Source: Bacteroidota bacterium (lineage in GTDB: Bacteria; Bacteroidota; Rhodothermia; JANXDC01). Taken from it: DNA of 64,000 nucleotides. The stretch covers positions 248,001 to 312,000 of the forward strand of contig AP024675.1 in assembly GCA_025998875.1 (NCBI GenBank), in the 5' to 3' direction. The position numbers and the translations under genes are program-made. Below, in pieces: positions 1 through 64,000 of the stretch (position 1 is the stretch's first letter; the number at the start of each line of letters is the position of its first letter). The notes under the pieces were generated by a model. The model made no database searches, was not told where the DNA came from, and saw only the letters and a list, made by a program, of their open reading frames with translations.

Positions 1-915
1 GAGCACATAGGCCACCAGTTGCGCCCCGTGCGTGAGCAGAGCATAGAGCGTGGCCGCGTTACGATCCACAGCAAACAGGAGCACGAGCGTCTGCTGAGCG
101 AAGAAATGATACGTTCCCGTACCCCCCGGAGAGGGGAGCACGACCCCGATGGAGGCCAGGGCCATGAGCGCCCAGGCATCAAGCAGATCCATGTGGGCGA
201 TTCCAAACATGCGCAGGGGCAGGTAGGTCATCACCGTATAGGCGAACCACATCAGCGCGGTGCTGGCCCAGAACCATAGGGGCCGCGAAAGCGTGCGCAC
301 ACTGCGAAGGCCCTCGAGGAAGGATCGGATAAAATGCCGCAGGGGACCATTCCGGCTCCGGACCCGGTACCAACGCCATATTCCGAACAGCAACACAACC
401 CCGAGTACACCAGCAACCCCCACCCAGAGCGTGTTGGTCTTCAGCCAGAGGCCGGGTCCTTCCCACAGCCAGGCCAGTTGGGCCCACCGATCCGTGTACA
501 GCAACAGCACCGACAGCAGGGCCAGCAGGAGCACCAGGATATCCAACGCCCGTTCGGCGACGATCGTACCAAGCACGGCCGAGAAGGCGGCACGCTCCAT
601 GCGAGCCATATGGGCGGCGCGCACCAGCTCCCCGATCCGGGGGATGGCGTAACTGGCCATATAGCCGATCATGATGCTGGAGAAGGCCTTGCCCAGCCCG
701 GGATGCACACCCAACGGATGGAGCAACATCTGCCAGCGCCAGGCGCGCAGCAGATGGCTGAGCAGCGCAACCCCGATCAGCGCCGGGAGCCAGCGGTAAT
801 CAGCCCGCCGCAACGCCTCCCCCATCGCCCCCCAGTCTACATCCCGGAGCGCCATCCATAGAAACACCCCTCCCACCAGCAATCCGATACCGATCTGGAG
901 CACCTGACGAGCCAT
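1..915 (-). CDS. Lysylphosphatidylglycerol synthase TM-region / UPF0104 family protein (3' end off window)
   Basis: Reading the minus strand from an ATG at 915 gives 305 codons with no stop before the window edge, so the C-terminus is missing. The start follows a clear AAGGAG about 8 bases upstream. The protein is almost entirely hydrophobic helices and carries features of the LPG_synthase_TM (UPF0104/YbhN-like) family: an SHLLRAWRWQMLL segment, an SIMIGYMASYAIPRIGELVRA segment and, near the end, LPSPGGTGTYH. Such proteins are inner-membrane lipid transporters or the flippase half of MprF, but the soluble aminoacyl-transferase half is not visible here. It is the last gene of the envelope run after lolA, 24 bases downstream. 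The substrate is unknown. Confidence 0.85.
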   Translation of the reverse strand, partial: MARQVLQIGIGLLVGGVFLWMALRDVDWGAMGEALRRADYRWLPALIGVALLSHLLRAWRWQMLLHPLGVHPGLGKAFSSIMIGYMASYAIPRIGELVRAAHMARMERAAFSAVLGTIVAERALDILVLLLALLSVLLLYTDRWAQLAWLWEGPGLWLKTNTLWVGVAGVLGVVLLFGIWRWYRVRSRNGPLRHFIRSFLEGLRSVRTLSRPLWFWASTALMWFAYTVMTYLPLRMFGIAHMDLLDAWALMALASIGVVLPSPGGTGTYHFFAQQTLVLLFAVDRNAATLYALLTHGAQLVAYVL

Positions 916-939
916 AAAGCATCTCCTTGAGAGCGAAAA

Positions 940-1602
940 TCAGCCCCCGCGCATATCCACTACCTGGGTTCCGGGGGGAGGGGTAAAACGGAAGCGATCC
1001 GGACGGAGAGGAGGGTTGATGCGCACATCCCAGATCCGGATCCGAACCGGCTCGGACTGGCCGGGATCGCTGAGCTCCAGCTGGGCGGGCAAGCCGCTTT
1101 TCTGCTCCACGCAGAGCAGCAGTTGCTGGGGGGTCAGGCCCGGATTGCGGGCCTCAAGGGCGAAGCAGACCGCCCTCCGCCCATCGGGCAGGGTCTTCTC
1201 CGAAAGGGAGCGCACCCGGAAACGCTCCCGCCACCGACCACGCCATAGCGCCGGCGGAGACCACTCCGGCTCTGCACCCGGCTCATAGGCCATACGCAGG
1301 GCGCGTTTTTGCTCCGGATTGTATATCCAGAGCGTGCGCCCGTCGCTGATCAGTTCCTGCCCGCCGGACTCGATCCGAAACCGATCGCCGGCGATCCAGA
1401 AGCGACCCACCATCCGGCTTATCTCCCCCGTGGGGGAGGCCAGACGCTGCTCGAAACGGCCGGATATGGCCTCGAAGGACTCCCAGCGGCGCATCAGCTC
1501 CGCAAGGCGCGCTTCCGCATCGGTCTGCAGGAGGAGATATAGAGCCAGCAGACCGGAGCATAGCGCGCTGGAGATCAGCGGCAAACCCAGAATGAGATTC
1601 AT
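940..1602 (-). CDS. lolA: Outer-membrane lipoprotein carrier protein LolA-like
   Basis: 220 residues: an N-terminal hydrophobic segment (about residues 3-25, signal peptide or anchor) and then a LolA/LolB-type fold. Typical features are the pattern RFRIESGGQELISDGRTLW, where a beta strand leads into the exposed hydrophobic tract, and the C-terminal FRFTPPPGTQVVD motif. LolA carries lipoproteins across the periplasm from LolCDE to the outer membrane. The start ATG overlaps the ftsK stop in an ATGA, so the two are translationally coupled; ftsK-lolA adjacency is common in diderm bacteria. No lolB is seen, as is usual outside beta/gammaproteobacteria. Confidence 0.88.
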   Translation of the reverse strand: MNLILGLPLISSALCSGLLALYLLLQTDAEARLAELMRRWESFEAISGRFEQRLASPTGEISRMVGRFWIAGDRFRIESGGQELISDGRTLWIYNPEQKRALRMAYEPGAEPEWSPPALWRGRWRERFRVRSLSEKTLPDGRRAVCFALEARNPGLTPQQLLLCVEQKSGLPAQLELSDPGQSEPVRIRIWDVRINPPLRPDRFRFTPPPGTQVVDMRGG

Positions 1603-4019
1603 TCTATCGTTCCCTGCGCTCGGCGGGCCAGAAGGGCCTCCAGCTCCTCGAAGGTGCGCACAAGCACCTCGCGCGCTTTGCTGCCCTCAAACGGCCCCAC
1701 GATGCCCGCTTCCTCCAGCTGATCGATGAGCCGCCCGGCCCGACTGTAGCCGATCTTGAGCCGCCGTTGCAATAACGATACCGATCCCTGTTGATACTGC
1801 ACCACCAGCCGGGCCGCCTCCTCAAAGAGCGGATCGATCTCCCCGGACTCCTCCCCCTCCGGGCCGCTGCGAGTGGGCTCCTCAACGGAGGGCAGCAGAT
1901 ATGGTCGTCGGTGACCCCGCTGCCTCCCGATAAAGGTGGTCAGGCGCTCGACTTCCTCAACCGATACATAGGCGCCCTGCAGGCGCACCAACCGGCTTCC
2001 GTACATAAACAGCATATCCCCGTAGCCCATAAGCTGTTCGGCTCCGATCGTGTCGATAATGGTACGTGAATCGATGCGCGAGGGCACCTGAAAAGCGATC
2101 CGGGCCGGGAAATTGGCCTTGATCAGGCCTGTGATCACGTCCACCGAGGGCCGCTGCGTGGCCAGCACCAGATGGATGCCCACGGCGCGGGCCATCTGGG
2201 CCAGACGGGCAATTGGCCCCTCGACTTCTTTGCCGGAGACCATCATCAGATCGGCCAGCTCGTCGACCACGACCACGATATAGGGCAGTTTGCGGTGTCC
2301 TTTTTGCGGATCCAGTTCCCCGCGGGCCAGCTTCTGGTTGTAGTCCTTCACGTACCGGACCATCGCATCGGCCAGCAGATCGTAGCGCAGTTCCATCTCC
2401 AGCAGCAGGCTGCGCAGCACGCGCACGGCCTCCTCCGGCTCGGTAACGATCGGATCCTGGGCCTCCGGCAAAGTGGCGATGAAATGCTCGCCGATATGCT
2501 GATAGAGGGAAAGCTCGATCTTCTTCGGGTCGATGAGGACCAGCTTCAGATCCGAGGGATGGCAGTAGTAGAGCAGGCTGGTCAGGATGCTGTTGATCCC
2601 CACGGACTTGCCCGATCCCGTGGCGCCGGCCATGAGCAGGTGGGGCATACGCGTCAGGTCCTGGATGAAGACCTCGTTATCGACGGTCTTGCCCAGGGCA
2701 ATGGGTAGTTCCATGCCGCTTCTGCGAAACTGATCTGTAGCCAGCAGGCTGCGGATGTAGACAATCTGGCGCCTGCGGTTGGGTATCTCGATGCCGATGG
2801 CGCTTTTGCCCGGGATGGGGGCGATGATCCGGATGCCCGGGGCGGCCATGGCCAGCGCCAGATCATCGGCCAGGCTCGTGATCCGACTGATCTTTACCTC
2901 CGGGGCCGGGGTGAGCTCATAGAGGGTCACCGTGGGCCCCTTTCGGGCCTCGATGCGCGTGATCTCGATACCGTAGGTGGCCAGCTTCTCGAGAATGATC
3001 TGCTTGTTGAGCGCGATCTCCTCTTCATCCGGACCGGCCTCTGCGGCCGGCGGTTCATCAAGCAGATCTAACGGAGGAAACGTATAGGCGATCTCTCCTC
3101 CCGCGGCTGTGGGCGATTTGCGTGTCTGAGGGGGACGACCCGCATCTGCTGGGTTCGGATCCGGTTCTTTGCCTTCCGCCGGCTCCGGGTTCCGGGGCGG
3201 GGGCGGCTTAGGAGCGGGGGGCGGTGCGGGGACGGGGAAGTCCGGAACGGCGATGCCGGTCGATTGTGCTCGCTCCGGGGACGGGGCCGTGGGCAGATCC
3301 CGAACGCGGCTGTTGAGGCGGCGCTGGAGGCGCTGCTGTCGAAGGCGGGTCCAGCGCATCCGGATGCGCAGGCGCAGGCGCTCCCAGCCCGTACGCAGCA
3401 TGTCTTCGAGCCGATACATCCACCCGCCCAGCCGATCGACCGTGCGCTGCACATCGCGATCCAGGATGAGTAGCACCCAGATCACCAACACGGTGAGCAG
3501 GAACAGGAAGCTGCCCACCGTCCCCATCAGGTTGCGCAGGCCGCGCGCCAACGCCGCGCCCCAGAGCCCATGCCAGGCCTCCCAGCTTGTTCCGCGCTCC
3601 AGGGCCAGCCACCCCAGCGCCATCGCAACCCAGAACGGGGCCAGCATCCAGTACAGCGTCCATCCGCTCCAGACCCCCACGGTTCGGGCGCGGAATAGAC
3701 GCCATCCCCAGACCATAAGCAGCAGGGGATAGCCCACCACCGCGTATCCCAGAGCCCGGTAGACCCCGTAGTAGGCCAGAAACGCTCCCAGCAGCCCCAG
3801 CGCATTGCGGGCGCGCTGGGTGGGAGCGGCTCCCTGATCAAAGGCCGTCCAGAGGGAGCTGGAGCGGACCAGCTCCGCATCCCCCTCGTGATAGCTCACA
3901 ACAGCCAGGACGAAAAGCAGGGAAACAGATAGGAGCAGAAGGCCGACAATCTCCCGCTTGCGCGCCTCTGAGGGGCGCTTGCGGGGCGGGGTGCGTCGTC
4001 GTCCGTTGCCTTCAGCCAT
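1599..4019 (-). CDS. ftsK: DNA translocase FtsK/SpoIIIE
   Basis: 806 residues from ATG 4019. An open frame continues upstream, but that part lies inside comB and is not protein-like, so I start at MAEGNG, giving an 8-base overlap with the comB stop. Four N-terminal membrane helices (about residues 25-190) are followed by a Pro-rich linker (about 230-310) and the motor: Walker A GATGSGKS, Walker B VVVVDELADLMM. The C-terminal gamma winged helix (KIGYSRAGRLIDQLEEAG), which reads KOPS sequences, is intact. FtsK pumps DNA at the septum and activates XerCD at dif during chromosome dimer resolution. Confidence 0.96.
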   Translation of the reverse strand: MAEGNGRRRTPPRKRPSEARKREIVGLLLLSVSLLFVLAVVSYHEGDAELVRSSSLWTAFDQGAAPTQRARNALGLLGAFLAYYGVYRALGYAVVGYPLLLMVWGWRLFRARTVGVWSGWTLYWMLAPFWVAMALGWLALERGTSWEAWHGLWGAALARGLRNLMGTVGSFLFLLTVLVIWVLLILDRDVQRTVDRLGGWMYRLEDMLRTGWERLRLRIRMRWTRLRQQRLQRRLNSRVRDLPTAPSPERAQSTGIAVPDFPVPAPPPAPKPPPPRNPEPAEGKEPDPNPADAGRPPQTRKSPTAAGGEIAYTFPPLDLLDEPPAAEAGPDEEEIALNKQIILEKLATYGIEITRIEARKGPTVTLYELTPAPEVKISRITSLADDLALAMAAPGIRIIAPIPGKSAIGIEIPNRRRQIVYIRSLLATDQFRRSGMELPIALGKTVDNEVFIQDLTRMPHLLMAGATGSGKSVGINSILTSLLYYCHPSDLKLVLIDPKKIELSLYQHIGEHFIATLPEAQDPIVTEPEEAVRVLRSLLLEMELRYDLLADAMVRYVKDYNQKLARGELDPQKGHRKLPYIVVVVDELADLMMVSGKEVEGPIARLAQMARAVGIHLVLATQRPSVDVITGLIKANFPARIAFQVPSRIDSRTIIDTIGAEQLMGYGDMLFMYGSRLVRLQGAYVSVEEVERLTTFIGRQRGHRRPYLLPSVEEPTRSGPEGEESGEIDPLFEEAARLVVQYQQGSVSLLQRRLKIGYSRAGRLIDQLEEAGIVGPFEGSKAREVLVRTFEELEALLARRAQGTIE

Positions 4020-4740
4020 GGATTTTGCGAATGACCCCTTCATGATATCGCGCCAGCACGGGCACGCTATCGACCCGGGTAGCGTGTTCCAGATCGGCCT
4101 CGTAGCCCAGGCTGCGCAGCCGCGCCGCATGGGAGCTGGAGGCCACCACCTGCTGAAGCCGATCGGCATAGGTGCGATAGAGCAAATGCGCGATCCGCAC
4201 CCCGTCGGGCACCTCCTCCCAGCGCCCGCCCAGCTCCAGCCGATCAAGCAGCATCCCGGCGCAGAGCATATCTTCAAGGCTGATCCGATTGCGCCATCCG
4301 GCGCAGAGCAGAATGAGCTCCTTCGGATTGCGATGACGCAGGTACTCGACCAGCGCGGACAGGTTCACGAAAGCCCCGATGAGCACCTCTTCGGCCAGTC
4401 GGGCCCGCAGAATGGCCCCTGTGCCGTTGGTCGTATTCAGGATGATGATCTTGCCCTGTACGACTTCAGGTTGATACTCCAGGGGTGAGTTGCCCAGGTG
4501 ATACCCTTCAATGGGCGAGCCGTTGCGTTCCCCTCCGAGCAGGATCGTTTGCGGGTCCAGACTGGAGGCCACCCGGCTGGCCGCGCTCATATCGGAAACA
4601 GGCACCACTTCTCGGGCCCCATTGGCCAGCGCGGTAAGAATGGTGGTGCTGGCGCGCAGCACATCTATGACCACCACGGTGCGGTCCCGCAACTCATCCT
4701 CACTTACCGCCAGAGGAGTTACAATCAGATCGATCCACAT
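4012..4740 (-). CDS. comB: ComB family 2-phosphosulfolactate phosphatase-like protein
   Basis: 242 residues. A GTG lies 12 bases further upstream, but GGAGGTG sits about 11 bases before ATG 4740, which I take as the start. The family signature VVVIDVLRASTTILTALANG is near the N-terminus, followed by LLGGERNG, NTTNGTGA and LCAGWRN, all typical of ComB. The archaeal enzyme removes phosphate from 2-phosphosulfolactate on the coenzyme M route and depends on Mg2+. Many non-methanogenic bacteria carry homologues whose substrate is unknown, and no comA or comC is visible here, so the catalytic role in this organism is inferred from family only. It is coupled to ftsK downstream and follows purQ. Confidence 0.85.
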   Translation of the reverse strand: MWIDLIVTPLAVSEDELRDRTVVVIDVLRASTTILTALANGAREVVPVSDMSAASRVASSLDPQTILLGGERNGSPIEGYHLGNSPLEYQPEVVQGKIIILNTTNGTGAILRARLAEEVLIGAFVNLSALVEYLRHRNPKELILLCAGWRNRISLEDMLCAGMLLDRLELGGRWEEVPDGVRIAHLLYRTYADRLQQVVASSSHAARLRSLGYEADLEHATRVDSVPVLARYHEGVIRKIHG

Positions 4741-4770
4741 ACGCCAATACACACCTCCCCGAAATAAGGC

Positions 4771-5490
4771 CTACCGCTTCAGCGCGGCTCCAACGAGGCT
4801 TTCGGCCAGAGAAGCAAACAGGCCCAGGCCATCGGTTCTGCCCAGCACGGGATCGGCAGCCCGTTCCGGGTGGGGCATCATGCCCAGCACGTTGCCGCGG
4901 TCGTTGAGCAGGCCGGCAATATGATGCATGGACCCGTTGGGATTGGCCTCCGGATCGAGCCGGCCATCGGCGGTAACGTAGCGAAATATGACCTGGCCCG
5001 ACTCCTCAAGGCGCCGCAGTGTATCCGCATCGGCCGTATAGTTTCCCTCCCCATGGGCGATGGGAATACGCAGCACGGCGCCCGGGCTATAGGCCGAAGT
5101 AAAGGCCGTATCCGTGCGCTCTACGCGCACGAACACGTCCCGGCAGATGAAGCGCAGCGAAGCATTGCGCAGAAGAGCGCCGGGAAGCAGCCCGGCTTCG
5201 GTGAGGATCTGAAACCCGTTGCAGATGCCCAGCACGTATCCCCCTTTGCGGGCGAAGCGGGTCACCGCATGCATCACGGGGGAAAACCGGGCAATAGCCC
5301 CGCTTCGCAGGTAATCCCCGTAGGAAAACCCTCCGGGCAGGATGATCAGATCCAGGTCCCGCAGATCGGTCTCTTTATGCCAGATGAAACGCGTCCGCCA
5401 GCCCATCTGGTGCTTGCAGACGTAGTAGACGTCATGATCGCAATTGGACCCCGGGAATACGACCACCCCGACACGCAACGTATCGGCCAT
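4771..5490 (-). CDS. purQ: Phosphoribosylformylglycinamidine synthase subunit PurQ
   Basis: 239 residues. ATG 5490 overlaps the clpS stop (TGATG), so the 20-residue upstream extension of the frame is rejected. It is a class I glutamine amidotransferase: oxyanion loop [12 protein letters not shown], nucleophile Cys90 in VLGICNGFQ, and MMPHPERA with the catalytic His and Glu. PurQ supplies ammonia to PurL for FGAR to FGAM conversion in de novo purine synthesis. The small partner PurS is encoded two genes upstream; purL is not in the window. Confidence 0.96.
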
Positions 5491-5780
5491 CAGCCCGCAA
5501 TCTCCGTAATCAGTCCGATTTCCCGAAGCACGCCCTGCACCCGCAAGCAATCCTCAAATTCCCCTTCGTAGGCTACAGCTTTGCCCTGGGTATGGGCGGT
5601 CCAGGCGATTTGCTCGGCTCGCTCCAGCGAGCATCCTGTGGCCTTCTGCAGCTGCAAGATGACCTCATCGAAGGTATGGATGTCGTCATTGTAGAGGATC
5701 ACCCTCCAGGGCGTCTGCAACTGTTCCTGGACCGCCACCTCCTGTTCCCGGAGGGGCTTTTCTATGGCTACCGCGACCAT
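5490..5780 (-). CDS. clpS: ATP-dependent Clp protease adaptor ClpS
   Basis: 96 residues with the ClpS core: [17 protein letters not shown] forms the N-degron pocket (NDD motif), followed by an [15 protein letters not shown] helix and the [18 protein letters not shown] end. ClpS docks on the ClpA/ClpC N-domain and delivers N-end-rule substrates. It is inserted between purS and purQ, separated from purS by 3 bases and overlapping the purQ start. That is an unusual place for a proteolysis adaptor and implies co-transcription with purine genes. Confidence 0.95.
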
Positions 5781-5783
5781 AGC

Positions 5784-6047
5784 TCATCCCACCGCTTCTA
5801 TGGTCTCCACAGCCAGGATATCGAAGTCCTCCATCACGGGGTTGGCCAGCAACTTGCGGGCCGCTTCCTCGGCCAGGCGTTCGGCCTCGGCCGGATCGGG
5901 CGCGCGCAGGGTGAGTTCGATCCACTTGCCTATGCGGACCTCTTCGAGCGCTTCGTAGCCCAACTGCCGCAGGGCCTGCCGGGTGGCCTTGCCCTGCGGA
6001 TCCAGAATCGAAGGCCGCAACCGCACGCGCACGTGCACTCTATACAT
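5784..6047 (-). CDS. purS: Phosphoribosylformylglycinamidine synthase subunit PurS
   Basis: 87 residues starting MYRVHVRVRLRPSILDPQG, the canonical PurS N-terminus, so I use ATG 6047, which overlaps the pssA stop by 8 bases; another in-frame ATG lies 9 bases upstream. PurS bridges PurL and PurQ in the multi-subunit FGAM synthase of organisms with the small PurL. It has the usual ferredoxin-like length and the LGYEALEEVRIGKWIEL strand pattern. Confidence 0.93.
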   Translation of the reverse strand: MYRVHVRVRLRPSILDPQGKATRQALRQLGYEALEEVRIGKWIELTLRAPDPAEAERLAEEAARKLLANPVMEDFDILAVETIEAVG

Positions 6048-6891
6048 CCCGGACATCCCGGTAGGCCTCCTCTTGGGGTGTCTCCACCTGCCAGCTGGCA
6101 TATGGGGGAGCTTCATCCATCCAGGCGATTCGGAGCAGGTTCAGCAGGGCGCGCAACAGACCCCAAACGATATAGAGGCCCAGAACCAACAGCAGACCGG
6201 CCGCCTGGAAGAAAACGATGAACATCCCTCCCAGGATAAACAGGGTAACGCGCCCCGGATGCTGCCGGAGCGCTTGCCGGGTAGGGCGGGGTATGGCCTC
6301 ATAGGGAATCGTGGAAACCATGAGCAGGGAAAGCCCGATCACCATGGGCACCAGCACGGAGCCTGTCCCCATGGGCAGGCTGTCGAAGAGGCTCGATTCA
6401 TGGAAGGTGATCACAAAAGCGGCCACAAAAAGCGCCTGTGCGGGTATGGGCAACCCCCGGAAGTAGTCCTTATCATAGCCCACAAGCTGCACGTTAAAGC
6501 GGGCCAGACGCACCGCCCCTGTCACGGCCGGCAGGGAGGCCAGCAACATGCCCAGTTCGTGCAGTTGATAGAGGCCAAACTCGTATACCAGAAAACTCGG
6601 CACCACACCGAAAGAGACCACATCACAGAGGGAATCCAGCTGCACCCCGAAGGGGCTGGCGCTGCGCGTCAGCCGGGCCATCATGCCATCGAGCGCATCG
6701 AATAGCCCGGCCAACCCGATCAACCAGGCCGCCGTGACCAACTGCCCCTGGTGGATCTGCAAGATGGCCATGAACCCGCTCAGCAGATTGAGCAGGGTGA
6801 AAAACGAGGGCACCGCACTGCGGGGCAATCGCCTGCGGGCAAGACGACGCGCGCGTGCGCGCCGGAGAGGCACACCGCGATGGGACATCAT
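6040..6891 (-). CDS. pssA: CDP-diacylglycerol--serine O-phosphatidyltransferase
   Basis: 283 residues, multi-spanning. The CDP-alcohol phosphatidyltransferase signature DG-x2-AR-x8-G-x3-D-x3-D is complete in the stretch beginning LDGMMARLTRSASPFG and ending LDSLCD. It makes phosphatidylserine from CDP-diacylglycerol and serine in the inner membrane. It is directly downstream of psd (ATGA overlap), so the two steps to phosphatidylethanolamine are coupled. The N-terminus is Arg-rich (residues 5-25), and a C-terminal tail of about 30 hydrophilic residues follows the last helix. Confidence 0.94.
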   Translation of the reverse strand: MMSHRGVPLRRARARRLARRRLPRSAVPSFFTLLNLLSGFMAILQIHQGQLVTAAWLIGLAGLFDALDGMMARLTRSASPFGVQLDSLCDVVSFGVVPSFLVYEFGLYQLHELGMLLASLPAVTGAVRLARFNVQLVGYDKDYFRGLPIPAQALFVAAFVITFHESSLFDSLPMGTGSVLVPMVIGLSLLMVSTIPYEAIPRPTRQALRQHPGRVTLFILGGMFIVFFQAAGLLLVLGLYIVWGLLRALLNLLRIAWMDEAPPYASWQVETPQEEAYRDVRDV

Positions 6892-7532
6892 GGCAGTACC
6901 CCCAGAATCGTCTCCCCAGCCCGCGTACGATCCCCCACCCGGACCCGGAGGGAAACCTGCGGGGGCATGTACACATCCACCCGGGAACCCAGCTTAATCA
7001 TGCCGTATCGCTGCCCGGCCTGCACGCTATCGCCTAGATGCACATGATAGACGATCCGCCGTGCCAGAAAACCGGCAATCTGCACGAAAAGCACGCGCAC
7101 GGCGCCGTTTTCTACGCCCAGGAGCGCGCGTTCGTTGCGCTCGGAGGCCTTATCTTCCCAGGCCACCAGGTATTGCCCGGGCACATAGCGCTCAAAGGCG
7201 ATCCGGCCACCATATGGAATCCGGTTTACGTGCACATCCAGAGGGGACATAAAGATGCTCACCCGTATGGCCCTGCCGCCCAGAAAGAGGGGCTCATCGA
7301 CCGCTTCGACCCGGATTACCCGTCCGTCGGCAGGAGCCAGGATCGCGCGGGGATCCCGGGGAGGGTGACGCTCCGGATCCCGAAAAAAATACAGCACGAA
7401 GGCCACCCCCAGGACGGCGAGCGCGCCCAGAAGGTACATCTTCCATCCCCCCAGGCGATAGCCCAGCCAGAAAAGCAGTAGCCCCAGGATAACTACCAGC
7501 AGGATGATGCCGTATCCCTCGCGCGCAATCAC
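6888..7532 (-). CDS. psd: Phosphatidylserine decarboxylase (short form)
   Basis: 214 residues from GTG 7532 (IAREGYGIILL), which fits the usual length of the short PSD form. An upstream GTG at 7601 adds 23 non-conserved residues, has no ribosome site and would start close to the preceding terminators. Two N-terminal membrane helices are followed by FRDPER, APADGRV and the SPLDVHVNR motif. The self-cleavage site that yields the pyruvoyl group is in KLGSRVD near the C-terminus. The enzyme makes phosphatidylethanolamine; pssA follows with an overlap. Confidence 0.92.
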   Translation of the reverse strand: MIAREGYGIILLVVILGLLLFWLGYRLGGWKMYLLGALAVLGVAFVLYFFRDPERHPPRDPRAILAPADGRVIRVEAVDEPLFLGGRAIRVSIFMSPLDVHVNRIPYGGRIAFERYVPGQYLVAWEDKASERNERALLGVENGAVRVLFVQIAGFLARRIVYHVHLGDSVQAGQRYGMIKLGSRVDVYMPPQVSLRVRVGDRTRAGETILGVLP

Positions 7533-7615
7533 GACGCCTCGAACTCTCGCCGCCGACCAAAGATACGGCTTCCGATCGTCCCCGTGCCAGAAATTCCCCA
7601 CCCGCTGGATATGAG

Positions 7616-7675
7616 AAAAGCGGGCTCGCCGGGGAGCGGCCCGCTTTCGGACAAAAAGGGACGCCCTTCAGCGTC
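7616..7675 (-). terminator. Tandem Rho-independent terminators after the NSS symporter gene
   Basis: Two hairpins follow each other in the direction of minus-strand transcription. The first (7660-7675) pairs GACGC with GCGTC over the stop codon and runs into CCTTTTT. The second (7617-7647) has a 9-bp stem AAAGCGGGC/GCCCGCTTT followed by TTCT. Together they separate the symporter unit from the psd operon. Confidence 0.75.
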
Positions 7676-9239
7676 TTTCGAAGGTTTCCAGGCCGTTTCT
7701 GCGCCGCCGGCGCCAGGCCAGAGCAACCATCACGGCCACGGCCGTAAAGGTGAAGAGCATAAGCAGACGCGCACCCCAGCGATAGGGCACATCTTCCGGC
7801 TTTACCCCTTCGAGCCCGAGCGTGGGGATGGCATCCTGTATCGTCCAGGCCGTGAAGATGACGATCAGATACAGAGGGGTGATGTACTTCATGACAAACT
7901 TGAAGAAGGCCGGGATCCGGATGTCCGCACCTTGGTTGAGCTCCTCCCAGGCTCTGTCGATGCCGAAAACCCAGCACAACAGGATCGTCTCGATGAGGGC
8001 GAAGGCGGCCAGACCGAACGTGCCGGCCCAGAAGTCGAGCTCATCAAGAAAACCGTGACCCAGGAAGAAAACCACGCAGTTTATCCCGATAAAGGCGAAG
8101 ATCCCCAGCAGCCCCACTGCCTGAGCGCGGGAGAGCTTAAACTCATCCTGCAGAAACGCCACCACGGGCTGGCCCATGGCCACGGAGCTCGTGATTCCGG
8201 CGAAAAACAGCAGAGCAAACCATAGGGTGCCGAGCAACTGCCCCAGCGGGATCTTGGTAAAGATGATGGGCATGGAGACAAAGCCCAGATTGAAAGCCCC
8301 CCCTTGGGCGATCTCCTGCGTTTCCTGTACCCCGAAAAACGCCACGGCGATGGGAATGGCGATGCTTGCCCCCAGGATCACCTCCACGAACTCATTCGTG
8401 GTGGCTGTGGCCAGCCCGGAGAGGGCGATATCGTCGTTCTCCCGCAGGTAGCTGGCATACGCATGCAGGGTGCCCATGCCCACGCTCAGGGTGAAGAAGA
8501 TCTGCCCGGCGGCAGCTAGCCAGACCTTGGCATCCGAAAGGGCCGATAGATCCGGGTTCCACAGAAAGGCAAAGCCACTCCAGACGCTCTTCTCCGGCTG
8601 CGTGGGATCCGGGGTACCCAACGTGAAGACACGCACCACGAGCACGATGGCGAACAGAAACAGCATGGGCATGGCGATTTTGGCCAATGCCTCGATGCCG
8701 CGTGAAATGCCACGATAGAGGACGTACAGGTTGACCGAAAAGGTCAGCAACAGAAACAGGTAGGCGGTTCCGATGCCCTGAAAATGCCCCTCCGAGGCCA
8801 GCCCCTGGTAACTCTCCAGAAACCGACGCATGCCGGCAAAATCCGATATGTCGAAGTAGTACCCCAGCGCGGAAAAAACGCTGTAGGCCAGCGTCCACGA
8901 CTCCACATACGTGTAATACATCATCACCGTCAGGGAGATGAACAGCCCCAGAGCGCCCAGATATTTGGCCACCGGATGGCCCCAGAGCACCTGGAACATG
9001 CCCGGGGCGCTGGAGTGCCCGTATTTGCCTCCATGCCGGCCGATCGTCCACTCGATCCACATCAGCGGAATGCCCAGGAGCAGAAAAGCGATGAAGTACG
9101 GGATCATGAACGCCCCACCGCCGTTCTGGGCGGCCTGAACGGGGAAACGCAGGAAGTTGCCCAACCCCACGGCGTTGCCCGCCGCGGCCAGGATCAAGCC
9201 GATACGCGTCCCCCAGCGTTCCCTTTCCTGAATGTCCAT
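7668..9239 (-). CDS. Sodium-dependent neurotransmitter/amino-acid symporter (SLC6/NSS family)
   Basis: 523 residues with about 12 membrane helices. The N-terminus WGTRIGLILAAAGNAVGLGN carries the helix-1 unwound region that binds substrate and Na+ in LeuT-type carriers, followed by LRFPVQAAQNGGGAF and, further on, SVGMGTLHAYASYL. The protein imports an amino acid with sodium; the substrate cannot be read from sequence. It lies 28 bases downstream of a 39-residue single-helix gene resembling the MetS small subunit of NSS transporters. Confidence 0.93.
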   Translation of the reverse strand: MDIQERERWGTRIGLILAAAGNAVGLGNFLRFPVQAAQNGGGAFMIPYFIAFLLLGIPLMWIEWTIGRHGGKYGHSSAPGMFQVLWGHPVAKYLGALGLFISLTVMMYYTYVESWTLAYSVFSALGYYFDISDFAGMRRFLESYQGLASEGHFQGIGTAYLFLLLTFSVNLYVLYRGISRGIEALAKIAMPMLFLFAIVLVVRVFTLGTPDPTQPEKSVWSGFAFLWNPDLSALSDAKVWLAAAGQIFFTLSVGMGTLHAYASYLRENDDIALSGLATATTNEFVEVILGASIAIPIAVAFFGVQETQEIAQGGAFNLGFVSMPIIFTKIPLGQLLGTLWFALLFFAGITSSVAMGQPVVAFLQDEFKLSRAQAVGLLGIFAFIGINCVVFFLGHGFLDELDFWAGTFGLAAFALIETILLCWVFGIDRAWEELNQGADIRIPAFFKFVMKYITPLYLIVIFTAWTIQDAIPTLGLEGVKPEDVPYRWGARLLMLFTFTAVAVMVALAWRRRRRNGLETFERR

Positions 9240-9267
9240 CGTGTCTGGCTCCCTTGCGGTTTGGGGT

Positions 9268-9387
9268 TTAGCGCGAGGATCGGTTGCGCTGCGATTTGAA
9301 GAGGCGACTGAAGACGAAAACGGTCAGGGCCATAATGGATGTCCAGGCCAGGGCCCAGAAAATGATTCCCCCGGTAGTCAGCTCCAC
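9268..9387 (-). CDS. MetS-like small subunit of NSS transporter (39 aa)
   Basis: GTG 9387 is preceded by a near-perfect AGGAGG 5 bases upstream, and the frame runs to TAA at 9268. It encodes one hydrophobic helix (TGGIIFWALAWTSIMAL and on to VFVFSRLFK) with a basic, polar tail (KSQRNRSSR). Size, topology and position directly upstream of an NSS symporter match the MetS family of small subunits, first described with the MetP methionine/alanine importer. Family assignment rests on architecture and context more than on a diagnostic motif. The gene is short enough to be missed by length-filtered gene calling. Confidence 0.75.
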   Translation of the reverse strand: MELTTGGIIFWALAWTSIMALTVFVFSRLFKSQRNRSSR

Positions 9388-9417
9388 AGCGACCTCCTAT
9401 CCGGCCAAAGGCGCCGA

Positions 9418-9447
9418 TATATAACGAAAAGCCCTGCGCAAGGGCAA
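9418..9447 (-). promoter_or_regulatory. Candidate sigma-70-type promoter for the NSS transporter unit
   Basis: On the minus strand TTGCCC (9442-9447) lies 18 bases before TATATA (9418-9423), about 30 bases upstream of the GTG of the small-subunit gene. It sits in the only sizeable gap between this unit and the barrel gene upstream. Predicted by eye only. Confidence 0.4.
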
Positions 9448-9484
9448 GTTGCGCTCCGCCGGGATTACAAAATCGTTGCGCCTT

Positions 9485-10537
9485 TCACCAGGGCGGCCAG
9501 GAGAAAACAGCCGAGAGGCGATGGCTCACCCCCAGCTCATGTGCGCTCAGCAGGTGCCCCAACGCGTAATCGAGGCGAAACCTCCGCACGCGCAGCCCCA
9601 CCCCGGCCGTTGGACTGAGCACCCATCGCCCCTCTTGCCGGCCGATCTCCTCCAGCCCCACCCGCAGCAGAAGCGCGTTGCGGAAGGCATACGCCATCCC
9701 GAAACGGGGCTCCAGATCAAAGGCCCCCCCATCGATGCCGTAGGCCTGATCCGGGCGCAGATCCAGCTCCAGCACCACATCCATCGCTCCGGGACCGATC
9801 CGCTCTGTGCGGCGCAACCCCATCCGGAGCGCAGGGGGTATGAGTTCCGTCACACCGCCCGGCAGGGTATCCCCATAGAGGGACTTTAGCTCTTCGAGCG
9901 CCCCGGCGTCTACGTACCAGAAACGGGCCATGGTGGTCAGGTCTGTGGCCACCAGAGCGAACGTCCAGGGTCCCCGCCTGTACTGCAGGCCCACATCCAC
10001 ACTCACCCCCCAGGCCGAGGCGAAGGGCCCCATACGGCTGTAGAGCAGCTTGAACACCACCCCTCCGGTGTAGCCCGGACGCAGAGATCGGCCATAGCCG
10101 ATGAGCAGGGCGTAATCGGCCGCGCTGAAGGTGCTCACCCGCTCTGGAAGGGGCAGACCCCGCTCGGGGTCCCAGGCGGCCAGCGTGTTCTTGATGTTAT
10201 CTACGCCGACGCGCAGCAGGCTCAGCGCAAGGGACTCTTCTTTTCCAAGCCCCCAAGCCACGGCGGCGTAATCGTACTGGACCAGGCCCGCGAACTGCTC
10301 CACATGCATATACCCCACCTGCGGGCCCTGCAGACCCACCAGGCCGGCCGGGTTCCAGTAGCCGGCCGTCACATCGGCCCGCACGGTGAGCCCGTTCTGG
10401 CCCATACCGGCGGCCTCGGCGCCCGCTCCCAGACGAAGCACCTCGGCTCCGTAACGAACCCACCGCTGTCCGGAGGCAACGGAAACCAGGACACCCAGCG
10501 CAAGCGCTACCGACGCACCCCGATACAGCAAGCGCAT
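9485..10537 (-). CDS. PorV/PorQ (FadL-superfamily) outer-membrane beta-barrel protein
   Basis: 350 residues from ATG 10537 with a signal peptide (LLYRGASVALALGVLVSVASG, cleavage near SGQ). The start of the mature part, LRLGAGAEAAGMGQNG and ADVTAGYWNPAGL, is the hallmark of the PorV/PorQ family, followed by alternating beta strands and an aromatic C-terminus (FSWPPW). PorV is a FadL-fold barrel and the shuttle of type IX secretion. This copy closes a beta-oxidation operon, 31 bases after the acyl-CoA ligase, so a role in long-chain fatty-acid uptake like FadL is at least as likely. No other type IX genes are in the window. Confidence 0.82.
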   Translation of the reverse strand: MRLLYRGASVALALGVLVSVASGQRWVRYGAEVLRLGAGAEAAGMGQNGLTVRADVTAGYWNPAGLVGLQGPQVGYMHVEQFAGLVQYDYAAVAWGLGKEESLALSLLRVGVDNIKNTLAAWDPERGLPLPERVSTFSAADYALLIGYGRSLRPGYTGGVVFKLLYSRMGPFASAWGVSVDVGLQYRRGPWTFALVATDLTTMARFWYVDAGALEELKSLYGDTLPGGVTELIPPALRMGLRRTERIGPGAMDVVLELDLRPDQAYGIDGGAFDLEPRFGMAYAFRNALLLRVGLEEIGRQEGRWVLSPTAGVGLRVRRFRLDYALGHLLSAHELGVSHRLSAVFSWPPW

Positions 10538-10568
10538 TGTTCGGTCCGCCCTCCGCAAGCGCACCTGC

Positions 10569-12263
10569 TCACGTATTGCCCGCCATCCGCTGGCGCTCCT
10601 CCTCCAAGAGGACACGGCGCAATACCTTGCCCACCATGGATTTGGGCAGATCGGCTCGGAATTCCACCTGCCTGGGCACCTTGTAGGAAGCCAGGCGTTC
10701 CCTGCAGAATTCGATGATCTCCTGCTCTGTAGCCTGCTCTCCCGAACGCAACACCACATAGGCCTTGACGATCTCCCCGTGGTAGGGATCGGGCACCCCG
10801 ACCACGACGGCCTCCTTGATCTTGGGATGCTCAAAGAGCACCTCTTCGACCTCGCGGGGAAAGACGTTGAATCCTCCCACGATGATCATGTCCTTTTTGC
10901 GGTCGACGATGTAGAAGTAGCCCTCCTCATCCATGCGGGCCATATCGCCCGTGTACAGCCACCCATCGCGCAGCGCGCGCGCCGTCTCCTCGGGTCGATT
11001 CCAGTACCCCTTCATGACGTTCGGGCCTCGGACGATGAGCTCCCCCACCTCGCCCGGGGGCAACGGTTTGCCCTCTTCATCGACGATTTGCGCATCCACA
11101 TCGGGCAACGGGATGCCAATAGAGCCGAATTTGCGCTGGCCGAAGAGGGGATTGGTATGCGTAACAGGCGAGGCCTCCGAAAGCCCGTAACCTTCCACGA
11201 GCCGGGCACCCGTGATGCGCTCAAACTGCTGGGCCACCTCTACGGGAAGCGGAGCGGCCCCGGAGATGCACAGGCGCACACTGCGCAGATTATAGCGCCG
11301 GCTCAGCTCAGAGGTATTAATGGCCACATACATCGTCGGCACCCCGGGGAAGAGCGTTACCCGATAGCGCTGCGTGCTCTTGAGCACCTCCTCGAGCACG
11401 AAACGGGGTTGCAGGACCACCGTGGCCGCGATCGCCATGCCCAGGTTCAGCACAGCCGTCAGCCCGTAGCTGTGAAAGAAGGGAAGCACCCCCTGGATCA
11501 CCTCGCGCCCTTCCTGCAGGGAAGGCATCCAGGATTTCACCTGCAGGCAGTTGGCCACCAGGTTGAAATGGGTCAGCATGGCGGCCTTTGGCGTCCCCGT
11601 CGTACCACCTGTGTAGAGCAACAGGGCCACATCTTCTCGGGGGTCGATGGAGACCGAAGAGGGCCGAGGAGGGTGCCGTTCCAACACCGACCGGAACAGG
11701 TGGATCGTAGCCGTCGGACTGACCTCCACCCAGGAACCCTCCCGCCGGGCCTTGAGGGGATAGAGCCAGTTTTTGGGCCAGGGCAGATAGTCCTCCACGC
11801 CGGTTACAATAACCCGTTGCACGGGGGTGGAGTCGGCCACCTCCCGGTAGCGTGGGAACATGGGCCTAAGCACCACAAGCGTGCTGGCCAGCGAGTCGTT
11901 GAGCATAAAGGCCAGCTCGCGGGCGGTATAGAGCGGGTTGAGGCCGACCACCGTAGCCCCGATTCGGAGCGCCCCGTAGAAGGCGATCACAAACTGGGGG
12001 CTGTTGGGCAACATGAGGGCGACCCGATCTCCTTTGCGCACGCCGAGCTGCTCCAGGGCATGAGCAAAACGCTCTACAGCCTCCCAGAGCTCCCCGTAGG
12101 CGATGCGCTTGCCAAAGAAGATCAGCGCCGTATGGGCCGGATATTTGCGGGCGCTTTCCTCCAGAAACTTCCAGAGCGGAACCTCCGGATAGGCGATGGT
12201 GCGGGGAACACCCGGCTCGTAGAATCGATACCAGGGCCGATCCGGAACGTGCACTTCCTGCAT
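10569..12263 (-). CDS. Long-chain fatty-acid--CoA ligase (AMP-binding)
   Basis: 564 residues. I start at ATG 12263 because GGAGGAG lies 9 bases upstream; a GTG at 12293 would overlap the fadE stop but has no ribosome site. ANL-superfamily motifs are complete: P-loop LLYTGGTTGTPKAAMLTH, VEGYGLSEASP, the hinge region GWLYTGDMARMDEEGYFYI, DRKKDMIIVGGFN and the C-terminal lysine in KSMVGKVLRR. It activates fatty acids to acyl-CoA with ATP for the fadE-fadA-fadN pathway encoded just upstream. Confidence 0.93.
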   Translation of the reverse strand: MQEVHVPDRPWYRFYEPGVPRTIAYPEVPLWKFLEESARKYPAHTALIFFGKRIAYGELWEAVERFAHALEQLGVRKGDRVALMLPNSPQFVIAFYGALRIGATVVGLNPLYTARELAFMLNDSLASTLVVLRPMFPRYREVADSTPVQRVIVTGVEDYLPWPKNWLYPLKARREGSWVEVSPTATIHLFRSVLERHPPRPSSVSIDPREDVALLLYTGGTTGTPKAAMLTHFNLVANCLQVKSWMPSLQEGREVIQGVLPFFHSYGLTAVLNLGMAIAATVVLQPRFVLEEVLKSTQRYRVTLFPGVPTMYVAINTSELSRRYNLRSVRLCISGAAPLPVEVAQQFERITGARLVEGYGLSEASPVTHTNPLFGQRKFGSIGIPLPDVDAQIVDEEGKPLPPGEVGELIVRGPNVMKGYWNRPEETARALRDGWLYTGDMARMDEEGYFYIVDRKKDMIIVGGFNVFPREVEEVLFEHPKIKEAVVVGVPDPYHGEIVKAYVVLRSGEQATEQEIIEFCRERLASYKVPRQVEFRADLPKSMVGKVLRRVLLEEERQRMAGNT

Positions 12264-12289
12264 GGCGGCTTTCTCCTCCCCTGTTACGC

Positions 12290-14077
12290 TCACCTACCCA
12301 CGGGATAGCCTCCGGCCTCAAGTACGGCCTGCGCGATCCGTCTGCGGAGGGCGATTGTGTTGATCGGTTCCTGTCGGGTGAAACGGCGCAGCGCGGCCAG
12401 ATGCAGACGCAGTTCATCGCCTTCAAGAAAGCGGGCCAGCGCCTCCCGCCCCAGCGCGGCCGCGACCTCGGCGGCCTTGGCCACGTAGAGGCGCGTCATA
12501 TCCTCCTGCAGGCTCGTATCCAGACCCCGGCCGCGCAGTTTCAGGGTGCGCAACAGAGCCGATTCGGCCGCATATGTCCACATGGCCATATCGGCGACCC
12601 GGGCGACGATTTCCTGCTCTTCCTCGAGCGCCTGCATGTAGCGCATAGCGGCCGCCCCGGCCACGGCCAGTACGGCCTTCTTGAGGTTTTCCACCACCCG
12701 CCTTTCGGCGGCCAGAGGTCCGGTTTCCTCGCTGTCCTCGAATCGGGGCTCGAACACTTCGCGGGCCACGCGCTCAGCCGCGGCCATCAGGGGCAACTGG
12801 CCCCGCATGGCCCGGCGCAGGAGCATATCGACCGTGAGCAGGCGATTGATCTCGTTGGTGCCCTCGAAGATGCGGTTGATCCGGCTATCCCGATAGGCTC
12901 GTTCCACAGGGAACTCCCGGGAATAGCCATACCCTCCGTGGATCTGTACGGCCTCATCGACGGCGTAATCCAGCAGCTCGCTGCCCATGACCTTGATCAT
13001 GGAGCATTCGACGGCGTACTCCTCGATGCTCCGGAGCCGATGGGCGGGGTCTTTGGAGGACCCGATCGCCTGATCAATAAGCCCGGCCGTGCGATAGATC
13101 ATCGATTCGATGGCGTAGGCGCGCAGGGCCATCTCGGCCAGTTTTTCCTGAATGAGCCCAAACTGGGCGATGGGTCTGCCAAACTGCACGCGCTCCAGCG
13201 CATAGCGCGCGGCCAGCTCGAGCACCTGCTTGGTGCCGCCCAGACAGCCGGCACCGAGCTTGAAGCGGCCCGTGTTCAGGATATTGAAGGCGATCTTAGC
13301 CCCCTGGCCCACCTCGCCGAGCAGGTTCTCCACGGGTACGCGCACCTGCTCGAGGATGAGCTGACGCGTTGAGGAGGAATGAATTCCCATCTTGCGCTCC
13401 TCAGCCCCCACGGAAACCCCCTCGAAAGTGCGCTCGACTAGGAAGGCGCTGAACTTCTCCCGCTCCCCATCGACTTTGGCGAAAACGGTGAACAGGTCGG
13501 CAAACCCGGCGTTGGTAATCCACATCTTCGTGCCGTTGAGTATCCAGTACCGGCCATCGGCGCTGAGCTCAGCCCGTGTGCGGCCGCCCAGCGCATCGGA
13601 GCCGGCGTTGGGCTCTGTAAGCGCGTAGGCCCCGATGAGCTCGGCCGTGGCCAGCCGGGGCAAATAGCGGCGCTTCTGTTCTTCGGAGCCGAAATACACA
13701 ATGGGCAGGGTGCCGATGGACTGATGCGCCCCGTAGGTTACGCTGAACCCGCCGGCGGGGGCGAGCTTTTCGGCCACAAGCATAGCGGCCGTCTTCGGCA
13801 GGTCCGTGCCCCCGTATTCCTCCGGGATCTCGATACCCAACAGGCCCAGCTCTCCAGCCCGGCGCAGGAGCATGGGATTGAGCCCCTCCTCGAGCTGTTC
13901 GAGGCGATCCATGAGGGGCAGGATCTCGTTTTGAACGAACTCCTCGGTCATCTGCCCGATCATGCGCAGTTCCTCGGAAAAATCCTCCGGGGAAAAGACC
14001 GATTCCGGCTCGGTCTGACGGACGAGAAACTCCCCACCCCGGGGCTGCGCGGTCTGCGTCTCTGCATACGTGCTCAT
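12290..14077 (-). CDS. fadE: Acyl-CoA dehydrogenase (FadE/VLCAD-like)
   Basis: 595 residues from ATG 14077, preceded by AGGGGGTG at good spacing; a GTG 9 bases earlier is less likely. FAD-binding motifs: YALTEPNAGSDA, WITNAGFADLFTVFAK, then DSRINRIFEGTNEINR holding the catalytic Glu region. An extra C-terminal helical domain of about 180 residues makes it the size of VLCAD and Bacillus FadE (about 594 residues). It introduces the first double bond into acyl-CoA. Gene order fadN-fadA-fadE is the same as in Bacillus. Confidence 0.93.
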   Translation of the reverse strand: MSTYAETQTAQPRGGEFLVRQTEPESVFSPEDFSEELRMIGQMTEEFVQNEILPLMDRLEQLEEGLNPMLLRRAGELGLLGIEIPEEYGGTDLPKTAAMLVAEKLAPAGGFSVTYGAHQSIGTLPIVYFGSEEQKRRYLPRLATAELIGAYALTEPNAGSDALGGRTRAELSADGRYWILNGTKMWITNAGFADLFTVFAKVDGEREKFSAFLVERTFEGVSVGAEERKMGIHSSSTRQLILEQVRVPVENLLGEVGQGAKIAFNILNTGRFKLGAGCLGGTKQVLELAARYALERVQFGRPIAQFGLIQEKLAEMALRAYAIESMIYRTAGLIDQAIGSSKDPAHRLRSIEEYAVECSMIKVMGSELLDYAVDEAVQIHGGYGYSREFPVERAYRDSRINRIFEGTNEINRLLTVDMLLRRAMRGQLPLMAAAERVAREVFEPRFEDSEETGPLAAERRVVENLKKAVLAVAGAAAMRYMQALEEEQEIVARVADMAMWTYAAESALLRTLKLRGRGLDTSLQEDMTRLYVAKAAEVAAALGREALARFLEGDELRLHLAALRRFTRQEPINTIALRRRIAQAVLEAGGYPVGR

Positions 14078-14097
14078 AGCGGACACCCCCTGGTTTA

Positions 14098-15270
14098 TTA
14101 CGGCTCACCGTAGACTTCGAACAATCCGGCGGCGCCCATGCCGCCGCCGATACACATGGTCACCAGCCCCAGCCCCCCTCCTCGACGTCGCAGTTCGTAA
14201 ATGAGCTGGGTGGTGAGCTTGGCCCCCGAAGCCCCCAACGGATGTCCCAGCGCGATGGCCCCCCCGTTGGGGTTGACTTTCTCCTCTGGAAGCCCCAGCG
14301 ACCGGATGACGGCCAGGACCTGGGAGGCGAAGGCCTCGTTGAATTCGATCAGGGATATATCCTCGAGCCGGACCCCGGCCTGCTTCAGCGCCCGGGGCAC
14401 GGCCCGAACGGGCCCAATGCCCATCACCTCGGGCTCGACGCCGGCCACCGCATAGGTGATAAAACGCGCCAGGGGCTTGAGCCCAAGTTCTCGAATCCGA
14501 TCCTCGCTCATCAGTAACACAGCCGCCGCGCCGTCGGAGTAGGGGCTGGAGTTGCCCGCCGTCACCGTACCGCCCTCTTTGAAGACCGGCTTGAGCTGGG
14601 CTAATTTCTCCAGGCTTGTATCCGGACGTACGGTCTCATCCCGGCTAAAGAGCGTTTCGGTGACCTCTTTGCGCGTGCCGTGCCAGGTGTAGCGCCGTAC
14701 GGGCACAGAGACGATCTGGCCCTCAAAGCGGCATGCCGCCCAGGCCTCGGCCGCTTTCCTGTGACTGCGCAGGGCCCAGGCATCCTGATCCTCGCGGGAG
14801 ATCCCGTAGCGTTCGGCCACGCGCTCGGCGGTAAGCCCCATGCTGATATAGGTCTCGGTCAGTTCCGGGTGCAGCCGGGTGTGATAGCCGGACATGGGGA
14901 CCTGGCTCATCATCTCTACCCCGCCGGCCAGCACCACATCCGCCATGCCCGTCATGATGGCCTGCGCCCCCATGGCGATGGTTTGCAGACCGGAGGAGCA
15001 GAATCGATTCACCGTCGCCCCGGGCACTTCCACCGGAAAACCGGCTCGAAGAAGAGCCAGGCGAGCGATATTGAGCCCCTGTGCCGCCTCGGGCATCGCG
15101 CAGCCCCAGAGCACGTCATCGATTTGAGCCGGATCCAGGCCAATGCGCTCCACAACGGCGCGCATAACGAGCGCGGACAGATCGACCGGATGAACCCCCG
15201 CCAGCGCCCCATCGGGCTTGCCCCGTCCGACCGGGGTGCGTACCGCGCTGACGACAAAAGCTTCGCGCAT
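14098..15270 (-). CDS. fadA: Acetyl-CoA acyltransferase (3-ketoacyl-CoA thiolase)
   Basis: 390 residues from ATG 15270, with GGAGGAG immediately upstream. Catalytic Cys91 in [11 protein letters not shown], His in [15 protein letters not shown] and the second Cys in [16 protein letters not shown] are all present. The enzyme cleaves 3-ketoacyl-CoA with CoA in the last step of each beta-oxidation round. It lies 28 bases after fadN and 20 bases before fadE. Confidence 0.95.
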
Positions 15271-15298
15271 ATCTCCTCCAATCGTGCCCGGACTGGTT

Positions 15299-17617
15299 TC
15301 AGTTGCGCAGCGGCTTGCCCGTTTTGAGCGTGTACGCGATGCGCTCCTGGGTTTTGCGCGTGCCCAGAAGCCGGAGGAAAGCCTCTCGCTCCAGATCCAG
15401 GATGTCCTGCTCGGTGACCGTTCGGGGTGGACCGTCCCCGCCGCAGAGCACATAGGCCAGCGTGCGTGCTATAAAGACCTCATGCTCCGTGATGCGGCCG
15501 GCCTGGTGCAGCTGCCAGGCCGCGTAGTAGAGGTTGCCGATCGCCTCCGCCCCCAGGGCCCGGATCGCCCTTCCCGGAGGGGGAGGCACGTAATCGGCGG
15601 CCAGCTCCAGCACGCGGGCCTTGGCGTCGGCCAGAAGCCGGTAGCGATTCATGCTGATCCGATCCCGGTCGCGCAAAAAACCCATCGCGCGCGCCTCCAG
15701 CGCGCTGGTAGAAGTCTGCGCCATGGCGATGAGCCCGAAGGCGCGCCGCACGGCTTCGAAAGGATCCGCCTCCGCATAGGGGGCCAGTTCCTCAGTGAAG
15801 CGGAAAAGCATCTCCTTCGTGCCCCCTCCGGCCGGAATAAGCCCCACCCCCGTCTCCACAAGTCCCATGTACAGCTCGGCGTGGGCCTGGACCTGATCGG
15901 CGTGCAACACGAACTCGGCGCCCCCGCCCAGCGTGAGCCCGAACGGAGCGGCCACGACGGGAAACGGGGCATAGCGCAGGCTCATGGAGGCGCGCTGAAA
16001 CTGCCGCACCGCCCAATCCAGCTCCTCCCATTCCCCCTCCTGGGCCAGCAGCAGGATGAGCGCCAGGTTGGCGCCGGCCGAAAAGTGCTCCCCCTGATTG
16101 CCCACCACAAGCCCGAGGAAATGTTGCGGCACGACCTCCAGTGCGGCTTGCACCATGCGCAGGGCGTCCTCTCCGATCGCGTTGGCCTTGGAATGAAACT
16201 CCAGCAGCGCCACCCCATCTCCGATATCCAGCAAACTGGCCCCCGCCGAGCGACGCACCACGGCCGCCCCGTTGCGCTTCAGATCCCGGAGCAGCAGCAC
16301 CCCTTCCGGCCTGCGGGGGGGCACATCGGGAGGGTAGAAAAGCTGGCCCGCCTGCACGCGCTCGGCCACCACCGGAGGCACCTCCCAGCCCATCTGCGCA
16401 AAGGCCTCCGCTACGGACTTCGGCCCGAGCAGGTCATAGAGTTCAAAGGGCCCGTGCTCCCAGCCGAAGCCCCACTTGAGCGCGTTGTCGATGTCCTCTA
16501 TGGTGTCGGCGACTACGCCGTACTGGCGGGCCGCGTAGTGCAGCACGGCGTATGTGGTCCGACGCATAAACTCCCCGATTGGACCTTCGAGCCGAAGCAG
16601 CGCCCGGATGCGGTCGGCCACGTCGGGCAGGGCGCGGATCGGCTCCAGCTCGGGAATGCGCACTTTACCCCGATCCTCGTACTCCAGCGTCTGCAAATTG
16701 AGCGTAAGGATCCGGCTCTGACCGGAGGCCTCCTTGAGGCGCTTATAGAAGCCCTGCCCGGTTTTCTCCCCGAGCCAGCGACGCTGCACCAGCACGCCCA
16801 CCACCTCGGGCAAGACAAATCCGGCATCCCCGGTGGCCTCATAGAGATCATGTGCCACCCGGTAGAGCACATCCAGCCCCGTCAGGTCCGCCGTTCGAAA
16901 CGTGGCGCTTTTGGGACGCCCGATCAGGGGTCCGGTGAGCGCGTCGACTACGTCAGGGGTCAACCCCAGATCGAGCATGGCGCGCATAGCCTGCACCAGC
17001 CCGTAGACGCCGATCCGGTTGGCGATAAACCCGGGCACATCCCGGGCGATGACGACCCCTTTGCCGAGCACGCGCTCCCCGAAGAGGCGCAGGCGCCGGA
17101 TCACATCCGGATCCGTATCCCGTGTGGGGATCAGCTCAAGCAGGTACAGATAACGGGGCGGATTGAAGAAGTGCGTGCCCAGAAAACGCCTTCGAAACGC
17201 TTCGCCTCGCCCCTCCAGCTGCCGGTGCATGGGGATGCCGCTGGAGTTGCTCGATAGGATGGTGTCCGGCCGTACAACGGGCTCCAGACGCGCCCACAGG
17301 GCCTGCTTGGCCTGCAGGTCCTCGACGATGGCCTCCACGATCCAGTCTGCTTCCCGCAGGCGTTCGAGGTCATCTTCCGTGTTGCCGATCGTAATCAGCT
17401 GCCGGCGTTCCGGATGCATAAAAGCGGCCGGTTTGAGCGCAAGCGCCCGCTCCAGCCCGGCGCGGACCAGCGCGTTGCGGTCCGACCCCTCGGGGGCGGG
17501 CAGATCCAGCAGGATCGTGGGCACGCCGGCGTTGGCCAGATGCGCGGCGATCTGCGCCCCCATCGTGCCAGCTCCGATTACAGCCGCTTTGCGAATGCCG
17601 TGGAGCATTGCGGACAT
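15299..17617 (-). CDS. fadN: 3-hydroxyacyl-CoA dehydrogenase / enoyl-CoA hydratase (FadN type)
   Basis: 772 residues; ATG 17617 follows GAGG with 6-base spacing. The N-terminal NAD-binding domain begins [21 protein letters not shown], then come 3HCDH C-terminal domains ([34 protein letters not shown]), and a crotonase-type hydratase domain is at the C-terminus ([27 protein letters not shown]). This order, dehydrogenase first and hydratase last, is that of Bacillus FadN and the reverse of E. coli FadB. It catalyses hydration of enoyl-CoA and oxidation to 3-ketoacyl-CoA. Confidence 0.94.
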
Positions 17618-17675
17618 GATCCCCCTCTGTTCGGTTTCCAACCCGCCGCGGCGATGTGGATGGGCTTCACAGAGG

Positions 17676-17704
17676 AAAATATGCCAATAATCCCCCGAAC
17701 GCAA
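17676..17704 (-). promoter_or_regulatory. Candidate promoter of the fadNAE-ligase-barrel operon
   Basis: On the minus strand TTGCGT (17699-17704) is 17 bases from TATTTT (17676-17681), about 60 bases before fadN. The 90-base gap before fadN is the only upstream gap in the operon large enough for a promoter. I see no clear operator palindrome of the FadR or TetR type. Confidence 0.3.
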
Positions 17705-17707
17705 GCC

Positions 17708-18058
17708 TTAGCGGCGGTTTTCTGAACGGGAAAGTAGCCGGTCTGTTACCTGTTTCCTCAGCCAGGAAGCGAGACTATCGGTCAGCGCGCCGATGAGCTG
17801 ACGCAGTATCATCTGGCCTATTCCCCCGGAGGATCGCGCTCTGCCCCCCCGGCCCAGAGCGCTGGACAGCCAGAAGCCCAGCACACCGGTGAGGAGCAGG
17901 CTGCCCACAGGCCAGCGCCGAACCCAGCGGCGCCAGTCCAGACCCGCGCGCAACTCCTCTCTGAGCCCCTCCAGCGAGACCTCGACATCCTCGCGAACGC
18001 GGGCAAGCTCCCTTTCAAGGGCCCGACGGCGGGCCTGCAGCTCCTCGATGGGATCCAT
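17708..18058 (-). CDS. Small membrane protein, YqjK-like position
   Basis: 116 residues from ATG 18058, overlapping the upstream gene by 44 bases. An N-terminal charged coiled-coil segment (IEELQARRRALERELARVRE) is followed by one hydrophobic helix (WPVGSLLLTGVLGFWLSSALG) and a Gly/Arg-rich, basic tail. It is third in a set whose first two members resemble YqjD and YqjE of E. coli, and its coiled coil plus single helix fits YqjK. No catalytic motif. Assignment is by order and architecture only. Confidence 0.6.
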   Translation of the reverse strand: MDPIEELQARRRALERELARVREDVEVSLEGLREELRAGLDWRRWVRRWPVGSLLLTGVLGFWLSSALGRGGRARSSGGIGQMILRQLIGALTDSLASWLRKQVTDRLLSRSENRR

Positions 18059-18443
18059 GGTTCTCCTTCGGCGCATCAGACTGAGAGAAAACAATACGAA
18101 GCAGGGCCCGGCGAACCGCCCTTTCGATACCGGGGAGCGCAAAGCGGTAGACCCCCCAGGCCACAAGGCAGAGGCCCAACCCGATTACTCCGAACCCCCA
18201 CATGGGGCTTCCTAAAAGCGCCCCCAGCCACCAGCTGAGGGCCAGAAGCAACAACCCCACGCCACCGAAGAGGAGCAGAAAGATCAGCAGGATGCCCACC
18301 AGGCGGCCGCATAGCTCGGTGGCGCGATCAAGCAAATCCAGTTGCAGAAGCTGGAGGCGGATCTCGAGCAAATCCGAGATATCGCGCACAAGTTCCCGCA
18401 GTCGCAAGAGCAGACGCTCTACAAGGGTCACTTTTTCTGTCAT
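18015..18443 (-). CDS. Phage holin family (DUF1469/YqjE-like) membrane protein
   Basis: 142 residues, from ATG 18443, which overlaps the upstream stop in an ATGA. An amphipathic helix (RLLLRLRELVRDISDLLEIR) precedes two membrane helices (GILLIFLLLFGGVGLLLLAL; GVIGLGLCLVAWGVYRFAL), the architecture of the Phage_holin_3_6/YqjE family. Despite the family name these are chromosomal inner-membrane proteins; in E. coli YqjE is encoded with the ribosome-associated membrane protein YqjD. Confidence 0.75.
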   Translation of the reverse strand: MTEKVTLVERLLLRLRELVRDISDLLEIRLQLLQLDLLDRATELCGRLVGILLIFLLLFGGVGLLLLALSWWLGALLGSPMWGFGVIGLGLCLVAWGVYRFALPGIERAVRRALLRIVFSQSDAPKENHGSHRGAAGPPSGP

Positions 18444-18643
18444 CGGCGCACGCAGGTCAACCCCAGCAGTACCCCCAGAAGAAAGGCCCCGAAAAGAGCC
18501 CGATCCGGATGCCGACGAATCCACAGGCGAGCGCACGCAAGCCGGGATCGGAGGCGGAAGAGAACCTGCCCCACCTCGGAAATCCCGCCTTCTGACGATC
18601 GGCTTGAGACAGGCGGAGCCGACTTTGCGGATGCATCGAACAC
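18440..18643 (-). CDS. DUF883 (YqjD/ElaB)-like small membrane-anchored protein
   Basis: 67 residues, start GTG 18643 with only a weak AAGG upstream, so the exact start is uncertain. The C-terminus, an RHP motif then a glycine-rich helix (ALFGAFLLGVLLGLTCV) and a final RR, is the DUF883 anchor seen in YqjD, ElaB and YgaM, which bind ribosomes to the membrane in stationary phase. It is coupled by ATGA to the YqjE-like gene. The N-terminal half is shorter than in E. coli YqjD. Confidence 0.6.
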   Translation of the reverse strand: MFDASAKSAPPVSSRSSEGGISEVGQVLFRLRSRLACARLWIRRHPDRALFGAFLLGVLLGLTCVRR

Positions 18644-18758
18644 CCGGCCTTACCCCCTGTATCGGATCGAAGGGCCAGAGAAGATACGCCTCCATCCCCC
18701 TGCCCGCAAGGGGAACGATTGCACCGGGGTTGCCAGAGGCCGTACTTTTTTGGCCGCT

Positions 18759-19823
18759 ATGCTGGACGTGCTCGCCGTACATCGGGCGCTCGTACAGATC
18801 CCCTCCCTGAGCCATGAGGAAGGCCCCATAGCGGACTGGGTGGAACGCTTCTTCCAGGAGGCGGGACTGCCCACAGGCCGGATCGGCAACAACGTCTACG
18901 CCTGGCTCGGTGAGGATCGTTCCGATACGCTCCTGCTGAACTCGCACCTGGATGTGGTGCCGCCCGTGGAGGGGCATCCGTTTCCTCCCTTCGAGGCCGT
19001 GGTGCATGAGGGGCGCGTATACGGCCGAGGGGCGGTGGATGCTAAAGCCAGCGTAGCGGCCATGATGGTCGCCCTGGTGGAACTGGCCTCCGAGGGCTAT
19101 CGGCCGCCTGGAAGGCTCATCGTGGCTCTGACGGCCTGTGAGGAGCTGGGCGCCGGCTACAACGGATTGGAGCACATCCGGCCAGCCCTGGAACCCCTGC
19201 ATGCGGCCATTGTGGGCGAACCCACCGATCTGCGCCCCTGCGTGGCCCAGAAGGGTGTGCTTATCCTCACGCTCACCGCGCAGGGCCGAAGCGCCCACGC
19301 GGCGCGCGCGCATCTGGGGGAAAACGCCATCTACCGGGCTGCTCGGGATATCCTGGCGCTACACTCGCTTCGTTTTGAGCGGGAAGATCCCTTCCTGGGC
19401 TATCCTACGGTCACGGTCACGACCATATCGGGTGGAACGGCGCGCAACGTGGTGCCCGATCGGTGCATCTTCACGGTCGACATCCGTTCCACGCCGGCTT
19501 ATTCGCACGAGGAGCTCATCGAGCTGGTGCGCTCCCACGTCTCCTCGGAGGTCTCCGTCTATAGCCAGCGTCTGGTTCCCGTATCCACGCCGGTGCAGGC
19601 GCGCATCGTACGAGCCTGTCTGCAAGCCCAACCCGGTCTGGAGCCCTTCGGCTCGCCCACGGCGTCCGACTGGGTCTTTCTGCGCGACCTGCCCGTAGTT
19701 AAGCTCGGCCCCGGATCCAGCGAGCTCTCCCATACGGCCCAGGAGCACATTCCCCTCGTGGAACTCCAGCGGGCCGTTCAAGTCTACAAAGCGATCGTGC
19801 GCGCATATTTCGAGCTGCGATGA
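18759..19823 (+). CDS. argE: M20 family deacetylase, probable acetylornithine/acetylcitrulline deacetylase
   Basis: 354 residues. ATG 18759 is used; an in-frame TTG at 18750 has better spacing from AGAGG and may be the real start. M20 metal-site motifs: NSHLDVVPP, GRGAVDAKASVAAM, TACEELGAGYNG and IVGEPTDL, and a dimerisation domain with RSAHAARAHLGENAI. The stop overlaps argH (ATGA), which argues for arginine synthesis: removal of acetate from N-acetylornithine, or from N-acetylcitrulline as in many Bacteroidota. The other arg genes are outside the window, so which substrate is used is open. Confidence 0.85.
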   Translation: MLDVLAVHRALVQIPSLSHEEGPIADWVERFFQEAGLPTGRIGNNVYAWLGEDRSDTLLLNSHLDVVPPVEGHPFPPFEAVVHEGRVYGRGAVDAKASVAAMMVALVELASEGYRPPGRLIVALTACEELGAGYNGLEHIRPALEPLHAAIVGEPTDLRPCVAQKGVLILTLTAQGRSAHAARAHLGENAIYRAARDILALHSLRFEREDPFLGYPTVTVTTISGGTARNVVPDRCIFTVDIRSTPAYSHEELIELVRSHVSSEVSVYSQRLVPVSTPVQARIVRACLQAQPGLEPFGSPTASDWVFLRDLPVVKLGPGSSELSHTAQEHIPLVELQRAVQVYKAIVRAYFELR

Positions 19824-21139
19824 CGCTCTGGGAAAAAGACCTGCCGTCGGCTGAATGGGTCCTCCGCTTCACCGTGGGGGAGGATTACCGCTGGGACACG
19901 TATCTGTTGCCCTATGACATCGAGGGCACCCGGGCGCACGCCTGGGCTCTGGAGCGGATGGGGATCTTAAGCCCGGAGGAACGTTCCGCGATCGAGGCTG
20001 TCTTGGATCGGCTCGCCGAAAAGGCCGAAAAAGGGGAACTTGTCGTCCGGCCCGAGGACGAAGACGCCCACACGGTAATCGAACGCGCGTTGACCGAAGC
20101 ACTTGGATCGACGGGGGAGAAAATCCACACGGCGCGCTCTCGGAATGATCAGGTGCTTGTGGCCCTACGGCTTTTTGCCCGCGCTCATCTGGTGCGAACC
20201 GGCCGGGCCACCGCGGCGCTCATCGAGACGCTCTGCCATCTGGCGGAGATCGGATCCCGATGGCTCATGCCCGGCTACACGCATCTGCAGCGGGCTATGC
20301 CCTCCACGGTGGGCCTGTGGGCGCTTGGATACGCCGAGCTCCTGCTCGAAGACCTCGAAGGCCTGCGCCAGGCCCGCGATCGCATCAACGTCTCCCCCTG
20401 GGGTAGTGCAGCCGGATACGGCGTGCCTTTTTTGGAGATGCCCCGCCAGGATGTCGCCCGCCGGCTGGGTTTCCGGGCTGTGCAGGAGGCGGTGACCAGC
20501 GTGCAGCTTTCGCGCGGCAAACTGGAGGCCGCAGTCCTCCATGCGCTCGTGCAACTGGGGGCCACGCTCAATCGGATGGCCTCCGATCTGGTGCTCTTCT
20601 GCAGCCAGGAATTCGGCTTTGTGGAACTGCCCGCCTCCTCTACGACGGGCTCTAGCATCATGCCCCAGAAGCGAAACCCGGATGTGCTGGAGCTCATCCG
20701 CGCCCACTACCACCGGCTTGTGGCCGAGCTCCATCTGCTGCTCACGTTGCCAGCCAACCTTCCGTCCGGATACCACCGGGACCTGCAACTGACCAAGGAA
20801 GCCCTGCTGCGCTCCTTGCTTATGGCTCCGGACCTGCTGGAGGCCATGCGGCGCATGCTCGAAGGCATTCGCTTCCGACAGGACCGCCTGGAAGCCGCCT
20901 GCACGCCGGAGCTCTTCGCCACGGCTGCCGCACTGGAGCGGGTGCGCACCGGAGTACCGTTTCGAACCGCCTATCGGGACATCGCCCGTACCTTGGAGGC
21001 TCTGGTTCGCCCCTCCACGGAGCAGGCCCTGACCGCTTATCGCACGCCCGGCTATCCGGGGCAAACAACCCCCGAACAGGTGCGCACCCGTCTGGCCACA
21101 CAGCGCGGCTGGCTGGAGGAGACATCCCCTACAACGTAG
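19820..21139 (+). CDS. argH: Argininosuccinate lyase
   Basis: 439 residues of the fumarase/aspartase superfamily. The signature GSSIMPQKRNPD with the catalytic Ser loop is intact, as are TGEKIHTARSRNDQ and PGYTHLQRAMPSTVG. It splits argininosuccinate into arginine and fumarate. It is translationally coupled to the deacetylase upstream. The last 11 bases overlap the convergent 36-residue gene on the other strand. Confidence 0.96.
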   Translation: MTLWEKDLPSAEWVLRFTVGEDYRWDTYLLPYDIEGTRAHAWALERMGILSPEERSAIEAVLDRLAEKAEKGELVVRPEDEDAHTVIERALTEALGSTGEKIHTARSRNDQVLVALRLFARAHLVRTGRATAALIETLCHLAEIGSRWLMPGYTHLQRAMPSTVGLWALGYAELLLEDLEGLRQARDRINVSPWGSAAGYGVPFLEMPRQDVARRLGFRAVQEAVTSVQLSRGKLEAAVLHALVQLGATLNRMASDLVLFCSQEFGFVELPASSTTGSSIMPQKRNPDVLELIRAHYHRLVAELHLLLTLPANLPSGYHRDLQLTKEALLRSLLMAPDLLEAMRRMLEGIRFRQDRLEAACTPELFATAAALERVRTGVPFRTAYRDIARTLEALVRPSTEQALTAYRTPGYPGQTTPEQVRTRLATQRGWLEETSPTT

Positions 21140-21239
21140 AAGCCACCCCCAGCAGGAAAGAGGCCAAGCCGAAGGCCAGCAGAAGCAGGATCTGCTCCTT
21201 AAGCCCCAACTCCAGCCTCGATGTCCTCGGTTGGTCCAT
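21129..21239 (-). CDS. 36-residue single-helix membrane peptide
   Basis: ATG 21239 is preceded by GAGGAG with 7-base spacing, an excellent ribosome site. The product is a short polar N-terminus (MDQPRTSRLELGLKEQ) and one membrane helix (ILLLLAFGLASFLLGVAST). I do not recognise the family. The ribosome site lies in the 3' arm of an 8-bp long-range stem (see the structured region 21246-21442), so translation could be governed by that fold. The gene converges on argH, overlapping its last 11 bases. Confidence 0.5.
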   Translation of the reverse strand: MDQPRTSRLELGLKEQILLLLAFGLASFLLGVASTL

Positions 21240-21245
21240 ACGACC

Positions 21246-21442
21246 GCTCCTCTGCCACCTGGTACCCGATGATGTGGGCTTGCCAGCGGGGCGCTCTGCG
21301 CGCCGGACTGGCTGCCCGGAAAGCGTGTAGATCCGCACCATACCCTCCACCGAGCTTGTTACAGGGAAGCCTCCAATACACCCCGGGACGCGTGCCCGGC
21401 GTCCCGAAGCATCCTCTCACAAGTCCCGTTCCGTAGAGGAGC
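21246..21442 (-). ncRNA. Strongly structured RNA region, unassigned (ncRNA or leader)
   Basis: Read on the minus strand, an outer 8-bp stem pairs 21435-21442 (GCTCCTCT) with 21246-21253 (AGAGGAGC), enclosing 197 bases. Inside are a 5-bp stem 21419-21423/21355-21359 that closes an 8-bp GC-rich hairpin (21399-21406/21384-21391), and a three-tier hairpin at 21276-21317 with helices of 4, 5 and 5 bp separated by small internal loops. I find no match to the conserved cores of SRP RNA, RNase P, tmRNA, or cobalamin, TPP or FMN riboswitches. The size is close to 6S RNA, but identity is not shown. The outer stem sequesters the ribosome site of the 36-residue gene. Confidence 0.4.
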
Positions 21443-21445
21443 ATT

Positions 21446-21482
21446 ACAAAATAACCCGTTCGGGCCGACCCGAACGGGTTAT
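21446..21482 (-). terminator. Rho-independent terminator of pfkA
   Basis: A perfect 14-bp inverted repeat, ATAACCCGTTCGGG pairing with CCCGAACGGGTTAT, has a 4-base loop and runs into TTTTGT on the minus strand, 21 bases after the pfkA stop. On the plus strand there is no T-run, so use by argH is less likely. Confidence 0.85.
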
Positions 21483-21503
21483 CATCTCACTTTGAGATCC
21501 GGA

Positions 21504-22487
21504 TCAGGACAACAACTGCACCAACCGGAGCAGATCGTAGTCGATCGTCTTTTTCTTCGACCAGGTATTGCGCAGGGGGGTAAGGTGGATCTCGTTGTTG
21601 ATCACCCCGACCATGACGTTATCGTGTCCATCGAGCAACGCCTCCACGGCGGCGACGCCCAGGCGTGTGGCCAGCATCCGGTCCCTGGCCGTGGGGCTCC
21701 CCCCGCGCTGAATGTGCCCCAGCACGGTCACGCGCATCTCGTAATCCGGGAAAATCGGGCGCAATTTTTCGGCCAGCTTCTGCGCCCCTCCCAGTTCATC
21801 TCCTTCGGCCACAACCACGATGCTACTGCGGCGCTTGTGGGCCAGTACGCGGTAGAGGGATTCGCGGATCTCGTCCAGGTCCACGAACGCCTCCGGTACG
21901 AGCACCAGCTCTGCGCCGCCCCCAATAGCACAGGCCAGGGCGATAAAACCCGAATCGCGCCCCATGACCTCGATGAAGAAAAGCCGATCATGCGCATCGG
22001 CCGTGTCCCGGATCTTATCGATGGCCTGCAGGGCCGTGTTGACGGCCGTATCATAGCCGATCGTCTCGTCGGTGCCGAACAGATCGTTATCGATCGTGCC
22101 CGGGCACCCCACAATGGGGAAGCCGTACTCCTCATGAAAAATCGACGCTCCCCGGAAGGTGCCATCTCCCCCGATGGCGACCAGCGCCTGGATGCCGGCC
22201 TGCTGGAGCTGTTGCGCCGCTCGGGCGCGCCCCTCCGGGGTTTTGAATGCCTCGCTGCGGGCGGATTTGAGAATGGTGCCCCCGAGCTGAATGATGTTCG
22301 AGACGCTGGCGGCATCCATCTCCACAAAATCGCCCTCGATCATCCCCGCATATCCGCGTCGGATGCCGATCACCTCCAGCCCATGGTGCAGGGCGGTGCG
22401 CACCACGGCCCGAATGCAGGCATTCATGCCCGGGGCATCGCCCCCGCTGGTGAATACGCCGATACGACGAATGGCTTCCGCTCCCAT
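21504..22487 (-). CDS. pfkA: ATP-dependent 6-phosphofructokinase
   Basis: 327 residues from ATG 22487; the frame is open further upstream but there it is not protein-like and would reach the histidine kinase gene. Motifs: IGVFTSGGDAPGMNACIRA (nucleotide loop), IGGDGTFRGA, PGTIDNDLFGTDETIGYDTA with the catalytic Asp, and VMGRDSGFIAL. The GGDGT glycine pattern is that of ATP-dependent rather than PPi-dependent enzymes. It phosphorylates fructose-6-phosphate in glycolysis and is followed by a strong terminator. Confidence 0.96.
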   Translation of the reverse strand: MGAEAIRRIGVFTSGGDAPGMNACIRAVVRTALHHGLEVIGIRRGYAGMIEGDFVEMDAASVSNIIQLGGTILKSARSEAFKTPEGRARAAQQLQQAGIQALVAIGGDGTFRGASIFHEEYGFPIVGCPGTIDNDLFGTDETIGYDTAVNTALQAIDKIRDTADAHDRLFFIEVMGRDSGFIALACAIGGGAELVLVPEAFVDLDEIRESLYRVLAHKRRSSIVVVAEGDELGGAQKLAEKLRPIFPDYEMRVTVLGHIQRGGSPTARDRMLATRLGVAAVEALLDGHDNVMVGVINNEIHLTPLRNTWSKKKTIDYDLLRLVQLLS

Positions 22488-22546
22488 ATGCGCCGCTTGC
22501 GCTCCGAAGCAAACGGAGCCAAGGTACAACGGAACGAAAAAGAAAA

Positions 22547-24466
22547 CTACGCCTTTCGGGAGGCGGCCGGCTGACCCAGATACCGACGCAGGCAGGAGAG
22601 GAGTTCCTCGCGGGAGACGGGTTTGGTCAACAGGGCATTGAAACCGGCCTGCAGAAACTTCACCTCCTCGGCCACCGAAGCATAGGCCGTCTGGGCAATA
22701 ATGGGGATGCTTCCCCAGCCGGGACGGCTGCGCAGCCGACGCACCAGCTCCACGCCGTCCATCCCGGGTCCCAGATAAACGTCCACGAGCAACAGCTCCG
22801 CATGGTGCTCTTCGAGCCACTGCAACGCTTCCTCGGCCGAAGGCACCGTGTGCACATCGAACTCCTCGCGCAGGTAATAGGTGAGCAGCTGGGCGTTCTC
22901 CGGAATATCTTCTACGATGAGCACCCGGGGACGAGCACCCGACCCATTTGCGCCCCCCCTCGATCGGATGGGCAACAGGACGGTAAAGGTCGAGCCCGCC
23001 CCTTTCTGGCTCTGCACGGTGATCGTACCCCCCATCAGGCGCGCCAGGCGCATGGAGATGGCTAGCCCCAGCCCCGTACCATCCTTGGGCCGGTTCGGGT
23101 CGGAATCGTCCTGGAAGAACTCCTTGCCCAGCCGGGGCAGGGCCTGCTCGGAGATCCCGATACCCGTATCCCGGACTTCGATGACGGCCTGCTCCTCGGT
23201 GCGATACGTGCGCACGTGCACCCCACCCCGCTCGGTAAACCGGATCCCGTTGCTGATGAGGTTGATGAGGATCTGAGAGAGCCGCTGGGGATCGGCCGTT
23301 ACAAGCAGCTGCCGATCGGCATGCTCGCTTTGCAGATAGAGGCCCTTGTTCTCGGCCAGAGCCCGAAGGCTCGATATTACCTCATCGACCAGCGCGGGAA
23401 TGGAAACGGGCTCGAAACGCAATTCCATGCGTCCGGCCTCGATCTTGGAGAAGTCCAGAATATCGTTGATCAAATTGAGCAAGCGCCGACCATTGGTGCG
23501 GATGGCCTCCAGAAATTCGAAGAAATGCTGCGGCACCTCGAGTGCGCTCAGCTCATCTTGCAGGAGCTCAGCGAAACCCAAAATCGAGGCCAGGGGCGTG
23601 CGGATTTCATGGCTCATATTGGCCAGAAAGGTCGACTTCATGCGGCTGGCCTCTTCGGCCTGTTCCCGGGCCCGCACGAGGGCCTGTTCGACCTGCTTAC
23701 GTTCGGTAAGATCCAGCACCATGCCCTCTATACAGGGCTCGCCATCCGGCGTGCTCACCCAGCAGGCCTCGTCAAGTACCCAGCGCACCTGCCCATCGGC
23801 GTGCAGAATACGATGCTCCAGGCGCAACAGGTGTCCGATCCGCGGATGCTGTAGAAAACCCGCCCACGCCTTATGCACCCCGGCCCGATCTTCCGGGTGC
23901 ACGATCTCCAGCCAGGCCCCCGGCTGGAGAAAATACGCCGGCGGATATCCCGTAATACGGCCGATGACCGGCGACATGAACAGGTAGTGTCTTTCCCCAT
24001 TGGCCCGAGATCTTAAACGGTAGAGTGCCACGCTCAGTTGTGCGGCCATCTGATCGTCGAAGAGCCGAAAAGCGGACTCGGAGCCCACGTCCCGAAACCG
24101 CACGGTCACGCCCAGAATACGCCCCACAGGCCCCCAGGGAATAAGGAAGAGCTCCCAGGGCCGGCTCTCCCCTCCCACCTGCGGCAGGTGCACAATGCAG
24201 GCAGTGTACGCTCCAGCTCGGGCTCGCAGAAAGGCTCGGAGGCAGCGGACGCGCTCCTGCGGGCGCATACGGGACCAGGTCTGCGTGATCTCATCCCCCA
24301 GCAGCGCGCGCAGGGCGCCGTTTACGTATACCGGGGCTCCCCGTCGATCCAGTACGAGCAGGGGATCGGGCAGCTTCTCGAGCACCAGACGGGCCACGGC
24401 GTCCGGGTTCGTAGTGCCCGGGAAGGGACACGTAGCGCTAAACCCTCGAGCTCGACCTTCCCGCAT
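22547..24466 (-). CDS. PAS-domain hybrid sensor histidine kinase with receiver domain
   Basis: 639 residues: two PAS-like domains (about 20-120 and 140-260, the second with the HPEDRAGVHKAWAGFLQ PAC segment), a HisKA domain with the phosphorylated His in FLANMSHEIRTPLASILGF, HATPase_c with N box LISNGIRF, G1 VRDTGIGIS and G2 DGTGLGLAIS, then a C-terminal receiver with the phospho-acceptor Asp in LLLVDVYLGPGMDG. There is no membrane helix, so it senses a cytoplasmic signal. No DNA-binding output; phosphotransfer to another protein is expected. Start ATG 24466 has AGAAGGG upstream. Confidence 0.92.
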   Translation of the reverse strand: MREGRARGFSATCPFPGTTNPDAVARLVLEKLPDPLLVLDRRGAPVYVNGALRALLGDEITQTWSRMRPQERVRCLRAFLRARAGAYTACIVHLPQVGGESRPWELFLIPWGPVGRILGVTVRFRDVGSESAFRLFDDQMAAQLSVALYRLRSRANGERHYLFMSPVIGRITGYPPAYFLQPGAWLEIVHPEDRAGVHKAWAGFLQHPRIGHLLRLEHRILHADGQVRWVLDEACWVSTPDGEPCIEGMVLDLTERKQVEQALVRAREQAEEASRMKSTFLANMSHEIRTPLASILGFAELLQDELSALEVPQHFFEFLEAIRTNGRRLLNLINDILDFSKIEAGRMELRFEPVSIPALVDEVISSLRALAENKGLYLQSEHADRQLLVTADPQRLSQILINLISNGIRFTERGGVHVRTYRTEEQAVIEVRDTGIGISEQALPRLGKEFFQDDSDPNRPKDGTGLGLAISMRLARLMGGTITVQSQKGAGSTFTVLLPIRSRGGANGSGARPRVLIVEDIPENAQLLTYYLREEFDVHTVPSAEEALQWLEEHHAELLLVDVYLGPGMDGVELVRRLRSRPGWGSIPIIAQTAYASVAEEVKFLQAGFNALLTKPVSREELLSCLRRYLGQPAASRKA

Positions 24467-24614
24467 AAGCCGTACACCCTTCTGCTATAGCTGGACCAAT
24501 GGCCAGCAAAAAAACTGCCGGCCCTCCGCCGCGCGGGTTTCAGGGAAGGACCCCGAGGAAGACAATACAGATTTACCTTTTCGAGGGTACAAAAATACCC
24601 CCGGACGGAATGCC

Positions 24615-24842
24615 TCAGCCGATGGGGATCTGGTGTTCCTGTGCAGAGGCGGAGTTCGGGGGATCGGGCGTCTTTGCTCCGGCAGGAGGGGACTTTTTGC
24701 GGACAAGCGCTTCCAGTCCCGAGGCCACCAGGCGCACCCCCTCGGCGGCGACCTCGCCAGCCGTTTCGAAAGTGGCCTGCAGGAGAAAAGCGATCTTCTC
24801 TCGCATGGGCAGAGTCTTGAAGCCCTGGCGCACTTCTTCCAT
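24615..24842 (-). CDS. Small hypothetical protein (75 aa)
   Basis: ATG 24842 follows AAGGAG at 5-base spacing; an upstream in-frame ATG at 24887 has none. The first 50 residues are predicted helical (EVRQGFKTLPMREKIAFLL, then ATFETAGEVAAEGVRLVASG), the rest is Pro/Ser-rich and probably disordered. I do not recognise the family. It lies 67 bases after the SDR gene and may be the last gene of the prfA-anmK-SDR run. Confidence 0.6.
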   Translation of the reverse strand: MEEVRQGFKTLPMREKIAFLLQATFETAGEVAAEGVRLVASGLEALVRKKSPPAGAKTPDPPNSASAQEHQIPIG

Positions 24843-24909
24843 GGGCACTCCTTCTTGGTATTTCGTCGCAGGCTTAAACGACCGCATCCCGACCCGGGTT
24901 GCAGGGCCC

Positions 24910-25668
24910 TCAGTGCACGTATGAGGCGCCGTTTATATCGATCGTCGCCCCGGTGGCATGCCGGGCCAATCCGGAGGCCAGAAAGGCCACCACATAGCCC
25001 ACATCTTCGGGCTCGGCCATCTGCCCGAGGGGGATATCACCTGTGACGTAATCCAGGCCATAGCGCTGGATAAAGGCCTCGGCCATATCCGTGCGCACAA
25101 ACCCCGGGGCCACCACAAAGGCCGTGATGTTATCCGACCCGTATCCGCGCGCGATGGAGCGGGTGAGCGCGACCAGCGCCCCCTTGGAGGCGGCATAGGC
25201 CAGATACTCCGGGGTGTCTCCCCGAAAAGCGGCCCGACTGGCGATATTGATGATCACTCCTCCCCCCCGAGCGCGGAAGTGCGCGATCGCCTCCCGGCAC
25301 AGGTGCGCGGCGGCGAGCACGTTGATGCGCCAGGTTTCCTCCCAGGCCGCCCTCCACTGCTCCAGATCCGACTCCGGTGCGGCGGCGATGGCCACCCCGG
25401 CATTGTTGACGAGCACGTCTATTCGTCCCCGCCAGCGCAATGCTTCTTCCCAGAGCCGTAGCAGGGCCTCCTCCCGGGAAAGATCGGCCTCCAGGAGCCG
25501 GGTGCGGTCCAGGCCGATTTCGCGCGCCAGTGCTTCGGCCTGTGCGCGAGAGCGGCCATAATGCAGGATCAGCTCCGCTCCGGCCTTTCCAAGCACGCGC
25601 GCTATCCCGGCCCCGATCCCCCGGGAAGCGCCGGTGATCAGGATTACCTTGCCGCGCAAATCGATCAT
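24910..25668 (-). CDS. SDR family oxidoreductase (FabG-like)
   Basis: 252 residues from ATG 25668. Classical short-chain dehydrogenase: cofactor loop ITGASRGIGAGIAR, VLVNNAGVA, catalytic Ser in NIASRAAF, Tyr and Lys in YAASKGALV, and APGFVRTDM. The Arg after TGAS suggests NADP(H) preference. The closest general match is 3-oxoacyl-ACP reductase FabG, but no other fatty-acid synthesis genes are nearby and the substrate is not evident. It lies 28 bases downstream of anmK. Confidence 0.87.
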   Translation of the reverse strand: MIDLRGKVILITGASRGIGAGIARVLGKAGAELILHYGRSRAQAEALAREIGLDRTRLLEADLSREEALLRLWEEALRWRGRIDVLVNNAGVAIAAAPESDLEQWRAAWEETWRINVLAAAHLCREAIAHFRARGGGVIINIASRAAFRGDTPEYLAYAASKGALVALTRSIARGYGSDNITAFVVAPGFVRTDMAEAFIQRYGLDYVTGDIPLGQMAEPEDVGYVVAFLASGLARHATGATIDINGASYVH

Positions 25669-25696
25669 GGCTTTTTGGTCACCTTTGAGCTCTTTT

Positions 25697-26878
25697 TCAG
25701 CAGGGCAACGCCAGCGCACCGAGCACAACCCGACGGAGGGCCCCGGTCACGCGGGGCAGGTTGGTGGGCGTGCGCGCAAAAAACTCATGGGCCAGCACAG
25801 CAAAACAGAGCGCCTCCCGGGCGTCGGGATCGATGCCCCGGCAGGCGGTGCTCTGTACGGGCACGGGATCAAACCGCGCTTCGAGCCAGCGCATGAGAAA
25901 GCGGTTGTGCGCCCCTCCACCTCCGACAAGCACGCGCTGAACCGGTTGATCCGGCAACACGAAATCCCGATAGGCGCGCCATATCGCCTCAGCCGTCAGC
26001 GCGCTGACCGTGGCCAAGAGGTCCTCCGCGCCGAGCCCTCGCTGCCGGGCATCGGCCATGAGGCGCTCCACATACCGGGAACCGAACTGCTCCCGCCCAA
26101 AGGAACGCGGCGGGGGCATATGCGCCCAGTCCGCCATGAGCCATCGCTCCAGAAGCACCTCATCCACATGCCCGGCAAGCGCGTGCTCCCCTCCGGGATC
26201 ATAGTCCATCCCGAAGATCCGGCGCATCAGGGCATCGATGACCATGTTTCCCGGACCCGTATCAAAGCCCCATACCTCCTCCAGCTCCGCATCGGCCGGA
26301 AGCACGGTCACATTGGCAATGCCCCCGATGTTGACGAGAAGCCGCGCCTCCTCGGGATGGCGAAAGAGCGCCCAATCAAAGTACGGCACCAGGGGCGCCC
26401 CCTGCCCGCCGACGGCGATATCGGCAGCGCGGAAATCATAAACCACAGGCAAGCCCAGCTCACAGGCCAGCACCGGCCCGGACCCCAGCTGCAGACTGGC
26501 CCTCCGGCGATGCCCGAGGGCCGGGTCCGGAAATCCGATGTGGTAGACGGTCTGGCCATGGACGCCCACCGCATCCAGGGATTCTAACGCCATGCCCGCT
26601 TCGGCACAGGTCCGGCGTAGGGCCTCCGCGTACAAAAGGGCCAGTTCCACGTGCAGCTGGGTAAGCTCGGCTAACAGGAACCCATCGGGCTCCTGGAGGC
26701 GCAGAAGCCGCTGACGAAGCTCCGGATCGTATGGCTCGGTTCGGAACGCGATCGGGTGCAGACGCAGAGCGGCCCCGGATCCTTCCAGGTCGGCGATAGC
26801 CACATCGACCCCGTCAAGCGAGGTTCCGCTCATAAGCCCGGCGATGCACCGACGCCGATCTCCCCACAGATCCCGCAT
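25697..26878 (-). CDS. anmK: Anhydro-N-acetylmuramic acid kinase
   Basis: 393 residues with the AnmK signature GLMSGTSLDGVDVAIADLEG at the N-terminus, plus GVHGQTVYH, VYDFRAADIAVGGQGAPLVP, NIGGIANVT and GFDTGPGNM, all typical of this ASKHA-fold enzyme. It hydrolyses the 1,6-anhydro ring and phosphorylates the sugar during recycling of cell-wall muropeptides. It starts 3 bases after the stop of the preceding gene with GGGAG at good spacing. Confidence 0.95.
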   Translation of the reverse strand: MRDLWGDRRRCIAGLMSGTSLDGVDVAIADLEGSGAALRLHPIAFRTEPYDPELRQRLLRLQEPDGFLLAELTQLHVELALLYAEALRRTCAEAGMALESLDAVGVHGQTVYHIGFPDPALGHRRRASLQLGSGPVLACELGLPVVYDFRAADIAVGGQGAPLVPYFDWALFRHPEEARLLVNIGGIANVTVLPADAELEEVWGFDTGPGNMVIDALMRRIFGMDYDPGGEHALAGHVDEVLLERWLMADWAHMPPPRSFGREQFGSRYVERLMADARQRGLGAEDLLATVSALTAEAIWRAYRDFVLPDQPVQRVLVGGGGAHNRFLMRWLEARFDPVPVQSTACRGIDPDAREALCFAVLAHEFFARTPTNLPRVTGALRRVVLGALALPC

Positions 26879-26880
26879 CG

Positions 26881-27543
26881 CTACGCTCCCAGCACGTATC
26901 CCTCATCTCCCCCGAGGGCTTCCAGACGCTCAATGAGCCGCAGCGGGGCCCGGAGACGACTCGGACGCCAGTCTCGCACATGGGGCAGGGCGCTGATGCG
27001 CTCCATCGGATCCGGCGATTGCGCCTTTTCTTGCGGAGGCCAGTCCAGCACCACGACCTCGGCGCGGGGGTGCGTCTCCGCAATGGCCAGGGCGACCTCC
27101 ACGGGATGTTCCAGATAGACCTGCTCCCCATGCCAGACCAGGGCGGACAGCACGGGCCGGATAGGAAGATCGAGCAGCTTCCAGAACCATTCCGGATCGG
27201 CAACTCGGACCGCCTCATCGCGGCGCAACAACCCGCGATCGGTGCCCTGAAGGCCGACGGCCGGAAGTCCATTCTCCGTAAGCAGGGCGACCAGACGGCG
27301 ATTCCATTCCCGCACGCTGCGCACGAGCGCCTCATGGGCCTCCGGGGTTCCGACCCGATACAGGCTGCCGGTGCATTCCAGCGCCAACCCCTCTCGGACA
27401 AAGAGCTCCTCGCTCTGCGTGCTGGTTCCATGCACGAGCACGACGGGATCGGGATGGGCGCAAAGCCACCGAGCAAGGGCCACCAGCAACATGCGATCTC
27501 CGGCCTGATGGGGGCCGAGTACGAGCATGCGCACCGGCCTCAT
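26881..27543 (-). CDS. Divergent amino-acid-kinase-fold protein (ArgB/LysZ-like), probably non-catalytic
   Basis: 220 residues, coupled to prfA by ATGA. The order of features resembles acetylglutamate/LysW-aminoadipate kinases: a strand and helix, [20 protein letters not shown] (where active enzymes have VHGGG), [27 protein letters not shown], then [22 protein letters not shown] at the nucleotide end. The N-terminal K-x-GG lysine is missing (LVLGPHQAG) and VHGGG is VHGTS. It is also shorter than the 250-300 residues usual for the family. Assignment is by eye from the pattern and would need a profile search. Confidence 0.5.
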
Positions 27544-28613
27544 GATTCCGGTCCCGCCTTGAGCTTTTCGGCCACGTCGGCGATGCGCAAGGCCTCGATG
27601 AGCGGATCCAGCTCTCCGTCGAGCACCTCGGTCAACCGATACAGGGTAAGCCCGATCCGATGATCGGTGATCCGGTTCTGGGGGAAGTTATAGGTGCGGA
27701 TCTTGGCGCTTCGGTCCCCCGTGGAGACCATGGAACGCCGCATCTGGGCCCGTTCGGCCTCGATGCGCTGTCGTTCCAGCTCATAGAGCCGGGCGCGCAA
27801 CAGCCGCATGGCCTTCTCCCGGTTCTGGTGCTGGGAGCGCTCATCCTGACAGCTGACCACGATTCCCGTGGGCAGATGCGTGATGCGCACGGCCGTTTCC
27901 ACCTTGTTCACGTTCTGACCGCCGGGACCGCCGGCCCGGAATACGTCGATGCGCAGGTCTTCGGGTCGGATCTGCACATCCACCTCTTCGGCCTCGGGCA
28001 AGACGGCGACCGTGGCCGCCGAGGTGTGGATGCGTCCTCCGGACTCCGTCTCCGGCACACGCTGCACCCGGTGCACGCCGGATTCGTACTTCAGGTGTCC
28101 GTAGGCGTCTGGCCCGCTGACCAGGAGCACGACCTCCTTAAATCCGCCCAGATCCGAGGGATGGCCGTCGAGCACCTCCCACGTCCATCCCTTGCGCTCC
28201 GCATATCGGGTGTACATGCGAAACAGGTCGCGGGCAAAAAGAGCGGCCTCTTCCCCTCCAGTTCCGGCCCGGATTTCCACGATCGCATTGCGCCGATCGG
28301 CCGGATCCCGTGGGGCCAGCAGGGTTCGGAGGCGCTCCTCGAGCGCCTCCAGTTCAGGCTCCAGCGCGCGGATTTCGGATCGGGCCAGCTCGACGAGCTC
28401 CGGATCGCTGCTTTCCCGCAGCACCCGACGATATTCCTCCAGCTCGCCCTGCAGATGCTCGTAGGCCTCCAGCGCCTGCACGATAGGCTCCAGCTCCCGC
28501 TGTTCCCGCAACAGGCGGGCCAGCGCATTCGGATCGGCCGCCACAGAGGGATCGTAAAGCTGTTGCTGCAGGGCGGCGTATCGTTTCCGGATCGCGCCTA
28601 ATCGTTCCCACAT
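27540..28613 (-). CDS. prfA: Peptide chain release factor 1
   Basis: 357 residues. The catalytic GGQ motif is in [20 protein letters not shown], and the stop-codon reading region has the RF1-type [14 protein letters not shown] sequence. It recognises UAA and UAG and triggers peptidyl-tRNA hydrolysis. The prmC methyltransferase that modifies GGQ and often follows prfA is not here; instead a divergent kinase-fold gene overlaps the stop. Confidence 0.96.
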
Positions 28614-28669
28614 ATCCCCGGCACATCGCTTGTCCGGTCAAGATAGAACAGCTCCAGCGGCTGGACAAG

Positions 28670-29194
28670 TCACAGGGCCAGAAGATGGGATTCAATCAGC
28701 GCCGCCCAGGCCCGATAGAACTCCTCCCCGGAGGAGGCCTCCGCCTCGTCCTCCTCCGAGCTCCAGGAGGGCAGCGGGGAAAGGTCCAATACCCGCAGCC
28801 GATAGACTATAGCCAGGCGGAGCAGGCGATCGTTGAAATCCGCCACCTGCTGCGCAGAGGCCCATGCGATCGGCAGCGGGGGTATCGTGCACAGCCACAG
28901 CCCGATGGGCCGACTCGCCCCCAGGAGGCGTTCGATGATGTTCTCTAAATCCCCCAACATGGCCTCCGGCGGTCGGCCCCGACGCAGATCGTGTGCTCCG
29001 GCGCAGAGCAGGACCAGATCCGGAAAGAGGCGCAACACGTCCTGAAAGAGCCGCTGGCGTAGCTCCGCAAGCCCTATCCCGGACAGGCCCTTATTGATCA
29101 TGGGCCAACGCGGCAGATAACGCACCACGTCCAGACCGGCTATGAGCTCATCGCCCAGAAGTACGATGGGCCGCTGAAACGCCTCCGGACGCAT
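28670..29194 (-). CDS. SGNH/GDSL-hydrolase-like protein with degenerate active site
   Basis: 174 residues with the block order of SGNH hydrolases: block I IVLLGDELIAGLDV, block II NKGLSGIGLAEL, block III LLCAGAHDLRRG. The nucleophile Ser of GDS is replaced by Glu (GDE), block III has AGAHD instead of GxND, and the C-terminal DxxH block is not recognisable (SSGEEFYRAWAAL). I infer a related fold without, or with altered, esterase activity. No signal peptide. It lies 3 bases downstream of the ABC permease gene. Confidence 0.65.
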   Translation of the reverse strand: MRPEAFQRPIVLLGDELIAGLDVVRYLPRWPMINKGLSGIGLAELRQRLFQDVLRLFPDLVLLCAGAHDLRRGRPPEAMLGDLENIIERLLGASRPIGLWLCTIPPLPIAWASAQQVADFNDRLLRLAIVYRLRVLDLSPLPSWSSEEDEAEASSGEEFYRAWAALIESHLLAL

Positions 29195-29197
29195 CCT

Positions 29198-30472
29198 TTA
29201 TCCCTCCCGAGCCCACCGGAGGATTTCCCGGAAGGTGGGTTTCTTGCCGTAGATGAGGATGCCGATCCGGTAGATACGGGCCGAGATCCAGACCCCCGCC
29301 AGAAACGTGAGCAGGATCAACAGGGCCGAAAGCCCCACCTGCCAGAAGGGCACGCTCGTGGCGGCCAGGCGTACGACCATGAGAATCGGGGCAAAAAACG
29401 GCACAAGGGACAATATCACGGCCAGCGTGCCATCGGGATCGGCCATCACGTTAGTGATCAGCAGCATCGGGAGGATGATGGGTAGCGTAAGCGGCCACTG
29501 AAGCTGCTGCGCATCGGACTCCTGATCCACAGCCGAGCCGATGGCGGCAAACAGCGTGGCGTAGAGGAAATAGCCGGACAGAAAATAGCCCACGAACCCG
29601 AGTACGAGCCCGCCCGGAATGCGAGGAAGCTCCCATCCCGTCGACGCCGCGGCGGCCGGGGCGATCTGCCCGGATTCAGCGGGTAGAAAAGCCAGCAACA
29701 GGGGCGCCAGCCCGCTCACAATCCCCCACCCCAGCACGATCCAGATCAGGATCTGTGTTAAGCCCACCAGCCCGATGCCGAGCACCTTGCCCATCATGAT
29801 CTCAAAGGGTCGGGCCGAAGAGGCCAGAACCTCGATGATCCGGTTGGCTTTTTCCTCGATTACCCCGCGCATCACAAGCGCGCCGTAGATGAACATCATC
29901 ATGTAGATCAGAAACCCGAGCACATAGCCCACGGCGGCCAGAGCGGCGCCCCGGTCTCGTTCCACCCCGGTTTCCGTGACCCGATGCGTCTGCAGCCGGA
30001 CCCGCTCCTGGAGGCGGGCGATAAGGGCCGTATCCAGGCCCGCCTCCCGCAGCCGCTCCAGGCGGACGAGTTCGCTCACATCCCGCTGCACCTCCTCCAG
30101 AAGCGCCAGTCCCCCACCGGAACGGGTATAGAGCTGCACGCGCCCGGCCTGTAACACATCGGCCGGAATCAACAGGTACCCATCCAGCTGGCCATCCAAC
30201 AGGCGTGCTCGGAGCTGGGCTTCCGGGTCCGTGCTCACAAAGTATCGCTCCGGATTGCGGGCCTCCAGCCCCGCCCCGATGCGCCCCGTTTCATCCCGCA
30301 CGGCCAATCTGCGCTGGCTCGTATCCCGGGTCCAGAGGGTTACCAGAACGGGCAGCGCGATGATGAGGATCAACCCGACGGGTCCCAGCAGCGTGCTCAG
30401 GATAAACCCGCGCGAGCGCACGCGCACCGTGTACTCCCGGGACAGAATCACGCACACCTTGCTCCAGTTCAT
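29198..30472 (-). CDS. ABC transporter permease (ABC-2/NatB type)
   Basis: 424 residues: one N-terminal helix (ILSTLLGPVGLILIIALPVL), a large extracytoplasmic domain of about 140 residues, then five to six helices starting with VGYVLGFLIYMMMFIYGALV. The EEKANRIIEVLASS motif after the second helix is diagnostic of NatB-like ABC-2 permeases. It overlaps the ATPase gene by ATGA and forms the exporter with it. The substrate (Na+, drug or lipid) cannot be read. Confidence 0.9.
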   Translation of the reverse strand: MNWSKVCVILSREYTVRVRSRGFILSTLLGPVGLILIIALPVLVTLWTRDTSQRRLAVRDETGRIGAGLEARNPERYFVSTDPEAQLRARLLDGQLDGYLLIPADVLQAGRVQLYTRSGGGLALLEEVQRDVSELVRLERLREAGLDTALIARLQERVRLQTHRVTETGVERDRGAALAAVGYVLGFLIYMMMFIYGALVMRGVIEEKANRIIEVLASSARPFEIMMGKVLGIGLVGLTQILIWIVLGWGIVSGLAPLLLAFLPAESGQIAPAAAASTGWELPRIPGGLVLGFVGYFLSGYFLYATLFAAIGSAVDQESDAQQLQWPLTLPIILPMLLITNVMADPDGTLAVILSLVPFFAPILMVVRLAATSVPFWQVGLSALLILLTFLAGVWISARIYRIGILIYGKKPTFREILRWAREG

Positions 30473-31389
30473 GCACCCCTCCCCTGCTCGATCTGTCGAG
30501 AAACCGTTTCGATGAAGATCTGCTGCAGACTGGGTTCGAGGATCTCGAAGCGCTGAATTTCCAGCTCAGAGGCCAACCGGAGCAGGAGGTCCTGCGGGCG
30601 CAGGGCGGGATCCAGCATGCGCAGCTCGGCCGCATGCCGGCTGCGGCTGATAACCTGCACCCCAGGGAGGCGATCGAGCACCCCATCGGGCCCGGAGAAC
30701 TCCAGACGAATCGTGTCCTTCCGGTATCGGGCCTTGATCTCCCGCACGGAACCGGCCAGGACCACCTGCCCCCGATTGATGAGCACGATGTCATCGCAGA
30801 GCTGTTCGACCTGCTCCATGCGGTGTGTGGAAAACAGGATTGTTTTACCCTGGGCTTTGAGTTCCAGAATGACCTGCGTGAGCAACTCCGTATTCAGGGG
30901 ATCGAGGCCCGTGTAGGGCTCATCGAGAATAAGCAGATCGGGCTCATGGAGCACGGAGGCGATGAACTGCACCTTCTGCTGCATGCCCTTGGAGAGCTCT
31001 TCGACGCGTTTTTCCTCCCATCCCATGGCCTGCAGCCGCTGAAGCCAGCGCCGAGCGGCCTCCTGAGCCTGCCGAGCGGAAAGTCCCTTGAGGCGGCCGA
31101 AATAGACAAGCTGCTCCAGCACGCGCATCCTCCTGTAGAGGCCCCGCTCTTCGGGCAGGTATCCGATGCGCTGCTGCTGCTCCGGACCCACGGGCCGACC
31201 CATAAGCATGATCCGACCCGAATCGGGAAGCAGGATATAGGTGATCATGCGGATCGTGGTCGTCTTGCCCGCCCCGTTGGGTCCCAGCAGCCCGAAAATG
31301 CGGCCGGGCTCCACGGAAAAGGAGACCCCGTCGACGGCCCGATTGCGGCCAAAACGCTTGCTCACCTCGAGGAGCTCTAAAATGGCCAT
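30469..31389 (-). CDS. ABC transporter ATP-binding protein (NatA-like)
   Basis: 306 residues: Walker A GLLGPNGAGKTTT, Q loop, signature region VEELSKGMQQKVQFIASVLH, where MQQK stands in place of the canonical GQ as in NatA-like ATPases, Walker B LLILDEPYTGLDP and H loop FSTHRMEQV. The C-terminal 90 residues (LEFSGPDGVLDRLPGVQVIS onward) form the DUF4162-type accessory domain. First gene of the minus-strand exporter unit, divergent from glyS. Confidence 0.93.
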   Translation of the reverse strand: MAILELLEVSKRFGRNRAVDGVSFSVEPGRIFGLLGPNGAGKTTTIRMITYILLPDSGRIMLMGRPVGPEQQQRIGYLPEERGLYRRMRVLEQLVYFGRLKGLSARQAQEAARRWLQRLQAMGWEEKRVEELSKGMQQKVQFIASVLHEPDLLILDEPYTGLDPLNTELLTQVILELKAQGKTILFSTHRMEQVEQLCDDIVLINRGQVVLAGSVREIKARYRKDTIRLEFSGPDGVLDRLPGVQVISRSRHAAELRMLDPALRPQDLLLRLASELEIQRFEILEPSLQQIFIETVSRQIEQGRGA

Positions 31390-31529
31390 CTGGCTCTTCT
31401 CCGCTCCGATTTACCCCCCTCATTACGCATCCGATGCGGACAGGTTGCAGAGGCTGCGGCGAAAATAATACAACGCGTTGTCTACCAGGAAGAGGACTCC
31501 GTAGCTTTGCACTCCCAAACAGCGGGGCA

Positions 31530-32975
31530 ATGTCCATGGCGCATGTGCTTTTTGAGAAACTGGTCTCCCTGTGTAAACGCCGAGGTTTTGTCTTCCAGTC
31601 CAGCGAAATCTACGGCGGGGTCGGTGGGGTATACGATTACGGTCCGCTGGGCGTGGAGCTCAAGCGCCACATCCGGGAGGCTTGGTGGACGGCCATGGTC
31701 CAGTTGCGCGATGACATCGAAGGGCTCGATGCCGCCATTCTCATGCATCCGCGCGTCTGGGAGGCTTCCGGGCATGTGGAGGGATTTCATGATCCGCTGG
31801 TGGATTGTCGGCGGTGCAAAGCTCGATTCCGGGCTGACAAGCTACTGGAAGAGTTCGCCGAACGGCTCCAGAAGAAAAACAAAACTGGCCAGGCCGAGGC
31901 CCTGCTGGAGCAGCTGCATCAGAAGGACGCCCCGCTGGGAGCCCTCATCCTCCACTACGAGGTGCCCTGTCCCACCTGCGGAGCGCGGGACTGGACGGAC
32001 GTGCGCCAGTTCAACCTTATGTTCAGAACCTATCTGGGTCCGGTCGAGGATTCAGCCAGCCTCATCTACCTGCGGCCGGAGACCGCGCAGGGCATCTACG
32101 TAAACTTCCACAACGTCAAAGACAGCACCCGACAGAAAATCCCTTTCGGGATCGCCCAGGTCGGCAAGGCGTTCCGCAACGAGATCGTGGCCCGGCAGTT
32201 TATTTTCCGCATGCGGGAATTCGAGCAAATGGAGATGCAGTTTTTCGTCCGTCCGGGCACAGATGAGGAATGGTTCCGCTACTGGCTCCAGGAGCGCTAC
32301 CGCTGGCATCTGGGTCTGGGCATCCGGCCTGAACGGCTGCGCCTCCACGAGCATGGCCCCGATGAACTGGCTCACTACGCCAAAGCCGCCGTCGATATCC
32401 AGTACCATTTCCCCATCGGCTGGCAGGAGGTCGAGGGCATCCATAACCGGACGGATTTCGACCTTTCGCGCCACGAGCGGTACTCGGGCAAAAACCTCAA
32501 GTACTTCGATCCCGAGACGCAGGAAGCCTACATCCCGTACGTGATCGAGACCTCCGCGGGCCTGGACCGCACCTTCCTCATGGTGCTCGCCGACGCCTAT
32601 GACGAAGAGCTCGTGGAGGGAGAACAGCGCGTGGTGCTGCGCCTGCATCCGAAGCTGGCTCCCATCAAAGTAGCCGTTTTCCCGCTCGTCAACCGGGATG
32701 GCATGCCGGAGCGGGCTGAGCGCATCTATCGGGCGCTTAAAGCCCACTTTCGGACCTTCTACGACGACAAAGGCGCCATTGGCCGTCGCTACCGGCGCAT
32801 GGACGAGGTGGGCACGCCCTGGGCGGTGACCATCGACGCACAGACCCTGCAGGATGGAACCGTCACGGTACGAGACCGGGACTCCATGCGCCAGGAGCGC
32901 GTCTCCGAGGAACGGCTGATCGAATATCTGCGCGCCTGCCTGGAGCGCTGGGAGCCGCAGCGCGTGGGCGGATAG
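31530..32975 (+). CDS. glyS: Glycine--tRNA ligase (alpha2, eukaryote/archaeal-like type)
   Basis: 481 residues; start ATG 31530, with an alternative ATG two codons later. Class II motifs: motif 2 VGKAFRNEIVARQFIFRMREFEQME, motif 3 ETSAGLDRTFLMVLADAY. Zinc-type pairs CRRC and CPTC are present, and the C-terminal anticodon domain begins KVAVFPLVNRDGMPERAERI. This is the single-chain dimer form, not the alpha2beta2 GlyQ/GlyS form. Upstream I see no T-box leader. Confidence 0.96.
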   Translation: MSMAHVLFEKLVSLCKRRGFVFQSSEIYGGVGGVYDYGPLGVELKRHIREAWWTAMVQLRDDIEGLDAAILMHPRVWEASGHVEGFHDPLVDCRRCKARFRADKLLEEFAERLQKKNKTGQAEALLEQLHQKDAPLGALILHYEVPCPTCGARDWTDVRQFNLMFRTYLGPVEDSASLIYLRPETAQGIYVNFHNVKDSTRQKIPFGIAQVGKAFRNEIVARQFIFRMREFEQMEMQFFVRPGTDEEWFRYWLQERYRWHLGLGIRPERLRLHEHGPDELAHYAKAAVDIQYHFPIGWQEVEGIHNRTDFDLSRHERYSGKNLKYFDPETQEAYIPYVIETSAGLDRTFLMVLADAYDEELVEGEQRVVLRLHPKLAPIKVAVFPLVNRDGMPERAERIYRALKAHFRTFYDDKGAIGRRYRRMDEVGTPWAVTIDAQTLQDGTVTVRDRDSMRQERVSEERLIEYLRACLERWEPQRVGG

Positions 32976-33032
32976 GGGGCTTGGATCTTTTCCCCTCCTT
33001 GCGGCCTTCGGGCTACCTCGCAGGGCCTCTGA

Positions 33033-33836
33033 TCAGGGCGAGGGCTGCTCCGGGCCCGCCCAGGGTGGAGGTTCTCCGCGCAGAAACGCCTCGATACCCG
33101 CCTGGCAATCCGGGGTACTGCGGGCAAAAGCGTTGACGAGCGCGGCATACTGCAGGGCGCTCTCCAGGCCTTGAGCGGGCAGATCGGCCAGCAGGCGTTT
33201 GGTCAACGCCACGGCGGAAAGGCTGCTTTTGCGGGCCAGCTCCTGAGCCAACCCCCGGGTGCGCTCTTCGAGCTCTTCTTCCGGAACCAGCTCGGTGACC
33301 AGTCCGATCCGATGGGCTTCCTCAGCGGAGATGAGCTCCCCTCCGAGCAGAAGCCGCCTGGCCTGTATCTCCCCGATGCGGCGCAGGAGGAAGACAGACA
33401 CCAGGGCGGGCACAAACCCGATGCGCACCTCCGGGTACCCGAAACGTGCCCTCGGAGAGGCGAGCACGAAATCGCAGAGGGAGACAAGCCCACACCCCCC
33501 GGCCACAGCTGGCCCATGCACACGCGCAATGGTGATCCGGGGCAGGGTATAGAGCAGGTGGAACAACTCCATAAGGGCCCGGGAATCGGACCAGTTCTCC
33601 AGCGTGGAAGCCTGTTGCATGCGACGCAACTCGGCCAGATCCGCCCCGGCGGAAAAAGCCGGCCCCCGAGCGCCGAGCACAATCACCCGAACAGCAGAAT
33701 CCCGCATCGTCCCCTCCAGGGCCTCCCGCAGAGCCGCGATGAGCTCCCCGTTGAGGGCGTTGCGCTTCTCGGGTCGATTGAGAACGAGCTCGCATACGGG
33801 ACCGGAAACGTGCACCTGAACAAGGTCGTTGCCCAT
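33033..33836 (-). CDS. Enoyl-CoA hydratase/isomerase family protein
   Basis: 267 residues from ATG 33836. Crotonase motifs: NRPEKRNALNGELIAAL, PAFSAGADLAEL (oxyanion hole), HGPAVAGGCGLVSLCDFVLA, ARFGYPEVRIGFVPA with a Glu where the acid/base residue sits. Similar enzymes act on enoyl-CoA, methylglutaconyl-CoA or phenylacetate intermediates. It stands alone, 21-23 kb from the fad operon, and is divergent from the cytochrome oxidase genes. Confidence 0.9.
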   Translation of the reverse strand: MGNDLVQVHVSGPVCELVLNRPEKRNALNGELIAALREALEGTMRDSAVRVIVLGARGPAFSAGADLAELRRMQQASTLENWSDSRALMELFHLLYTLPRITIARVHGPAVAGGCGLVSLCDFVLASPRARFGYPEVRIGFVPALVSVFLLRRIGEIQARRLLLGGELISAEEAHRIGLVTELVPEEELEERTRGLAQELARKSSLSAVALTKRLLADLPAQGLESALQYAALVNAFARSTPDCQAGIEAFLRGEPPPWAGPEQPSP

Positions 33837-33964
33837 CGCCCCTGGCTCCCGCTTCTGGCGCGGAGACGATGATACAACCTCGGCCCGGAACGCGGCAATT
33901 GGGGATGGGCCCCCATCCATAAATTTTCCTTATCCAATCGAAAGGAAAAAACCATACACACCTA

Positions 33965-33993
33965 TTGATCGAGCTTGCCTACGGGGCTACATT
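33965..33993 (+). promoter_or_regulatory. Candidate promoter of the coxB-coxA-sco operon
   Basis: TTGATC (33965-33970), a 17-base spacer, then TACATT (33988-33993), ending 34 bases before the coxB start. The strong GGAGGAGG ribosome site follows. No FNR- or NsrR-like palindrome is obvious in the 190-base divergent gap. Confidence 0.4.
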
Positions 33994-34027
33994 TTTCTTG
34001 TTCAGGGACGCGGGAGGAGGATAGGCC

Positions 34028-34591
34028 ATGACTCCTCAGATGCAGGCTTTTCTGGTCTGGTTGCTCTGGGTAGCCGTGATCGGGATTGTATTCGGTATCG
34101 CCGTCCGGGGTTCGTCTAGCTCATCCCCGCCGGCTCCGGAGCGGGTTGATCGCATGCGCCTGCTCATGTTGCTCGTGCTCCTGGTCCTGGCGGGCTTCGG
34201 GCTGGGCCTCACCTTACCGCGCGCTCCTTATCCCACGGCAGCCGAAGTGCCGGATCGGGTGGTTTTTGTCATGGGCAAGCAGTTCGCCTTCGCGCTGTCG
34301 GAGGATCCCATCACGAATGAGGAGGAATACGAAGAGGCTATTGCCTACGGAAGCGGGGTGGAGGTGAGGCGCGGTGAGCTCATCGAGTTTCGGGTCTCCA
34401 GTCTGGACGTCAACCATGGGTTTTCCCTTTACTCCCCGGACCATCGACTCATCGCGCAGGTACAGGCCATGCCGGGGTACGTAAACCGGCTCCGGACCCG
34501 CTTTTCGGAGCCCGGAGACTACAGCATTCTCTGCTTGGAATACTGCGGCAACAGCCATCATGCCATGCGCGGAGTGGTGAGCGTTCGCTAA
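34028..34591 (+). CDS. Heme-copper oxidase subunit II with CuA site
   Basis: 187 residues: two membrane helices (about 7-27 and 44-64) and a short cupredoxin domain. All CuA ligands are present: His130 in DVNHGFS and the C-x3-C-x3-H-x2-M motif (Cys169, Cys173, His177, Met180) in LCLEYCGNSHHAM. It accepts electrons from a c-type cytochrome or cupredoxin and passes them to subunit I. The compact length is like that of ba3-type (B-family) subunit II. Start ATG 34028 follows GGAGGAGG. Confidence 0.93.
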   Translation: MTPQMQAFLVWLLWVAVIGIVFGIAVRGSSSSSPPAPERVDRMRLLMLLVLLVLAGFGLGLTLPRAPYPTAAEVPDRVVFVMGKQFAFALSEDPITNEEEYEEAIAYGSGVEVRRGELIEFRVSSLDVNHGFSLYSPDHRLIAQVQAMPGYVNRLRTRFSEPGDYSILCLEYCGNSHHAMRGVVSVR

Positions 34592-34608
34592 GCAGAGGAG
34601 GGCTTTCT

Positions 34609-36075
34609 ATGGATGCGTTCCTACGCCTGGAAAATCCCACCGAGGCGCAGCGCGCCTATCGGCGCTGGACGCTCCTGTGGCTCACCACGGCTTTCGTCCT
34701 TTTCGCCGTAGTGGGTCTATTAGGGTTGCTCATGCGGCTCAATCAGGCCCGGTGGCTATCCCTTCCGCCGGAGCTCTTCTACGCCATTTTGACCCTGCAC
34801 GGGCTGGGGATGGTGGGCACGTGGTTCGTGGCCGGCATGGCCGTACTGGGGCAGATCCTGCAGCGCTACGTCAACCCCAGCCTGCGGGCAAGCCAGATCG
34901 CCTATTTCGGAACCCTGATCGCCGTCCTCTTGCTGCTGACCGCCACGCTGATCGGCCGGTTGGGCGTAGGGTGGTACTTTCTCTATCCGTTGCCTTTCTA
35001 TCCGAGCGGCGTATGGCCCCTGTGGGCCTCGTGGGTGTTTCTGGCTTTTCTGACCATCGCCGGGCTTTCCTGGACGATCTGGGTTGTGGACTACCTGCGC
35101 GCCATTGCCTCTCGCTACCGACTCTCGGAGGCGCTGGCCTGGCCCGTCCTGTTCCGGGGACGAGAGCTGGACGTTCCCCCCGTGATCCTGATCGCCACGG
35201 TCTCCCTAGTAGCGGGCCTTATCGGGCTGCTGGCGGCCGTGGTGTTGCTGGTGCTTTACTATCTGGAGGGGCTCGGTACGGGCCTGCGCAACGACGCCCT
35301 GCTCATGAAAAACCTGACCTTCTTCTTCGGGCACGTGTTGGTCAACATCACCATGTATCTGGGCGTGGCGGGCGTCTATGCCCTCTACCCCGGGCTTTCG
35401 GGTAAACCTCCGCTCAAGACGAAACGCTACGTGGCCGCGGCCTGGAACGTGGCGCTTCTGCTTGTGCTGTTGGCCTACTTCCACCACCTGTACATGGATT
35501 TCGCCCAACCCCTCTGGTTTCAGCGTCTGGGACAGATCGCCTCTTATCTGAGCTCGATCCCCGCCGCTGTGGTGACCATCGTCACCGTGCTCGCCCTTAC
35601 CTATGGCGCCCGGGGAGCGTGGACGCCGAGCCGGTTATTCCTGTTTCTGGGCACCATGGGGTGGGCCATCGGCGGCATGGCGGCTGTGATCGACTCGACG
35701 ATCCTGGTCAACTTCCGGTTCCACAACACGCTCTGGGTACCGGGACATTTCCACACCTACTTTCTCATGGGCGTGGTGCTCATGCTCTTGGGCTTTGGCT
35801 TCCGGTTTGTGCATGAGCTCAGCGGACATGAAGAGCCCCCGGCCCGTAGCCTGGGATGGCTGGTGGCCCTGGGAGGATATGGGTTTTTGGCCATGTTCTT
35901 CTACGGCGGCGTGCTGTCCGTACCTCGACGGTATGCGGCCTATCCGGATGAAGTGGCTTCAGGAGCCACCTTGGCCCAACTGGCCACCGTGTTCGTGCTC
36001 CTGCTCCTGACAGGACTGATAATCTACGCATGGCACTACGTGCGGCTTTTGCGGCAGGCCTGGTCTTCGGGCTAG
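34609..36075 (+). CDS. B-family heme-copper oxidase subunit I lacking the active-site Tyr (possible NO reductase)
   Basis: 488 residues, about 12-13 helices. His64 (LHGLGM) and His382 would bind the low-spin heme, His380 (WVPGHFHTY) the high-spin heme, and His242, His292 and His293 (FHHLYMD) CuB. The helix-6 motif that reads GHP-x-VY in oxygen reductases is GHVLVN here, so the cross-linked Tyr is Asn246. Loss of that Tyr is typical of NO reductases, including B-family-derived ones. Whether it reduces O2 or NO cannot be settled from sequence. The coding end overlaps the Sco gene by 46 bases. Confidence 0.92.
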   Translation: MDAFLRLENPTEAQRAYRRWTLLWLTTAFVLFAVVGLLGLLMRLNQARWLSLPPELFYAILTLHGLGMVGTWFVAGMAVLGQILQRYVNPSLRASQIAYFGTLIAVLLLLTATLIGRLGVGWYFLYPLPFYPSGVWPLWASWVFLAFLTIAGLSWTIWVVDYLRAIASRYRLSEALAWPVLFRGRELDVPPVILIATVSLVAGLIGLLAAVVLLVLYYLEGLGTGLRNDALLMKNLTFFFGHVLVNITMYLGVAGVYALYPGLSGKPPLKTKRYVAAAWNVALLLVLLAYFHHLYMDFAQPLWFQRLGQIASYLSSIPAAVVTIVTVLALTYGARGAWTPSRLFLFLGTMGWAIGGMAAVIDSTILVNFRFHNTLWVPGHFHTYFLMGVVLMLLGFGFRFVHELSGHEEPPARSLGWLVALGGYGFLAMFFYGGVLSVPRRYAAYPDEVASGATLAQLATVFVLLLLTGLIIYAWHYVRLLRQAWSSG

Positions 36076-36794
36076 CCACCGGCGGGTATGCCGGGCAGGA
36101 ATGGGTCCTGCCCCGCGAGGAGTACTACCTCTACCGACCCGTGCCGGACGTGCTTGTGGAGACGGTAGCCGGACGACGATGGCTCTCCAGCCTCTGGCAG
36201 GAGCGGCCGCTGTTGATCACCTTCGCCTATACGCGCTGTGGAGGGATCTGTCGGCCCTTTCTGGGCAGGCTGCACAAGGCGCTGGAGGCGATAGGAGGGG
36301 CGGGAAAGGCATACACGGTCGTGGTGCTGAGCATGGATCCCCTCGACAGTCCCAGAAGCATGTACCAGCTCGGCCAGCAGATTCAGCGCGCCCATCGACC
36401 CGGATGGATCTGGGGGATCCTGGCCCGGGAGGCCGACATTCCCCGCCTGCTGCGCGGTGTGGGATATTGGACTCGATGGGATAGCACCCTGCAACAGTAC
36501 GATCATCCGAGCGCCGTAATCGCCGTATCCGGCAACGGAAGGCTTGTGCGGATTCTGGTGGGCAATGAGGTTCGCTCCGGCCCCCTGGCCGATGTGGTGC
36601 GCGAACTGCGGGGCCTCTGGGTGCGCGCCTATCCCCTTCCGGACAGCACGGTGGCCTTCCGCTGTTTTCAGTACGACCCCGATCAGGGATGGAGGCCGGA
36701 TTGGGGGCTGATGCTCCTGTTGCTTCCCGGTCTGCTGGGCCTGGGTTTCATGTTCTGGCTCTTCGGCCACCGAAGCCGCCAATCTCCGGGGTAA
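36030..36794 (+). CDS. SCO1/SenC family copper-delivery protein
   Basis: 254 residues. An N-terminal signal or anchor (AAFAAGLVFGLATGGYAG) is followed by a thioredoxin-like domain with the copper ligands Cys70 and Cys74 in TRCGGICRP and His159 in YDHPSAV. A second hydrophobic segment near the C-terminus (LMLLLLPGLLGLGFMFWLFG) makes it membrane-anchored at both ends, which is not typical of Sco. Known Sco proteins load CuA in subunit II, consistent with its overlap with the oxidase gene. Confidence 0.9.
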   Translation: MALRAAFAAGLVFGLATGGYAGQEWVLPREEYYLYRPVPDVLVETVAGRRWLSSLWQERPLLITFAYTRCGGICRPFLGRLHKALEAIGGAGKAYTVVVLSMDPLDSPRSMYQLGQQIQRAHRPGWIWGILAREADIPRLLRGVGYWTRWDSTLQQYDHPSAVIAVSGNGRLVRILVGNEVRSGPLADVVRELRGLWVRAYPLPDSTVAFRCFQYDPDQGWRPDWGLMLLLLPGLLGLGFMFWLFGHRSRQSPG

Positions 36795-36878
36795 GCGCCG
36801 GCCTTCACCCTCCTCCCCACTTGACTGATCCCGACCACAGGACCCTTCTTTACGGGGCCATTCAGGAGGAAAGCGTCT

Positions 36879-38327
36879 ATGCTCCGCATCGCATCCCGGA
36901 CCCTGCTTGTGGTCGCGCTTACCGGTTCTCAGGCGGCGGCGCAGCCGTTGCGGCAGCAGATCGATCGCCTCCTTGATCAGCCCGCTTTCGCCAACGCCTT
37001 CTGGGGGGTATACATCCAATCCCTCCAGAGCGGGCGTGTCTGGTATGCGCGCAACGCGCAGAAAAGCTTTATGCCCGCCTCCAACCTCAAGCTCTACACC
37101 ACGGCGGCCGCGCTGGACCAATTGGGGCCGGAGTGGCGCTTTCAGACCGCGATTTACACCGACGGCTTTCTTGAGGCCGGCGCGTTGCACGGGAACCTGA
37201 TCGTGCGCGGAGGGGGAGACCCCTCCATCGGGGCCCGGTTTCACAACGGCAATCCCACGGCGGTTTTCGAAGCGTGGGCCGATTCCCTGCTGCGGCGCGG
37301 CATCCGCTTGATCACCGGGGACCTGATAGGCGACGATGACGCCTTTTCGGATACCCTTCTGGGCTACGGCTGGTCATGGGACGATGAGGTTTACGGATAC
37401 AGCGCGCAGATTTCCGCGCTTTCTTTCAACGACAACGTCATCGAAGTTCGCCTGCTTCCCGGCGATACCCCCGGTGCCCCGGCTCGCCTTATCGTCCGGC
37501 CCGAAACGCAGTACGTGCGCCTCCTCAACCAGACGCTCACGCTTCCGGCCGACTCGGCGCTCCAGGAAAGCTACGAGCGGGATCGAGCGAGCAACACCTT
37601 CTACCTGCGCACCCGTCTGCCCATGGGCCGGGAGGAAACCGAGCTGCTGGCCATCCATAACCCGACGCTCTACTTCGTCACCGTCTTGTATGAAACGCTC
37701 CAGCGCCGGGGTATACAGGTACTCGGTCGTCCCCGGGATGGAGATGAGCTCTCCATCAAACCCGACTACGAGCGATGCAGGCTACTGTGGACCCACTACT
37801 CTCCCCCACTCCGGGAGATCGTGCGCGTGATCAACAAGGTGAGCCAGAACCTGTATGCAGAACTCCTGCTGCGCGCGCTGGGCCGGGAACGTTTCGGAAC
37901 CGGAACCGCCTCTACCGGCGTGCAGGCGGCCATGGAGACCTTTCAGCGGGCGGGTATCGATACCAGCCGCCTCGTTATGGTCGACGGCAGCGGGCTTTCT
38001 CGCATGAACCTGGTCACCCCGGAGATGACCGCCCGCCTACTGGCTTTCATGTACCGGCACCCCCATGGGGAGGTGTTCCTTCAATCGCTCCCCGTTGCCG
38101 GTCTGGACGGCACCCTGGCCAACCGCATGCGCGATGGTCCGGCCAGGGGTCGGGTATGGGCCAAGACGGGCTTTGTAGCCCACGTACGCACGCTCTCTGG
38201 ATACGTACAGACCCGCCGCGGGGAATGGCTGCTCTTCAGCCTTATGAGCAACCACTACACGGTCCCCACCCGGATGGTCAACGAGGCACAGGATCGCCTG
38301 CTGGAACGGCTCGTCGAAGGGCGATGA
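36879..38327 (+). CDS. dacB: D-alanyl-D-alanine carboxypeptidase/endopeptidase (PBP4/DacB family)
   Basis: 482 residues with signal peptide (ASRTLLVVALTGSQAAAQP). Penicillin-binding motifs: S68-x-x-K71 in MPASNLKLYT, S-x-N in NKVSQNLYAE and KTG in WAKTGFVAHV. The long insert between the first and second motifs (about residues 85-290) is the class C PBP4 hallmark. It trims or cleaves peptidoglycan cross-links in the periplasm. A good AGGAGG ribosome site precedes ATG 36879, and the stop overlaps the next gene by ATGA. Confidence 0.94.
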   Translation: MLRIASRTLLVVALTGSQAAAQPLRQQIDRLLDQPAFANAFWGVYIQSLQSGRVWYARNAQKSFMPASNLKLYTTAAALDQLGPEWRFQTAIYTDGFLEAGALHGNLIVRGGGDPSIGARFHNGNPTAVFEAWADSLLRRGIRLITGDLIGDDDAFSDTLLGYGWSWDDEVYGYSAQISALSFNDNVIEVRLLPGDTPGAPARLIVRPETQYVRLLNQTLTLPADSALQESYERDRASNTFYLRTRLPMGREETELLAIHNPTLYFVTVLYETLQRRGIQVLGRPRDGDELSIKPDYERCRLLWTHYSPPLREIVRVINKVSQNLYAELLLRALGRERFGTGTASTGVQAAMETFQRAGIDTSRLVMVDGSGLSRMNLVTPEMTARLLAFMYRHPHGEVFLQSLPVAGLDGTLANRMRDGPARGRVWAKTGFVAHVRTLSGYVQTRRGEWLLFSLMSNHYTVPTRMVNEAQDRLLERLVEGR

Positions 38328-38680
38328 ACTACTTCGCTCGTGTCTACGAGGTTGTACGCCGCATCCCACCCGGTCGGGTTACAACCTACGGGCATATTGC
38401 CGCCTATCTTGGTCTGCGCAGCGGGGCGCGCATGGTGGGATGGGCGCTCAACGCGCTCAAAAACGAAGGGGACTGGTTCTCCCTTCCTGCCCACCGCGTG
38501 GTCAACCGCCGGGGTGAACTCACCGGGCGCATGCACTTCGGCGGCTACCACGTCATGGAGGATCTCCTGCGGGCCGAAGGGGTAACGTTTCTCGAAGACG
38601 GCCGGGTGGATTTAAGCCGCCACCTCTGGATACCCGGCGCAGATGAGCCCTGCGACGCCCCCATAGCCCCCGGGCCCTGA
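38324..38680 (+). CDS. Alkyltransferase-like protein (MGMT family, catalytic Cys replaced)
   Basis: 118 residues of the O6-alkylguanine-DNA alkyltransferase DNA-binding fold: IPPGRVTTYGHIAAYLG, then GARMVGWALNAL with the arginine-finger region. The reactive motif PCHRV is PAHRV, Ala56 replacing Cys, so it cannot accept alkyl groups. Known ATL proteins bind O6-alkylguanine and flag it for nucleotide excision repair. It is coupled to dacB by ATGA. Its C-terminus is slightly longer than in E. coli YbaZ. Confidence 0.9.
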   Translation: MNYFARVYEVVRRIPPGRVTTYGHIAAYLGLRSGARMVGWALNALKNEGDWFSLPAHRVVNRRGELTGRMHFGGYHVMEDLLRAEGVTFLEDGRVDLSRHLWIPGADEPCDAPIAPGP

Positions 38681-38688
38681 GCGCGCGC

Positions 38689-39030
38689 TTACGGAGACGG
38701 ACTCTGAGGGGTATTCCCTCCTCCGGGCGGCACCAGGGGCGCTGAGGCCGGGGCCTGCTGAGAAGCGCGCTCCTGGATGATGCTCTCCGTCTGGTTACGA
38801 TCGATGAGAAAGTTGGCCAGCAAGCACAGAAGCAGAAAGATCGTAGCCAACACGGTGGTCGTCTTGCTCAGAATATCCGCCGTTCGGCGCACACCCAGGA
38901 TCTGCGCTCCCCCGAATCCACCGGCGATCCCAGCCAGCCCCTCCCCTTTGCTGCTCTGGAGCAGTACCACCGGGATCAGCAGAATGGCGATAAAGGTGAT
39001 CAGCCCGATTACGATGTAATAGCCTATCAT
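38689..39030 (-). CDS. secG: Preprotein translocase subunit SecG
   Basis: 113 residues: two helices (YYIVIGLITFIAILLIPVVLL and TTTVLATIFLLLCLLANFLI) around the conserved QSSKGEGLAGIAGGFGG loop, then a Pro/Ser-rich tail. SecG is the accessory subunit of SecYEG. ATG 39030 follows GAGGT; the longer frame upstream has no ribosome site. It converges on the alkyltransferase-like gene with 8 bases between stops. Confidence 0.93.
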   Translation of the reverse strand: MIGYYIVIGLITFIAILLIPVVLLQSSKGEGLAGIAGGFGGAQILGVRRTADILSKTTTVLATIFLLLCLLANFLIDRNQTESIIQERASQQAPASAPLVPPGGGNTPQSPSP

Positions 39031-39163
39031 AGGCGACCTCTTGCTCTCTGTTGGCCGGTAAAAATAAAGGCGCCCCCGAAGCGCACGCAATGTTGCCCAT
39101 TAAACTCTCTTCGGCTTCCTGCCGTCTATAGCGGTGCGGAAACAGAAACGTGGAGGTGTTGTC

Positions 39164-39655
39164 ATGAGAGCCCTTCTGGTCCTGACGCTGGCCGTGCTGG
39201 CCCTTGGAGGTCCCTCCTGGGCACAAGGCCAGGGACAGCAGCGGCCCCAGCGTCCTCAGCTGACGGCCGAACAGCGCCAGAAATTGCAGGAAGCACGTGA
39301 TCGGTTTGCGCGGGAGGCGATCGACCTGCGCGCCGCCGTGGCCAAAGAGCGTCTGGAACTGAGGCGGCTACTGCGGGCCGAGAACCCGAATATGGCCCAG
39401 GTAGAGAGCCAGTTGCGGCGTCTCTCCGAAGCGGAAGCGCGTCTGCGCATGGCTCGGATCCGTTTTCAGCAGGAGGTACGCCAGATTGTGGGCCCGGAGC
39501 AGTATGCGCGCTTCCGCGCCATGTGGCGCGAAGACCTGAGGGAAAAGCCGCATCCGCGCATGAGAGCCCTGATCCGCGAGCGCATCATGCGCTTCCGGAC
39601 ACCTGGACCGGGGCTGCGGATGCAACCGGAGCGGCCCAATCGTGACGGCTTCTAA
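39164..39655 (+). CDS. Spy/CpxP/ZraP-like periplasmic protein
   Basis: 163 residues from ATG 39164, preceded by GGAGGTG at 5-base spacing. Signal peptide ALLVLTLAVLALGGPSWAQG, a Gln/Pro-rich spacer, then an LTxxQ motif (LTAEQRQKLQEARDRF) and long charged helices to residue 130. This matches the heavy-metal-sensor/Spy family of periplasmic chaperone or metal-binding proteins. It lies next to the metal island but on the opposite strand with its own terminator. Confidence 0.78.
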   Translation: MRALLVLTLAVLALGGPSWAQGQGQQRPQRPQLTAEQRQKLQEARDRFAREAIDLRAAVAKERLELRRLLRAENPNMAQVESQLRRLSEAEARLRMARIRFQQEVRQIVGPEQYARFRAMWREDLREKPHPRMRALIRERIMRFRTPGPGLRMQPERPNRDGF

Positions 39656-39680
39656 GCGCCACAGAGCCGCCCCCTTTTTC

Positions 39681-39712
39681 AGGCCGCTTCTCTGCAAGCG
39701 GCCTTTATTTAT
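39681..39712 (+). terminator. Rho-independent terminator of the Spy-like gene
   Basis: A 9-bp stem AGGCCGCTT/AAGCGGCCT with a 6-base loop is followed by TTATTTATT on the plus strand, 26 bases after the stop. The tail overlaps the last codons of the convergent MFS gene. Confidence 0.8.
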
Positions 39713-40880
39713 TGGTCCGCATCGTTACGCCCATCAGCCCCGTTGCAAGCACAAGAAAGCCCACAGACCAGATCACCAGCAGCTGAAGATCCCGCTCATA
39801 GAGCAGGCCCATAGCGAGGCTTCCCACAAACCAGGCCAGACCGAAGACGGCGTGAAAGATCCCGTAAGCACGCCCTCGCCATTCCGGGGGTAGGAGCCGG
39901 GCGATCTCGGCCCGCAGGACGGACTCCTGGGCCCCCATGCCCACACCCCACAGGACCGCTCCGGCCACGATGGCCTCCGGGCGGCCTGCAAAGGCAAGGG
40001 GGGCAAAGCCTGCGCTCATAAGCAGAGCTATGATCAGCGCCCAGAGCCCCAATCGATCGAAGAGGCGCCCGAAAAGCAAAGCCGCCAGCGCGTCCACCCC
40101 CATTGCAAGGGCATATAGAGCGGCCACCTCCTGCCCGGACAGGACCCCGATCCGCTCGGCGTGATAGCCTATGAGCGGGAAGTCCGCATACCCCATGGCC
40201 AGGGCGGCACTGGCGGCAAGATACCAGCCAAAGACGGCCGGGAAACGTTCGGATCGCGCCTCCGGGACCGGATTCCCCTCCAGCCGCTCCGGATGGGGAT
40301 ACCGCCGATGGGTATAGGCTAGCACGACAAGCGCCCCCATGGCGGGCAGAGCCAGCGCGGCAAAGGCCAGCGCGTAGCTCTCCCGCACCCCCAGGATGGC
40401 GGCCACAAACAGGGGTCCCCCTACGGCCCCGATCTGATCCAACGCCTCATGCAGACCAAAAACCCGCCCCCCACCCAGCCGAGCGGCAGCATAGGAGAGC
40501 ACCACATCCCGAGGAGGGGTGCGAAGCCCCTTGCCGAGCCGTTCCAGGAGCAGGAGCAGCACCGCCCACTCCCAGCGCCCCACCAGGGCAAGCAGGGGCA
40601 CAGCCCCCAGATTGAGCGCATATCCTAGCCCGAGCAACGCCCAGTAACGTCGGATACGATCGGTCCAGTAGCCGGAAGCGAGGCGAATCAGATAACCCAC
40701 CAGCTCCCCGGCGCCGGAGACGATCCCCACTACGGCTCCCGAGGCCCCGAGCACGGCCAGAAAAGGCCCCGTTATGGCGCGCGCTCCCTCGTAAGTGGCA
40801 TCGGCCAGGAGGCTGATGATTCCGAAAAGCCACACCAGCCGCAGGGCGCGCCTCTGTTCAGGAGCCGGCTGTAGGCGCAT
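39705..40880 (-). CDS. Major facilitator superfamily transporter
   Basis: 391 residues with about 12 helices. Features: ADATYEGARAITGPFLAVLG in the first helices, the DRIRR loop, ERLGKGLRTPPRDVVLSYAA between helices 4 and 5, and a DRLG loop in the second half. These MFS members are often annotated as efflux transporters. It starts inside the HMA gene (23-base overlap), making it the last gene of the metal-handling operon; a role in metal or drug export is inferred from context only. Confidence 0.87.
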   Translation of the reverse strand: MRLQPAPEQRRALRLVWLFGIISLLADATYEGARAITGPFLAVLGASGAVVGIVSGAGELVGYLIRLASGYWTDRIRRYWALLGLGYALNLGAVPLLALVGRWEWAVLLLLLERLGKGLRTPPRDVVLSYAAARLGGGRVFGLHEALDQIGAVGGPLFVAAILGVRESYALAFAALALPAMGALVVLAYTHRRYPHPERLEGNPVPEARSERFPAVFGWYLAASAALAMGYADFPLIGYHAERIGVLSGQEVAALYALAMGVDALAALLFGRLFDRLGLWALIIALLMSAGFAPLAFAGRPEAIVAGAVLWGVGMGAQESVLRAEIARLLPPEWRGRAYGIFHAVFGLAWFVGSLAMGLLYERDLQLLVIWSVGFLVLATGLMGVTMRTNK

Positions 40881-41109
40881 GCTGTACTACCTCGTAGCCG
40901 ATCGCCTCCGCGGCTTCTCGAAGGGCATCCAAGTCAACCTCCGCGCCCCAGACGAGCACCCGTCCGGTGCGGCTATCGGCCCGTACGAGCTCCACCCCCG
41001 ATACCCGGCGCAGAGCGGCCTCCACGGCCTGCGCACAGGCCCGGCAGACCATGCCGGCCACCTGGAGCTCCCAGTTCGGCTTCCTGCGAGGCCTCAGCAA
41101 GGGAATCAT
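40858..41109 (-). CDS. Heavy-metal-associated (HMA) domain protein
   Basis: 83 residues. After a short basic N-terminus it is a single ferredoxin-like HMA domain: metal loop GMVCRACAQAVEAAL (C-x2-C), then RVSGVELVRADSRTGRVLV and ALREAAEAIGYEV. It would bind Cu(I) or a similar soft metal in the cytoplasm. ATGA coupling to the DUF2231 gene upstream and overlap with the MFS gene downstream. Confidence 0.88.
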   Translation of the reverse strand: MIPLLRPRRKPNWELQVAGMVCRACAQAVEAALRRVSGVELVRADSRTGRVLVWGAEVDLDALREAAEAIGYEVVQHAPTAGS

Positions 41110-42146
41110 AGCCCCTCCGGCGACTGCACAGGCTTCACCTCCCAGCGGTGTATGCGTAGCAAGCCCTCTCCCTCCAATCGCAACCCGACGCGGCCCGGAG
41201 GAAGGGGATCGGCATGTCCGTGCACGCGCATACGTCCCCCTACATACCCCCGGAAATGTCTGCCCGTACTTACCACGGCCAGCCGAAGCGTGTCGCCAGC
41301 AGAGGCAAGGACGGCCTCATCCCATATACGCACCCTGCCAGGCTCCTTCCGGCCCAGCAAAAGCCGATCGGCCTCCAGGCGAAGAAAATCATACCGGCTA
41401 CTATCCTGCAGGTGATGTAGGATCTCCAGGGCACCGCGAAAGGCGGAGCGGTCCAGCTCTACTGTGAGTTCCCCATCACCCCAGATGGGCTCAAGCACCC
41501 ACATGCCGGCCCCGGGCCGTTGGGCGCGCAGCGGCAGTCCCCCGGCAGGCAGGGAATCCACGTCCACGTCCCATGGCCCGGAAAGCAGGGTAAGCCAGCG
41601 CTCCCGCCACAGACGAACCGCCTCGGAGCCGGGCACCCAGCTGCCCCCTTGCTCCGGATGGATCGCAAACTCCTGGCTTGAGAACGGACGGTCCACGGTC
41701 ACGGGGGCTGTGCGCACCCCCACCCCGTGTTGGTATACGAGCGCCCCTCCCCTGTCGGCCGCTTCATAGAGCAACCACCAGCCGGGCAGAGACAGCGCCC
41801 AGAGCGCCCATCGCAGCCCGCTGAGAGGGCGCCAGAAGGCGAGCAGAAGGCGCAATCCGGCGTACCCGCCGAGGAAAAGCAGGGCCCGTAGGGCCCAGGT
41901 CTCGTGTGCTGCGAGCACGCTATAGGCCTCTCCGGAAAGCGGCCCTATGCCCTCTGCAGCCGCCTCTCCGGACAGATACGCTCCCAGCGCCCCGACAGCG
42001 GCCAGCACATAGAGGAGAAGAGCGGATCGAAATAACCAGGGGTAGCTTCGCATCCCCTGCGCTACGGCATCGACCAGCACGGCGACGACGTAGAGCGCGA
42101 TCGGAAAATGCACCAGCAGGGGATGCCAGTTGGGAAGCGTTTCCAT
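41106..42146 (-). CDS. DUF2231 membrane domain fused to a C-terminal beta-sandwich domain
   Basis: 346 residues. Residues 1-140: LPNWHPLLVHFPIALYVVAVL with conserved His residues, and three further helices, the DUF2231 membrane domain. Residues about 165-346 form a hydrophilic beta-rich domain (GELTVELDRSAFRGALEIL; VGLRLEGEGLLRIHRWEVKPV) resembling the concanavalin-like folds of DUF1080 or laminin-G proteins. The fusion suggests an outward-facing sensor or binding module on a possible heme-bearing membrane domain. Function unknown; it lies in the metal operon between PepSY and HMA genes. Confidence 0.7.
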   Translation of the reverse strand: METLPNWHPLLVHFPIALYVVAVLVDAVAQGMRSYPWLFRSALLLYVLAAVGALGAYLSGEAAAEGIGPLSGEAYSVLAAHETWALRALLFLGGYAGLRLLLAFWRPLSGLRWALWALSLPGWWLLYEAADRGGALVYQHGVGVRTAPVTVDRPFSSQEFAIHPEQGGSWVPGSEAVRLWRERWLTLLSGPWDVDVDSLPAGGLPLRAQRPGAGMWVLEPIWGDGELTVELDRSAFRGALEILHHLQDSSRYDFLRLEADRLLLGRKEPGRVRIWDEAVLASAGDTLRLAVVSTGRHFRGYVGGRMRVHGHADPLPPGRVGLRLEGEGLLRIHRWEVKPVQSPEGL

Positions 42147-42149
42147 CGT

Positions 42150-42923
42150 TCAGCCCTGTATGGAACTTCGCATAGCCGCTTGTCGCCGTCCACTCCGGCG
42201 GCGTAACCAGGGGCTTGTAACCGCCCACAGCAGCAGGCCCGAAAACACGGTCAGCAGCCCGAGGACGGAGAGCACCCGAAGAAGCAGATGATTGAAGTCC
42301 GTCCGATCCCGGTAATCCATGATGTGCAGCATCCAGAGGAAATCAAAAACGCGCCAGGTCGCATTCCGCCGCGCGGTAACCAGACCCCGCTCGGCCGCCA
42401 CGTAGATGCGCGTTTCCGTGGGATGGTCGAACTCCACACACCAGGCCGGCAGTTCTTTGTCCCGGTATTCCCCGCCGGGTTCAACTTGCTCGATCCACCG
42501 GACCTGCCGCACAGGAGCTTCAGGGAGAAAATCGCGCTCGGCGATACGGATCGCCTCCTGCCTCTGGATCGGGGAGCGCAGCTGTCCAGATCGCGCATCC
42601 AGGAGCGCGTACCGCACCCGATCGGAGGCTCTATAGGCGACCTCGTAGACGGGCTCTCCCAGCAGGGGACGCAGGGTGAGCTGCATCACCTCCGGCGTGT
42701 CCGGATGAGCCGCGTAGAAAGCGGCCAGCACAGCAGCCGGACCGAGCAACCCATCGGGCACAGATCGCCACCGCTCCGGTTCGGCGGCCAGGTCTTCTCC
42801 GCGCACCCGCTCGATGGGGTTCCAGGCAAAGTACAACCCGCTGGCTGTCCAGGCCAGCAACTGCACCCCTACCAGGAGCCCCAGATATCGGTGCGCCTTG
42901 CGAATCCAGCGTACGGCGGCCAT
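42150..42923 (-). CDS. PepSY-domain membrane protein
   Basis: 257 residues with an N-terminal helix (YLGLLVGVQLLAWTASGLYF) preceded by a conserved RKAHRYLG, a periplasmic PepSY-like region (AIRIAERDFLPEAPVRQVRW), WMLHIMDYRDR and a last helix LSVLGLLTVFSGLLLW. This is the PepSY_TM pattern found near metal and siderophore uptake or reduction genes; the paired His residues may hold heme. One base separates it from the lipoprotein gene upstream. Confidence 0.8.
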   Translation of the reverse strand: MAAVRWIRKAHRYLGLLVGVQLLAWTASGLYFAWNPIERVRGEDLAAEPERWRSVPDGLLGPAAVLAAFYAAHPDTPEVMQLTLRPLLGEPVYEVAYRASDRVRYALLDARSGQLRSPIQRQEAIRIAERDFLPEAPVRQVRWIEQVEPGGEYRDKELPAWCVEFDHPTETRIYVAAERGLVTARRNATWRVFDFLWMLHIMDYRDRTDFNHLLLRVLSVLGLLTVFSGLLLWAVTSPWLRRRSGRRQAAMRSSIQG

Positions 42924-42924
42924 A

Positions 42925-43263
42925 TCAGCGAACCGCGATCCCGGCAGATTCCAGTTTCCGACGCGCTTCTTCGAGCGGAATGGCCCTCAGGGCCATGCGG
43001 CAGACGGGACAGGTCCCCTCTGTATCGGCCCAGACCCGGTCCTCGATCATGGGACAGAAATAGACCGTGCCATCTCCGTTGGCGTCGATGGCCGCCAGAT
43101 CAATGGGCTCGGTCCGCACCCAGCTGGAATCGCTGTGAAACTGCACCTGCGCGGGCGCGTTGCCCTGACCTTCCTGCGGGGTGCTCTGTTGCTGCTTTTC
43201 GGAGGTGCAGCCGACACCCAGGGCGAGGCCGAAAACAAGACCCATCCACAGTAGAACACGCAT
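42925..43263 (-). CDS. Heavy-metal-binding-domain lipoprotein
   Basis: 112 residues: lipoprotein signal with lipobox LGVGC (Cys about residue 19), a Gln/Ser linker, and at the C-terminus YFCPMIEDRVWADTEGTCPVCRMAL, shown here in two parts: YFCPMIEDRV and then EGTCPVCRMAL. This is the short heavy-metal-binding domain also seen at the N-terminus of CusB below (CSMHP...CPICHM). It likely binds copper or silver at the membrane surface. Confidence 0.85.
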   Translation of the reverse strand: MRVLLWMGLVFGLALGVGCTSEKQQQSTPQEGQGNAPAQVQFHSDSSWVRTEPIDLAAIDANGDGTVYFCPMIEDRVWADTEGTCPVCRMALRAIPLEEARRKLESAGIAVR

Positions 43264-43274
43264 GGTTTATCCTC

Positions 43275-43490
43275 CTATAATGTTATGGGGGTTTGCAACC
43301 GATAGCCGGCCTCTTGAACGGCCTGATGAATGTGCTCCCCGGAGACCTGATGGGGATCGTACTGAACCTCGGCGCGGCCGATCTCGACCGTGAGCACTTC
43401 GAGGCCCGGAATCCGACTCAGGGCTTCCCGGAGCGCCCTGACGCAATGGGCACAGCTCATGCCCTCGATCCAGAGGGTCTGGCGCTTCAT
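43275..43490 (-). CDS. Copper chaperone, CopZ-like HMA domain protein
   Basis: 71 residues, one HMA domain with the GMSCAHCVRALREAL metal loop, PGLEVLTVEIGRAEV and HIHQAVQEAGYRL. CopZ-type proteins carry Cu(I) in the cytoplasm and hand it to transporters or regulators. It overlaps the cusA stop in ATGA, so it is made together with the pump. Confidence 0.9.
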   Translation of the reverse strand: MKRQTLWIEGMSCAHCVRALREALSRIPGLEVLTVEIGRAEVQYDPHQVSGEHIHQAVQEAGYRLQTPITL

Positions 43491-46400
43491 AGCGAACCCC
43501 TCCTTGATTGTGCTGATATCGCTTCCTCAGACGAGGCCTCAGGCAACCGGCGGCCGTGCACGAGCATGTACACCGCCGGGATCATGAGCAAGGTGTGTAT
43601 GGTGCTCGTGATCAATCCACCCACCATGGGGGCGGCGATCCGCTTCATGACCTCCGATCCCGGCTCGGTGCCGAACAGGATAGGAAGCAGGCCGATCAGG
43701 GTGGTAAGGACGGTCATCATCTTGGGCCGCAATCGTTCAACAGCCCCTTCTTCAAGCGCTCGGGCCAGGGCCTGACGGTCCCTCAGGAGGCCCTGGCTGC
43801 GATAGCGGCGAAGAGCCTCGTCCAGATAGACGTGCATGACCACGCCGGTCTGGGCGGCCAGGCCGGCGACGGCGATCCAGCCTACGGCCACGGCCACGCT
43901 CATCTGATAGTCGGCCAGCCACATCCACCAGATCGATCCCACGACGGCAAACGGCAACGGGATCATAAGCAGCAGCGCCTCTGCGGCGTTGCGGAAGTTA
44001 AGCAGCAACAGCAAAAAGATGATGGCCAGCGTCAAGGGGATAAGCACGCTAAGGCGCCGGTTGACGCGCTCCAGGTGCTCAAACTGCCCGCTCCAGCGCA
44101 GGGTATAGCCAGCCGGAAGCCGAAGGTGTTCCTCAAGCAGAGGCCGAGCACGCTGCACAAAAGAGCCCACATCCTGTTCGGGTTGCAGATCCACATAGAC
44201 CCACACGCTCGGCCGCGCATTCTCGCTTCGGATCATGGAGGGCCCCTGGGTCCAGCGAAAGCGGGCTACCTGGCCCAGGGGCACTGTAGTGCCATCGGTC
44301 AGCCGGATGGGCAGACGAGCCAGCTTCTCGGGATCCTGCCGGAAATCCCGCGCCAGCCGAACGAAGAGAGGGTATCGCTCCAGCCCCGAGACCACGGAGG
44401 AGACCTCCATACCGCCGGCGGCGACCATGAGCGCTCGCTGTACGTCGCCCACGGTCAGGCCGTAGCGAGCGGCCGCTTCTCGATCGACCTCCACATCCCA
44501 GTAGGATCCCTGCAGCACGCGCTCCGCATACACGGAACGCACACCCGGCAGCGCACGCAGCGTGGCCTCCACCTCCAGGGCCAGCCTTTCCAGCACGGCC
44601 AGATCGGGCCCGTAGAGCTTGACTCCCACGGGGGTGCGCATGCCCGTCGAGAGCATGTCGATGCGGGTCCGGATGGGCATAGTCCAGGCGTTCGTCAACC
44701 CGGGGAAGCGAACGGCCGCATCGAGGGCGCGGATCAGGCTGTCGGGCGACAGGCCGGGACGCCACTGGGAGCGTGGCTTGAGCTGCACGACGGTTTCGAA
44801 CATCTCCAGCGGAGCCGGATCCGTAGCTGTCTCGGCTCGCCCGGCCTTGCCCAGCACAGAGGCTACTTCGGGGAAACCGGCGATGATGCGGTTGGTGAGC
44901 TGGAGCAGGTGAGTGGCCTGCGTGACGGAGAGTCCGGGGGGAGTGGTGGGCATATAGAGCAGGTCCCCCTCGAAAAGCGGAGGCATGAACTCAGAGCCGA
45001 TCTGGGGAAAAGGCACCCAGAGGCGACCGAAAAAGAGCCGCTGTACCGGCAACAGGGAAAGCAGCAGAATGATCCCCCCCAGCAGCACCACCAGAGGCGC
45101 CCGGCGCAGGGTAAAACGTAGCGCGGGCCGGTACAAGCGCATGAGCCACTGCGAGAAGGGATTTCGGGACTCGGGCAGTATCCGGCCCCGGATAAAGGCC
45201 AGCATGAGCGGGGGCACAAGGGTGACCGTGAGCACCGAGGCGGCCGCCATGGCGAAGGTCTTTGTGAGCGCCAGGGGTCGGAACAGCCGTCCCTCCATCC
45301 CCGTCAGGGCGAAAACAGGTAGAAACGAGACTGTCACGATAAGCAACGTGAAAAACAGGCTCGGTCCTACCTCTTGGGCGGCCTCCAGCACGACCGCCAT
45401 GCGTTCCCTGGCCGGAAGCTCCCCGCCCCGCTCCATACGGGCGCGTTCCAGGCGCTTATGCGCATTTTCCACCATGACCACGGAGGCATCCACCATGACG
45501 CCGATGGCGATGGCGATCCCCCCCAGGCTCATCACGTTGGCGTTCACCCCGAGCAACCACATCACCAGCAAGGAGGCCAACACCCCCGTGGGGATGGTCA
45601 CCAGCGCCACCAGTGCACTGGGCAGATGGACAAGGAAGAGCACGGTGATGAGGGCCACCACAAGCATCTCGAGGAGGAGTTTTTCGCGCAGGGTGGCGAT
45701 CACGTCCCGGATGAGCCGGGAACGGTCATAATCGATCTCAATCTCTACCCCTTCAGGCAAACTGGAACGCAGCTCCTGGAGCCGGGCCCTGACGAAATCG
45801 ATCACCTCGCGGGCGTTGGCTCCGTAGCGCATCACTACGATACCGGAGACCACCTCGCCCTCCCCGTTGCGTTCGGCAATCCCCCGACGTGGAGCCGGTC
45901 CGAACTGCACGGTGGCGATCTCCCCCAAACGCACCGGAAACCTCGCCCCGGGCTCCGGAGCCGGTGTGAACGCTGCACCCATGGCCATAGCCCCCGACTG
46001 CTGCGCCATGCCGGAGCGGGCGGGCCAGATGGGCACGTTGCGAATCTCCTCCAGGGTGCGCAGATACCCCCGGGCGCGGATCATTTGCTCCCGTCCCCCG
46101 AATTCGAGCACTCCCCCATCCACCTCCTGATTGGATCGGCGGAGCGCCTCAAGGACGTCCTCGATCGTTACCCCATAGGCGGCCATGCGCTGGGGATCGA
46201 GCAACACCTGATACTGCCGCACAAACCCGCCCACGGTGGCCACCTCCGCCACCCCGGGCAGGGAGCCCAGCTCATAGCGCAGCAGCCAGTCCTGCAGCGT
46301 CCGCAACTGGGCCAGATCGTGCCGTCCGGAGCGATCGACCAGGCTGTACTGCAGAACCCATCCCACACCCGTCGCATCCGGGCCCAGGCGAGGTTCCACA

Positions 46401-46771
46401 CCGGCCGGGAGCCGGGCGCGAGCGTAGTTGAGGTACTCCAGGACCCGACTGCGGGCCCAGTAGAGGTCGGTGCCATCTTCGAAGATGATGTAGACGAAGG
46501 AGATGCCCAGCATGGAATAGCCCCGCACATCCCGCACGCGGGGCACGGCCAGCATGGCGGAAGCAAGGGGATAGGTGACTTGCTCTTCAACCACCTCGGG
46601 GCTCTGACCCGGATACGGGGTCTCCAGGATCACCTGCACATCGGAAAGATCCGGCAGGGCGTCCACGGTCGTATGCCAGGTGGCCCAGGCCCCAGCTCCC
46701 ACGAGCAGGAGGGCGAGCGTATAGATGGGCATCCGGTTTCGGGCCGACCAGGAGATCAGGCGCTCAAGCAT
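43487..46771 (-). CDS. cusA: Cu(I)/Ag(I) efflux RND permease CusA
   Basis: 1094 residues from ATG 46771, with GGAGGGGG upstream and an 8-base overlap with cusB. Heavy-metal-efflux RND features: TTVDALPDLSDVQVI at the N-terminus, GVNANVMSLGGIAIAIGVMVDA in helix 4 with the proton-relay acidic residues, and the three Met positions of the CusA metal site, in LLYMPTTPPG, APLEMFETV and RIDMLSTGM. The intact triad argues for monovalent copper or silver rather than divalent cobalt/zinc. It pumps metal from periplasm or cytoplasm through CusB and the TolC-type channel. Confidence 0.95.
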   Translation of the reverse strand: MLERLISWSARNRMPIYTLALLLVGAGAWATWHTTVDALPDLSDVQVILETPYPGQSPEVVEEQVTYPLASAMLAVPRVRDVRGYSMLGISFVYIIFEDGTDLYWARSRVLEYLNYARARLPAGVEPRLGPDATGVGWVLQYSLVDRSGRHDLAQLRTLQDWLLRYELGSLPGVAEVATVGGFVRQYQVLLDPQRMAAYGVTIEDVLEALRRSNQEVDGGVLEFGGREQMIRARGYLRTLEEIRNVPIWPARSGMAQQSGAMAMGAAFTPAPEPGARFPVRLGEIATVQFGPAPRRGIAERNGEGEVVSGIVVMRYGANAREVIDFVRARLQELRSSLPEGVEIEIDYDRSRLIRDVIATLREKLLLEMLVVALITVLFLVHLPSALVALVTIPTGVLASLLVMWLLGVNANVMSLGGIAIAIGVMVDASVVMVENAHKRLERARMERGGELPARERMAVVLEAAQEVGPSLFFTLLIVTVSFLPVFALTGMEGRLFRPLALTKTFAMAAASVLTVTLVPPLMLAFIRGRILPESRNPFSQWLMRLYRPALRFTLRRAPLVVLLGGIILLLSLLPVQRLFFGRLWVPFPQIGSEFMPPLFEGDLLYMPTTPPGLSVTQATHLLQLTNRIIAGFPEVASVLGKAGRAETATDPAPLEMFETVVQLKPRSQWRPGLSPDSLIRALDAAVRFPGLTNAWTMPIRTRIDMLSTGMRTPVGVKLYGPDLAVLERLALEVEATLRALPGVRSVYAERVLQGSYWDVEVDREAAARYGLTVGDVQRALMVAAGGMEVSSVVSGLERYPLFVRLARDFRQDPEKLARLPIRLTDGTTVPLGQVARFRWTQGPSMIRSENARPSVWVYVDLQPEQDVGSFVQRARPLLEEHLRLPAGYTLRWSGQFEHLERVNRRLSVLIPLTLAIIFLLLLLNFRNAAEALLLMIPLPFAVVGSIWWMWLADYQMSVAVAVGWIAVAGLAAQTGVVMHVYLDEALRRYRSQGLLRDRQALARALEEGAVERLRPKMMTVLTTLIGLLPILFGTEPGSEVMKRIAAPMVGGLITSTIHTLLMIPAVYMLVHGRRLPEASSEEAISAQSRRGSL

Positions 46772-48380
46772 CGCCCCCCTCCTGCCGGACAGACCGGCCC
46801 TGATCTTCCGGTTCCCGGCAGCAATCCGGAAGCCGTTCATAGGCGGCCGGATCACGCCGGGTACGATTGGCCGTATAGCCGGCTCGGGCGATCACCCGCT
46901 CAAGCTGCGACAGCGTCAGGCGGGTGGGATCCAGTTCCGCGCGCGCCTCTTTGCGTTCCAGATCGATATGGAAACGACGCAGCCCCTCGAGCCCGGAGAC
47001 GGCCTGCTGAATGGTCTGCACGCAGGTCTCGCACTGAATTGTGGGCAGCTCGATGCGCACCCCAACCTCCGCTCTCTGGGCCCGAGCGCTCCTCGGCTCC
47101 CCGGTGGGCTTCGGGGCCTCCACGGAGGCGGTGCCATGGCCCTGGTGAGCTCCCGCAAGCCGATCCAGAGCGCCGCGCAAGCGGGCTTCGCTGTCGATCA
47201 GGAAGGTCGCCCCTCCAGCCAGCTGCCGGCCGGGTTCCAGGCCCCGCAGGACCTCGTAGTAGCCCTCTCCTCGACGGCCCAGAACCACTTCGCGGGGCAG
47301 AAATCGCCCCTCCCCCAGGGCCTCGATGACAAAAGCGCGCTCTCCGGACAGCAACACCGCATCTTCGGGCACGGCCAGCACGGGCTCGCTCTGCACCCGG
47401 ATGCTTACCGTTCCCACCATACCCGGCAGGAGCTCCAGGCCAGGATTGGCCAGGGGAATACGTACGCGCACGGTCCGACTTCCGGGCTCCACGCGGGGAT
47501 ATCGATAGCGCACCACCCCGCGCAGGACACGTCCGGGCAGAGCGGGCAGCTGTACCTCTACCGGAGTCCCCAGCCGGAGCCAGGGAAGATCGCTTTCATA
47601 CACGTCGGCCAACAGCCAGAGCGGGTCCAGCCGGCTGATCTCCAGCAGCTCCTGACCGGGCATGGCGCGCCCGCCGGGCAGTACGGCGCGTCGGGTTACG
47701 ATACCGCTCACCGGGGAGGGGATGATCACCGTGGGCCGCACCGTGCGGCTACGTTCCAGCTCCGCGATAAACGATTCCGGTATTCCCCAGAGGCGCAACC
47801 GCTCTCGGGCCGCCTCTACCAGCCGATCGGCCATGCCTCGGGTCGCCTCCGAGGCCCGCGCTTGCTGTTCAAGAGCCAGCAGCAGTTCCCGTTGTGCACT
47901 GAGCAGTTCGGGACTATAGACCTCCAGCACGGGCTGTCCCTGCCGGACTGGATCCCCTTCGGCGCCTATGAAGACGCGCTCCACGTAGGCCTCAAAGCGA
48001 AGGCTGAGCTGAAAACGCGCCTCATCGGGTATGACCAGCTCGGCCGGGGCCCGCAGGCGATACTCCAGCGGCCTCTGCTCCACGGATACGATCCGCACCC
48101 CCAGAGCCTGCAGGGCAGCCGGATCGACACGCACCGATCCCTCCTCTTGTTGTTGCGCTTGCCTGATGGGCACCAGCTGCATATGGCAGATCGGGCACAG
48201 GCCCGGCTCATCGCGGATCACCTGCGGATGCATGCTGCAAGTCCAGAGCGTCTTCTGCTCCGCGCCTCCCGCTGCACCCGGGGCCGCCGAGTTATCCCTT
48301 TCCAGATCCCGGGAACCCAGCCAGTACCCCACCCCCAGTCCGGCAAGCAGGACTACGGCCAGCATCCATATCCTGTTCAT
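46764..48380 (-). CDS. cusB: RND efflux periplasmic adaptor CusB with C-terminal HMA domain
   Basis: 538 residues from ATG 48380 (GGAGAA upstream). One N-terminal helix, then a heavy-metal-binding domain (CSMHPQVIRDEPGLCPICHM in residues about 48-67), the beta-barrel, lipoyl and hairpin domains of membrane-fusion proteins (DPVRQGQPVLEVYSPELLSA), and, unusually, a C-terminal HMA domain from about residue 441 with CETC at 450-453. The tail ends with a CC pair. The adaptor joins CusA to the outer-membrane channel and passes metal to it. Confidence 0.93.
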   Translation of the reverse strand: MNRIWMLAVVLLAGLGVGYWLGSRDLERDNSAAPGAAGGAEQKTLWTCSMHPQVIRDEPGLCPICHMQLVPIRQAQQQEEGSVRVDPAALQALGVRIVSVEQRPLEYRLRAPAELVIPDEARFQLSLRFEAYVERVFIGAEGDPVRQGQPVLEVYSPELLSAQRELLLALEQQARASEATRGMADRLVEAARERLRLWGIPESFIAELERSRTVRPTVIIPSPVSGIVTRRAVLPGGRAMPGQELLEISRLDPLWLLADVYESDLPWLRLGTPVEVQLPALPGRVLRGVVRYRYPRVEPGSRTVRVRIPLANPGLELLPGMVGTVSIRVQSEPVLAVPEDAVLLSGERAFVIEALGEGRFLPREVVLGRRGEGYYEVLRGLEPGRQLAGGATFLIDSEARLRGALDRLAGAHQGHGTASVEAPKPTGEPRSARAQRAEVGVRIELPTIQCETCVQTIQQAVSGLEGLRRFHIDLERKEARAELDPTRLTLSQLERVIARAGYTANRTRRDPAAYERLPDCCREPEDQGRSVRQEGGDA

Positions 48381-49606
48381 GGTTCTTCTCCGCTTTCTAC
48401 CAGTTCCAGCCATTGAGCGCGCAGCCGGGCCCGTTCGGCCCTAGCTGATATGAGCTCCAGCTCCAGCTCTGTGAGCATACGATAGGCATCGAGCAGCTCC
48501 ACAAAGGGCACCTGCCCGACCCGATAGGAGCTCAGCACGGCCTCCAGTACCAGACGAGCCTGCGGGAGGAGCTCTTGCTCCAGACGGCTTTCCTGGCGGC
48601 GCAGCTCCGCATCGGCGGAGGCGATCGCCCGGGCTCTGGTCTGTAGCTGGAGCAGCACGGAGGCGGCCTCCTGGGAACGCTCCTGGATTCGGGCCTCGAG
48701 CTCCGCCTCGCGTGCCTTCAGGGGCCCGCGCCACAGAGGGAGCATAAGGGAAACGGTGGGCATGAGGGGCTCCCAGCCAAAAAGACGCCGGCGGGCTTCC
48801 GGGGTTGCGTTCACCCCCAGGGCTATCGCCAGATCGGGCCGCCGCATGGTGCGCTGCATGCGCAGCATCTCCTCCTCGGCACGCGCCATAAAGAGTCGTT
48901 CCCGGTACAGGGGGTGCTCTTCAAGCGCCCGCCGGGGTACGGGAAAGGAGTCCGGCAACGCGGGCAGGAGCAGGGAGTCCACCTCCGCGACGAACAGACC
49001 CGTCAACTCCCACAGTCGGGCACGCTTTTCGGCCATCTGCTCCCGCAGAGCCAGACGCCGTTGCGCCCAGAGCTGCCGTTCCAGACCGGCCCGCAATACA
49101 GCCGCTTGCATCCCCCGAGCCGCCGTATACTGCGCCAGGGCGGCCTCTTCAAAGAGGCGCAACGTCTCCTCAAATCCCCGTATCCGCCGCTCCTGCTCGG
49201 TCAGCTTCCATAGCTCCACCAGCACCATACGGGCTTCCATGCGCAACTGGCGCTGTAGCGCGGCCTCCGCTTTCGTGGCCGCCTCGGCTTCAAAGCCATA
49301 GGCCTGCTTCTGTGCCCGCAATCGATCCGACCAGGGAATGGCCTGACGCATCATAACCGAAAAGCCGCTCATACCCTCAGCGAGCATCGCAGGCATCAGG
49401 GATAGATCCACCATGGGGAAAGGCCAGGAAACCTGTTCTGCGCGCCGGGCGGCTGCCTGGCTTGCCTCCCTTCGAGCCTGCAGAGCGGGATAGCGGGCAA
49501 GACGCAAAAGCAGGGAATCTTCCGTGATCATTCGCCCCTGAGCCAACACATCCGGCCCGAGGAGCAGCCCAACCAGTAAAGCGAAAATCCGCAGAGATCG
49601 CCGCAT
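48377..49606 (-). CDS. TolC-family outer-membrane efflux protein (CusC-like)
   Basis: 409 residues with signal peptide (ALLVGLLLGPDVLAQG) and two OEP repeats rich in long amphipathic helices (SQAAARRAEQVSWPFPMVDL; ALGVNATPEARRRLFG). The C-terminus has the typical YRVGQVPFVELLDAYRML. No lipobox Cys, unlike E. coli CusC. ATGA overlap with cusB. First structural gene of the pump set, 83 bases after the HYC/CC/PP-like gene. Confidence 0.88.
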   Translation of the reverse strand: MRRSLRIFALLVGLLLGPDVLAQGRMITEDSLLLRLARYPALQARREASQAAARRAEQVSWPFPMVDLSLMPAMLAEGMSGFSVMMRQAIPWSDRLRAQKQAYGFEAEAATKAEAALQRQLRMEARMVLVELWKLTEQERRIRGFEETLRLFEEAALAQYTAARGMQAAVLRAGLERQLWAQRRLALREQMAEKRARLWELTGLFVAEVDSLLLPALPDSFPVPRRALEEHPLYRERLFMARAEEEMLRMQRTMRRPDLAIALGVNATPEARRRLFGWEPLMPTVSLMLPLWRGPLKAREAELEARIQERSQEAASVLLQLQTRARAIASADAELRRQESRLEQELLPQARLVLEAVLSSYRVGQVPFVELLDAYRMLTELELELISARAERARLRAQWLELVESGEEP

Positions 49607-49689
49607 ATTCCCATGAGCCCCTTTGTTGTTACCACCTCCATACCCCCCGGAATACGCCGGGGTAATGCGCAGGCGGGACTCACGGGATG

Positions 49690-50085
49690 TCAGAGGAGCA
49701 AGTGGACACGCTGAATGCGCAGATGGGAACCGATGTGCTCCGGAGGAGCACGCCCTTGCGAGGGCTCTGTGAGCGGAACAGCGGGTGGCACCCAGAAACC
49801 CGCCTCCGCATTAAGCGCGTACAGAGAGCAAGCAAAGATCGGCTGAAGCTGAGCCGGCTCGTAGACCGGAAGCGACAGCTCGAGGGCCAAGGTAAGACAA
49901 CAGACCGACGTCCAGAGGGGACTATCCTGCACGGGGGGCTCCGCCTCGGCGGGGCAACAGGCTTCGGCCTCCTGCATCCAACGCACTTCCCAGCCGATCA
50001 TGCTACAGAGATGCACCCCCCAGACGGCCAACAAGGGCCACAGGAGCAGAAAGGCCAATACCAACCGGTCGACTCGCTTACGCAT
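49690..50085 (-). CDS. HYC_CC_PP-like small exported protein
   Basis: 131 residues: signal or anchor (LVLAFLLLWPLLAVWG), HLC shortly after, a CC pair (EACCPAE), a second CC pair (SVCCLTLAL) and a PP (FWVPPAVP). The spacing recalls the HYC_CC_PP family, small Bacteroidota proteins that often accompany metal efflux genes, though the first motif is HLC rather than HYC. The Cys pairs suggest soft-metal binding. It lies just ahead of the TolC-cusBA genes in the same direction. Confidence 0.6.
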   Translation of the reverse strand: MRKRVDRLVLAFLLLWPLLAVWGVHLCSMIGWEVRWMQEAEACCPAEAEPPVQDSPLWTSVCCLTLALELSLPVYEPAQLQPIFACSLYALNAEAGFWVPPAVPLTEPSQGRAPPEHIGSHLRIQRVHLLL

Positions 50086-50121
50086 CGAAGTATTTTATCT
50101 ACCACGCCGGGAAAAGTTTCC

Positions 50122-50892
50122 TCAGCCCAGAAGGCGCTTGGCCTCTTCCCAGAGCCGGTCCATTTCCTCCAGCGTGGCCTCCTGCGGGCTTCGGCCCTCT
50201 TCCCGAAGGCGCTCCTCGATATAGCAGAAGCGCTTCTGAAAACGCTGGTTGGCTTCCTGCAGGACTTCTTCCGCGTTCAGATCCAGAAATCGCGCATAAT
50301 TGACCAGCGCGAACAGCAAATCGCCCAGCTCGCGCCTTTGGTCCTCCGGGGAGCCGGTGCGCACAGCGTCTTCGAACTCCTGCAGCTCTTCGCGCACCTT
50401 CTCCCAGACAGGCGCCGCATCCTCCCAGTCAAATCCCACTTTGGAGGCTTTCTCCTGCATACGATGCGCCCGCAGGAGCGCCGGCAGGCTGCGGGGCACA
50501 CCCTCAAGCGCCGACCGGCGCCCCTCGGCCAGCTTGAGCTGCTCCCAGTTGCGCAGCACCTCTTCGGCCCCGCTCACGGAGGTGGATCCGAAGACATGAG
50601 GATGGCGGCGAACGAGCTTATCGGCGATGCCCTCGAGCACCTCACGCAGGGTGAAACGCCCCCCCTCCTCGGCCATGACGGCATGAAAGAGCACGTGCAG
50701 CAAGAGATCGCCCAGTTCGGCGCAAAGGCCCTCCCAGTTCTCCTGCTCAATGGCCTCGACCGTCTCATAGGCCTCCTCGATGAGCAGGTGCTTGACGGAC
50801 TGGTGGGTCTGGGCCCGATCCCAGGGGCATTCCCGCCGCAGACGAGCCACAATCGCCACCAGCCGTTCGTAGGCGTCTGTAGCCGGATGCAT
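50122..50892 (-). CDS. mazG: Nucleoside triphosphate pyrophosphohydrolase MazG
   Basis: 256 residues with two MazG domains. Motifs: RRECPWDRAQTHQSVKHLLIEEAYE with the CPWD and EExxE metal site, LGDLLLHVLFHAVMAEE, a VFGSTSVSGAEEVLRNWEQLK linker and the second ELGDLLFALVNYARFL. It hydrolyses NTPs to NMP and pyrophosphate, cleaning the nucleotide pool. Its start overlaps the FmdB stop (TGATG). Confidence 0.95.
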   Translation of the reverse strand: MHPATDAYERLVAIVARLRRECPWDRAQTHQSVKHLLIEEAYETVEAIEQENWEGLCAELGDLLLHVLFHAVMAEEGGRFTLREVLEGIADKLVRRHPHVFGSTSVSGAEEVLRNWEQLKLAEGRRSALEGVPRSLPALLRAHRMQEKASKVGFDWEDAAPVWEKVREELQEFEDAVRTGSPEDQRRELGDLLFALVNYARFLDLNAEEVLQEANQRFQKRFCYIEERLREEGRSPQEATLEEMDRLWEEAKRLLG

Positions 50893-51140
50893 CAGTCGCT
50901 TGAGCCGGTTTCGACCTTCTCCGGGGACGGGCTCGTCTTCCCGTTGGATCCGTTGCTCTTCTTGTAGTCGGTGATATAGAACCCGGACCCCTTGAAAATC
51001 AACCCGGCACCGGAGCCGATCCGCCTCCGGAAACTGGGCTGTCCGCAGGCGGGGCAGGTAGAGAAGGGATCTTCCGTAATCGCCTGAAAGACCTCGGCCT
51101 CATGCCCGCAGGCCTGGCAGTAGTAATCGTACGTCGGCAT
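50892..51140 (-). CDS. FmdB family zinc-ribbon protein
   Basis: 82 residues from ATG 51140, with AAGGAGG 8 bases upstream. Begins MPTYDYYCQACGHEAEVFQ, the FmdB/CxxC_CXXC_SSSS signature, with a second CPACG pair forming the zinc ribbon, then GSGFYITDYKKS and a Ser-rich tail. FmdB-type proteins are small regulators or assembly factors of unclear role. Confidence 0.9.
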   Translation of the reverse strand: MPTYDYYCQACGHEAEVFQAITEDPFSTCPACGQPSFRRRIGSGAGLIFKGSGFYITDYKKSNGSNGKTSPSPEKVETGSSD

Positions 51141-51224
51141 GTCCGCATCCTCCTTGCTCTGCAACCGTCCGGCGCCTTCAACAAAGAACGTTCCAGCCGG
51201 TTCCGTGCGACAAAATGGCGGAAG

Positions 51225-51878
51225 CTATGGACCCGACCGACGCAGGAGGATCTCGAAACGGATATCGAGCTCATCCCGGATAGGCACGAGCAACAGCCGG
51301 GGTCGACGCACCTCAAATTCCCGCAGGGAAATCCGGAAGGCCCCTGTGGCCCGAAGCGTTGCCGCATCCTCGAAGGTCATCTCCACAGACACGACCAGAG
51401 GACGACGGCGCCCGTGAAAATCCAGCTGACCGGCCAGACGCCATCTCCCTCGCCTGCCGTCCCAGAAGAGCACGGAGGCGGAATCGGATACAAAGCGCAC
51501 CTCCGGATAGCGATCCGCCTCCAGCACATCGAGCATGTTGGAATCCCGATTGTCGTTGCCGCTCGAGAAGCTCTCCACAGGCGCCCAGATGCGCACCTGC
51601 ATCCCGTTCGGACGCGCTGGATCGAATCGGATCGAGCCGCGCACATCGCGGCTGACCCCCTCCCAGCTGTGTGCGGGGTGGGAGCCCCGATAGACGATCT
51701 GGCTCCGGGTGCGATCCACGGCCCACTCGGCCTCTTGCCCCAGGGCGGATCCAACCAGCAACAGGCATACAGGGCCGCTTCGAAGCCACAGTCGCCCCAC
51801 CCTCTGCGCCTGGTACCCTAGGACAGTCAGGCCTTTTCTGCCGAGCCAGAGCCTTGCCAGGGATTGCACAGCATGCAT
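51225..51878 (-). CDS. YceI family protein
   Basis: 217 residues from ATG 51878 (GAGGA upstream). A long basic leader precedes the hydrophobic stretch SGPVCLLLVGSALG. The YceI lipocalin-like fold follows: WAVDRTRSQIVYRGSH, SNMLDVLEADRYPEVRFVS, LDFHGRRRPLVV. YceI proteins bind amphiphilic isoprenoid-type molecules in the periplasm. It follows a cytochrome b561-like gene by 32 bases, paralleling the yceJ-yceI pair of E. coli. Confidence 0.88.
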   Translation of the reverse strand: MHAVQSLARLWLGRKGLTVLGYQAQRVGRLWLRSGPVCLLLVGSALGQEAEWAVDRTRSQIVYRGSHPAHSWEGVSRDVRGSIRFDPARPNGMQVRIWAPVESFSSGNDNRDSNMLDVLEADRYPEVRFVSDSASVLFWDGRRGRWRLAGQLDFHGRRRPLVVSVEMTFEDAATLRATGAFRISLREFEVRRPRLLLVPIRDELDIRFEILLRRSGP

Positions 51879-51910
51879 ATCAAGGTCCTCTTTTCCAGGC
51901 GGCGACAGGG

Positions 51911-52645
51911 CTAAAATTCCAGCAGCGTCACCCCGAAGGCGGTCACAAGCGCTCCGTAGGTGATCCATCCCGTCCAGCGATGTAGCGTACGCAGCCGACG
52001 ATACGTATCCGGGTCTCGGGCCCGGGCCATTGCCCGTCCGAGCCAGGGTTGTAGCAGCATTCCGGGCATGTGCACGTAGGCCAGATAGCGATGCACCTTG
52101 ATCGGGTATAGACCGGATTGATACCGCCGCGCCGGCGGGGCAAGAAGCGACAGACTCCCGGTGCCCAGGTACAGAACAAAGCTCCCGTAACCCAGGGCCC
52201 GATGCAGAGGCCGCAGCTCCTCATAATACCGGCCGGGGTTGGAATACATAAGCTGGCCCGTAACGACCTGAGCGGTCGTCACACCCAGAAGCACAAAGCC
52301 CAGAGCCTGATGTACCTGCAACATCTGACGCCTGAGCTGTAGCTCCGCGCGCCGGCTTGAGGGGGCAAGGCCTGCAAGGCGCACGAGGCCCTTTCTGCCC
52401 CAGAAGATGCGGTTGATCAGGGGCATGTTGGCCGGCAGGCTGTCGGGGGCGCTTCGGAGAAGGGAATCGGTGACGCCTCCCCGGACCCCTGCTTCGGACC
52501 AACCAGGATGCCGGGCAACGCGCACATAGTCGGCGGGCGGGCCGTTCATCTTCCCGGTCCAGACCATCCCCTGAACCGGCTCCCCCTGTCCGTAGGCCAG
52601 CCCCCAGCAACACAGCCAGAGTCCACACACCGCTATCCCGCGCAC
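51911..52645 (-). CDS. Cytochrome b561-like membrane protein
   Basis: 244 residues; GTG start at 52645 with GGAGG 8 bases upstream. Signal peptide (VCGLWLCCWGLAYGQ), a soluble segment of about 85 residues, then four helices carrying spaced histidines: LQVHQALGFVLLG, RPLHRALGYGSFVLYL, KVHRYLAYVHMPGM and RTLHRWTGWITYG. The arrangement suits two b hemes, as in b561-type proteins. Encoded just before a YceI gene. The partner quinone or donor is unknown. Confidence 0.65.
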   Translation of the reverse strand: MRGIAVCGLWLCCWGLAYGQGEPVQGMVWTGKMNGPPADYVRVARHPGWSEAGVRGGVTDSLLRSAPDSLPANMPLINRIFWGRKGLVRLAGLAPSSRRAELQLRRQMLQVHQALGFVLLGVTTAQVVTGQLMYSNPGRYYEELRPLHRALGYGSFVLYLGTGSLSLLAPPARRYQSGLYPIKVHRYLAYVHMPGMLLQPWLGRAMARARDPDTYRRLRTLHRWTGWITYGALVTAFGVTLLEF

Positions 52646-52753
52646 ACGATCGCCCTCCTTCCGGATCGCGCTTTATATATCAAAGCACCCTTGCAATGCG
52701 CAAGGCCTGAAGGGATCCCCTTGGAGCGATCGGTTTGCATGGGGCAGAGAAAT

Positions 52754-53077
52754 ATGCCATTTTATAGCATGGCTCGTTCGGGTGGTTCATATGCGCTGCC
52801 GCTTTCCTGGCCTGGGCTCCTTATCGGGCTCATTGTGCTGGTATTCATCTGGGTGGCCTTTTTCGATTCCCACAGCCTGTGGCGATATTGGGAGTTGAAA
52901 CGACAGCATCGATACCTGATCCGGTCTAATCAGGAGCTGCGTGCGGAGATCGCTCGTCTGCAGCAGGAAATCGTGCTCCTGCGCAGGGATCCGCGCACGA
53001 TCGAACGCATCGCGCGCGAACAATATGGCATGCGTCGGCCCGGGGAGACGGTCTATCGGCTGGTGCCAAGACCCTGA
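52754..53077 (+). CDS. ftsB: FtsB/DivIC septum-formation initiator family protein
   Basis: 107 residues: short cytoplasmic N-terminus, one helix (LLIGLIVLVFIWVAFF), a coiled coil (RSNQELRAEIARLQQEIVLL) and the conserved end RDPRTIERIAREQYGMRRPGE. FtsB joins FtsL and FtsQ in the divisome. The start is uncertain among ATGs at 52739, 52754 and 52769. In many proteobacteria ftsB is next to eno; here eno is 4.8 kb away on the other strand, with lptD and a ROK kinase between. Confidence 0.88.
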   Translation: MPFYSMARSGGSYALPLSWPGLLIGLIVLVFIWVAFFDSHSLWRYWELKRQHRYLIRSNQELRAEIARLQQEIVLLRRDPRTIERIAREQYGMRRPGETVYRLVPRP

Positions 53078-53173
53078 GACGTCCGCTGCCAGGACCGATC
53101 CGTTGAAGGCTTTCCCTATCGGCCGTGCGCTGGCTACCCACGCCGCCGGATCACCGCATCCCCTCTGGAATCG

Positions 53174-55597
53174 CTACAACCGATCCAGCCAGTCCTGACG
53201 GCGCACCAGACGCAGGTCCCGTAATAGCGGAGAACGCACGCGCAGTTCGAAGAAGTAGCTCTGCCGCTCCCCGAACGGAATGATCTGCAGGGCAAGCTCC
53301 CAGCAGTGTAGCTCCCGGTAAAAGCCCACAGAGGTCGTCGTCATGCGGCGTTGGGCCAGGTCATAGCCCGTGATCCCACTTAAACGCCATCCAGGCGTGA
53401 GCTGAAGGGAAAAGGAAGCGCTCACGGCCGAAGACCAGGTGCGCCGGCCCGGGGCCGGATACTGGACCTGTACATAGGCGCTCAGGTTCACATTCCAGGG
53501 CCGCTCCAGCAATGCCGCGGCGGAATCCGGGCGAGTTCGGATGCCCAGCAACTCCGGACGCAACGCGGCGCTCAACGAAAACCGCCAGGATTCCAGCCGC
53601 AACAAGCCCTGGCCGGCCCGAAACGCCCAGCGATTCCGGATCCGACCCAGCGCATCCAACGCATAGGGATTCCAGGAAATGGCTCCATCGACAGAGGCCC
53701 CAGACCAGAGCGTCGTGCGGGCGGCGAGCACAAGCGAGCTCCATGGCAGGGAATCGGCCCCCAGGCGATATCCGGTTGACAGACTCAGCGACTCCATCAG
53801 GCGCACCACCTCGGAGCGTCCCGCCCCCAGCGTATCGGAGACGATACGGCGGGTCTCGAAGCGGTTGTTCAGGCTCAGGCCAAGAAACCCTCCTGCAGCT
53901 CGCGGTGGCGGCCCGTATAGGGTGCCGTCGAAGGGGCTGTAGAGGGCGGTGCGGCCTGTGGAATCCACCTGCACGGTGCGGAAATAGCCCCAGAAAGGGG
54001 CCGTGTAATCCGGCCTCCAGCTCAGGGAGAGCGACGGCTCCAGCACATGGCGAAACCCGTCAAAGGGGCCCAGCTGCCAGGGGAAAATACCGAACAGGCG
54101 CGTTGAAACCCCCAGAGCGACGTCTAATGTGCGCAGGGCCCGAAAGCCGGAGACGAGCAGGGTATCTACCCGCCGTCGCTCAGGATTCCAGCGCAGTTGA
54201 CGGGTCTGGCCATACCAGGCCTCGCTGTAGGTGAGGCCGGGGCTCAGGGTAATGTACCGCCATACGGAGGCGGAGGCGTAGAGGGGAATCTGGTGCAACA
54301 GGCCGAAACGAAAGCGTTCCGCATTGCCGGAAACGATCCGATACAGCGCAGGGGAGCGCAGCGCATCAAACCAGGAAATATCCGGTCGGCTCGGATCGGG
54401 TTGAAACGTAAAACGGTTCTGCAGCTCCAGGCTGTAGCTCATCGTCAGGGCCTCATACCAGCGACGCCCCTCCGGAGTATGCCGGAAGGGCGTAAAACTG
54501 CGGCGGCTGAGGCGCAGCATGGGCATCTGGAGCTGAGCAGCGCCTGAACCCAGATCCAGCGTCTGCGAGACATCCGCAGAAAAGCTCCAGGGGCTCCGAG
54601 GGGAGCTGCGCACCAGCGCGATCGTATTGCGGATATCCCGCCGCCAGAGATCGGACAGTTCCCGGCTGACGCGCCGAAAGTATGTTCCGCTGGCCAGATA
54701 CACATTGGCCGAAAGTCGGGTCCAGGGGTCCAGTTCCTGAGCGTGATTCCAGCGCAGATGGGCCTCTATCCGGCGCTGATAGGTGGGATCTTCCGGCTCT
54801 CCGAGCACCTGTCGGAGGTATCCCACTTCAAGGGAGCCGCTAAACCGATAGCGAAGTGCATAGCGGAATTCAGCGCGCGCCCCCCAGCTTCCGCGAGTCC
54901 ACAGATCCGTCCGCAGCGCCAGATCCATGTAGTCGTTGATGCCCCAGTAATATCCCCCGTCGCGCAGGAAAAACCCCAGCACCGGGCTCTGGCCATAGGT
55001 GGGCAGCAGAAGCCCGGAACGCCGACGCGCCTCCAGGGGGAAGAAAACAAAGGGTAACCAGACGGGCGTGGGCAGATCGAGCACATACAGAAGGATATTC
55101 TGCGCCAGGAGCTCCCGGTTCTCGATCAACTTCATCCGACCGGCCTGCAGGAAGAAGTGGGGGTGTTCCCGCTCGCAGGTGGAAAATCGCGCTCCCTGCA
55201 CGAAAAACACCCCCGGAGACACCTGCTTGGCCACCGAAGCCTGGAGGCTGTTGCTCTCCAGACGGGTACGCACCTCCAGAACGCGTCCCCGGCGTGTGCG
55301 GTAGTTGTAGGCGATCTCCCGGCCGATGAGCTGTTGCCCTTCTTCGGTCAGGCGGGGTAGCTCGGTCCCGACCGTCCGGGCCTCGAGCATCCGGGTTGCC
55401 GTGTTGAGCTCCACCTCGGGGGCCTCAAGCACAATCCCCTCGTACTGCAGGCGAACCCCTCCAAACAGGCGCAGGCGCAGGGCGGATGAATCCACGCTGG
55501 CCAAAAGGGAATCCCGAACGGAGAAACGCACCAGGCCCGCTGCCGTATCGGTCGGCTGGGCCTGCAGAGCCCATAGCAGAAGCCCAAGGCCGAACAT
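53174..55597 (-). CDS. lptD: LPS-assembly protein LptD (OstA-type)
   Basis: 807 residues with a short signal peptide. An OstA-like periplasmic part (LRLFGGVRLQYEGIVLEAPE; VFFVQGARFSTCEREHPHFFL) precedes a large C-terminal beta-barrel with many YxF/W strands, ending SYFFELRVRSPLLRDLRLV. LptD with LptE inserts LPS in the outer leaflet. The Cys pattern for disulphides is poor (one Cys in the N-domain, one near the end). Starts one base after the ROK gene stop. Confidence 0.87.
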   Translation of the reverse strand: MFGLGLLLWALQAQPTDTAAGLVRFSVRDSLLASVDSSALRLRLFGGVRLQYEGIVLEAPEVELNTATRMLEARTVGTELPRLTEEGQQLIGREIAYNYRTRRGRVLEVRTRLESNSLQASVAKQVSPGVFFVQGARFSTCEREHPHFFLQAGRMKLIENRELLAQNILLYVLDLPTPVWLPFVFFPLEARRRSGLLLPTYGQSPVLGFFLRDGGYYWGINDYMDLALRTDLWTRGSWGARAEFRYALRYRFSGSLEVGYLRQVLGEPEDPTYQRRIEAHLRWNHAQELDPWTRLSANVYLASGTYFRRVSRELSDLWRRDIRNTIALVRSSPRSPWSFSADVSQTLDLGSGAAQLQMPMLRLSRRSFTPFRHTPEGRRWYEALTMSYSLELQNRFTFQPDPSRPDISWFDALRSPALYRIVSGNAERFRFGLLHQIPLYASASVWRYITLSPGLTYSEAWYGQTRQLRWNPERRRVDTLLVSGFRALRTLDVALGVSTRLFGIFPWQLGPFDGFRHVLEPSLSLSWRPDYTAPFWGYFRTVQVDSTGRTALYSPFDGTLYGPPPRAAGGFLGLSLNNRFETRRIVSDTLGAGRSEVVRLMESLSLSTGYRLGADSLPWSSLVLAARTTLWSGASVDGAISWNPYALDALGRIRNRWAFRAGQGLLRLESWRFSLSAALRPELLGIRTRPDSAAALLERPWNVNLSAYVQVQYPAPGRRTWSSAVSASFSLQLTPGWRLSGITGYDLAQRRMTTTSVGFYRELHCWELALQIIPFGERQSYFFELRVRSPLLRDLRLVRRQDWLDRL

Positions 55598-55599
55598 GT

Positions 55600-56556
55600 T
55601 CAGCCTGTCTGCTCGAAGACAAGTTGCGCCGCGCCCAGGACACCGGCCCGATTACCCAGCGCAGCAAGGCGGAGCTCAATACCTTCCCGGAAAGGAGGCA
55701 TAAGCCGTTCCAGGAGGGCTTCCCGGACCGGTTCCAATATCCACTCTCCGGCATGGGAAGCCCCACCGCCTATGAGCACGGTGCGGATATCGAGCAGGTG
55801 TACCACGTTTACGAGCGCATAGCCAAGCCGGCGTCCGGCGCGGGTCAGGATCTGCTGCGCAAGGGCATCGCCGGATCGGGCCGCCTCAAGCAGGTCGTGG
55901 ATGCGTATCTTGCGTCGGCTTGCGAGCAGGGGAAAAAGGGCGCTTTCCGGATGCCGACGCAGAAGGGGCCGAACCTGGCGCTTCAGGTATGCCTCCCCGA
56001 CGTAGGCCTCGATACATCCGCGAGCCCCGCAATTACACCGGGGTCCCCGATAGTGAATCGTGGTATGCCCGAACTCTCCAGCCCCACCGGAAAGGCCGCG
56101 CCAGACCTTACCATCGAGCACTACCGCCCCGCCCACACCCGTTCCCAGCGTGATGAGCAGGAAATGCTTCAAGCCGCGTCCGGCCCCGAAGGCGGCCTCC
56201 CCGCGAGCGGCCGCATTGGCATCGTTGTCCAGAAGAATAGGCCCGGCAAACAGGAGGCGTTCTCGGAGTCGATCGACGAGGGGCACCACGGTCCAACCGG
56301 GGAAATTCGGCGGGTAGGAAACCCGCTGACCTGCCGCGTCCACATGACCTGCGCAGCCGATGCCGATACCCACCACCGGCTCCGGTGCTCTGGCCGATAG
56401 CGCCTCCACAGCCTCGGCGAGGCGGGCTATAACCGAATCCGGGCCCTGCTCGGCCTCCGTGGGCAGTTGCAGGAAGTGCTGCAGTTCTCCGCTGGCCGTC
56501 ACCAGCCCGGCTTTGAGAAAAGTGCCTCCGATATCGATGCCGATAGCACAGGGCAT
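55600..56556 (-). CDS. ROK family sugar kinase (probable glucokinase)
   Basis: 318 residues from ATG 56556. N-terminal phosphate loop IGIDIGGTFLKAGLV, LDNDANAAARGEAAFGAG with the catalytic Asp region, LGTGVGGAVVLDG, and the ROK zinc site EFGHTTIHY followed by CNCGARGCIEAYVG. This matches bacterial ROK glucokinases. It lies in one operon with eno, in line with a glycolytic role. Confidence 0.9.
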   Translation of the reverse strand: MPCAIGIDIGGTFLKAGLVTASGELQHFLQLPTEAEQGPDSVIARLAEAVEALSARAPEPVVGIGIGCAGHVDAAGQRVSYPPNFPGWTVVPLVDRLRERLLFAGPILLDNDANAAARGEAAFGAGRGLKHFLLITLGTGVGGAVVLDGKVWRGLSGGAGEFGHTTIHYRGPRCNCGARGCIEAYVGEAYLKRQVRPLLRRHPESALFPLLASRRKIRIHDLLEAARSGDALAQQILTRAGRRLGYALVNVVHLLDIRTVLIGGGASHAGEWILEPVREALLERLMPPFREGIELRLAALGNRAGVLGAAQLVFEQTG

Positions 56557-56578
56557 GGGGCCTGATGAAAATACAGGC

Positions 56579-57936
<1,358 letters not shown>

Positions 57937-57971
57937 ACGCAACGGCTCTGTGCAAGGGGGAAAAATCCCGG

Positions 57972-58010
57972 AAAAGAAAGCGGTTCGCCCCGTTCCCGGG
58001 AACGAACCGC
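57972..58010 (-). terminator. Rho-independent terminator of the two-component operon
   Basis: On the minus strand GCGGTTCG pairs with CGAACCGC, with an inner GTTCCCGGGAACG-type palindrome, and TTTCTTTT follows. It lies about 100 bases after the response-regulator stop and ahead of eno. Confidence 0.8.
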
Positions 58011-58084
58011 GGCGGGTTGGGAGAGTTACCCCCCTCAGGGGCGACATCGGCACGCTAAAAAAGCAACGGCCTCCCCACCGCGCA

Positions 58085-58100
58085 TTACGCGATCGCGTAA
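58085..58100. repeat. 16-base perfect palindrome TTACGCGATCGCGTAA
   Basis: A perfect 16-base palindrome with GCGATCGC at its centre, 13 bases past the response-regulator stop. It could be a protein-binding site, or part of a hairpin in the 3' untranslated region (a 6-base T-run follows about 30 bases later on the minus strand). Function unknown. Confidence 0.45.
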
Positions 58101-58112
58101 CGCACATGTTTT

Positions 58113-58754
58113 TTAGATCAGCCCCTCCCGAAGCGCGCGCGCCACGGCCGCCGTGCGGCTGTGCACGTGCAGCTTCTCATATATCGTCCGCACGTACGCA
58201 TCCACGGTGTGCACGCTCAGCCCCATACGTCGGGCGATTTGCGGTTTGCTGAGGCCCTCGGCCAGCGCTCGGAGCACCTCCTTTTCCCGCTCGGAAAGAG
58301 CCAGCGTGGTGTGCTGCGGCACGGGAAAACGCCGGAACATCTCCAGTACCCGGGCGGCCACCACCGGGTCCAGCGGCGCACCGCCCTGACGAGCCTCTTC
58401 AACCGCCTCGGAGACGCGCTCCAGCTCTCCGCTTTTGAGCAGGTATCCCGAGGCGCCGGCGCAGAGGGCCCGAAAAATCGTATCCGGATCGTTGAAGACG
58501 GTGAGCACGACGATCCGAAGCTCGGGTATGCGGGATCGGAACCGCTCCAGCGCCTCCAGGCCGGAAAGACCCGGAAGCCCCAGATCGAGCAGCAGCACAT
58601 CGGGCCGCTCCTGCAGCTTCTCGAGGGCCATCAGCCCCCCTTCGGCCGTCTCAAAGGTCCGAACCCGATAACGAGACGCCAGCAGGGCCTGCAGGGCTTC
58701 ACGGACCTTCCGGTCGTCCTCGATGATCCAGACGATTACGCTCGGACTCTCCAC
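58113..58754 (-). CDS. LuxR-type (NarL family) response regulator
   Basis: 213 residues from GTG 58754, overlapping the kinase gene by 19 bases; the start is uncertain because no strong ribosome site is seen. Receiver domain: VWIIEDDRKVREALQALL, phospho-acceptor Asp in VLLLDLGLPGLSGLEAL, and the Lys in GYLLKSGEL. HTH domain: LSEREKEVLRALAEGLSKPQIARRMGLSV in two halves (LSEREKEVLRALAEG; KPQIARRMGLSVHTV). It would bind DNA when phosphorylated by the kinase encoded just upstream. Confidence 0.92.
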   Translation of the reverse strand: MESPSVIVWIIEDDRKVREALQALLASRYRVRTFETAEGGLMALEKLQERPDVLLLDLGLPGLSGLEALERFRSRIPELRIVVLTVFNDPDTIFRALCAGASGYLLKSGELERVSEAVEEARQGGAPLDPVVAARVLEMFRRFPVPQHTTLALSEREKEVLRALAEGLSKPQIARRMGLSVHTVDAYVRTIYEKLHVHSRTAAVARALREGLI

Positions 58755-61660
58755 AAAAGGCAAGAAAATATCCCTCTGCCCCGAAGCGCATCCCGCGATC
58801 GCGGGAGGGGAACGCGGATCTCGATCTGCGTTCCCTTGCCGGGAGCGCTCCGTAGCGACCATCGTCCTCGGAGCGCCCGCACCCGCGCCTCCATGTAGTG
58901 CAATCCCCCTCGTCGGGGGAGTTTTTCGGGGTCGAATCCCACCCCGTCATCTCTACACCGGAGCAGTAGCTCCCCCCGCTGCAGGGAAAGGAAAATTTCG
59001 ACCCGACTGGCCCGGGCATGCTGCCGCACGTTATAGAGCGCCTCCCGGAGCAAGCGAAGCAGGTGAAAACGCACATCGGAGGGCAGCACGAAGCTCCTCT
59101 GCGCCGAATCCGGGATATCGGTCTGCAGGCTCCAGTGCAGTTGCTCTCCCAGCAGCCCAGAGGCCGTCGCGCGCAGACGCAGCAGCCAGTCCCAGAGGGT
59201 ATCGTAGCGCGGATCCAGCGACCAGACCAGATCGGAGAGCACACGACCCAGGTCGCGCAGCCGATCGGCCTGCCGGTTGAGGAAAGCCTGTTCGTCGCGC
59301 TCATCGATCTGTTGCGCCCGCAGGGAGAACTCCATAGCCATCAGGCCCAGCTCGCTGCCCAGCTCGTCGTGGAGATCAGCCGCCAGACGGGCGCGCAGCT
59401 GCGCGCGCTCCCGGAGGCGCTGAATCCGGATCCAGAAAAGAAAGGCCAACCCGGCCAACAGGCCGCCAAGCAGAGCCAGTCGGAAAGTCCATGTCTCCCA
59501 CCAGGGCGGGGTGATGGTCAGCTCGAGCAACATCCGCTCCGCCCCCCAGAGCCCGTCGGCATTGGCCGATCGCACCCACAGAGTGTATCGACCCGGCCGC
59601 AAAGCGCCGAAAAAGAGCGAGCGTCTGGACCCGAGTTCGACCCAGCTCCGCTCCCGGCCACGTTGTAGGGCATAGGCAAAACGAAACCGCTCCGCCTCCA
59701 GATACCCAACGGCGGAGAGCTCTATGCTCAATGAGGCCTTCCAGCTGTAGCGCACCGAAAGCGCTCGTGAGGGGTCGGAGATGAAACGCTCCCCTGCTCG
59801 GGGTCCATCTTGCCAGCGCAACAGGCGCAATATAGGGCGCGGCGCCTGTGGATCCGGCTGCCATCGTGCGGCCTCCACCCGGAGTACGCCTCTGTCCCCC
59901 CCGAACCAGAGATCCCCTCGAGGATCTCGATAGAACGCCCCGCGGTTGAATTCGATGATCCCGAGCTCCGGACCGGATCGATACGACCAGAACCGGCCGG
60001 AGCGGGGATCAAGCCGGTACAACGCCCGATTGGTGGACAACCACAACGCTCCCCGGTCGTCCTCCACGAATCCGTATACCATCCGAGAGGGGGCCTCGGG
60101 ATCCAGGGAAACGGCCCGGAACCTGTTCCCCCGGTGTTGAAAGAGCCCACCTGCTGTACAGACCCACAGCGTTCCGTGCCGATCCCGGCCCACGTAGGTG
60201 ACCGTCCGGGATCGCAGGGAGTCCAGCGGCCAGCTCAAAAGCCTCCCGGTTCGCAAAGACCAGGAAAACAGCCCTCGGTCCGTGCCGATCCACAGGCTAT
60301 CCCCCTCCGGATAGCAGGCGCGAATGCCCTCCAGAGGAGGCAGGGGCAGAGAATCCCACAAAGCCGGAGGACGGAAACGGTAGATAGCGGAGCTGGTTCC
60401 CACCCACAGCACCCCGCTGGAATCCACAACGAGCTGGTTTATGGGGGGCGTGCGACGAAATAGCATGGCCCTCCTCTGAGAGGTGAGCCGAAACAGGCCC
60501 GCGTTGGCTCCGATCCAGATCGCTCCGTCCGGCGTGCGCGCCAGCGCCCATATCGGACCGGGATCACGAGCAAAGGAGATCCGACTCGGGGATCCCCCCT
60601 TGCCCAGGCGCCACAGGGCGCCCGTGATCGCGCCCACCAACAGCTCGCCCTCTGCGCTTGCGACAAACGCGGAGACAAAACGCATCTCCCCGCCTGTGTG
60701 GTAGAAGGGCCGATCATGGGGGATCTGCCGATACAAGCCCCAGTTCGAACCCACCCAGAGGATACCGTTCCGATCCCGGAAAATGACGCGCACCAGATCC
60801 CGGATGGGCTCCGGCCGCGGAGCTTCGAGGCCGAAAAAGCGCCAGCTTTCCCCCTGCCAGCGGGCCAGGCCCGCCGATCCCCCCACCCACCAGGCCCCAT
60901 CCGGATCCACCCAGACGGCCCGCACCTGGCCCACCTCGGGCGCAGGCCCGATTTGCCGCATCCGGTCCCCGTTCAGAGGCAGAAGCCAGATGCCGGAGCG
61001 GGTCAAAACCTCAAAGGCCTGCCCCGCGCGGCGGGCGGCCAGCGCGCCCTGAAGGGAAACGGCCCGCACCTGCCCGGGGACATCGATCCGGTACACCCGG
61101 ATCTGATCCGCATCCAGCGCCAGCGCATAACGGCCATCGAAGTACAGCCACTGCTCTACGGGGGATAACGCGACCACTTCCCGCCAGGCCGCCTGCAGAG
61201 GATTCCAGCGCGCCCACCGGTTGGCATACCATCGCCAGGGATGACCGGCGGAGTCGGCCACAACCAGGCCCGCAACGCGCTGCCAGCGCAACCGGCCCGG
61301 CTCCAGACGCCTGCTCACCTCGCCGGCCAGCAACCAGAGCGCATTGAACCGATCCACCCAGATCCGAGGGAAGGGGAACACCGGCGACAACCTCGGCTCA
61401 TCGGGCATTGGCCAGAGATCGCTCTTAAGCCCGTCGAAACGCACCAGGCCTTCCAGGGTGAGGATCCAGAGAAACCCCAGGCTATCCTGAGCGATGCCCT
61501 CTACGGCGCTCTGAGGAAAATCGAGCACACTGGGTACGGGACGAAACGCGGGCTGTGACCGGCTCGAGGAAGACGGGCTGAGCCCGCAAAGCACCCCCAG
61601 AGCGGCACAGAACAGTCGCCGAGCGATCTGCCGATGTCCCCAAACCCACCGAGTGCGCAT
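58736..61660 (-). CDS. Two-component-regulator-propeller sensor histidine kinase (HisKA_3)
   Basis: 974 residues from ATG 61660. Signal peptide region (IARRLFCAALGVLCGLSPS), then about 660 residues of beta-propeller repeats with the recurrent LWIG or LWVGT pattern (GFLWILTLEGLVRFDG; GILWVGSNWGLYRQ; SLWIGTDRGLFSW), a Y_Y_Y domain (about 670-730), one helix (FRLALLGGLLAGLAFLFWI) and a NarX-type kinase: DLHDELGSELGLMAMEF with the phosphorylated His, and DDGVGFDP in HATPase. The propeller faces the periplasm; in Bacteroidota such sensors often detect oligosaccharides, but the ligand here is unknown. Confidence 0.92.
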   Translation of the reverse strand: MRTRWVWGHRQIARRLFCAALGVLCGLSPSSSSRSQPAFRPVPSVLDFPQSAVEGIAQDSLGFLWILTLEGLVRFDGLKSDLWPMPDEPRLSPVFPFPRIWVDRFNALWLLAGEVSRRLEPGRLRWQRVAGLVVADSAGHPWRWYANRWARWNPLQAAWREVVALSPVEQWLYFDGRYALALDADQIRVYRIDVPGQVRAVSLQGALAARRAGQAFEVLTRSGIWLLPLNGDRMRQIGPAPEVGQVRAVWVDPDGAWWVGGSAGLARWQGESWRFFGLEAPRPEPIRDLVRVIFRDRNGILWVGSNWGLYRQIPHDRPFYHTGGEMRFVSAFVASAEGELLVGAITGALWRLGKGGSPSRISFARDPGPIWALARTPDGAIWIGANAGLFRLTSQRRAMLFRRTPPINQLVVDSSGVLWVGTSSAIYRFRPPALWDSLPLPPLEGIRACYPEGDSLWIGTDRGLFSWSLRTGRLLSWPLDSLRSRTVTYVGRDRHGTLWVCTAGGLFQHRGNRFRAVSLDPEAPSRMVYGFVEDDRGALWLSTNRALYRLDPRSGRFWSYRSGPELGIIEFNRGAFYRDPRGDLWFGGDRGVLRVEAARWQPDPQAPRPILRLLRWQDGPRAGERFISDPSRALSVRYSWKASLSIELSAVGYLEAERFRFAYALQRGRERSWVELGSRRSLFFGALRPGRYTLWVRSANADGLWGAERMLLELTITPPWWETWTFRLALLGGLLAGLAFLFWIRIQRLRERAQLRARLAADLHDELGSELGLMAMEFSLRAQQIDERDEQAFLNRQADRLRDLGRVLSDLVWSLDPRYDTLWDWLLRLRATASGLLGEQLHWSLQTDIPDSAQRSFVLPSDVRFHLLRLLREALYNVRQHARASRVEIFLSLQRGELLLRCRDDGVGFDPEKLPRRGGLHYMEARVRALRGRWSLRSAPGKGTQIEIRVPLPRSRDALRGRGIFSCLLWRVRA

Positions 61661-61668
61661 AGGTCCAG

Positions 61669-61696
61669 AAATTAGCAATCCGCACTGGCAAGCCAA
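61669..61696 (-). promoter_or_regulatory. Candidate promoter of the sensor kinase gene
   Basis: On the minus strand TTGGCT (61691-61696), a 16-base spacer and TAATTT (61669-61674). The expected transcript start falls only a few bases before ATG 61660, which would make the message nearly leaderless. Found by eye. Confidence 0.3.
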
Positions 61697-61741
61697 AAGA
61701 GGATGCCGTTAACTTACCGGCGTGGTGGATTCAGGGGTCCT

Positions 61742-62638
61742 ATGGAACTTTTTGATCCGTTTCGCCTCGTACTGCACGACCGACTTCTGGATCTGCGAAG
61801 TCGCGTGCGCATCATGGGGATTCTGAACGTCACCCCGGATTCGTTCAGCGATGGAGGGCTGTATCTGGATCCGGATGCCGCGCTCAGGCGGACAGAAGAA
61901 ATGCTCCAGGAGGGAGCCGACATAATCGATGTGGGCGGGGAGTCGAGCCGCCCCCGGGGCCGATTCTACGGAGCAGGCTCCCAGCCCGTATCGGCTCAAG
62001 AGGAGCTGCGTCGGGTGCTTCCCGTCATTGAGGCGATCCGGCGTCGGTTTCCGGAGGCCATCATCTCTGTGGACACGTATAAGGCCCCCGTGGCGCGGGC
62101 CGCTCTGGAGGCCGGGGCTCATCTGGTCAATGATATCAGCGGCGGAAGCTTCGATCCGGACATGTTGCCCACCGTGGCCGCCTTCGGGGCGCCGATTGTG
62201 CTTATGCATCTGGTGGGCTCACCCGGAGCGATCGTGCAGGAGGCCACCTACATAGATGTCGTAGCGGAGGTCAAAGCCGCACTGGCTCGGGCCGCCCGTC
62301 GGGCCGAGGAGGCGGGCATACGCTACTGTGTGCTCGATCCGGGCTTTGGCTTCGGCAAGCGGCCGGCGGACAACCTGCGTCTGGTGCGCGATCTGGGCCA
62401 GCTGCGCTCCCTGGGCCGCCCCATTCTGATCGGGGTATCGCGCAAATCCACACTGGGGCTGGTGCTGGGGGGCAAGCCCCCCCTGGAGCGGCTCTACGCC
62501 TCCCTGGCCGCCACGGCGGTGGCCGTGCTCGAGGGGGCCAGTATCATACGCACGCACGACGTGCGCCCCACCGTGGAGCTGGTGCGCACGCTAGAGGCCA
62601 TCAGCCATCCCGAAAAATTCGAAACCGAACCTGCCTGA
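61742..62638 (+). CDS. folP: Dihydropteroate synthase
   Basis: 298 residues from ATG 61742 (AGGGG at 5-base spacing). Motifs: GILNVTPDSFSDGG, IIDVGGESSRPRG, SVDTYKAPVARAALEAGAHL, VNDISGG, DPGFGFGKRPADN, GVSRKSTLG, IIRTHDV. It condenses 6-hydroxymethyl-dihydropterin pyrophosphate with p-aminobenzoate in folate synthesis. In many Bacteroidota folP is followed by the diadenylate cyclase gene; here a different membrane protein follows with a 1-base overlap. Confidence 0.95.
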   Translation: MELFDPFRLVLHDRLLDLRSRVRIMGILNVTPDSFSDGGLYLDPDAALRRTEEMLQEGADIIDVGGESSRPRGRFYGAGSQPVSAQEELRRVLPVIEAIRRRFPEAIISVDTYKAPVARAALEAGAHLVNDISGGSFDPDMLPTVAAFGAPIVLMHLVGSPGAIVQEATYIDVVAEVKAALARAARRAEEAGIRYCVLDPGFGFGKRPADNLRLVRDLGQLRSLGRPILIGVSRKSTLGLVLGGKPPLERLYASLAATAVAVLEGASIIRTHDVRPTVELVRTLEAISHPEKFETEPA

Positions 62639-63195
62639 TGAACAGATACGTTTTTCTTTATGCCGCTATGGGCCTGCTCATCACGGGCCTGTACTCCCAG
62701 CCCCTGGTGCGTCCCCTGGGCACGTATCTGGGGTACTGGGGGCTCATGGGGCTTTACTGGGTGCTCATCAGCCTTATCGGCGCTCATTTTCACTGGCGCT
62801 GGAATCATCCCGCTTCCGATGGGCGGGGACGTTTTCTCCTCGAATACGCCCTGGCCGTGCTGAGCGCGGATTTGCTTTTTCGTCTGACGCGCACCGTCTT
62901 GCAGGACGGATGGCTTGGCTGGGGATTGGGCGGCTTCGCAGGTGCTCTGGCCCTGGGACGGCTCTTTGGCCTTGTCTTTCGGGATGCGCCCGATACCTGG
63001 GCCGCCGCCCTGCGCTTGGGCCTCTGGGGGGGAGCCGGCATGCTGCTGGCCTGGACGCTGGCCGAGGGCCCGATCTGGCTCAAGCTCCCCATTCCCCATG
63101 GGGTACATGAGTACGGGCTGCGCCCCTTGGCCGCTATAGGGGCCGGTGCCCTTCTGGGTCGGGGCATCGGCCGCCTCTATGAATCCCGATCATGA
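62638..63195 (+). CDS. Hypothetical multi-spanning membrane protein
   Basis: 185 residues, five or six predicted helices (FLYAAMGLLITGLYSQPLV; LMGLYWVLISLIGAHFHW; EYALAVLSADLLFRLT; GGFAGALALGRLFGLVF; LGLWGGAGMLLAWTLA; GAGALLGRGIGRLY). I do not recognise the family and see no catalytic motif. It overlaps folP by one base and lpxH by 4, so it is translated between a folate and a lipid A gene. A role in the envelope is a guess from context. Confidence 0.75.
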   Translation: MNRYVFLYAAMGLLITGLYSQPLVRPLGTYLGYWGLMGLYWVLISLIGAHFHWRWNHPASDGRGRFLLEYALAVLSADLLFRLTRTVLQDGWLGWGLGGFAGALALGRLFGLVFRDAPDTWAAALRLGLWGGAGMLLAWTLAEGPIWLKLPIPHGVHEYGLRPLAAIGAGALLGRGIGRLYESRS

Positions 63196-63983
63196 TCGTC
63201 CTCCTGGCCGACGCCCATCTTCCCTATAGCCCGGAACTGGATCGCGATCCGGCCTGGATCGCCCTGCGGGGGCTTTTCGACATGCTCAGCGAGGGGGACC
63301 GGCTCTATGTGCTCGGCGATCTGTTTGACTGCTGGATCGAATACGGGCCAGGGCGCTACCCCCTTCGATACCGACCCGTTGTAGAGAAGCTGCTCGAAGT
63401 GCTCCAGCGAGGCGTCGACATCGCACTTCTGGTCGGCAACCACGACGCCTGGACGGGCACGTTCTGGCCCCACCACGGGGTGCGCTTGAGACACGGCCCG
63501 ATCCAGGAAACCTTCTACGGCGAACCCGTATGGCTTGCCCACGGACACGAGTGGCCCCACCGGGGCTGGCGATACCGGATACTGCTCCATCCGGTGCCAA
63601 ATCGACTCTATCGGCTCCTGCTGCCGGAGCCTGTGGGTCTGGAGCTGGCCGCCCGGATTGCGCGTCTGCTACGCAGGCGGGGAAAAGACCCGGATCGAAA
63701 CCACATGGATCCTCGATACCGCGCCGCCTGTGCGCTGGCAGGCTCCGGAAAGGTTCGACACATCGTATGCGCCCATACACACTACCCCAAACGCCTGCCT
63801 CTACCCGGAGGGGGATGGTACTGGAACGTGGGGGCCTGGATGGAAACAAGAACCCTGTTGCTCTGGGACGAAACCGGTCCGAGGCTTTGCCGCTGGTCAG
63901 AACAGGGCGGGCTGCTGCCCTGGGAGGAAGAGTCCGGCGCGGAGGAAAACAGCCGCACGGCCCATCCTCCCGGTAGTTACTAA
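63192..63983 (+). CDS. lpxH: UDP-2,3-diacylglucosamine diphosphatase (LpxH-like)
   Basis: 263 residues of the calcineurin-like phosphoesterase fold with metal ligands in order: ADAH, GDLFDCW, LVGNHD, LAHGHEW, CAHTHYP. The pattern and length fit LpxH, which removes UMP to form lipid X in lipid A synthesis, and LptD elsewhere in the window shows LPS export. A short acidic C-terminal tail follows the fold. ATGA overlap with the upstream gene. Confidence 0.88.
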   Translation: MIVLLADAHLPYSPELDRDPAWIALRGLFDMLSEGDRLYVLGDLFDCWIEYGPGRYPLRYRPVVEKLLEVLQRGVDIALLVGNHDAWTGTFWPHHGVRLRHGPIQETFYGEPVWLAHGHEWPHRGWRYRILLHPVPNRLYRLLLPEPVGLELAARIARLLRRRGKDPDRNHMDPRYRAACALAGSGKVRHIVCAHTHYPKRLPLPGGGWYWNVGAWMETRTLLLWDETGPRLCRWSEQGGLLPWEEESGAEENSRTAHPPGSY

Positions 63984-64000
63984 TGTCTGAAGCTCAGGAA
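63983..64000 (+). CDS. Start of a further gene, cut by the window edge
   Basis: ATG 63983 overlaps the lpxH stop by one base (TAATG) and continues MSEAQE to the window end. Only six codons are visible and there is no clear ribosome site, so this is a guess from the coupling pattern used throughout the region. Confidence 0.4.

Follow-up and report, generated by a model that had tools for sequence, protein, structure and literature searches.

Enzymes of the sNOR group are widespread and are labelled cytochrome c oxidase by annotation pipelines, and their substrate is disputed, with NO reductase and high-affinity oxidase as the two readings. A three-gene locus in a Bacteroidota bacterium raises this question afresh: is a heme-copper enzyme with asparagine in place of the cross-linking active-site tyrosine a reductase of NO or of O2? 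We consider it likely that the three genes encode an sNOR-type (NorS–NorY–SenC) nitric oxide reductase fed by cytochrome c or cupredoxin. The dispute is directly testable in this host, since it has three Tyr-bearing oxidases, a nosZ cluster and only this one detected NO reductase, and since a sister species lacks the operon.

Operon organization and the CuA subunit

The window (the whole analysed stretch of 64 000 nucleotides) contains three co-directional genes on the forward strand. The first (34028–34591) encodes a NorS-like CuA subunit II of 187 residues (Pfam COX2) and the second (34609–36075) encodes a NorY-like heme-copper subunit I of 488 residues (Pfam COX1, 157 bits). The third (36030–36794), the start of which overlaps the end of the subunit I gene by 46 nt, encodes an SCO/SenC copper chaperone (Pfam SCO1-SenC, 31.6 bits) with the residues Cys70-x3-Cys74 and His159; its product is likely to be the CuA assembly factor. 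The original prediction had delimited the unit as 34028–36075 and had credited the enzyme with its own Sco protein; these coordinates are correct, but the unit runs further, to 36794, with the gene for that very protein. Purine-rich ribosome-binding sites precede the genes of subunits II and I, with a good Shine–Dalgarno sequence ahead of the former. As read from the translations, the operon is flanked by a divergent enoyl-CoA hydratase gene upstream and by a DacB-type peptidase (D-alanyl-D-alanine carboxypeptidase) gene downstream, which starts at 36879; the flanks thus limit the operon to three genes. No orf1 is linked after senC, where the DacB-type gene comes next, no gene for a linked 4–5-helix polypeptide follows SCO in the window and no FNR/NnrR-like box was found in front of the operon.

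Subunit II is predicted by hydropathy to contain two N-terminal transmembrane helices and matches the CuA domain of ba3 oxidase in the PDB (E value of 1e-11). The CuA site that had been predicted as complete is indeed so: it consists of His130 (34415–34417) and of Cys169, Glu171, Cys173, His177 and Met180 in the loop CLEYCGNSHHAM (34532–34567), all conserved in 85/85 sequences. This full ligand set supports the predicted entry of electrons via CuA. The SCO protein is conserved to a similar degree in its first Cys (85/86), second Cys (85/86) and His (84/86). A further motif for heme c, CxxCH, is found in subunit II at 19/84 loci and favours cytochrome c as the donor of electrons. These CxxCH-bearing CuA subunits, which are found at loci including L029, L031, L032, L034, L039, L044 and L050, are ∼320–460 residues long, the heme c being fused to them in the manner of caa3 oxidases.

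Active site of subunit I and its conservation

The metal ligands expected in subunit I were all found on reading the DNA and in the alignment. His64 on helix 2 (34798–34800) is a ligand of the low-spin heme, His242 within the helix 6 motif GHVLVN (35329–35346) and His292 and His293 on helix 7 (35482–35487) are the CuB ligands, and His380 and His382 (35746–35754) coordinate the high-spin and low-spin hemes, respectively. The motif GHVLVN places Asn246 at the position of the cross-linking Tyr, as had been predicted; its codon AAC (35344–35346) is one base away from TAC. Homologues were collected from the host phylum, from plasmids and from 80 GTDB loci, and Asn246 is present in 87/88 aligned subunit I sequences, the window protein included. 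The sole exception is L084, where the sequence is scrambled locally and the His242 ligand is lost as well. Helix 6 of L084 reads FFFTQMTAYATMYLG within an otherwise normal homologue, and probably reflects a compensated frameshift in the assembly. Together with the conservation of ligands in subunit II and SCO, this identifies Asn246 as a fixed feature of the family and not a sequencing error. Because the homologues were picked by similarity to Asn-bearing queries, the count describes conservation within the family and says nothing of the frequency of Asn among heme-copper enzymes.

The surroundings of the site were inspected for a Tyr that might substitute for the missing one. Residue 286, which we take to be the position of the helix 7 cross-link of cbb3 oxidases, is Val, Ile, Leu or Phe throughout the family and never Tyr, so no substitute is found there. 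Tyr290 on helix 7 was rejected as a fixed active-site residue, being Tyr in 58/88 sequences and Phe in 29/88. Two tyrosines of helix 6, Tyr250 and Tyr257 (35356–35379), are invariant in the family, with Tyr250 located one turn below Asn246. In an alignment with the ba3 structure 1EHK, the K-path residues Tyr248 and Thr312 correspond to Tyr257 and Thr323 of the window protein, and the positions of Tyr244 and Ser309 are occupied by Val253 and Ala319.

The AlphaFold2 model of subunit I, built from 37 sequences (pLDDT of 89, pTM of 0.91), contains 12 transmembrane helices as counted from its helix list; hydropathy, a cruder measure, gives 13 segments, and the count of 12 therefore rests on the model. 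In a Foldseek search the model resembled aa3 oxidases (TM scores of 0.79–0.81) more closely than ba3 oxidases (0.72–0.73).

The GTDB loci are distributed over Acidobacteriota, Bacteroidota, Kryptonia, Planctomycetota, Pseudomonadota, Myxococcota, Bdellovibrionota, Spirochaetota and other phyla, and no homologue exceeds 60% identity to the window subunit I. Gene order II–I–SCO is kept at most of the 87 loci. Homologue loci share no common fourth gene; genes for Rrf2, ScdA/YtfE-type proteins, hemerythrin or formate/nitrite transporters adjoin the homologues at a minority of loci only. Formate/nitrite transporter genes follow the operon at L015 (on a Thermomicrobium roseum plasmid), L016 (on a Ruegeria megaplasmid) and L017. 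A scan of IMG/VR returned no relatives. The NCBIfam models leave the family unresolved, as the best match, CtaD/CoxA, scores 83 bits, far under its cut-off of 671.

Phylogeny and relation to known enzymes

The references of the subunit I trees were the two A-type oxidases and the one ba3-type oxidase of the host and the ba3 oxidases of relatives and plasmids; to these were added eNORs of the Gln type from Thermus, Thermomicrobium and class-mates of the host, together with cbb3 and qNOR sequences. The Asn-bearing sequences form one clade (support of 100/100) apart from both the Tyr oxidases and the Gln eNORs, and far from the qNOR sequence. It includes the plasmid-borne operon of Ruegeria (Silicibacter) pomeroyi DSS-3, with 36% identity. 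The reference clades are recovered with supports of 99/97 (B), 100/100 (eNOR) and 98/98 (A). B and eNOR unite at 98/96 with the Asn family outside; one tree places the family on the side of B (97/91), and the addition of long-branch sequences moves it next to A (81). In AU tests a position within B that leaves out eNOR was weakly rejected (p = 0.03), and a grouping with A was not rejected (p = 0.25). Its stem branch is long (2.4 changes per column) and its root is consequently unsettled. The original prediction had called the enzyme a B-family NO reductase. The NO-reductase part of that name is probably right, but 'B-family' applies only loosely to a clade that lies outside B + eNOR (98/96); the accompanying expectation that it would not group with canonical ba3 oxidases is borne out, since the B clade (99/97) excludes it. 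On a bolder reading, the Asn family would be a separate deep heme-copper lineage not derived from B; it would have acquired NO reduction independently, with Tyr250 replacing the cross-linked Tyr as a redox group or proton donor. This strikes us as rather unlikely.

The group to which the enzyme belongs is probably one that has already been named but barely tested, namely sNOR (norSY-senC) or qCuANOR type II. This assignment is based on the Asn, the 12 helices, the two-helix subunit II, the senC gene and the presence of Ruegeria in the clade. Asn is the active-site residue listed for sNOR and CuANOR, as opposed to Gln in eNOR, Asp in gNOR and Glu in cNOR and qNOR, and Silicibacter is named among the carriers of sNOR (PMC8756737, table A4). 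The sNOR operons of Nitrosomonas, Nitrosococcus and Ruegeria (NorSY–SenC–orf1) share with the window the Asn and the order of CuA subunit, catalytic subunit and SenC; Nitrosomonas NorY is compared here by its published description. The operon of Ruegeria pomeroyi continues from SCO to a hypothetical gene, as in norSY-senC-orf1. In the window orf1 is absent, but it is an accessory gene with no catalytic feature; the published sNOR names do not demand it, and one listing has coxBA-senC alone. A group termed nNOR has reportedly been defined by Murali et al. in 2024.

The qCuANOR type II of Bacillus azotoformans and Geobacillus, compared by published description only, likewise combines Asn and senC with a subunit I of 12 helices and a subunit II of two (PMC3475470), but also has a linked 4–5-helix polypeptide that the window operon lacks. 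Published names are not yet firmly established, as the same source places the Nitrosomonas sNOR with type I. The type I enzyme of Bacillus, which likewise has CuA and an Asn in place of the Tyr, has been purified and is an NO reductase (PMC3475470). This enzyme, bNOR or qCuANOR type I of Bacillus azotoformans, also has an SCO gene nearby, but it combines a 13-helix ba3-like subunit I with a one-helix subunit II and is so far reported from Bacillota only (PMC11388526). With 12 helices in subunit I and two in subunit II, the window enzyme is not a bNOR.

The eNORs of Rhodothermus, Thermus, Chloroflexi and haloarchaea are likewise CuA-linked heme-copper NO reductases without the Tyr, but they carry Gln where the window enzyme has Asn246 and form their own 100/100 clade joining the B family, and we reject this identity. 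The suggestion of a Rhodothermus-type enzyme is accordingly not borne out; it is the class-mates of the host genome that carry eNOR. Two eNOR-type subunits I from Thermus thermophilus plasmids (L135 and L136) read GHFK, with Lys at the usual position of the low-spin heme His, where other heme-copper sequences read GHFH or AHFH. Canonical ba3 oxygen reductases (for example PDB entries 1EHK and 7DEG) share the fold, the type of CuA and the aligned K-path pair with the window enzyme; they have 13 helices, the cross-linking Tyr and ∼20% identity to the window subunit I, and are rejected on the missing Tyr and the position outside the B clade. Likewise rejected were gNOR, given Asn246 instead of Asp and three intact CuB histidines, and cNOR and qNOR, given Asn246 rather than Glu and a complete CuA subunit rather than heme c or quinol entry.

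Proposed function and host genome context

The host genome (2.35 Mb) encodes four heme-copper enzymes, namely the window enzyme and three that retain the Tyr (two A-type and one ba3-type oxygen reductases). No further PF00115 match, and hence no other NO reductase of the heme-copper superfamily, was found in it. Genes of denitrification were sought one family at a time. A Sec-type NosZ of a clade II nosZ cluster was identified (973 bits, cut-off of 625), whereas NirK, NirS, NarG and NapA gave no match above the model cut-offs; the molybdopterin matches comprise an enzyme of sulfur-oxyanion type, far under the NarG and NapA cut-offs, and a 632-residue protein which we take to be NuoG. The same-genus relative G001 has neither the Asn family nor NosZ. 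Its chromosome is collinear with the window but runs directly from enoyl-CoA hydratase to DacB, with exactly the three-gene operon missing: in its locus L143 (G001:C3:109000–120000) the flanks aligned to window positions 33803–36938 lie ∼300 bp apart. The operon is thus a clean presence/absence unit. In a phylum sample of ∼395 genomes together with the host, the Asn family has six carriers (the host and five of the sample). NosZ is present in 4/6 carriers compared with 128/395 overall (32%), an association that is suggestive only and not significant (Fisher p = 0.09), and NirK is present in 0/6.

The lost Tyr, the purified Asn-bearing CuA NO reductase of Bacillus and the genome context together suggest NO as the substrate. 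In the proposed mechanism, SCO would load CuA, which would be reduced by a periplasmic cytochrome c or cupredoxin. Electrons would then pass to the low-spin heme (His64/His382) and on to the high-spin heme (His380)–CuB (His242, His292 and His293) centre, a path whose ligands are assigned by homology. Here two NO molecules would be joined to yield N2O and water; as no O—O bond is cleaved, the His–Tyr cofactor would be unneeded, with Asn246 in its place. The Sec-type NosZ of the host could then take over the N2O. Since no nitrite reductase was found in the host, the NO is probably of external or stress origin, and the enzyme may act as an NO scavenger that feeds an NO-to-N2 chain.

Several observations favour an NO reductase: the host already has three Tyr-bearing oxygen reductases and a nosZ cluster, yet no other NO reductase was found; precisely this operon is missing from the sister species, as is nosZ; and some homologues lie beside Rrf2, ScdA/hemerythrin or formate/nitrite transporter genes. 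Against it stand the absence of an FNR/NnrR-like box, the p value of 0.09 for the association with nosZ and the small share of loci with NO-related neighbours. An oxidase role was proposed for the sNOR of Nitrosomonas europaea from its rise under O2 limitation (PMC6967387), and the window enzyme might by analogy be a high-affinity oxygen reductase that works without a His–Tyr cross-link and reduces NO as a side reaction at most. We regard this as improbable: although all three CuB histidines are retained, helix 6 has the invariant Tyr250 and Tyr257 below the site and aa3 oxidases are the closest folds, the cross-link position lacks Tyr in every intact member, residue 286 offers none at the cbb3 position, and Tyr250, at i+8 from His242, is unable to form the i+4 cross-link. 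Moreover, three Tyr oxidases are already encoded in the host genome, and the purified CuA enzyme with the same Asn reduces NO.

The long stem and the loss of a catalytic residue would also be expected of a degenerate or non-catalytic oxidase paralogue, which we consider highly improbable, since the reading frame is intact and the metal ligands of both subunits and SCO are invariant over many phyla; selection evidently maintains the whole electron path. A variant of the NO-reductase reading with compatible chemistry is that NO is reduced in defence against NO stress and not in energy-conserving denitrification. CuA electron entry, which couples the enzyme to the respiratory chain, and the occurrence in the host of a nosZ cluster with cytochrome c argue the other way, but with NirK and NirS not found in the host, NirK in none of the six carriers and Rrf2, ScdA/YtfE-type and hemerythrin genes in homologue neighbourhoods, detoxification is a possibility to be considered tentatively beside a respiratory role of the putative NO reductase.

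The genes next to nosZ were read as NosD, an ABC ATPase, a permease, a NosL-like protein and cytochrome c, of which the family scan identified NosZ only. This cluster (L105; G000:C1:683500–703000, outside the window) adjoins a gene for a 990-residue molybdopterin enzyme accompanied by a fused FeS/NrfD-like partner and by DsrE-like and persulfide dioxygenase-like genes, a set that belongs to sulfur oxyanion metabolism.
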